DNA of 27,715 nucleotides, taken from the IMG/VR virus record IMGVR_UViG_3300044941_000063, positions 1-27,715 of that record; one strand, written 5' to 3'. The DNA is from a virus. Below, piece by piece: positions 1-27,715 of this stretch. The notes beneath the pieces were generated by a model. The model was not told the origin of the DNA and ran no database searches. It was given only the letters and a program-made list of their open reading frames with translations. Position 1 is the first letter of the stretch. Every line of letters begins with the position of its first letter. Both the position numbers and the translations under genes were made by a program.

Positions 1-1
1 C

Positions 2-1699
2 GACGATCCGGGTCCAACGGCGCCGCCCGACGGTCTGCCGCCCGATGACAGCGTGAACGAGACGGCGCGCGCCTGTGCCGCGCTGCCGCTGAACGACCTT
101 GGCAACGGGCGGCGGCTGCAGGCGCATTTCGGAGAGGACCTGATCTGGGTTCCGCGCGTGGGCTGGCATGTCTGGGACGGGACCCGCTGGGCCGCCGATC
201 CCGACGCCATTGCCGTGCGGCGCGTCGCGCAGGAGCTGGGGCCGAAGATCGCGGCCGAGGTCTGGCATATCGCGCTGTCCGACATCGAGATGGCGCGCCT
301 GGCCGAACGCGGGAAGCTGGCGACCGACCTTGCCACGGCCGAGGCCGACGAACCGCCGGACATGGCGCGGATCAGCCAGTTGCGCGCGCAGATCGCGGAT
401 CTGACGGTTCTGGCCAAGCGCCTGACCGCGCTGCGGCGCGAACACCGCAGCTGGGTTCGGTCGTCGGGCAATTCCGGTCGGATCGACGCCGCGATCAAGG
501 AAGCGGGCATCGGCCTGGCGCGGCGGCTGGACGAACTGGACGCCGATCCGCTGGTCGTGAACACCGCCACAGCCACGCTGCGCTTCACCGTCTCGGGCGG
601 GCCGGGGCAGGGATACAGCCGGACCGCAGCCATCGAGGTGCTGCCGCACGACCGCGCGCACCTTCTGTCGAAGATCGCGGGCGCCACCTACGACCCGCAG
701 GCGCGCGCCCCGGCGTTTCACGCATTCCTCCGCGAGGTGATGCCGGATGACGAGGTGAGGTGGTTCCTTCAGCGCTGGTTCGGGCTGTCGATGCTGGGTA
801 TCCGCGAGCAACGGCTGGTGTTCCTGTATGGCGGCGGCGCCAACGGCAAGTCGGTGTTCGTCGACCTGATGGCCCGCATCCTCGGCGACTATGCGGCCAC
901 GGCCAAGATCGAATCCCTGACCGGAAAGAACCGCCGATCAGGCGCGGAAGCCACCCCGGATCTGGTGCCCCTCATCGGGGCGCGGATGGTGCGGGCATCG
1001 GAACCCGAGGAAGGCGAGCGCCTGCAGGAAGGCAAGATCAAGGAACTGACCGGCGGAGAGCCGATCCTGGTGCGCGCCCTGAACGCCGATTTCGTCGAGG
1101 TGCACCCGCACTTCAAGCTGACGATCAGCGGCAACCACAAGCCCGAGATCCGGGGCACCGACGACGGAATCTGGCGGCGCGTGTCGCTGGTGCCCTGGGA
1201 TGTGACGATTCCGCCCGAACGACGCGACCCGACGCTGGGGGAAAAATTGTTCGCGGAAGCGCCCGGCATCCTGAACTGGCTGATCGACGGCGCCATTTCC
1301 TACCTGGAAGGGGGCTTGCAGGAACCCGAGGCCGTCAAGACCGCGACGCAGGAATTCCGCGAGGAATCGGACCCCGTGGGCGCCTTCCTGGTGGCGGCCT
1401 GCGTCATCACCGGGTCCGAGAACGACAGCATCGGCGCGCGCGAGCTGGGCGAGGCCTTCAACTACTGGCTGTCCGAGAAGGGCGAAGGCATGTGGAAGCC
1501 GCGCACCGTCGCCCTGCGGCTGAAGGACAAGGCGCGGCGCTGGAAGGCCCCGAACGGCAAGTCCTTCGTGGAACGCAAGGCCAGCACCATGGCCTATGAC
1601 GGCATCCGCCTGCAGGACCTGTTCCGCGAGCGCTTCGACCGACGTCCGCGCGACCATCGCCGCCCAGCCGATGATGCCGACGATCGGGAGGCGTTTTGA
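2..1699 (+). CDS. D5/P4-family phage primase-helicase (5' partial)
   Basis: DNA-replication protein of the phage/plasmid primase family (D5_N plus superfamily 3 helicase), expected to unwind and prime at the phage origin. Visible signs, numbered from the GTG at 53: a Walker A motif GGGANGKS near residues 260-267, a D5_N-like stretch before it (HAFLREVMPDDEVRWFLQRW), the SF3 motif around SGNHKPEIRGTDDGIWRR with the sensor Asn and arginine-finger pair, and a C-terminal winged-helix-like tail. The frame stays open upstream of the GTG to the window edge, so the real start and any N-terminal primase domain probably lie outside; the GTG at 53 has no clear Shine-Dalgarno. The next gene starts inside the stop codon (TGATG), so the two are probably translationally coupled. 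The family call is firm; how much is missing at the N terminus is not known. Confidence 0.9.
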   Translation, partial: DDPGPTAPPDGLPPDDSVNETARACAALPLNDLGNGRRLQAHFGEDLIWVPRVGWHVWDGTRWAADPDAIAVRRVAQELGPKIAAEVWHIALSDIEMARLAERGKLATDLATAEADEPPDMARISQLRAQIADLTVLAKRLTALRREHRSWVRSSGNSGRIDAAIKEAGIGLARRLDELDADPLVVNTATATLRFTVSGGPGQGYSRTAAIEVLPHDRAHLLSKIAGATYDPQARAPAFHAFLREVMPDDEVRWFLQRWFGLSMLGIREQRLVFLYGGGANGKSVFVDLMARILGDYAATAKIESLTGKNRRSGAEATPDLVPLIGARMVRASEPEEGERLQEGKIKELTGGEPILVRALNADFVEVHPHFKLTISGNHKPEIRGTDDGIWRRVSLVPWDVTIPPERRDPTLGEKLFAEAPGILNWLIDGAISYLEGGLQEPEAVKTATQEFREESDPVGAFLVAACVITGSENDSIGARELGEAFNYWLSEKGEGMWKPRTVALRLKDKARRWKAPNGKSFVERKASTMAYDGIRLQDLFRERFDRRPRDHRRPADDADDREAF

Positions 1700-1938
1700 T
1701 GGGGCTGCCCCTACACGATCCTGTGCGGCGGCATCTGGCGGCGGCTGGTGACATGGGCGACGCCGCATTGCGCCTGGCTGAACGCAAGAACTGCAACATC
1801 TCGTGGTCGTGCCTCGCTTATCCACCCGAGGTTGCCGCTTTTGGGATTGCGTTTGCGATTCAGACTCGTTGGCCAGATGAACCTTTGCCTCGGGTGCTTG
1901 CAGATGTCCTGGCGCTCAAAGGTCAGGACACGCCATGA
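1699..1938 (+). CDS. Small hypothetical protein after the primase gene
   Basis: A 79-residue protein of unknown function. The ATG at 1699 shares one base with the primase stop codon (TGATG), and its own stop overlaps the start of the next gene by four bases (ATGA at 1935-1938), so it is part of a tightly coupled three-gene replication unit. It contains NISWSCLAYPPEVAAFGIAF in the middle and ends PRVLADVLALKGQDTP; no signal peptide, membrane segment or catalytic motif is visible. A TTG one codon upstream is possible but unnecessary. The overlaps and coding-like composition support a real gene; the function is not recognised. Confidence 0.6.
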   Translation: MGLPLHDPVRRHLAAAGDMGDAALRLAERKNCNISWSCLAYPPEVAAFGIAFAIQTRWPDEPLPRVLADVLALKGQDTP

Positions 1939-2285
1939 CCCGCACCTCGCTTCCGCCGCGTCGCCGATCAGAGACGCTTCAGCTTGACTGGCGCGGTGCG
2001 CCGCTGATCGTCTGCGTCGGGTTCGATCACGTCGGGGCCCCGCGCGAGGTGTTCGTCGACGGCCCGCGCGAGGGGTCGGACATCCAGCACCAGCTGGCCG
2101 ACGCCTGTGTCGTCATCAGCCTGGCGCTGCAGCACGACGTCGCCCCGGCGGCCTTGCTGAAGAGCTTGGGCACCATGCCGGAATGGCAGGACGGCCGACA
2201 GGTGGACGCGCCTGCGTCCGTGATCGGGGCTGTCCTGCGCGTCGTGGCGGCGGCCAGCCTTCCGGCAATGGGGGGTGGCCGGTGA
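1935..2285 (+). CDS. Stand-alone TSCPD-domain protein
   Basis: A 116-residue protein that looks like a free-standing TSCPD domain, the module otherwise found at the C terminus of some ribonucleotide reductases. The signs are a beta-rich first half (LIVCVGFDHVGAPREVFVDG) followed by the helical stretch ADACVVISLALQHDVAPAAL and the loop LLKSLGTMPEW, ending with PASVIGAVLRVV. The domain's Cys-containing C-terminal motif is not apparent, so reductase activity is not implied. It overlaps the gene before it by four bases (ATGA), which ties it to the primase. A role in nucleotide supply or replication is inferred from this position only. Relationship to the family is moderately sure, function unknown. 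Confidence 0.65.
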   Translation: MTRTSLPPRRRSETLQLDWRGAPLIVCVGFDHVGAPREVFVDGPREGSDIQHQLADACVVISLALQHDVAPAALLKSLGTMPEWQDGRQVDAPASVIGAVLRVVAAASLPAMGGGR

Positions 2286-2324
2286 TCGCGGGCATCTCTC
2301 CCCGCCCCTCTTGTAGTCCTCAAT

Positions 2325-2342
2325 GGGAGGATAGGGAGGATA
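2325..2342 (+). repeat. GGGAGGATA array 1 (two units, + orientation)
   Basis: Two abutting copies of GGGAGGATA at 2325-2333 and 2334-2342, followed by a diverged single copy (GGGAGGATG) at 2356-2364. This is the outer left member of the four-array block. Confidence 0.85.
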
Positions 2343-2420
2343 ATCAGCGCGGTACGGGAGGATGGCGTGCCCAAGGGGTGCGGGGGAAACTGGTTTCAGA
2401 TCATGCGCTTACGGTGCGCC

Positions 2421-2450
2421 ATGGGAGGATAGGGAGGATAGGGAGGATAA
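2421..2450 (+). repeat. GGGAGGATA array 2 (three units), left arm of a 30-bp inverted repeat
   Basis: Three abutting copies at 2423-2431, 2432-2440 and 2441-2449. Together with two flanking bases on the left and one on the right, this is the exact reverse complement of 2525-2554, giving a perfect 30-bp inverted repeat with a 74-bp spacer. The G-rich strand (paired GGG and GG tracts separated by ATA) could also form a two-tetrad G-quadruplex; that is inference. Confidence 0.9.
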
Positions 2451-2524
2451 TTTCAGCCCCCGCGTGCGCGCGTATTCGTTCTGACAGGGAACAGGGTGCA
2501 ACCGTTCTCGCGCGTAGGTCGGAT

Positions 2525-2554
2525 TTATCCTCCCTATCCTCCCTATCCTCCCAT
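2525..2554 (-). repeat. GGGAGGATA array 3 (three units, inverted), right arm of the 30-bp inverted repeat
   Basis: Three abutting copies of TATCCTCCC at 2526-2534, 2535-2543 and 2544-2552. This is the perfect inverted partner of array 2. Confidence 0.9.
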
Positions 2555-2620
2555 ATCCAAAGAAACAGGGACCAAGAACCAGGGTTTGCATGGCAAAAGG
2601 TCCGCCTTGCGACCCGAATT

Positions 2621-2649
2621 TATCCTCCCGCTATCCTCCCTATCCTCCC
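2621..2649 (-). repeat. GGGAGGATA array 4 (three units, inverted, with a 2-bp insertion)
   Basis: Copies of TATCCTCCC at 2621-2629, 2632-2640 and 2641-2649, the first separated from the second by two extra bases (GC). This is the outer right member of the block. Confidence 0.85.
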
Positions 2650-2671
2650 ACGCCTGACCCCGAAAACACAA

Positions 2672-2707
2672 CATGTGGTGGGTGTGGCATGCCAGCACCA
2701 CAACATG
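2672..2707. promoter_or_regulatory. 36-bp imperfect palindrome, possible operator
   Basis: The sequence is symmetric about 2689/2690 with 14 of 18 base pairs matching; its core TGGCATGCCA (2685-2694) is a perfect palindrome. The 9-mer CACAACATG also occurs as a direct repeat at 2667-2675 and 2699-2707, 32 bp apart, which is about three helical turns. It ends 14 bp before the ATG of the HTH-protein gene, a typical place for an autoregulatory operator. The symmetry is seen directly; the operator role is inferred. Confidence 0.5.
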
Positions 2708-2721
2708 AGCGAGGCGCAGTG

Positions 2722-3450
2722 ATGACCAGGCAAGACAGCGAGAAGTGGTGGAAGGTGCCAGGACCGGAGCGTGTGCGCGCCGAGGCGGCCCGGGTCGAGG
2801 CGATGTTGCGCGCGGCGGCCCTTCCGGTCGACTGCGGTCCCGAGATGCCCGTCGCCCCGGCGCGCGGGCCGTTCCGCGTGTTCGAGCCGCGCGTCACCGC
2901 GCCGGGCGGTCGCCTCGTCCACGACGGCTATCGCGGCCCGGGCGAGGCGCGGCATCGCAAGGCCATCGCGCGGCTGGATGTCTTCGACGTGATGACCGCA
3001 CAGGCGCGCCGCCGGTCCAAGGATGCGCCGCCCCTGTTCACGGCGGCGCAGGTGGCCGCGGGGCGCGCTTACGCCGAGCTGACCGAGCGCGCCGGAGCCA
3101 GCGGCTACAGCGGCACATCGCTCGAGGTTTCCGCGGTTCGTGTGCGCGGCGCGGGCAATGGCGACTGGATCGAAGCGCGCCTGCGCGACAGCCGTCGCCT
3201 CGACCGGATGCGCGCCGCCATCGGGCTCGACTATGCGCTTGGCCCGTCAGACCTGCGCCGTCACATGGACCGGGGTTTGCGCCACGCGATCCCGGTGCGC
3301 GTGCTGGTCGACGCGGTGTGCCTGGATGGCCTGACGATCACCGAGATCATCCGCGCCCGGGGATGGCCAGCGCGGACGACCACGATTGCCTCAGTGCGCG
3401 CTAGCCTTTGTGCGGCCCTGGACCGCATCTACGACAGCGGCGCGGTCTGA
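2722..3450 (+). CDS. Putative helix-turn-helix regulator upstream of the late genes
   Basis: A 242-residue protein, probably a DNA-binding regulator. The C-terminal 45 residues (from VLVDAVCLDGLTITEIIRAR on) read as a sigma-region-4-like helix-turn-helix: a helix, the turn around LDGLTITEI, then a second helix within TTTIASVRASLCAALDRIY. The N-terminal half is basic and rich in Arg, with no recognised domain. I chose the ATG at 2722, giving MTRQDSEKWWK, because it follows a GAGG at 2711-2714. The frame also runs back to 2590, but that extension translates the GGGAGGATA repeats and is unlikely to be protein. Its position between the replication genes and the packaging genes fits a late-gene activator. 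A small-terminase-like DNA-binding role is less likely, since a Nu1-like gene follows. Confidence 0.6.
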   Translation: MTRQDSEKWWKVPGPERVRAEAARVEAMLRAAALPVDCGPEMPVAPARGPFRVFEPRVTAPGGRLVHDGYRGPGEARHRKAIARLDVFDVMTAQARRRSKDAPPLFTAAQVAAGRAYAELTERAGASGYSGTSLEVSAVRVRGAGNGDWIEARLRDSRRLDRMRAAIGLDYALGPSDLRRHMDRGLRHAIPVRVLVDAVCLDGLTITEIIRARGWPARTTTIASVRASLCAALDRIYDSGAV

Positions 3451-3464
3451 CGACAGATTGGGGA

Positions 3465-3497
3465 TTGACAGGTTGCGTCAACCGGATGTAGCGATAG
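3465..3497 (+). promoter_or_regulatory. Promoter-like element with dyad symmetry
   Basis: A consensus-like -35 hexamer TTGACA (3465-3470) is followed after 16 bp by TGTAGC, a poor -10. The -35 box also forms one arm of a dyad TTGAC-N7-GTCAA (3465-3481), so the element may be a regulator site overlapping a promoter. It lies 15 bp after the HTH gene and before the late genes. The weak -10 keeps confidence low. Confidence 0.3.
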
Positions 3498-3510
3498 CGT
3501 CATCATCGAG

Positions 3511-3546
3511 ACATGCGCCCGGCGGAAATTCCCGACCGGGCGCTGT
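3511..3546 (+). terminator. Strong GC hairpin after the HTH gene (no T-tract)
   Basis: The perfect arms GCGCCCGG (3515-3522) and CCGGGCGC (3536-3543) extend inward through CGG/CCG across a bulged A3535, and outward through ACA/TGT across a bulged T3514. That makes about 14 base pairs with a 6-base loop. No T-run follows, so it is not a classical intrinsic terminator. It may act as a transcription pause or attenuator, or as an mRNA end-protecting structure, just before the GTG of the next gene. Confidence 0.45.
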
Positions 3547-3564
3547 CTGTTCCGGGGGCGGCCC

Positions 3565-4185
3565 GTGTTCACCATCACGCACAACATCGACGCGGTGATG
3601 CGGCAGCTCGACGACTTCGGGCGCAGGCAGGTGCCCTTTGCACTCAGCCAGGCGCTGAACGACACGGCCAATGATGCGGGGCAGGCGGTCACGCGCGCAA
3701 TCGACCGCAACATCGACCGGCCGACACCGTTCACGCGCAACGCCGTCTATGTGCGGCGTTCAAGCAAGGCGATGCTGGCATCCGAGATCGGGCTGAAACC
3801 GATCCAGGCGGACTACCTGCGCTATGCCGTGACTGGCGGCCAACGCCTTCCCAGGCGTTCGGCCATCGTGGTCCCGGTCGGGATCAGGACGAACCAGTAT
3901 GGCAACATGCCGAAGTCGGCGGTCGCCAGAATTCTCGCGCGGTCGGATACGTTCCTGGCCTCTTCCCGGAACGCAAAGACAAGACACCTCCCCCCCGGGA
4001 TCTACCAGCGACCCCCGGGCAAATCGCGGCGGCGCTCAGCACCGAAGCTGCTGGTCGCGTTCGAGCCGAAGGCGGATTACAACCCGATCCTCGACTTCTA
4101 CCGCATCGTCGAGGTCGCGGTGATGACGAACTTCGACGGCCACCTGAACCGCAGACTGCGCGGCGCCCTGCTGACCGCCCGCTGA
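3565..4185 (+). CDS. gpZ-like minor tail/head-tail protein (tentative)
   Basis: A 206-residue basic protein resembling the gpZ-like family of minor tail proteins. Its N terminus, with PFALSQALNDTANDAGQAVT followed by RAIDRNIDRPTPFTRNAV, has the alanine-rich helix and basic patch seen at the start of gpZ-type proteins. The middle (LPRRSAIVVPVGIRTNQYGN) and the motif GIYQRP further on are typical of phage relatives. The start is GTG at 3565 with GGGGG at 3554-3558 as Shine-Dalgarno; the next in-frame ATG is at 3598. In lambda, Z lies between FII and U, and no Z-like gene is present at that place here, which fits relocation upstream of the packaging site. Assignment rests on recalled motifs and is tentative. 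Confidence 0.5.
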   Translation: MFTITHNIDAVMRQLDDFGRRQVPFALSQALNDTANDAGQAVTRAIDRNIDRPTPFTRNAVYVRRSSKAMLASEIGLKPIQADYLRYAVTGGQRLPRRSAIVVPVGIRTNQYGNMPKSAVARILARSDTFLASSRNAKTRHLPPGIYQRPPGKSRRRSAPKLLVAFEPKADYNPILDFYRIVEVAVMTNFDGHLNRRLRGALLTAR

Positions 4186-4309
4186 CCGTCGCGGGTCCTT
4201 CCGGCCGACCCTGCCCCGCGGGCAATTCGCGCCGCGTTGGATTTCGGTTTGTTGTCTATTTGCCGGGTGACCGTCGGGGTTGTGGTTGTTGACCTGAAAG
4301 GAAAGGCCT
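4186..4309. other. cos: Probable cos packaging site
   Basis: This 124-bp gap directly precedes the Nu1-like terminase gene, the position of cos in lambda-type phages. It contains TCGCGGGTCCTTCCGG at 4189-4204, which includes GGGTCCT (4193-4199), the core I recall for lambda cosQ. About 13 bp further lies the partial dyad TGCCCCGCGGGCA (4212-4224), with more GC-rich sequence to 4236, a candidate cosN nicking site. A clearly more T-rich stretch follows (4237-4290) where cosB would be expected. Similarity to cosQ is seen directly; the exact nick positions and overhang cannot be read from the sequence. Confidence 0.6.
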
Positions 4310-4954
4310 GTGGACTTCGATCTTGAGCAGGCGATGCGCGATCATCCCCTGCCAGACGGGATCGAGGACGCCGCGCTGAACCTGAAGCAGCTGTCGATCG
4401 CCATGGGCGTCTCGACCACCACGCTGGACAAGTGGCGCGACCAGGGACTGCCGGTCGTCAGCAGCGGGCAGAACGGCCGCGAGTATGTGTTCCAGCTGTC
4501 CGAGTGCTACGCCTGGCGCCAGCACCGCGACGCCCAGTTCCGGGCACGCCGCGAGGCGGCCGACCGGTCGGCGCAGCAGATGGCGCTGCTGTTCCGCAAC
4601 GACGGCGAGGCCGATCCCGAAGGCCCGGTCCTGACGGCCCGCGACATCGAGGAAGAGGCCCGCGCCGACTACCAGCGCCAGCGCGCCGCCGAGATGCGGG
4701 GCGAGCTGGTGCGCACCGCCCGCGTCCGCGAGGTGATGGAGGACCTGCTGGTCCAGTTCCGCACCACGCTGGAAACGCTGCCCGACTTCGCCGAACGCCA
4801 GTTCGGCCTGAACCCGGCGCAGGTCCACGAGATGCAGACGCGCTGCGACAGCGCCATCGTGGACACGCGCCGCCGGATCGAGGCCCTGCTGGCCGAACGC
4901 ACCGCCGCCACGCCCGTGACGCTGCGCCCGCAACAGGGCGACCTGGGCGTATGA
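4310..4954 (+). CDS. Terminase small subunit, Nu1-like
   Basis: DNA-recognition subunit of the packaging motor, expected to bind cosB and load the large subunit. The N terminus has a Nu1-type winged-helix pattern: LNLKQLSIAMGVSTTTLDKW, then RDQGLPVVSSGQNGREYVFQ, then LSECYAWRQHRDAQ, around residues 24-75. The remainder is a long charged helical region (EEEARADYQRQRAAEMRGEL) of the kind used for oligomerisation and contact with the large subunit. Length (214 residues) is close to Nu1 (about 180). The GTG at 4310 follows an AAAGGAAAGG Shine-Dalgarno at 4297-4306. Unusually, two genes separate it from the large subunit. Confidence 0.88.
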   Translation: MDFDLEQAMRDHPLPDGIEDAALNLKQLSIAMGVSTTTLDKWRDQGLPVVSSGQNGREYVFQLSECYAWRQHRDAQFRARREAADRSAQQMALLFRNDGEADPEGPVLTARDIEEEARADYQRQRAAEMRGELVRTARVREVMEDLLVQFRTTLETLPDFAERQFGLNPAQVHEMQTRCDSAIVDTRRRIEALLAERTAATPVTLRPQQGDLGV

Positions 4955-5003
4955 CACCGCAGGCACGCCGTGCCTGCACGACCCCTGTGCCATGGAGGGC
5001 CAG

Positions 5004-5357
5004 ATGCCTGCAGTGACCATGACCGTCATGCCCGCCGCGGGCCGGGCAACGGTGACCGAGACGACGCTGAACGGCAGCGACAGCCTGACCTACATTCCCG
5101 GCGCGGGTCAGGTGCTGATCCTGCGCAACCCGACCGGCGGACCGATCACGCCCGTCATCGACGGCGCGGGCGGTACCACGGTGACCAGGCGGGGCCTTGG
5201 CCAGGTCAGTGTGGCGGCCGGGTACTCGGTCGGTGCGATCGCTGCGGGCACGACGGTCATGGTGGCGCTGGACGTGATCGCCGACTACCTGCAGGGCGCG
5301 GTTGCGATCGCCTCGGGATCGGGCCTCGTGGCCAGCCTGATCCGCCCGGTGCGCTGA
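5004..5357 (+). CDS. Small Gly/Ala/Val-rich protein, possibly structural
   Basis: A 117-residue protein of unknown function rich in Gly, Val, Thr and Ala. Alternating hydrophobic stretches such as GQVLILRNPTGGPITPVIDG suggest a compact beta-sandwich, as in small head-decoration or virion proteins. The ATG at 5004 is preferred over the ATG at 4992 because a GGAGG (4994-4998) sits five bases before it. It lies between the two terminase genes, where lambda has no gene. No cysteine, signal peptide or membrane segment is seen. A decoration role is inference from composition only. Confidence 0.6.
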   Translation: MPAVTMTVMPAAGRATVTETTLNGSDSLTYIPGAGQVLILRNPTGGPITPVIDGAGGTTVTRRGLGQVSVAAGYSVGAIAAGTTVMVALDVIADYLQGAVAIASGSGLVASLIRPVR

Positions 5358-5420
5358 GGGGAAGATATCCGAAACTGACTTGCCTGTGCCAAGGGCAGTA
5401 GAGCGCGGAACCGTCGGCTT

Positions 5421-5487
5421 CATCGCGCCCGGTGTCCGCAAACGTGGACCCCTGACGCGCTCCGGGCTTGGCAGGCCGGGCGCGATG
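5421..5487 (+). other. Structured leader before the inserted gene
   Basis: A perfect 12-bp inverted repeat CATCGCGCCCGG (5421-5432) / CCGGGCGCGATG (5476-5487) encloses a second hairpin, GTCCGC-AAAC-GTGGAC (5434-5449), a six-pair stem with one G-U pair and a four-base loop. A further complementary pair is GAGCGC (5401-5406) / GCGCTC (5457-5462). The outer right arm ends 10 bp before the ATG at 5498 and abuts its Shine-Dalgarno, so folding could hide the ribosome site. A terminator for the upstream transcript is the alternative; no T-tract is present. Confidence 0.45.
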
Positions 5488-5497
5488 GAGAAATGAC

Positions 5498-6385
5498 ATG
5501 CATCCACAGACAGAAAAGTGCTGGCAGTACTACAACGGCAAAAGCGGCGGACACATGATCGCGAAAGGCCTCCTGACCCCGGCTCAGTACGAGGTTAACC
5601 AAAAGATCGCTGAAGTTGCTGCGCGCTTAGCAAAGCACGAACTGACGAACCCGCATGCGCAAGGTGAGAATTTCATTTGGCCAGAAACAGCCCAAATGCC
5701 CTGTGACTCGCTGGTGCTGGTTATAAACTACGGTAAGGGCGCTGGAGTTGTCCACTGGCTGCAGCGTGACCAAGGCAGAGTTCTGGTCTGGTGGTTTGCA
5801 CCGTCAGGAGAAGCCTTTTGCCTAGGCGGTTTTGTGCCGGGTACGGACCTGATGTTTAGAAATCGGGCCGCAACGCCGGATACTCGGACGCAAGCTGAAA
5901 AGGACAACTGGCTCGTATTCGTTGCTATGATTCTTTCGCTGGTTGTGGAGCACCGACGAGTCGACGTATCAAGCGTCACTCCGAACCGGCAAATCCGCAA
6001 ACGTCAGGAGGCCCTAACAGGGAATCCTGCCGCGGCGTGGTTCCGTGTCTCGTGGACGCTTGGCAAAGCGGTTCGGGCCAAAGGTGGCAATAACAAGAGC
6101 CATGTAACGAAGATTGCTCTCCACTGGTGCCGCGCCCACTGGCGCATCTGTAAGCCAAGTGCACGGGGCGCAACTTGGCACGCAGATCGCGGCGGCTGGT
6201 ACACGTGGGTAAAGGACTGCTGGAGGGGTCATCCCGATAACGGAGTTCGGCTGCACCACTACGAGCCGAGGTTCGTGGATGATCCTCGGCCGCAGGGTCG
6301 CGCCGTCGCACCACATCGCTACTCGCTTGCGGCTCTAGACGCTGCAAAGGCAGAGGCGCTGCGGCTGGCAGGGTTTGCCGCCTGA
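5498..6385 (+). CDS. Unknown protein between the terminase genes, possible moron
   Basis: A 295-residue protein I do not recognise. It begins MHPQTEKCWQYYNGKSGGHM and is rich in Trp, His and Cys. It has a central half with alternating hydrophobic strands (VLVWWFAPSGEAFCLGGFV). The C-terminal section contains THVT-like HVTKIALHWCRAHWRICKPS and GGWYTWVKDCWRGHPDNGVR, which recalls a C-terminal 'HW.RGHWR ... W...WRGHP' pattern I have seen in other uncharacterised phage proteins. Base composition is visibly more AT-rich than both neighbours and codon choice is less biased, which suggests recent acquisition. The ATG at 5498 has GGAG at 5487-5490; an upstream TTG at 5468 falls inside the hairpin leader and is unlikely. 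It ends one base before the large-terminase ATG. A role in host takeover, superinfection exclusion or defence is only inferred from its moron-like setting. Confidence 0.7.
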   Translation: MHPQTEKCWQYYNGKSGGHMIAKGLLTPAQYEVNQKIAEVAARLAKHELTNPHAQGENFIWPETAQMPCDSLVLVINYGKGAGVVHWLQRDQGRVLVWWFAPSGEAFCLGGFVPGTDLMFRNRAATPDTRTQAEKDNWLVFVAMILSLVVEHRRVDVSSVTPNRQIRKRQEALTGNPAAAWFRVSWTLGKAVRAKGGNNKSHVTKIALHWCRAHWRICKPSARGATWHADRGGWYTWVKDCWRGHPDNGVRLHHYEPRFVDDPRPQGRAVAPHRYSLAALDAAKAEALRLAGFAA

Positions 6386-6386
6386 C

Positions 6387-8564
6387 ATGGTGACCATGCC
6401 CGACGCGGGCGCGGCGCGGGCCTTGCGCTTCGCGCCCCTGCCGCCGCATCCGCGGCCCGAGGACCTGCTGGCCGACGCGCTGCCCATCATGGACGTGCCG
6501 TCCCGCGTCCCGGTGTCCGAGGCGGCCCGCCGTTACGTCCGCGTCCCGCAGCAGGGTCTGTGGGCGAACTACGATCCCGCGGTGACACCCTACATGGTGG
6601 AACCGCAGGACATGACGACCTCGCGCATCTACCGGGTGGTTGCCGTGGTCGCCCCGGCGCAATCGGGCAAGACCCAGGCGCTGCAGAACGTCCTGGCGCA
6701 CCGGGTCACCTGTTCGCCGATGCCGTCCATGGTCATCCACATGGACAAGCCAAGCCGCGATCGCTGGGTCGACCAGAAGCTGAACCCGATGCTGATGAAC
6801 AGCCCCGAGCTTTGGGCGCTGACGGGCCAGGGCCGCGACGACAGCACGTTCAGCCGCAAGCGGTTCCGCGGGATGCGGGCCGAAATCGGCTATCCGACGC
6901 CACAGCAGCTGTCGTCGGCAACCTACGGTCTGGTCCTGATGACGGACTTCGACCACATGCCGCAGGTGCTGGGGCCAAAGGACGCGCCGGAAGGCAGCCC
7001 GCTGGGCCTCGCCCGACAGCGCATCCGGACCTTCATGTCGCGGGGCTGCGTGTTCGTGGAATCGACCCCTGCCTTTCCCTGGGCCGACGCCACCTGGTCG
7101 CCGCGCGACGCGGAACCGCACATGATGCCGCCGGCCGAGGGCGGGATCGTGCAGGTCTACAACGACGGGACGCGCGGGCGCTGGTACTGGGCCTGCCCCG
7201 ACTGCGACGAGATGTTCGAGCCGCGCTTCGACCGGCTGGTCTACGACGACACGCTCAGCCCGGGCGAGGCCGGGGCGCGGGCCGAGATGGCCTGCCCGCA
7301 CTGCGGCAGCCTGATCGCGCACCGCCACAAGGTGGAACTGAACCGCGCGGCGCTGAAGGGCCGGGGCGGCTGGATGCACGAAACAAGGGACGGCGGCATT
7401 GCGCGGATCGGCGACCCGGCGATCCGGCAGTCCGAGATCGTCAGCTACGCCCTGAACGGCGCGGCGGCGGCCTTTGCCAGCTGGGCCGATCTGGTGTCGC
7501 GCTATCTCGCCGCCAAGACCAAGGCCGACACGCTGGGCGACGAAACCGACCTGGCGCAGGTGCGCTACACCGAAATTGGTGTGCCGCACCGCCCCGCCCG
7601 GATGGACCGCGACAGCATCGTCGGTGTGCAGGCGCTGAAGGACAACGCCCAGGCGACGCCCCGCGGGGTGTGCCCGGCCTGGACGCGCTTCATCACGGTG
7701 TCGGTCGACGTGCAGGCCACGCGCTTCCCGGTGCAGGTGACCGCCTGGGGGGAGAACGGTCAGGCGCAGGTGGTTGATCGCTTCGACCTGATCACGCCGC
7801 CGGAAGGGTCCCCGCACCTTGACGGCGACAATCAGGGCCGCGCGCTCGACCCCGCGCGCTACCAGGCGGACTGGGCGGTGCTGGACGACCTCGCGGGGCG
7901 GACATGGCCGGTGGCTGATGCGGGCTACGGCCTGCGGCCGATCGGCTGTGTCGTCGACTTTCAGGGCGCGCCGGGCGTGTCCGACAATGCCGAGGCGTTC
8001 CTGAAGCGCCGCCGCAAGGATGGTTGCCGCGCGTGGTTCGTCAGTCGCGGCCACGGCGGCCTCAGGCTGCGCAATCGCGTCTGGTATGAACGGCCCGAAG
8101 GGGCGGCCAAGGGCAGGAAGGCGCGGTCGATCCGCATCCTGAACTTCGCCTCGGACCGGCTGAAGGACACGGTGGCCGCGCAGCTGATGCGCGGCGAAGG
8201 CGTCACCGCCGCCATGTTCGTGCCGGACTGGATGACCGACGACCAGCTGGCCGAGTTCACGGCCGAGGAACGCACCGACAAGGGCTGGGTCAAGAAGCCC
8301 GGCCAGGTGCGCAACGAAGGGCTGGACCTGTCGGTGCAGGCCCGCGCCCTGGCCGAACACAAGGGCCTGACGCGGATCGACTGGGGCGCCCCGCCGGACT
8401 GGGCCCGGGGCGGCGCCACGAACGCCAATGCGGTGCTGCACGGGGCCATCGAGGACGCCGCGCCGCCACCGGACGCGGCCCCCGCGGTGCCGGGTATTGC
8501 GACCGCGCGCAGCCGCGCCCCCCGGGCGCGCCCCTGGATCGAGACACGGAAGGACTGGCTATGA
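6387..8564 (+). CDS. Terminase large subunit, GpA family
   Basis: ATP-driven DNA packaging motor and cos endonuclease, 725 residues. Visible: the ATPase Walker A variant APAQSGKT at about residues 89-96, a Walker B-like region VLMTDFDHMP, and a zinc-ribbon-like pair of CxxC motifs (YWACPDCDEMFEPRF and MACPHCGSL) in the middle. The C-terminal nuclease region begins near ITVSVDVQATRFPVQVTAWG and holds acidic residues in YQADWAVLDDLAGRTWPVAD. Length and order match lambda gpA (641 residues) relatives. The ATG at 6387 is chosen over a TTG at 6375 because it follows the previous stop by one base, which suggests coupling. Its own stop overlaps the gpW-like start. Confidence 0.95.
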   Translation: MVTMPDAGAARALRFAPLPPHPRPEDLLADALPIMDVPSRVPVSEAARRYVRVPQQGLWANYDPAVTPYMVEPQDMTTSRIYRVVAVVAPAQSGKTQALQNVLAHRVTCSPMPSMVIHMDKPSRDRWVDQKLNPMLMNSPELWALTGQGRDDSTFSRKRFRGMRAEIGYPTPQQLSSATYGLVLMTDFDHMPQVLGPKDAPEGSPLGLARQRIRTFMSRGCVFVESTPAFPWADATWSPRDAEPHMMPPAEGGIVQVYNDGTRGRWYWACPDCDEMFEPRFDRLVYDDTLSPGEAGARAEMACPHCGSLIAHRHKVELNRAALKGRGGWMHETRDGGIARIGDPAIRQSEIVSYALNGAAAAFASWADLVSRYLAAKTKADTLGDETDLAQVRYTEIGVPHRPARMDRDSIVGVQALKDNAQATPRGVCPAWTRFITVSVDVQATRFPVQVTAWGENGQAQVVDRFDLITPPEGSPHLDGDNQGRALDPARYQADWAVLDDLAGRTWPVADAGYGLRPIGCVVDFQGAPGVSDNAEAFLKRRRKDGCRAWFVSRGHGGLRLRNRVWYERPEGAAKGRKARSIRILNFASDRLKDTVAAQLMRGEGVTAAMFVPDWMTDDQLAEFTAEERTDKGWVKKPGQVRNEGLDLSVQARALAEHKGLTRIDWGAPPDWARGGATNANAVLHGAIEDAAPPPDAAPAVPGIATARSRAPRARPWIETRKDWL

Positions 8565-8758
8565 CCGACTACACGCCGCAGCAACTGGCCGACCTGAACG
8601 CGTTGATCGCGCGCGGCGCCATGCAGCTGAAGATGGGCGAGGAAATGGTGACCCTCCGGTCGCTGGACGAGATGATGCGCATCAAGGCCATCATGGAACG
8701 CGACTTGGGCATGTTCACCTCGCGCCGCCACTACCCTGCGTTCAGCCGCGGCACCTGA
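8561..8758 (+). CDS. gpW-like head-tail joining protein
   Basis: A 65-residue protein matching the small gpW family, which plugs the portal after packaging and makes the site for the next connector protein. The pattern TPQQLADLNALIARGAMQLK followed by EEMVTLRSLDEMMRIKAIME matches the two-helix alpha/beta layout of gpW, with the strand VTLRSL between the helices. Length is usual for the family (68 in lambda). It starts four bases before the terminase stop (ATGA) and is followed three bases later by the portal gene, exactly as A-W-B in lambda. Confidence 0.9.
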   Translation: MTDYTPQQLADLNALIARGAMQLKMGEEMVTLRSLDEMMRIKAIMERDLGMFTSRRHYPAFSRGT

Positions 8759-8761
8759 TCC

Positions 8762-10297
8762 ATGAACCTGCTGGATCGGATGATCGCGGCGGTCGCCCCG
8801 TCCCGCGCCCTGTCGCGCGTGCGCAGCCGGGTGGCCCTGAACATCCTGCGCCAGACGACGGCGCATTACGACAGCGCCACCTCGGGCCGTCGCGGCCAGT
8901 CGTGGCGCGCCTCGCCCACGGACGCCGACGCGGCGGCCGGACGCCGGGCGCGGCTGGCCTACATCGCCCGCGACATGGTGCGCAACACGCCCTTCGCGTT
9001 CCGGGCGCAACAGTGCATCGCGGCCAACGTGGTCGGTGACGGGATCATTCCGAAGGTGATCGACCTGCCAGCGGAAGATTCCACCGGCGCGCGCGAGATC
9101 CGCGCGCGGGCGCTGCGGCTGATCGAACAGCACCTCGACACCACGGCCATCGACGCCGACGGCCGCCAGAACCTTTATGGCCTGCAACGGCTGGTGATGA
9201 ACACCGTGGTGGATTCCGGCGAGGCGCTGATCGTCCGGGTCGAGGCCGACGACCTGTCGCTGCCGCTGCCGTTCCAGCTGCGGGTGATGGAACCCGATCA
9301 CCTCGATGTCGGGATGGATGGCCGAATCTCGCCCGAAGGGCACTACGTCCACGAAGGCATCGCCTACGACGACCGGGCCCGCCGGGTGGGCTACTACCTC
9401 TACGACGAACACCCCGGCAGCAACAGCTGGCGCATGGGGCCGGTGTCGCGGGTGCGCTCGCGCTTCGTTCCCGCCGACCGGGTGCTGCACATCTACCGGC
9501 AGGACCGGCCAGGGCAGATGCGCGGTGTTTCGTGGTTCGCCGGGGTTGCCTTGAACCTGCAGGATCTGGGGGACTATCAGGACGCTCAGATCATGCGGCA
9601 GAAGCTGGCGGCCTGCTTCACCGCCTTCCGCAAGGTCGGCGCCGACGGCGGCGCCCGCGCGGACGAGGAAATCGGTGCCACGCTGTCGCCCGGCCTGATC
9701 CAGGACCTGGGACCCGACGAGGACATCGTGTTCGCAGACCCGCCCGAAGTGTCGGGATACGAAGAATTCACCCGTGCCGTGCTGCGGTCCGTCGCGGCGG
9801 GCATGGGCATCACCTATGAGGCGCTGTCGGGCGACCTGTCGAACGTCAACTTCTCGTCGGCCCGCATGGGCCGCAACGAGATGGAGCGCATTATCACGGG
9901 ATGGCAGAAACTCATGCTGATCCCGCAGATGCTCGACCCGATCGGCCGCTGGTTCCTGCAGTTCTGGGCGATGCGCTACCCGCGCGACGCCGCCGCGATC
10001 GAAGGCGCCCGCGTCACCTGGACGACGCCGCATCACATCCTGGTGGACCCGACGCGGGAAATTCCGGCGCTGCGCGATGCGGTCCGCGCGGGCTTTGTTT
10101 CCTGGCAGGATGTCATCCGCCAGCTGGGCGAGGACCCGGAGCGCGTGATCGAGGAACACATTCAGGATCGCGAGGTCGCCGACAGGAACGGGCTGGTCTT
10201 CGACAGCGATGCCCGGAATTCGGTGTCGCTGGCGACCCGCCCGCCGGACGATCCGGCGCCTGCGGACCGCCAACAGGGAAGGGGCAACAATGCCTGA
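8762..10297 (+). CDS. Portal protein, lambda gpB family
   Basis: A 511-residue portal protein that forms the dodecameric DNA channel at one head vertex and docks the terminase. The N-terminal segment YDSATSGRRGQSWRASPTDA and the following RARLAYIARDMVRNTPFAFR with NVVGDGIIPK are characteristic of gpB-type portals. The conserved SNVNFSSARMGRNEMER and the C-terminal region DPTREIPALRDAVRAGFVSW also match the family. Length is usual (533 in lambda). The ATG at 8762 lies three bases after the gpW stop. Its last eight bases overlap the ATG of the protease-capsid gene. Confidence 0.95.
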   Translation: MNLLDRMIAAVAPSRALSRVRSRVALNILRQTTAHYDSATSGRRGQSWRASPTDADAAAGRRARLAYIARDMVRNTPFAFRAQQCIAANVVGDGIIPKVIDLPAEDSTGAREIRARALRLIEQHLDTTAIDADGRQNLYGLQRLVMNTVVDSGEALIVRVEADDLSLPLPFQLRVMEPDHLDVGMDGRISPEGHYVHEGIAYDDRARRVGYYLYDEHPGSNSWRMGPVSRVRSRFVPADRVLHIYRQDRPGQMRGVSWFAGVALNLQDLGDYQDAQIMRQKLAACFTAFRKVGADGGARADEEIGATLSPGLIQDLGPDEDIVFADPPEVSGYEEFTRAVLRSVAAGMGITYEALSGDLSNVNFSSARMGRNEMERIITGWQKLMLIPQMLDPIGRWFLQFWAMRYPRDAAAIEGARVTWTTPHHILVDPTREIPALRDAVRAGFVSWQDVIRQLGEDPERVIEEHIQDREVADRNGLVFDSDARNSVSLATRPPDDPAPADRQQGRGNNA

Positions 10298-12401
10298 CGA
10301 AATCCATCTCTACGGCACGGTCGGCGGGTCCTTCTGGGATGAGGACTACTTCACCCCGGCGCAGGTCCGCGACCAGCTTGCGCGATGTTCCGGGCCGGTG
10401 ACCGTTCGCATCAACTCGGGCGGCGGCATCGCGACCGACGGGCAGGCGATCTACACGATGCTGCGCGATTACGACGGCGAGGTGCATGTCGTCATCGACG
10501 CGGTGGCCTACTCGGCCGCCAGCCTGATCGCCATGGCGGGTGACACCATCACCCTCAGAAGGGGTGCGACCGTGATGATCCACGATCCCGCCCAACCCTG
10601 GACCGAAGGGCGCGGGACCGAGGACGACCACCTGAACCTTGCGCGCGGGTTGCGCACGATCTCGAACGCCTATGCCGATATCTACGCGGCGCGGGCTGGG
10701 ATCACCCGCGACGCCGCTCGCCAGCTCATGCGCGCCGAAACCTACTACGACGGCGCCGAGGCCGTCGCGGCAGGCTTTGCCACCGCGTTCGAGACCGAAG
10801 GCGCCGCCCAGGTCGCGGCGCGGTTCGATTACCGCATCTACGCCCACGCCCCGGCGCACCTGATCACCGGCAAGCCGCCCCGGCGGCCGGCCGCATCGAA
10901 GATGGCCGTCCTGGCCATGATCGCGGGACTTCCCGCACCCACGGCAAAGGAGCCGACCATGACGAAGAAGGCAAAGGCCGCGGGCGCGGCCACCGAAGAC
11001 GAAGACCTGCGCGAGGACATGGAGGTCGAGGAAGACCCGACCCCCGACGACGAGGAAGACGAGTCCGCGCGCGCGCAGGACGACAAGGAACCCACCGCCG
11101 AGGATGACGAAGAAGATCCCGCGGCGATGGAGGACGAGGACGACGAGGATGACGAACCCGAGGCCCGCGCCCGGGCGATCACGGCGCTGTGCGCCCGCCT
11201 TGGCCGTCCCGCGTCGGAAGCCGACGCCATGATCCGCAGGGGCCTGTCGCCCGAGGCGGCGGGGCGCACCATCATTCGCACCCTCATGCAGGAGAACCCG
11301 ATGACCGGCAAGCGATCGCCCGCATCCCCGACCGCGCGGATCATCCGCGACGAACGGGCCACCCGCCGCACCGGGATGGTCGCGGCGCTGGCGGCCCAGC
11401 TGACCGGCGCCAGCACGGTGGCCTCGGTGGCCCGGCCCTACATGTCGATGTCGCTGGTCGAGATGGCGGCGGACTGCATCGGCCACCGCGGCCCGCTGCG
11501 CACGCCGGGGCAGAAGCTGCAGGTGTTCATGGACGCCTCGCACTCGACGTCGGACTTCCCGGCCATCTTCGAGAACGCCCTGAACAAGGTCCTGCTGGAA
11601 CGCTACCAGGTGGCGGAGCCGACCTACCGGCTGATCTCGCGCCGCCGCGACTTCACCGACTTCCGCGCCCACCCGATGGTGCGGGCCGGTGACTTCCCGA
11701 AACTGCAGCCGATTGCGGAAACCGGCGAGATCAAGTTCGGCACCATCGGCGAAAACCGCGAGACGGCGATCCTGCAGTCCTTCGCGGTCGGCTTGCGCAT
11801 CACCCGTCAGATGATGATCAACGACGAGATGGGCGCGATCGACCAGGTGCTGGGCGACTACGGCCAGATGATCGCCGACTTCGAGGAGGAACGCTTTTAC
11901 CAGTTCTTCACCACTGCCAACCTCGCCGACGGTGTTGCGGTGTTCCACACCAGCCGCAACAATGTGGCAGGCACGGCATCGGCCATCACGGTCGCCTCGG
12001 TCGCGCTCGGCCGCGCGGCGATCCGCAAGCAGACCACGCTCGGCGGCCAGAAGATGAACATGGCGCCGTCCATCATCCTGGTCGGGCCGAACAAGGAAAC
12101 CGAGGCGGAACAGCTGGTCGCCGCGATCCAGCCGCAGCAGGCCGGCAACGTCAACCCGTTCTCGGGCCGCCTGCAGGTGGTCGTCACCGCGCAGATCACC
12201 GACAACTCCTGGTATCTGCTGGCGGGCGCCGACCGGCCCGGCGGCGCCTGCTTCGTCCACGGCTTCCTCGACGGTGGCGCGGCCCCGCGCATCCGGACCG
12301 AGGAAACCTTCGGGACGCAGGGCGTCGCGATGACGGTGGAGCATGACTTCGGTCTTGGCGCCATCGACTTCCGCGGCGGCTACCGCAACGCGGGCGCCTG
12401 A
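10290..12401 (+). CDS. Prohead protease-scaffold-major capsid fusion protein
   Basis: A 703-residue polyprotein. Residues 1 to about 200 are a ClpP/S49-type protease: oxyanion loop INSGGG (42-46), nucleophile Ser75 in AYSAASLIAMAG, and His98 in VMIHDPAQ. Residues about 224-300 are extremely acidic (many Glu/Asp runs) and then helical, like a scaffold. Residues 338-703 are the major capsid protein, with FEEERFYQFFTTANLADGVA and SIILVGPNKETEAEQLVAAI. The ATG at 10290 follows AGGGAAGGGG (10275-10284). In lambda these jobs are split between C, Nu3 (nested in C) and E. Two internal in-frame ATGs with good Shine-Dalgarno sequences lie at the scaffold and capsid boundaries. The protein is probably cut by its own protease during head assembly. 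Confidence 0.92.
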   Translation: MPDEIHLYGTVGGSFWDEDYFTPAQVRDQLARCSGPVTVRINSGGGIATDGQAIYTMLRDYDGEVHVVIDAVAYSAASLIAMAGDTITLRRGATVMIHDPAQPWTEGRGTEDDHLNLARGLRTISNAYADIYAARAGITRDAARQLMRAETYYDGAEAVAAGFATAFETEGAAQVAARFDYRIYAHAPAHLITGKPPRRPAASKMAVLAMIAGLPAPTAKEPTMTKKAKAAGAATEDEDLREDMEVEEDPTPDDEEDESARAQDDKEPTAEDDEEDPAAMEDEDDEDDEPEARARAITALCARLGRPASEADAMIRRGLSPEAAGRTIIRTLMQENPMTGKRSPASPTARIIRDERATRRTGMVAALAAQLTGASTVASVARPYMSMSLVEMAADCIGHRGPLRTPGQKLQVFMDASHSTSDFPAIFENALNKVLLERYQVAEPTYRLISRRRDFTDFRAHPMVRAGDFPKLQPIAETGEIKFGTIGENRETAILQSFAVGLRITRQMMINDEMGAIDQVLGDYGQMIADFEEERFYQFFTTANLADGVAVFHTSRNNVAGTASAITVASVALGRAAIRKQTTLGGQKMNMAPSIILVGPNKETEAEQLVAAIQPQQAGNVNPFSGRLQVVVTAQITDNSWYLLAGADRPGGACFVHGFLDGGAAPRIRTEETFGTQGVAMTVEHDFGLGAIDFRGGYRNAGA
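10947..10961 (+). promoter_or_regulatory. Internal ribosome site and start for the scaffold part
   Basis: AAGGAG (10947-10952) lies six bases before an in-frame ATG at 10959, codon 224 of the fusion, exactly where the protease ends and the acidic scaffold-like segment (MTKKAKAAGAATEDEDLRED) begins. This is the layout of lambda Nu3 inside C. Use in the cell is inferred. Confidence 0.5.
11290..11303 (+). promoter_or_regulatory. Internal ribosome site and start for the capsid part
   Basis: AGGAG (11290-11294) lies six bases before an in-frame ATG at 11301, codon 338 of the fusion, at the point where capsid-like sequence (MTGKRSPASPTARIIRDERA) starts. Translation from here would give a 366-residue capsid protein without protease or scaffold. 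Confidence 0.5.
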
Positions 12402-12407
12402 CACCCC

Positions 12408-12458
12408 CGACCGACACGATCTCGACCGACACGATCCCGGGCGGCGCGGCTGCCCGGG
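12408..12458 (+). other. Tandem repeat and hairpin between capsid and DUF2190-like genes
   Basis: The 14-mer CGACCGACACGATC occurs twice with a 15-bp period (12408-12421 and 12423-12436). It is followed by a hairpin CCCGGGC (12436-12442) / GCCCGGG (12452-12458) with a 9-base loop. No T-run follows. It may dampen transcription or stabilise the very abundant capsid mRNA. Confidence 0.4.
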
Positions 12459-12492
12459 GTCCGTTTCCCCCTTTTCCTGAAAGGACAGGACC

Positions 12493-12834
12493 ATGAAGAA
12501 CTTCATCCAGCCGGGCGAGGTGGTCGGCGTGACGGCCCCCGCCACGGTTGCCTCGGGCGCGGGCGTGCTTGTCGGCTCGCTGTTCGGGGTCGCCACCACC
12601 GATGCAGCCTCGGGCGCTCCGGTCCAGATCGCCACGCGGGGCGTCTTCGATATGGCCAAGGTGTCGGCGCAGGCCTGGACGGCCGGCGTCCGCATCTACT
12701 GGGACGATTCGACCAAGCTGGCCACCACGACGGCGGCTTCGGGCGCGAACAAGCTGATCGGTGTCGCCGTGCGCGATGCAGCCAACCCCTCAAACACCGG
12801 CCGCGTGCTGCTGTCGGGCGCGTTCACGTTGTGA
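12493..12834 (+). CDS. DUF2190-family head protein
   Basis: A 113-residue protein matching the DUF2190 type of small head proteins found directly after the capsid gene, thought to decorate the capsid. The signature is the N-terminal MKNFIQPGEVVGVTAPATVA followed by GAGVLVGSLFGVATTDAASG and TRGVFDMAKVS, and the ending NTGRVLLSGAF. The ATG at 12493 has AAAGGACAGGA (12480-12490) as Shine-Dalgarno. It is in the position of lambda D/FI. Its stop overlaps the next start by four bases (GTGA). Confidence 0.85.
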   Translation: MKNFIQPGEVVGVTAPATVASGAGVLVGSLFGVATTDAASGAPVQIATRGVFDMAKVSAQAWTAGVRIYWDDSTKLATTTAASGANKLIGVAVRDAANPSNTGRVLLSGAFTL

Positions 12835-13151
12835 CGCAGCTCTACCACGGGATGGCAGGCGCGCTGAACGCCGTTTTCGGCGCGCCCGTCACCCACACCG
12901 ACAGGGCGGGGCAGGTGCGGCAGGTGCAGGGCGTGCTGCGTCGCACTCCGATCGAGGTGGCCGAGGCGGATGGCGGCGCCATTCTGATCGTCACCCCTAC
13001 CCTGCGCGTGCCATTTCCCGACGCCGAGGCTATCCAAAGGGGCGATGGCATCGAGCAGGGCGCGTTCCGCTACGCCGTGCTGAACCGCATTGCCACGGCG
13101 AACCCCTCGGACGACCGCTTCGTGGTGTTCGAGCTTGAGGACCTGACCTGA
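12831..13151 (+). CDS. FII-like head-tail connector protein
   Basis: A 106-residue protein in the position of lambda FII, which completes the neck and receives the tail. Its composition, mostly beta-strands with RQVQGVLRRTPIEVAEADGG, and the sequence GAFRYAVLNRIATANPSDDR agree with small stopper proteins of this type. It begins with GTG at 12831, overlapping the previous stop by four bases, and its last base is the first of the next ATG. The assignment rests on position, length and fold-like pattern, not on a unique motif. Confidence 0.65.
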   Translation: MTQLYHGMAGALNAVFGAPVTHTDRAGQVRQVQGVLRRTPIEVAEADGGAILIVTPTLRVPFPDAEAIQRGDGIEQGAFRYAVLNRIATANPSDDRFVVFELEDLT

Positions 13152-13582
13152 TGTCCACGCACTACCGCGCCGCCTGGCGCAGCGTGGCCGAGGCCGCGGT
13201 CCTGGCCCTGCCGCGCTATACAGACACGCTGGCCGTGCGCCCCTGGGGCCGCAACATCGAGGCCGAACAGCTGCCGGTCCTGTCGGTCACGACCGAACAG
13301 GAGCGGGCGGAGTGGCTGGACAAGGGCACCGTGCGCCGCACCGTGACCATTATCGTGCGCCTCTGGCGTGCCGACACCGGCTGCCTGCACGACGACCTTG
13401 ACGACGACAGCGCCGCGATCGAGGCCGCCGTATTACCTGCGCTGAAGGATGTGGCGTGGGACGCCGCCTTCACGGGCGCCGCCATCCGTCTGGACGGTCA
13501 GACACAGGTCGGGCTGCTGGAAGTCACCTTCACTGCGATCCGCGACACGCCCGAAGGCGCGCCGCTTACCGAAGCCCCCTAG
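13151..13582 (+). CDS. Tail terminator, gpU-like
   Basis: A 143-residue protein, probably the ring that stops tail growth and joins tail to head. Features of the gpU/tail-terminator group are the helix AAWRSVAEAAVLALPRYTDT, then PVLSVTTEQERAEWLDKGTV and strand RRTVTIIVRLWRADTG, the acidic helix DDDSAAIEAAVLPAL, and the last strand QVGLLEVTFTAIRDTPEGAP. Lambda gpU has 131 residues. The ATG at 13151 overlaps the previous stop by one base. It is placed directly before the tail tube gene, as expected. Confidence 0.75.
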   Translation: MSTHYRAAWRSVAEAAVLALPRYTDTLAVRPWGRNIEAEQLPVLSVTTEQERAEWLDKGTVRRTVTIIVRLWRADTGCLHDDLDDDSAAIEAAVLPALKDVAWDAAFTGAAIRLDGQTQVGLLEVTFTAIRDTPEGAPLTEAP

Positions 13583-13599
13583 AGATCGGGAGAACGACA

Positions 13600-14001
13600 A
13601 TGCCGAAATCCCTTGGCCGCAACATCCTGGTGTATCGCGGCAGCGGCGCCACGCGCACGCCTTTCGCCGGTGGTCGCGAGGACAAGATCACCTTCGGCGA
13701 CGAACAGATCGACGTCACCGACAAGTTCGACGCCGGTGTTCGCGTCCTGCACCCCGACAGCGCGATGATCTTCTGCGACATCGCCATGACGGGTCTGCTG
13801 GCCGGGCCCGATGTCCTTGCCCTGGCGACGGCGACAAACAACCGCGTCGACGATTTCGAGATCGAGATCGACACCTACGGGACGATCACCGGCCAGTTCC
13901 GGTTCGGCGCCAGTGAACTCGACGCGCCCTACGACGGACCCGCGCAGTTCAACATCACGCTGAACTCGACGGGTCCCTACACCTTCACGCCTGCGCCGTG
14001 A
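13600..14001 (+). CDS. Major tail tube protein
   Basis: A 133-residue protein forming the hollow tail tube. It begins MPKSLGRNILVYRGSGATRT and has beta-rich sequence typical of a tail-tube fold; the segment NRVDDFEIEIDTYGTITGQF and the ending PAQFNITLNSTGPYTFTPAP fit the family. The ATG at 13600 follows GGGAG (13588-13592) by seven bases. Lambda gpV is longer (246 residues) because it has an extra Ig-like domain; this protein appears to be the core only. It lies between terminator and chaperone genes, the fixed order in siphophages. Confidence 0.8.
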   Translation: MPKSLGRNILVYRGSGATRTPFAGGREDKITFGDEQIDVTDKFDAGVRVLHPDSAMIFCDIAMTGLLAGPDVLALATATNNRVDDFEIEIDTYGTITGQFRFGASELDAPYDGPAQFNITLNSTGPYTFTPAP

Positions 14002-14008
14002 ATCTGAC

Positions 14009-14371
14009 ATGCGTGACCTCGTGCTGACCTTCCGCGGCCAGGACTACCGTGTGCCGGCCAATCGGACCTTGCAGCTGTGCGAGCGGGTCGAGGACATCGT
14101 GCGTCTGGACGAGATCGCGGTTCACCGCAGCCGTCCGAAATACGGAAAGATGGCCCGCGCCTATGGCGAAATCCTGCGCTTTGCCGGGTGCCGCATCACC
14201 GACGAGGAAATCCACGACGACCTGATGCGCGATCTGATGACCGCACACAGCCGCGCGCCGGACGCCGCTGCTGTCGACCACGTCATCCTTTCGGCGCTCG
14301 ACAACCTCTTTGCGGTCCTGACGCGCGGGGCGGGTGATCTTCTCGATGCGGACCCGGAAAAAAAAACCTGA
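14009..14371 (+). CDS. Tail assembly chaperone G
   Basis: A 120-residue protein in the position of lambda G, which coats the tape measure and recruits tube subunits during tail assembly. It is helical and ends ...DLLDADPEKKT, the last three sense codons before the stop being within a run of nine A. Reading into the -1 frame there gives the G-T fusion described with the next entry. The ATG at 14009 follows the tube gene by seven bases. A recognisable enzyme motif is absent, as expected for this chaperone. Confidence 0.8.
   Translation: MRDLVLTFRGQDYRVPANRTLQLCERVEDIVRLDEIAVHRSRPKYGKMARAYGEILRFAGCRITDEEIHDDLMRDLMTAHSRAPDAAAVDHVILSALDNLFAVLTRGAGDLLDADPEKKT
14358..14366 (+). promoter_or_regulatory. 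A9 slippery site for -1 frameshifting
   Basis: Nine consecutive A. In the G frame they read GA-A AAA AAA-ACC, so A14359 plus the codons 14360-14362 and 14363-14365 form the canonical slippery heptamer A AAA AAA. Slipping back one base puts the ribosome into the T frame with the next codon at 14365. The G stop follows immediately (TGA 14369-14371). Confidence 0.85.
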
Positions 14372-14604
14372 CCGTCGCGCGCGACGACCTGCGGTTCGTC
14401 GACAGCCTGTTCGAGATCGCGGTTCTGGTGCTGCAAATCCCCCCGTCGGAGTTCTGGACGATGGAACCGCGGCACTTCTGGGTGCTCTTGCGGGCGCACA
14501 TGCGCACGCAGGCCGAAACGGGCCAAGGCGGCAAGCCCCTGTCCCCGCAAGAGGTCGAGGCGATTCAGGCCGAATTCATGGGCGCGCGGGGGCGCTGGAT
14601 CTGA
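14365..14604 (+). CDS. T extension of the G-T tail chaperone, made by frameshift
   Basis: A 79-codon open frame that has no start of its own near its beginning: it reads NLTVARDDLRFVDSLFEIAV, then LVLQIPPSEFWTMEPRHFWV and LLRAHMRTQAETGQGGKPLS, and ends ARGRWI. The 'PPSEFWTMEPRHF' signature (Pro, Phe, Trp, then a Pro-containing loop) is that of the T-type tail-assembly chaperone of lambda and GTA-like phages. It is joined to G by the -1 slip on the A-run at 14358-14366, giving a G-T protein of roughly 198 residues. The only in-frame ATG is far inside, near 14459. The frameshift follows established lambda biology and the exact frame relation; it has not been measured here. Confidence 0.82.
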   Translation, partial: NLTVARDDLRFVDSLFEIAVLVLQIPPSEFWTMEPRHFWVLLRAHMRTQAETGQGGKPLSPQEVEAIQAEFMGARGRWI

Positions 14605-14631
14605 TGCGGCAAGGCACGGCAGGGGGCCACG

Positions 14632-16284
14632 ATGCAGGATAAGGACATCCGCGTCGTCATCGGCGGCACGGCCACGGGGCTGGAAGCGGCCACCGCGCGC
14701 GGCGTGGCCGCCCTGAACGGCCTGCAGCGGTCGGGCAGCATGGCGCAGACCCAGGCGGCCGGGATGATGGCGTCCTACCAGCGCCTGGCATCCAGCATGC
14801 CGTCGCTGCAAACCCGGATCAACGCCGTGGGCAGCGGCATTCGCGGCCTCAGCGCCTCGATAGCGGCGGGGGGGCAGGCCTCGACCGCGCTGGCGCAGCA
14901 GCTGGGCATGGTCGCATCGGCCTTCGGCCCGATCGGTGTGGCCGTCGGCGTGCTGGCCGCGACGACGCTGCCGGTTCTGGCGGAACGGTTCGCGTCTGCC
15001 AAAAATGCGTCGTCCTCCCTTGGCGAAGCGCTTGAGCAGACGCGCCAGGGGATCGAGCGCATGCAGGGCGTCCACAAGATCCTGACCACGTCGATCGACG
15101 AGCTGATCCTGAAGTATGGCGAAGGCACAAACCGCGTGCTGCAGTTCGCTGTTGCCCACGCGGAACTGGAAGTCGCGATGGCCGCGCGCAAGATGCGCGA
15201 GAGCGTGGACTTGCTGGGCAGCGTGACCCGCCAGTACACCGCGGCGACGGAAGCCGGGCGCAACTGGCAGAACACGCTGAACCGGATCGAAAGGGAGTTC
15301 GGTCTGTCCAACGCGCAGGCGGTCGAATTCTCGCGGCTGCTGCAGGACATCGGGAACGACACCTCGATCGAAGGGCAGGCCGACGCGCTGCAACGCATCC
15401 TGGATTTCCTCAAATCCAACAACGTCGAGCTGTCGCGCATCCCGCCGGAACTTCAGCGCGCGTTGTCCGACATGATCGCGCTTTCTAATGCAGCTGCCGA
15501 AGCCAAGGAAAACACGGCCAAGCTCGCCGAGGCGGCGGCCAACATCTCGATTGGGCCAGTTCAAGGTCCTCCGGTCGCGCCTGAGGAACCCGTAGAACCA
15601 CCGCCCTGCCGTTGCGGCGGCGGGGGTGGCGCGGCACGGACGAACCCGATCCTGGCGCAACTGGAATCGCTGCGCGCCTCTCTGATGACGCAGGAAGAAG
15701 CCCAGATCGCGTCCTTCGCCAGGCAGCAGGAAACCCTGCAGGCCGCGCTGAAGCAGCGCCTGCTGACCCAGACCGAGCATCTTCGCCTCATGGAACAGGC
15801 GCAGCAGCAGCATGCCGACCGCATGTCGCAGATCGACGTCTATCGCTACGGCACCGGGCTGCAGCAGGCACAGGCGTTCTTCGGCGGCATGGCCACGGCC
15901 CTGCAGTCTGGCAACGAACGCATGGCGGCCATCGGCAAGAAGTTCGCGGCGGTCGAGGCGCTGATCAATGCCTGGCGCGCCCACAACCAGGTGTTGGCCG
16001 ACCCGTCCGTGCCGTTCTTCGCCAAGATCCCGGCGGCGCTGGCCGTCCTGTCGGCCGGCGTGGGCGCGGTCAGCGCGATCCGCGGCGGTGGCAGCAGCAG
16101 CGGCGGTAGTCGTCGCGGCGGTGGTGCTGCCGCAGCTGCCCCTGCGCAGCCCCAAGGTTCCTACGTCAACGTCTCGCTCGTGGGCGGCGACATGTTCGGC
16201 AGAGACCAGGTGCGCGGGCTGATCACCGCAATCAACAAGGAGATCGAGCGCGGGATGGTGATCAAGGGTATTCGGGCGACCTGA
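14632..16284 (+). CDS. Tail tape measure protein
   Basis: A 550-residue protein that sets tail length and is later ejected into the host. N-terminal part: long helices with Ala, Gln and Arg (TATGLEAATARGVAALNGLQ). A hydrophobic segment QQLGMVASAFGPIGVAVGVL lies at about residues 88-107. The middle has charged helical sequence, with the Gly/Cys hinge PPPCRCGGGGGAA near 324-336. The C-terminal coiled region ends in LAVLSAGVGAVSAIRGGG, followed by Gly/Ser-rich linker and a final segment. The ATG at 14632 has AGGGGG (14621-14626). At about 0.15 nm per residue it would give a tail near 80 nm. It is shorter than lambda gpH (853). Confidence 0.85.
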   Translation: MQDKDIRVVIGGTATGLEAATARGVAALNGLQRSGSMAQTQAAGMMASYQRLASSMPSLQTRINAVGSGIRGLSASIAAGGQASTALAQQLGMVASAFGPIGVAVGVLAATTLPVLAERFASAKNASSSLGEALEQTRQGIERMQGVHKILTTSIDELILKYGEGTNRVLQFAVAHAELEVAMAARKMRESVDLLGSVTRQYTAATEAGRNWQNTLNRIEREFGLSNAQAVEFSRLLQDIGNDTSIEGQADALQRILDFLKSNNVELSRIPPELQRALSDMIALSNAAAEAKENTAKLAEAAANISIGPVQGPPVAPEEPVEPPPCRCGGGGGAARTNPILAQLESLRASLMTQEEAQIASFARQQETLQAALKQRLLTQTEHLRLMEQAQQQHADRMSQIDVYRYGTGLQQAQAFFGGMATALQSGNERMAAIGKKFAAVEALINAWRAHNQVLADPSVPFFAKIPAALAVLSAGVGAVSAIRGGGSSSGGSRRGGGAAAAAPAQPQGSYVNVSLVGGDMFGRDQVRGLITAINKEIERGMVIKGIRAT

Positions 16285-17090
16285 TGGCCACCTATTTTCC
16301 GACCGGCTACACGTTGCCGATTGGCGACCAACCCCTGAGCCATGCCCGGATGCTGCATTCGCGTAACTGGCTGGCGGGCGGCACGGTCGCGGCGTCCAGC
16401 ACGGACGCGGACTTCTTCGCCGCCGGGCCGCTCAACAGCCTGACCTATGAACGCTGGCGTCCTGGCACGATGGGCGCGACGTGGACCTATGACCACGGGT
16501 CGGCCGTCCTTGGGGATGCCGCGTGCATTGCGGCGCACAGTATCGGCACCAGCGGCGCGTCGGTCGAGGTTCTGACGTCATCGAACAACGTCACCTATAC
16601 CTTGCGGATTGGTCCGATCAGTCCGACGGACGACGAGGCCTTGTGGCTGTTTCTTGCGCCCGTGACGGCGCGCTATTGGCGGATCCGGCTTACCGGCGCG
16701 CTGCGTCCGCGCATTGGTGCGATCCGGTTCGGCCGCGCGCTGCAATTCCCGCGGCCGATGTTTGCGGGTCACACGCGGGTGCGTTTCGCGCGCGAAACGG
16801 TGCTGCGGACAAACCATTCGGACACCGGCGAATGGCTGGGCCGGTCGATCCAGCGCGTGCAGCGGCCGACGTCCTACCAGTGGCAGCACCTTCCGCGGGC
16901 ATGGACCGAAGCAAACTGGCCGACGCTGCAGCGGGCGGTTGAGGCGGAACCGTTCTGGCTGTCCTGGCGGCCGGACGATTACGGCGATGTCGGCTATTTC
17001 CAGACCGACAGCGTGCCCGAGGCGGTGACGATGGGCATTCGCGATCTCTACGAGGCAGGCATCGAGGTGCGGGGGTACAGCCATGCCTGA
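16284..17090 (+). CDS. Distal tail protein with discoidin-like domain
   Basis: A 268-residue tail-tip protein. The N-terminal half resembles an F5/8 type C (discoidin) fold: GGTVAASSTDADFFAAGPLN, then VEVLTSSNNVTYTLRIGPIS and APVTARYWRIRLTGALRPRI, the last being the typical 'ARYWRI' strand. The C-terminal half has the tail-protein pattern ETVLRTNHSDTGEWLGRSIQ and WQHLPRAWTEANWPTLQRAV. The start ATG overlaps the tape-measure stop by one base (TGATG), and the end overlaps the hub gene by eight bases. Position after the tape measure corresponds to lambda M/L. The discoidin comparison is by pattern and not proven. Confidence 0.7.
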   Translation: MATYFPTGYTLPIGDQPLSHARMLHSRNWLAGGTVAASSTDADFFAAGPLNSLTYERWRPGTMGATWTYDHGSAVLGDAACIAAHSIGTSGASVEVLTSSNNVTYTLRIGPISPTDDEALWLFLAPVTARYWRIRLTGALRPRIGAIRFGRALQFPRPMFAGHTRVRFARETVLRTNHSDTGEWLGRSIQRVQRPTSYQWQHLPRAWTEANWPTLQRAVEAEPFWLSWRPDDYGDVGYFQTDSVPEAVTMGIRDLYEAGIEVRGYSHA

Positions 17091-18840
17091 GGCCACGCCG
17101 GGCCGCGAGCCGGTCCAGATCGTCGAGTTGCGCCAGCCGTTGTGCGAGAACGTGTTCGGCGTCTCGCCCTGCACCGCCACGGGGGACGCCTCGACGAAGT
17201 GCTACAATACCCGCGCGACCTGCCGGGACACCGCGAACTTCGCCCTCGGCGCCCCGCTGCGTCTGTTCTTCGCGCGCGGTCATGTGGCGGAACAGGTGAT
17301 CGACGGCGCGCCCTACATCATCCCGTCGCTGATCAGCGTCTCGACGGCGCCGACGCGGATCAGCCTGGCCGGAGCGAACCCGGATGCGGCGGGTCTGGGC
17401 AACCGCGCGGTTTGCACGATCACCCTGTCCGACCATGACCACAGCGACCGGCGGGTTGATCCCTACCAGGCGGAACGGCCATGGGACACGTTGGACGGCA
17501 CGCGCGGCACGTTCTGGTCGCGGTGGATGGTGCGCAACCTATACCGGCAGGGCATCGAGATCCGGGTGTATGAGGGGTACGCCGGGCAGGCGCTGTCCGA
17601 CATGGTGGTGCGCCGGTATTTCCTGGAGGACGTGACCGGCCCGGCGGGCGGGCAGGTGACGATCACGGGGCAGGACATCCTGGCGCGCGTCGAGGCGCGC
17701 AAGGCGCAGGCCCCAGCCGCCAGCCCCGGCAAGCTGTCGGCGGGCATCGATTCGAGCGTGACGACCATCGACACGCAGGGCTGCACGACAGCGGATTACC
17801 CGGCATCGGGCGTGATCCGCATCAACGACGAGATCATGACCTACGGAAGCCGCTCGGCGATCACCGGCGGGGTTCAATTTTCGTCGGTGGTGCGGGCGCA
17901 GTTCAACACAGTCGCGCGGTCGCACGCCGCCGACGACACGGTGCAGCGGTGCCTGCAATACACGGCCGCCCGCGTGGATGACATCGCCGAGGATCTGCTG
18001 ACCACCCATGCCGGGGTCAATCCGACATGGCTGGACCTGGCGGGGTGGGAGGACGAGGTTGACGAGCACTTGTCGCTAGCGCTGCTGACCGCGCTGATCA
18101 CCGCGCCGACGGGTGTGGCGGAACTGCTGTCCGATCTGTCCGTGCAGGCGCAGTTCAACATCTGGTGGGACGAACGCGACGCGGTGGTTCGGCTGCGCGC
18201 GATCCGGGGCCTGACCGCGCAGCCGACGCTGCTGACCGATGCCACGCATATCCTGGCGGACAGCTTCGCGCTGAACGAGAAGCCGCGCGAACGCGCGTCG
18301 CAGGTCTGGGTCTACTGGGGGCGGCGCGACTACATCAAGGGCACCGACGACCCGAAGTCCTACGCCAGCCTGTCGATCAGTGCGGACCTGGAGAGCGAGA
18401 CGCCGGAGCTCTACGGCGAGGCGTCGATCCGCAAGGTGTTCGGCTACTGGCTTCCCACGGGCGCGCTGGCGGAAACGGCGGCGTCGAAAATCATCACCCG
18501 GTTCTCGGTTGTTCCGCGCGAGTGCACGTTCCGCATGGACGCCAAGGATCGCGCGATATGGGTCGGCGATACCGTGCGGATCAGCCATTATCTGGACGTC
18601 GACCAGTTCGGCAATCGGCGGGTGAGGAACTGGACGATCATCTCGGCCGAGGAAGTGGTGCCGGGCGAGGTGGTCCAATACGTCGCCGAGGACACGACGC
18701 TCTACGGGCGTGTCGGCTTCATCATGGCCGATGGGTCGGCGGATTACCCGGGCGCGGCGCTGGCGCCGTTCCGATCAGCCTATGTAGGCAACGCGGCCGG
18801 GCTTCTGTCTGACGGCGCACAATCGGCGAGGATCAACTGA
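17083..18840 (+). CDS. Tail hub/baseplate protein with a four-cysteine motif
   Basis: A 585-residue protein of the tail tip hub. At residues 21-47 it has four cysteines spaced C-x8-C-x9-C-x6-C (PLCENVFGVSPC and TKCYNTRATCRDTANF), similar in style to the iron-sulfur site of lambda gpL. The middle part (SSVTTIDTQGCTTADYPASG and INDEIMTYGSR) and the C-terminal half (DRAIWVGDTVRISHYLDVDQ) are the long beta-rich hub sections. In length and order it combines the roles of lambda L and part of J. The ATG at 17083 overlaps the previous stop. Iron-sulfur binding is inferred from spacing only. Confidence 0.75.
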   Translation: MPEATPGREPVQIVELRQPLCENVFGVSPCTATGDASTKCYNTRATCRDTANFALGAPLRLFFARGHVAEQVIDGAPYIIPSLISVSTAPTRISLAGANPDAAGLGNRAVCTITLSDHDHSDRRVDPYQAERPWDTLDGTRGTFWSRWMVRNLYRQGIEIRVYEGYAGQALSDMVVRRYFLEDVTGPAGGQVTITGQDILARVEARKAQAPAASPGKLSAGIDSSVTTIDTQGCTTADYPASGVIRINDEIMTYGSRSAITGGVQFSSVVRAQFNTVARSHAADDTVQRCLQYTAARVDDIAEDLLTTHAGVNPTWLDLAGWEDEVDEHLSLALLTALITAPTGVAELLSDLSVQAQFNIWWDERDAVVRLRAIRGLTAQPTLLTDATHILADSFALNEKPRERASQVWVYWGRRDYIKGTDDPKSYASLSISADLESETPELYGEASIRKVFGYWLPTGALAETAASKIITRFSVVPRECTFRMDAKDRAIWVGDTVRISHYLDVDQFGNRRVRNWTIISAEEVVPGEVVQYVAEDTTLYGRVGFIMADGSADYPGAALAPFRSAYVGNAAGLLSDGAQSARIN

Positions 18841-19364
18841 TGGCGTGGACGACAATTCCCAACTCGGACATCGATCAGGACAGCCCGATCACGCAGACGC
18901 TGATGACGGCGCTGCGGGATAATCCTATTGCGATTGCGAACGGCGACGCGGGCGCGCCGCGCCTGCAGCTCCCCGCGTTCCAAGAAGTGGCGGCAGGGGA
19001 CACCATCCGCATCGAGCGCTTGACTGCGCATTTCATTGAGTCCGCAACGTTCGTCGCGGCACAGCGGTATAGCGTGATCCAGTCGGGCACGATTCGCGTG
19101 ACGCTGCGGCACCGGACGGCCTTACCAGGAAGCAGCGAGGCGCGCGTCCAGCGGAATGGCACCACCATCACGACCTGGAGCACGAGTAGCACATCGTTTC
19201 AGTCGCGCAGCATCGACTTTTCCATCTCGCCCGGCGACGTGATCAGCGTTCAGCACCGCAATACCAGCACCGGCACAAGCGAAATCGACCAGATGCGGGC
19301 GCGGACATCCGGCGCATATCTGCTGCCGTTCGCGGCGGAAGGCGTGGACAGGATATTCACATGA
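18840..19364 (+). CDS. Tail-tip or fibre-attachment protein
   Basis: A 174-residue protein following the hub. Its N-terminal 40 residues, MAWTTIPNSDIDQDSPITQT plus LMTALRDNPIAIANGD, form an anchor motif shared by many tail-fibre-like proteins in phages of alphaproteobacteria. The rest, with TIRVTLRHRTALPGSSEARV and FSISPGDVISVQHRNTSTGT, reads as a small beta-sandwich. The ATG overlaps the hub stop by one base, and its own stop overlaps the next start by four (ATGA). Probably attaches to the hub and displays a short fibre domain; that is inference. Confidence 0.65.
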   Translation: MAWTTIPNSDIDQDSPITQTLMTALRDNPIAIANGDAGAPRLQLPAFQEVAAGDTIRIERLTAHFIESATFVAAQRYSVIQSGTIRVTLRHRTALPGSSEARVQRNGTTITTWSTSSTSFQSRSIDFSISPGDVISVQHRNTSTGTSEIDQMRARTSGAYLLPFAAEGVDRIFT

Positions 19365-19789
19365 GCTTTGCGAGCCTCAAATACGCCAACGCCGAGGGCG
19401 GCATTGTCGGCACACGGGCGGACGGGACCGAGGTATACCTTGACCCCGGCACGGAATTGCACGGGATCGCGCTGTTGGGTGTTCTTGGCGAGATCGCGCC
19501 CTTCGTCGCCCCGCCGCCGCCGACGCCTGCCGAACTCCTGGCGGCCGAGCGCGCCTTGATGCGATGCAGCCGCCCGCAGGCCCGCATCGCAATGGGTCCG
19601 GCCATGTGGGCGCAGGTTCTGGCCATCGCGGCCGACCCCGTGACGCCGTGGCCCTTGCGCGTGTGGATCGAGGATTTCACCGAGCTTGACCGCATGTCTC
19701 AGACGACCATCGACCTCGCCGCAGCACTCGGGCTGACCGCGGAACAGGTGGACGACCTGTTCCGCGCTGCAATGCAGGTGAGCGCATGA
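19361..19789 (+). CDS. Hypothetical tail-associated protein
   Basis: A 142-residue protein without a recognised fold. The N-terminal 45 residues (TRADGTEVYLDPGTELHGIA) read like a short beta module, followed by a proline linker PFVAPPPPTPAELL and a helical C-terminal part with Trp-containing VTPWPLRVWIEDFTELDRMS. That layout (beta, proline linker, helices) occurs in fibre-assembly and fibre-attachment proteins. It overlaps both neighbours by four bases and is the last gene before the lysis cassette. Confidence 0.55.
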   Translation: MSFASLKYANAEGGIVGTRADGTEVYLDPGTELHGIALLGVLGEIAPFVAPPPPTPAELLAAERALMRCSRPQARIAMGPAMWAQVLAIAADPVTPWPLRVWIEDFTELDRMSQTTIDLAAALGLTAEQVDDLFRAAMQVSA

Positions 19790-20181
19790 CCGATGAACGG
19801 AGGCCATTCGTGCGGTGGGAAATCTCGGTCGGCAACATCGCCGTCTTGGCGACGCTGGTGCTGATGCTGATACAAGGCGGTCAACTGGTTGGGCAGGTCC
19901 GGGCCGAAATTGGGCAGCAGCGCATACTGATCGAGGAAGTCCGAACGTCGGCGGCGGCGCGGGAGGCGCGGATCACGGCGGTTGAGCGGGTCGCGGCGGC
20001 GGCGGCCGAAATGGCCGGGCAGGACGCGCGGCGGGTGGTCGAACTGGAAGCGCGCCTGCGGGCGGCGGAACAGGGCAGCGCGCGGTTCGATGAACGCCTT
20101 GCGAGCTTGCAGACCGACCTGCGCCGCATCATCGCGATTGTCGAGCGGATTGACCGCAACGGCGGTTATCAGAAGCCCTAG
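19786..20181 (+). CDS. Membrane-anchored coiled-coil protein of the lysis cassette
   Basis: A 131-residue protein with one transmembrane helix near residues 17-33 (IAVLATLVLMLIQGGQL) followed by a long charged helix predicted as coiled coil (EIGQQRILIEEVRTSAAARE to LQTDLRRIIAIVERIDRNGG). This N-in, helix-out layout is that of inner-membrane spanins and of phage membrane chaperones. No outer-membrane lipoprotein partner with a lipobox was found nearby, so the spanin role is only one option. The ATG overlaps the previous stop by four bases; the endolysin Shine-Dalgarno overlaps its stop (TAGGAG). Confidence 0.6.
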   Translation: MTDERRPFVRWEISVGNIAVLATLVLMLIQGGQLVGQVRAEIGQQRILIEEVRTSAAAREARITAVERVAAAAAEMAGQDARRVVELEARLRAAEQGSARFDERLASLQTDLRRIIAIVERIDRNGGYQKP

Positions 20182-20189
20182 GAGCGACC

Positions 20190-21086
20190 ATGCAGGAACC
20201 CTGGAAAGGGGACGCGCGGCCGATGCCCGGCACCGCGTTCAGCAGTGCTGCCGCGCGCATCGGCTGCGACGTGGCCGTGATCCGCGCGATCTGGGAGGTC
20301 GAGAGCGCAGGCCGCGAGTTCCTGCCTGATGGATCGCTGATCCGCCGGTTCGAGCCGCACCATTTTCCGAAGGCACATTGGCCCGCCATCGGGTTCAACC
20401 CGCGCCCAGGGCAGGCGCTGTGGCGGGAGAGCCTGGCGGTGAAGGCCGCGGCGCGGGAGGCGATGTTCCTGACCGGGTGGCGCATCGACCCGGTGGCGGC
20501 TTTGCGCGCAGCATCGTGGGGCGGCTCGCAGATCATGGGGTTCAATTACGCTCAGGCGGGGGCGCTGACGCCGCGCGACATGGTGCAGGACATGGCCGAC
20601 AGCGCGGAGGCGCAGTTGCGCTACACGATCCAGTTGATGGAGCGTTGGGGCCTTGGTCCTGCCATGCGCGGCCACGACTGGGCCGCAATCGCTGCGCGCT
20701 GGAACGGGTCCGGGCAGGTGCCAGTCTATGCCGCTGCGATGGAAAGGGCCTACCGGCGCCACGCCAAGGGCGCGCCGGGTCACGTCGCGGCCTCGCCAGT
20801 GGTGCTGCGCGCAGGTGCCCGTGGCGCGGCTGTGCGCCGCCTGCAAGAGGCCCTTGGCATCCGGGTTGACGGGGCGTTCGGGCCGCAGACGCACGACGCC
20901 GTGGTGGCGTTTCAGCGCCGCCACGATCTGTCGCCGGATGGCGTCGTCGGCGCCAAGACCTGGGCCAAGCTGGCCAAGGCGCACGACGCCAAGCCGCCCG
21001 CGCAGCCCACGGTCGCGCCGTCGTTGCGAGGTATCTGGCACGCAATCGCGGACCTCTTGGCTCGCCGGTTCGGAGGCAAGACATGA
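20190..21086 (+). CDS. Endolysin: N-acetylmuramidase with peptidoglycan-binding domain
   Basis: A 298-residue wall-degrading enzyme for host lysis. The catalytic domain (residues about 12-190) matches the DUF3380/N-acetylmuramidase family: the catalytic Glu is expected in IRAIWEVESAGREFLPDGS, followed by RRFEPHHFPK and ASWGGSQIMGFNY. The C-terminal part (about 205-265), LRAGARGAAVRRLQEALGIR with GAFGPQTHDAVVAFQRRHDL, is a PG_binding_1 domain. No N-terminal signal peptide is seen, so export probably needs the neighbouring holin. The ATG has AGGAG (20180-20184) as its Shine-Dalgarno. It is the best-defined gene of the lysis cassette. Confidence 0.92.
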   Translation: MQEPWKGDARPMPGTAFSSAAARIGCDVAVIRAIWEVESAGREFLPDGSLIRRFEPHHFPKAHWPAIGFNPRPGQALWRESLAVKAAAREAMFLTGWRIDPVAALRAASWGGSQIMGFNYAQAGALTPRDMVQDMADSAEAQLRYTIQLMERWGLGPAMRGHDWAAIAARWNGSGQVPVYAAAMERAYRRHAKGAPGHVAASPVVLRAGARGAAVRRLQEALGIRVDGAFGPQTHDAVVAFQRRHDLSPDGVVGAKTWAKLAKAHDAKPPAQPTVAPSLRGIWHAIADLLARRFGGKT

Positions 21087-21268
21087 GCGAACTTGGCGTG
21101 ATCGTCCGCGTGGCGCTGCTGATCCTGACGGGGTGGCTGGCGAACGCGGGGCACGACCCTGAACTGGTGCAGTTCCTGCGCTACGATCCCGAGGTTCTGG
21201 CGGCTGTCACGGGCGCGATGTGGGCGGTCTGGTATGGCCTTGCCCGCTGGTTGGGGTGGAAACGGTGA
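21083..21268 (+). CDS. Small two-helix membrane protein, probable holin
   Basis: A 61-residue protein with two hydrophobic segments: residues about 5-20 (GVIVRVALLILTGWLA) and about 36-56 (PEVLAAVTGAMWAVWYGLAR). It ends with basic RWLGWKR. Size, two segments and positive C terminus fit a class II holin that releases the endolysin. It overlaps the endolysin stop by four bases (ATGA) and the next gene overlaps its stop (GTGA). A role as antiholin to the next membrane protein is possible. Confidence 0.65.
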   Translation: MSELGVIVRVALLILTGWLANAGHDPELVQFLRYDPEVLAAVTGAMWAVWYGLARWLGWKR

Positions 21269-21654
21269 TCGGCCTTGTCCGCGCGCTTCTGGGCGGCGGG
21301 ATCGGCGAACAGCTGCGCCGCGCCTATGAGGCGCGCCTTGCCGCCCAGAACGACGCGGCCCGGCTGGACCTGGATGGCCAGATCGCGCGCATGGAAGCCG
21401 CGCAGGAAATGGCCCGGATCGCCAATGCGGACCGCTGGTCGGCGACGTCGCTGGGGCGCTACCTGATCGTCGTGCCCTTCGGCCTGTGGTGGGCCGCGAT
21501 CTACCTCGTCCAGATCCTGAACCCGTGGTTCGGGCTGTCGCTGGTGGTGGTCGATGTGCCGCCCCGCATCCATGATATGGCCGTCATCCTGATCCCGGCC
21601 ATCGTGATTGCCGACGCTGGCGCGCTGACCGCGCGTCGGCTCCGCAAGACCTGA
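21265..21654 (+). CDS. GTA-type 3TM holin family protein
   Basis: A 129-residue membrane protein resembling the holin family found in gene transfer agents and prophages of Rhodobacterales. An N-terminal segment (IGLVRALLGGGIGEQLRRAY), a charged helix (NDAARLDLDGQIARMEAAQE), then hydrophobic helices YLIVVPFGLWWAAIYLVQIL and AVILIPAIVIADAGALTARR are visible. The GTG at 21265 overlaps the previous stop by four bases (GTGA); the frame runs upstream to 21220 but no start there fits. Together with the preceding two-helix gene it provides the membrane side of lysis. Confidence 0.7.
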   Translation: MIGLVRALLGGGIGEQLRRAYEARLAAQNDAARLDLDGQIARMEAAQEMARIANADRWSATSLGRYLIVVPFGLWWAAIYLVQILNPWFGLSLVVVDVPPRIHDMAVILIPAIVIADAGALTARRLRKT

Positions 21655-21684
21655 CCCTATCCACCGCCAGACAGGAGAACACCC

Positions 21685-22053
21685 ATGGCGATCACCCTGA
21701 ACGCCGTCGCACGCAATGCGGCGGCCGATGCCGTTGTAGGCCTTCTCGACGGCGGCAACATCCTGTTCCAGACCGCAGGCGATGCCCAGGTTGCGGAGTT
21801 GACGTTCGGCACTCCGGCTTTTGGCGCAGCGTCGAACGGCGTTGCAACGGCCAATGCCATCACCCCGGATACAAGCACGATTGCGGGGACCATCACCAAG
21901 TTCCAGGTGCGGACGTCGGCCAATGCGGTGGTGTTCTCGGGCACCGTGACGGCGGTTGGCGGTGGCGGCGACATCACGCTCACGTCCACGACCTTCGCCA
22001 ACGGGGAAACCCTCAGCCTGTCGTCATTCACCTACACCCAGCCCTCCAGCTGA
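21685..22053 (+). CDS. Small structural protein, unknown
   Basis: A 122-residue protein with no recognised domain. The N terminus MAITLNAVARNAAADAVVGL is followed by LLDGGNILFQTAGDAQVAEL, then low-complexity Ala/Thr/Val beta-rich sequence (TVTAVGGGGDITLTSTTFAN). It resembles small virion proteins found beside tail fibre genes, but this is by feel. The ATG at 21685 has AGGAG (21673-21677). It begins the second adsorption block after the lysis genes. Confidence 0.6.
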   Translation: MAITLNAVARNAAADAVVGLLDGGNILFQTAGDAQVAELTFGTPAFGAASNGVATANAITPDTSTIAGTITKFQVRTSANAVVFSGTVTAVGGGGDITLTSTTFANGETLSLSSFTYTQPSS

Positions 22054-22067
22054 TCGGGGCCTGACCG

Positions 22068-22841
22068 ATGCCCGGCGTTCTCGCGACCGGGCTGTGGGAC
22101 GACGACGCGCTCTGGGACGACGACGACATCTGGCGGGACTTCCCGTCGGCGAACGTCGCCATCATCGCGCCCGCCGCCACGGCCAGCGGTTCCGGCTTCA
22201 AGACCGTCACGGCAACAGCCGGGATCGGTGCGCCAGCCGCACAGGCTGATGGCGCGGGCGCCCGAACTGGCGTCGCGGCCGGGGCCGTCACAGCGCCCGC
22301 ATCCGGGGCCACAGGCGCCGGGATCAGGACTGGCGTGGGTCAGGCCGCGATTGCCGCCCCCGCCGCCACAGCCTCTGCCAGCGGCGCGCGGACGGTGGTC
22401 GGGACTGGCGCGGTTGTCGCGCCTGCCGCAGAAATCTCTGCCCTCGGCAGCAAGGGCGGCGAGAACTTCATTGCCATCGTCGCGCCCGGCGCCACGGTGT
22501 CCGCGACCGGCGTCCGAACTGTGGTCGGTTCCGCCAACATCGACGCACCCCCCGCGACGGCATCCGGTGTCGGCGAAAAGGTCGGCGGTATTGCAGTTGC
22601 CATCGCTGCCCCTGCCGCGACGGCGCAAGGCGCGGGCACCAGGACCGCGACGGGTGCGGGCGTCGTCCTCGCACCCGCATCGCAAGCCGCAGGGAACGGC
22701 TTCCGAACCGTGATTGCGACGGGATCGGTCGTTGCCCCGGTGCCGTTCGTTGAAGCGTTCCAGCAGGCCGTGTCAGCCCGGCGGCTGTCCTTCCCCACGC
22801 GCAACCCCGCGCGCGGGGCGCTGGTTTCCATTCGGGGGTGA
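22068..22841 (+). CDS. Protein with nine 21-residue repeats, possible adsorption fibre
   Basis: A 257-residue protein of three parts. Residues 1-33 are acidic and Trp-rich (GLWDDDALWDDDDIWRD). Residues 34-222 are nine consecutive 21-residue units, each starting with AP and following the consensus APAATASGxGxRTVxGTGAVV, with no gaps. Residues 223-257 end the protein (EAFQQAVSARRLSFPTRNP). Such a regular Gly/Ala/Thr/Val pattern suggests a beta-solenoid or fibre shaft. The ATG at 22068 follows the previous stop by 14 bases. It lies in a run of tail-adsorption genes. No homolog is recognised, and the fold is an inference from the period. Confidence 0.7.
   Translation: MPGVLATGLWDDDALWDDDDIWRDFPSANVAIIAPAATASGSGFKTVTATAGIGAPAAQADGAGARTGVAAGAVTAPASGATGAGIRTGVGQAAIAAPAATASASGARTVVGTGAVVAPAAEISALGSKGGENFIAIVAPGATVSATGVRTVVGSANIDAPPATASGVGEKVGGIAVAIAAPAATAQGAGTRTATGAGVVLAPASQAAGNGFRTVIATGSVVAPVPFVEAFQQAVSARRLSFPTRNPARGALVSIRG
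22167..22733 (+). repeat. Nine tandem 63-bp repeats coding for 21-residue units
   Basis: Each 63-bp unit encodes one 21-residue repeat, beginning at the first AP (residue 34) and ending before the tenth AP (residue 223). The units differ in sequence, so the array is old or under selection for the protein pattern and not a recent slippage product. Confidence 0.85.
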
Positions 22842-22842
22842 C

Positions 22843-23163
22843 ATGCAGTCCTCATTCGACATCACGCAGAACGACACTTCGCCGTCGATCGGCTGGGCGC
22901 TGCCATCGGGCGTCAACGTCGTCGCCGCGACGGTGGTGTTCAGCATGCGCCCGCGCCGGTCGGAAACGCCCGTGATCAACCGGGCGGCGGCGCGGATCGT
23001 CACCACGACACCACCTGTCGTCGCCTATGACTGGCAGGATGGCGACACCGCCGAGACCGGGTTTTTCCTGGCCGAATTCGAGCTGACCTATGCCGACGGC
23101 GCGGTCGAGACCTTCCCGCGCGGATCGGGCATTCCCGTGACAATCACCCAGGAGATCGGCTGA
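22843..23163 (+). CDS. BppU-like baseplate/fibre protein
   Basis: A 106-residue protein resembling the N-terminal domain of BppU-type baseplate proteins. Its start MQSSFDITQNDTSPSIGWAL, followed by VNVVAATVVFSMRPRRSETP, is the family pattern, with the strand AYDWQDGDTAETGFFLAEFE in the second half. This domain usually holds fibres on the tail tip. The ATG at 22843 is used; a GGGGG run (22834-22838) is upstream. Its last base is shared with the next ATG. Confidence 0.65.
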   Translation: MQSSFDITQNDTSPSIGWALPSGVNVVAATVVFSMRPRRSETPVINRAAARIVTTTPPVVAYDWQDGDTAETGFFLAEFELTYADGAVETFPRGSGIPVTITQEIG

Positions 23164-24266
23164 TGCCTACCTTTGACGACGGCGATACCGGGGCCGAAAT
23201 CCGTGGGCTTCTGAATGCAACCGGCATCCGCAAGAACAACTTCTCGGCCTCGGCGCGGCCTGGGGTGGGCGACGACACGGCCGATGGCTACGAGGTCGGG
23301 TCGCTCTGGTATGTCGCCAGCGGTGCGGACGCGGGCACGCTGTGGCTATGCGCCGATCCCGCCTCGGGCGCCGCCGAATGGGGGCAGGTGCCAGTCGTGT
23401 CGGGCGATACGACGACCGTCACGACGCTGGACAATGCCGACCTGCTTCCGCTGTTCCTCAATGCTGGCGGCGTCGGCCAGATCACGGTCGCCAATGCGCG
23501 CACCCAGCTCCTGAACACGTCCAGCATCCCGACCGCCGCCCTGCAGGATGGGGCGGTCACGACGCCGAAGATCCAAGACGCCGCAGTGACCTTTGCCAAG
23601 ATGCAGGACGCGCCGCGCGGGCTTCTTGGTCGGGCGGCCAACTCCACCGGGGCAATGGCCCTTATCACGGCGTCCACGACCGGCCATGTGCCGAGGTTGC
23701 AGTCGGACGGCTCGATTGCCTTCGGAACGCTTCTGGCAGGGTCTTTTGCCGCCAATACCGCGCCGCTGAACACCATCGCCAACCAGGCCGCGAACACGTT
23801 CCTTGCGAATGCCACGGGGTCGTCAGCGGCGGTGACGGCGGTCGCTTTGGCTGCGTCTCAACTGGCCGGTCGCGGATCGACGGGCAACATCGCCGCGATC
23901 ACGATGGGCACCAACATGCGGATGAACGGCACCGCCTTGGCGGCCGACACGCAGACCATCGGCACCGGGCTGGCAACCACAGGCACGGTCAACCTCGACC
24001 TCGCCACGCTCACCGGCACGTTCCAGACGATCACGGCTACGGGCAACCTGACCTTCACCGCCTCGAACTATGCCGCGGGTCGGCGGCTGTCGCTTTGCAT
24101 CGAGGCAGGCGGTTCCGCCAGAACCCTGGCGTGGCCTGCGGGCTGGGTCAGGATGGGTGCGGCGCTGCCGACCTCGCTTGCTTCCGGTGCGGTCATCGTC
24201 GTTACACTTCTGGTCCGCAGCACGACAGAGGCCAGCACCATTGTCACGCATCAGGTGTCTGTCTGA
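23163..24266 (+). CDS. Tail fibre protein
   Basis: A 367-residue fibre with the modular, low-complexity composition of phage tail fibres. The N-terminal part MPTFDDGDTGAEIRGLLNAT and the stretch GYEVGSLWYVASGADAGTLW look like a fibre head module. The middle (IPTAALQDGAVTTPKIQDAA, then LAASQLAGRGSTGNIAAITM) contains repeating fibre-shaft motifs seen in many phages. The C terminus (TFTASNYAAGRRLSLCIEAG) is beta-rich and ends ...TIVTHQVSV. It overlaps the previous and the following genes by one base each. Receptor binding is inferred. Confidence 0.75.
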   Translation: MPTFDDGDTGAEIRGLLNATGIRKNNFSASARPGVGDDTADGYEVGSLWYVASGADAGTLWLCADPASGAAEWGQVPVVSGDTTTVTTLDNADLLPLFLNAGGVGQITVANARTQLLNTSSIPTAALQDGAVTTPKIQDAAVTFAKMQDAPRGLLGRAANSTGAMALITASTTGHVPRLQSDGSIAFGTLLAGSFAANTAPLNTIANQAANTFLANATGSSAAVTAVALAASQLAGRGSTGNIAAITMGTNMRMNGTALAADTQTIGTGLATTGTVNLDLATLTGTFQTITATGNLTFTASNYAAGRRLSLCIEAGGSARTLAWPAGWVRMGAALPTSLASGAVIVVTLLVRSTTEASTIVTHQVSV

Positions 24267-25075
24267 TGACTGCCTTCACATTTTCTGACGTGGCGTTTCT
24301 GCGGCAGCCCGCTCCGTCCGGCGGCGGTGCGCGCAATGCTGATGCATCCAAGTTCTACTGGTGGGCGCCCGATAGCGTGATTGAAAGTGGCGGGAACGTC
24401 ACGGAATGGACGAACAAGGTCAGCGGCGGGCCGAACCTTGTTCAAGTAGCGTCCTTGTCCCGGCCGACGTTCGCCAGCGGGCAGGTCAACTTCAACGGAT
24501 CGCAGGTGCTGGGGGTAGCCTCTCATCCCTACGCCAACTCGCTGAGGGCCGTTGTGGTCGGCGGCGGGTCGGTCGCCCTTTGGCTGGTGCTGAACGTAGA
24601 TGCTTCGGGTCAAACACCATCCACGGTGACGGACTACATCGCGCTTGTCGAAGGACCAGGGGTGCCGTTCCTCAATCAGCAGTGCACGTTCTTTGCTACA
24701 GGAAACAGCTTCGGTTCTCCGCCGTTCTCGGTGGGGTTGAGTGCGCAGAGTCGTCGTTTCAGTGACGCCTTCTCGATTTATGCTGAAGCCAGCGCGTCCG
24801 GCCGAAACGGCACGTTGCAGCTTTGGCGGTTTGTCATCACGCAAACGACAATTTCATGGCGGGCTCATCCGTCAACGGCGACGGGATCAGACTCGGTCAC
24901 GCCGGGTAACGTGTCCGATGGCGGGGTCGGTCTGTATGTGGGCGCCCAAGGAGACGGCGGGACAATTCAGGTGCCGTTCGTCGGGGGCATCCGCGAAATC
25001 TACGCAACCACCGATACCGGCAGCGCCAACGTGGACGCGATCACGGCAGAACTCGAAACGGAGTATGGGCTTTGA
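24266..25075 (+). CDS. Lectin-like adsorption protein
   Basis: A 269-residue protein that reads as a concanavalin/LamG-like jelly roll. Visible strands include FYWWAPDSVIESGGNVTEWT, SLRAVVVGGGSVALWLVLNV and GTLQLWRFVITQTTISWRAH, with the closing VGLYVGAQGDGGTIQVPFVG and a final helix. Such folds bind polysaccharide on the cell surface. The ATG overlaps the fibre stop by one base, and its last four bases form the TTGA overlap with the tailspike gene. Base composition is somewhat less GC-rich than the head genes, as is common for exchanged adsorption genes. The fold call is by pattern. Confidence 0.6.
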   Translation: MTAFTFSDVAFLRQPAPSGGGARNADASKFYWWAPDSVIESGGNVTEWTNKVSGGPNLVQVASLSRPTFASGQVNFNGSQVLGVASHPYANSLRAVVVGGGSVALWLVLNVDASGQTPSTVTDYIALVEGPGVPFLNQQCTFFATGNSFGSPPFSVGLSAQSRRFSDAFSIYAEASASGRNGTLQLWRFVITQTTISWRAHPSTATGSDSVTPGNVSDGGVGLYVGAQGDGGTIQVPFVGGIREIYATTDTGSANVDAITAELETEYGL

Positions 25076-27300
25076 CCTGGTCAAACGGCGTCTCCTTCAT
25101 CGCCCTGACAGCCTCGGGAATCGTCTCGGCCACGCTGGCGGGCGATCCGCCGCCGTCGTCCATCCACCTGACGCCGGGGACGGGCGAAAGCGGAATGGCT
25201 GTCACCAGCAGCATTCACAAGGAAGCCGCAGGAGGTTTCGCGCCGCACACGATCATCCTGCGCGCGGATGCCACAGGCGCTACAATCAGCCCTGGCAGCG
25301 AGACGGGCTTCGACATCCACGCACACGACATCACTTGGCGGCACCTGATCACAAGAGACGGTGATCCGGGCTGGTCTCTGTCTGCATTCTCCGCGCCTGA
25401 GCACTTGCCGGAGTTCTGGAACAGGCGCGGAGACTACGCGGGCAAGCGTATTGTAGCCGTTCTCGATCAGCCCGGAACCTACAGGCATATTGTCACGGCA
25501 ATTGATCCGACTGGGAGACGCGCGACCTCGACTGTGCGGACCATCGAGGTTGCCGACCCGGACGCGCTGTTCACGGCCGCGCAGACCTATCTCGTGTCGC
25601 CGTCCAGCACTTGGGACGGACCATCTCACGACGTCGGCAACCGCTACACCACCCTTCAGGCGGCGTGGGACGCAGCGCGGGCGGCAGGGCATACCCGGTT
25701 TCGCATCCTGACGCGGCGCGGAGAGACAGTTGCCGGTTTTGGCATGAACGCCGCCACGTCCACTCGCCAGTTCCTGTTTGATGCCTACGGTTCTGGAGCT
25801 TCGCCTAGCATCACCAGCGGCTGCACCATTCGCAACCTCGGCGCAGGCAACGGGGCACACTTTGCCTTTCGCAACTGGCGCATGACGGGTGGGCTGGATA
25901 CCGCAGCAGGCACGGGTAGTTCGCCCGACCCGCACATGTTCATCAGTCCGGAAGACGACTTCATCGTCTCTTACACGGACTGCTTCTTCGAGAATGTGGA
26001 CTCGGCGCTTTACGCGATCGACGGGACCGGCTTCAACTGGTCAACCGTGGCCCCGACCAGCGGCTTTGTGGTCGCTTGCAACACCGTCTTTGACGGCCGG
26101 TTCAATGCCTCCATGTTCGGGGAAAGCGGCGGCGGTTTTGCCATGATCGGCTGCCGGTCCACGTCGCGGCCTGACGGTCGGTCCATGCTGGACAGCAACA
26201 GCGGCGGCGGCTTTGGCTACCGCACCAGTTCCAGCCGATATCTCGAATACGTCTCACGGTCCGACCTTTTCAATGTCCACGGAAACTTTTTCTCTACCGG
26301 GAATGTGGGCTACACGCAGCCAAATATGCGTTTCCAGACTTCCTACGGGTCAGCCGTCGCTGGCGCACACTTCGTGGTGGACCGCTGCACGGTCGAGAGC
26401 GGGCAGATCACCTTTGGCTTCCCGTCCGACGTGGGCAACAACGACCCCAGGTGGACGCGCCAACCCTGCAACTACCTCGTGGACGGCCTGTTCTATGTGA
26501 AGGGGCATACGAACTTTTCGGGCGCGATCCAGACGAACAATGGCGGCACCACTGTTCGGAATGTCCAGTGCGCGATCACGCCCAATCGACCTGACAGCCG
26601 CGCACTGTCCTCGCCCGGTTCTTTTAATTCGCCCTCTCTCTTCAACGCCGTCTTCGAGACGAATAACAGCAATCAGCCAGCCTATGCCGGGGGCGCTGGC
26701 AGCAACCCGATCAAGTCCTACAGCAACACCTTGCTTCTGTTCACCGACGATACCAGCGCCGCAATCCACTCCATCGACAGCGGGTTCTCGTCAGTCTTCA
26801 CCGAGGCCAACAATCTCGTCTATGCGCCGGTCATCGGTGGAGGGAACTACAGCGGGGCTTTCCAGCGTGGGAAGTTCTTCACCCCGCGCTATCGAGGCTT
26901 CCGCACCTACAACTTCCTCGATGTGGTGGCTACCTCTGTCACTCCGACGCATGTGGTGGACATCGGCAGCGCCACAGGGACCATTACGCAGGGCACGACG
27001 ATGACGGCTGGCGCGGTCACAGGCCGGGTGACGCAGGTGCACAGCCTGGGCGGCTCGAACCGGCGGATATGGCTGGACAACCTGTCGCCGAGTGACGGCA
27101 CCATCGGCTCCGGCGTCTCGGTCAGCTTCGCCAGCGGCGGCAGCGGCACGACCTCCACGGCGATGGAAGAAAGCCTGTTCGGTGCGTCATGGGAACCGAC
27201 AGGCAACCCCGGATCGACCGCTGGCCCGTTTGCGCGCGTAGGAATGCGCGGCAGCCTGCAGACCTTGGCGTTCAGGGGCGCGTGGCCTCAGGCGGCGTGA
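25072..27300 (+). CDS. Tailspike-like protein with beta-helix body
   Basis: A 742-residue protein, probably a tailspike that recognises or cleaves surface polysaccharide. Residues about 50-160 contain an Ig/PKD-like domain (GKRIVAVLDQPGTYRHIVTA). From about 190 (NRYTTLQAAWDAARAAGHTR, the usual entry to a pectate-lyase-like helix) to about 600 it has the strand-turn pattern of right-handed beta-helices, with many Asn/Gly turns such as DCFFENVDSALYAIDGTGFN. The C-terminal 120 residues (TITQGTTMTAGAVTGRVTQV) form a beta-module, and it ends ...TLAFRGAWPQAA. The start is TTG at 25072 in a TTGA overlap, which is weak; the next ATG is near 25195. No catalytic residues can be assigned safely. Confidence 0.75.
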   Translation: MTWSNGVSFIALTASGIVSATLAGDPPPSSIHLTPGTGESGMAVTSSIHKEAAGGFAPHTIILRADATGATISPGSETGFDIHAHDITWRHLITRDGDPGWSLSAFSAPEHLPEFWNRRGDYAGKRIVAVLDQPGTYRHIVTAIDPTGRRATSTVRTIEVADPDALFTAAQTYLVSPSSTWDGPSHDVGNRYTTLQAAWDAARAAGHTRFRILTRRGETVAGFGMNAATSTRQFLFDAYGSGASPSITSGCTIRNLGAGNGAHFAFRNWRMTGGLDTAAGTGSSPDPHMFISPEDDFIVSYTDCFFENVDSALYAIDGTGFNWSTVAPTSGFVVACNTVFDGRFNASMFGESGGGFAMIGCRSTSRPDGRSMLDSNSGGGFGYRTSSSRYLEYVSRSDLFNVHGNFFSTGNVGYTQPNMRFQTSYGSAVAGAHFVVDRCTVESGQITFGFPSDVGNNDPRWTRQPCNYLVDGLFYVKGHTNFSGAIQTNNGGTTVRNVQCAITPNRPDSRALSSPGSFNSPSLFNAVFETNNSNQPAYAGGAGSNPIKSYSNTLLLFTDDTSAAIHSIDSGFSSVFTEANNLVYAPVIGGGNYSGAFQRGKFFTPRYRGFRTYNFLDVVATSVTPTHVVDIGSATGTITQGTTMTAGAVTGRVTQVHSLGGSNRRIWLDNLSPSDGTIGSGVSVSFASGGSGTTSTAMEESLFGASWEPTGNPGSTAGPFARVGMRGSLQTLAFRGAWPQAA

Positions 27301-27314
27301 GGGTCATTCCTCAC
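27297..27314. terminator. Weak hairpin covering both convergent stop codons
   Basis: GTGAGG (27297-27302) pairs with CCTCAC (27309-27314) across a 6-base loop. The stops of the tailspike (27298-27300) and of the minus-strand gene (27304-27306) both lie in it. Without a T-run on either strand it is at most a weak bidirectional terminator. Confidence 0.3.
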
Positions 27315-27609
27315 CTGCCTTGGCGCGAAGGGCGGCCAACAAGAGACGAGACGATGCAACTCCCTTCGCCTCTGCCATTGCCAAGATGGGTCGAAGCATC
27401 TCAACGTAGGCCTTGGCGTCGTCAGAAGTAGGGAATGTTCCAAGCATCAGCACATCAGGAGGCGTGCCATAGCCCAAAGCCCACAGGTCGCCCTGTCGGC
27501 CGACCACGACGAAGGGATCGCGGATTGCGCGGTGCATCACCAGGCCCGGGCCGTCTGCGGTTTCCCAATGCAGCGGAAGCAAAACCTTCGACCTTAGAGT
27601 CCGATTCAA
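27304..27609 (-). CDS. Hypothetical minus-strand protein, convergent to the late operon
   Basis: A 101-residue protein of unknown function, the first on the minus strand and ending three bases from the tailspike. It contains beta-like DPFVVVGRQGDLWALGYG and a C-terminal helical part AKAYVEMLRPILAMAEAKGV. The start is uncertain: TTG at 27609 is the first standard start codon visible, the frame extends upstream to the window edge, and no Shine-Dalgarno stands out. Being convergent with the late genes, it belongs to a different transcription unit, either an accessory gene at the phage right end or a host gene. Confidence 0.55.
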   Translation of the reverse strand: MNRTLRSKVLLPLHWETADGPGLVMHRAIRDPFVVVGRQGDLWALGYGTPPDVLMLGTFPTSDDAKAYVEMLRPILAMAEAKGVASSRLLLAALRAKAGEE

Positions 27610-27625
27610 AACGGTATGGGCGATT

Positions 27626-27715
27626 TCAATGTGTTGCGATGTGTCTGGTGACGCGCCGGATATGGGCGACCAGCACCCATGCCTCGGCGCTCTCGATGGA
27701 TGTCTCCCAATCCTT
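27626..27715 (-). CDS. C-terminal end of a second minus-strand gene (partial)
   Basis: Thirty codons in an open frame read from the window edge: DWETSIESAEAWVLVAHIRR then VTRHIATH and a TGA at 27628-27626. The composition looks like real protein, more so than the overlapping extension of the 101-residue gene's frame. Only the end is visible, so no function can be given. It would lie 16 bp upstream of the TTG used for the neighbouring gene, in the same minus-strand operon. Confidence 0.4.
   Translation of the reverse strand, partial: KDWETSIESAEAWVLVAHIRRVTRHIATH

Follow-up and report, generated by a model that had tools for sequence, protein, structure and literature searches.

The window, which is the whole stretch of 27,715 nucleotides analysed here, contains a mirrored block of short repeats downstream of a helicase gene. 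The question raised by this locus is what the block does for the phage, and whether its layout, its company, and its relatives point to replication, to transcription, or to another function.

Layout of the repeat block

The sequence-only reading described eleven exact copies of one 9-mer, arranged in four clusters about 100 bp apart, two forward and two inverted and symmetric about position 2487, with the inner pair forming a perfect 30-bp inverted repeat around a 74-bp spacer. All of these numbers hold. Exact copies of GGGAGGATA start at positions 2325, 2334, 2423, 2432, and 2441 on the plus strand and at 2526, 2535, 2544, 2621, 2632, and 2641 on the minus strand, and one near copy is found at 2356 (Table 1). 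The cluster starts are spaced 98, 103, and 95 bp apart in the order forward-forward-reverse-reverse, and the inner arms (2421-2450 and 2525-2554), which make up the perfect inverted repeat, also form an imperfect inverted repeat of 44 bp. Allowing at most one mismatch, 14 matches to GGGAGGATA were obtained versus 2.8 expected, with a maximum of 8 in 100 shuffles, and the exact tandem of two units (18-mer) has no further copy in the whole window record.

The block is intergenic, as stated previously. It lies in a gap (2286-2721) between the end of orfB at 2285 and the likely ATG of orfC at 2722, which is preferred as the start because the relatives of orfC are homologous only from about residue 56 of the 2590 ORF onward. 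Further downstream, a 305-amino-acid ORF (5468-6385) with no PHROG match is located between the small and large terminase genes, and a ClpP-like head maturation protease and the major capsid protein are fused in a single 730-amino-acid ORF (10209-12401).

Table 1. Coordinates of the helicase gene and of the elements of the repeat block in the window
Feature	Position	Strand	Evidence
D5-type (SF3/AAA+) helicase gene, putative initiator; N-terminus cut by the contig edge	2..1699	+	Pfam, PHROG, AlphaFold2 (AF2), structure match
Predicted winged-helix domain at the helicase C-terminus (about residues 442-546), proposed to read the iteron	1324..1640	+	AF2 model; co-variation with the iteron
Outer left iteron pair, 2 x GGGAGGATA	2325..2342	+	Exact matches
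Third outer left iteron GGGAGGATG, conserved +31 position	2356..2364	+	One mismatch
G box GGGGTGCGGGGG, left arm only	2375..2386	+	GGGG-N1-3-GGGG in 32/41 left arms vs 4.2 expected, 0/41 right arms
TCA-N-TTR element, ahead of the inner left triplet	2401..2411	+	28/41 left arms vs 3.7 expected
Inner left iteron triplet, 3 x GGGAGGATA	2423..2449	+	Exact matches, inverted-repeat arm
Central spacer, 76 bp between iterons, alternating GC on the left side	2450..2525		27/41 left vs 1/41 right
Inner right iteron triplet, inverted	2526..2552	-	Exact matches, inverted-repeat arm
Right inter-cluster stretch, lower GC, candidate unwinding region	2553..2620		Mean GC 0.46 in right arms, 0.59 at the matching place in left arms
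Outer right iterons (3), inverted	2621..2649	-	Exact matches

Conservation and architecture of the array

A search of IMG/VR for the exact 18-mer retrieved 31 loci, with some near-duplicates among the contigs. A D5-type helicase accompanies the 18-mer in 27 of the 31 virus contigs (25 on the locus and 2 elsewhere on the contig); the sequence-only reading had suggested that such arrays be sought beside D5-type genes in related phages. Nearly all of the 31 loci have forward-forward-reverse-reverse clusters about 100 bp apart, and the two-by-two inversion, which had been regarded as unusual, is the rule across related phages. The block was also matched at the DNA level in phages Pan4, Mae-JY02, Mel-JY03, Nsp-JY21, and Sc-Yong805-1, with no feature annotated under it in four of the five, and blocks with other repeat units occur at comparable positions in AmM-1, RcapNL, RR1-A, and RcRhea. 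The host family of one relative was covered with 395 genomes, and the exact 18-mer was found in only one of them, where it belongs to a prophage with the helicase alongside; arrays scattered in unrelated host genomes, which had been named beforehand as evidence that would speak against the reading, were not seen. The genomes of Pan4 and Nsp-JY21 have one array each, and no second cluster of the unit was detected at one mismatch in these two complete genomes or in the window. No description of the array was found in the literature searched, and a search with the 9-mer returned unrelated matches only, including primers.

Pan4, Mae-JY02, Mel-JY03, Nsp-JY21, and Sc-Yong805-1 bear names of cyanobacterial hosts, yet their helicases and putative origins are like those of Rhodobacterales prophages. 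GTA-like genes are annotated in Pan4. The true host of these cyanobacterium-named phages may be an alphaproteobacterium in the cultures.

Arrays were also sought independently of the unit by a de novo scan for 9-mers of any sequence that form tandem repeats on both strands (score of at least 3) in the DNA 3' of 106 to 108 nonredundant helicase genes; the loci in these comparisons were mostly chosen via the helicase. Both-strand arrays at a period of 9 occurred in 53 of 108 loci, with none at periods of 10 to 15 and none in 6,480 shuffles (0/6480). As a position control, arrays were found just 3' of the helicase gene in 54 of 106 cases, upstream of it in 0 of 90, inside it in 0 of 105, further down in 4 of 93, and beyond that in 0 of 83. 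About half of the helicase homologues are without a clear array at one mismatch, and many of these show one at two mismatches, where the chance level is higher.

The 9-mer differs by phage (GGGAGGATA, GGGAGGCTA, GGGAAGCTA, GGGACGATA, GGGCCTGAA, GGACAGCAA, GGCCTGAAC, and GGGCCGAAA), and the spacing is kept. In 41 loci, the offsets common to both arms are -27, -18, and -9 for the inner units and about -124, -115, and -94 for the outer units, and most arms contain five or six units. In RcapNL and a few loci, an outer-inner distance of 108 replaces the usual 97 to 98, a gain of about one helical turn. The central spacer ranges from 64 to 111 bp across 49 loci, and no clear 10.5-bp pattern of helical phasing was observed among these lengths. 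The spacer is not strongly AT rich, with a GC content of 0.55 at its ends, compared with 0.46 in the right and 0.59 in the left inter-cluster stretch. Despite the mirrored iterons, the block has a direction, since the G box and the alternating GC are present only on the left and the right arms have lower GC. An extra unit on the opposite strand recurs about 26 to 27 bp ahead of the outer right pair in several phages and in a plasmid of Methylobacterium currus.

The left-arm G box is a G-rich element separate from the iterons and is perhaps a primase or strand signal. A G-quadruplex element formed by the G-rich strand, as the sequence-only reading suggested, is not supported because the layout persists in several relatives whose units lack GGG, such as GGACAGCAA and GGCCTGAAC.

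The M. currus plasmid (unnamed3, 46 kb) has a mirrored GCGAGGGTT array just 3' of a helicase homologue, which is the sole replication gene in an incomplete gene table that lists no terminase, portal, or capsid gene. This array was found after seven plasmids had been inspected, and shuffles of the stretch, which was picked after being seen, yielded none in 500 (0/500). An array on a plasmid without listed phage genes agrees with an origin but not with a late-gene switch. The 9-bp scan revealed no array beside the other plasmid homologues (Planctomyces, Thermaerobacter, Parageobacillus, Bradyrhizobium p131_1, and Mesorhizobium), and plasmid DNA searched with the block gave no match. The M. currus plasmid also carries a full type I-E CRISPR-Cas set.

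The helicase and its C-terminal domain

The gene next to the block, previously taken for a primase, is better assigned as a D5_N/SF3 helicase, the primase being a separate upstream gene in relatives. Its product (2..1699) matches Pfam D5_N (1.8e-18) and DUF5906 (1e-9) as well as the DNA primase family of PHROG (7e-130), and the Walker-type motif residues G277, G279, N281, G282, K283, and S284 are invariant in 86 homologues. A separate primase-type gene (DUF7146) is located slightly upstream of the helicase in the relatives Pan4, Pthi1, and RcapNL, and two of these three genes also have Toprim and Zn-ribbon matches. The block begins 625 bp 3' of the helicase stop in the window, with two small ORFs between, and 0 to 100 bp from it in most relatives.

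The AlphaFold2 model of the helicase (pLDDT 92.7) has a predicted winged helix at its C-terminal end, with the elements H458-466, E476-478, H479-492, H500-513, E523-526, and E530-533. The best VIA structural match of the model is the SaPI5 primase-helicase (7om0; Z, 27.8), poxvirus D5 was also matched, and the helicase profile matched P4 alpha (HHalign probability, 97.5). The P4 winged-helix structure is absent among the fold matches listed for the helicase and was counted for neither side. Three features of the self-loading initiator-helicase class are seen here: the element encodes what its homology indicates to be an SF3/D5-type AAA+ helicase, a C-terminal winged-helix domain is predicted with high confidence, and the iterons lie 3' of the gene for this helicase, close to it in most relatives.

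With the other helicase regions removed, the distance between iterons tracks the distance between C-terminal domains (partial Mantel p of 0.001 to 0.01, and of 0.001 to 0.1 when all data sets are considered), and in the first of these analyses the other regions did not correlate with it. The effect is modest (r of about 0.15 to 0.3) and varies with the data set, and the permutations leave some phylogeny in. In one subset, the AAA+ core tracks the iteron as well as the C-terminus does, and the N-terminal part of the helicase does so nearly as well when a larger set and simpler distances are used. Among the columns associated with the iteron, 499, 505, and 508 fall within or next to the predicted recognition helix and 524-530 belong to the wing; core position 317 is also associated, probably via one clade. 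The C-terminus keeps its iteron signal when orfC is controlled (p 0.0005), whereas the orfC signal is lost when the C-terminus is controlled (r -0.015, p 0.56). Iteron divergence follows the C-terminal domain better than the other parts tested, though modestly, which is support rather than proof that this domain reads the iteron.

Proposed function and known systems

The conserved layout, the position 3' of the helicase, the constant company of this gene, and its homology to self-loading initiator helicases all argue for the origin or initiator-binding site that the sequence-only reading had among its proposals. On these comparisons, it is highly likely that the block is a cis-acting replication element of the phage, either an origin or a P4-crr-like part of one. 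In the best reading, it is very probably an iteron origin of the P4 crr or SaPI ori kind for a predicted self-loading helicase. The D5/SF3 helicase would bind the 9-bp iterons through its C-terminal winged helix, and each arm, with about six iterons (three outer and three inner), would collect one helicase hexamer, possibly at one iteron per subunit. Because the arms are mirror images, two hexamers may load in head-to-head orientation, either at the central spacer or within the right arm with its lower GC. Once loaded, they would melt the duplex, and synthesis would be started, probably in both directions, by the Toprim-type primase encoded separately upstream. GC skew was uninformative, with no switch at the array in Pan4 and Nsp-JY21. 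The more specific idea that each arm is a six-site hexamer dock (6 + 6 giving a double hexamer), and that winged helix and 9-mer form a diverging code separating replication specificities, is put forward tentatively and could well prove wrong.

Within the origin reading, the block could instead be a P4-crr-like accessory, which binds the helicase and is needed for replication while initiation takes place at a second site. P4 crr lies at exactly the matching place 3' of alpha, with ori about 4.5 kb off, but the single cluster in complete Pan4 and Nsp-JY21 at one mismatch speaks against this variant, which we consider rather unlikely. Much less probable is late-transcription control, also proposed in the sequence-only reading, in which the arrays would be operators for orfC (2722-3450), a putative DNA-binding protein. 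Members of the orfC family (42 aligned relatives) are encoded between the block and the HNH/terminase genes. Of 54 array loci, 30 have orfC after the array; the 24 without it rest on tblastn, which may hide remote homologues. Neither a Pfam nor a PHROG match was obtained for the 42 members, nor a PDB fold match; the orfC model consists mainly of helices and weakly resembles, in structure, an RcRhea protein encoded at the equivalent position as well as DUF6456 and sigma-region-4-like phage proteins, and orfC is possibly a late regulator. However, the block has no promoter or terminator match, the relation of iteron distance to orfC disappears when the helicase C-terminus is controlled for, and a similar array is found on the plasmid without listed phage genes, all of which make such a switch unlikely.

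The remaining explanations are more improbable still. In a hairpin reading, the 28-bp inner inverted repeat would act as a structured RNA, a terminator, or a cruciform. Compared with shuffles, the inner segment does fold much more stably (z -9.2), but any inverted iteron pair would fold likewise; the outer clusters and the tandem period of 9 bp are left unexplained by a hairpin, a T-run is absent, and the Rfam matches are animal miRNA families below gathering scores, so we give this reading hardly any credence. A parS-like partition site or a recombination site of a phage-plasmid is equally far-fetched: some relatives are circular plasmids or phage-plasmids, but the constant companion of the array is the helicase rather than ParB or an integrase, and the unit co-varies with the helicase C-terminus.

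This probable iteron origin provides a candidate start site of replication for a wide range of temperate phages, most of them from Rhodobacterales. The matched helicase C-termini and iterons are a natural series in which swaps and compatibility tests are ready-made, which makes origin recognition by the initiator helicase and double-hexamer loading directly testable, and the system could give small replicons for alphaproteobacteria.

Among known systems, poxvirus D5, papillomavirus E1, and AAV Rep have the SF3 helicase fold in common with the window helicase. To our knowledge, no iteron array is known for poxvirus D5. The structure matches include mpox E5, whose structure 9im3 is a head-to-head double hexamer. 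Papillomavirus E1 reads its origin through its N-terminal domain (PMC7581432).

P4 has a helicase of the same superfamily, a cis region directly 3' of the alpha gene, and short type 1 iterons in both orientations with pair starts 9 bp apart. However, P4 crr consists of two 120-bp direct repeats with the iteron GGTGAACA, whereas the window block is mirrored and has another unit; alpha has its own primase, whereas the relatives of the window block have a separate primase gene; and P4 has a separate ori about 4.5 kb away, whereas Pan4, Nsp-JY21, and the window have no second cluster. The block is therefore not that of a P4 replicon proper.

The iterons of SaPIs are short repeats in two sets, which in a SaPI-type ori flank an AT-rich stretch, and the window block differs in its 9-bp units, mirrored arms of about six, and left-only G box. 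SaPI Rep/PriRep nevertheless includes the best structural match, the SaPI5 primase-helicase, and has its iteron origin just downstream of rep (PMC7581432). SCCmec Cch2 has only three 5-bp iterons and lacks mirrored arms, but it too is a D5-type helicase, and its C-terminal domain binds the repeats that lie just 3' of the operon (PMC7581432). SaPI Rep and SCCmec Cch2 thus both bind iterons just downstream of their genes via the C-terminal domain (PMC7581432), as is proposed here for the window helicase.
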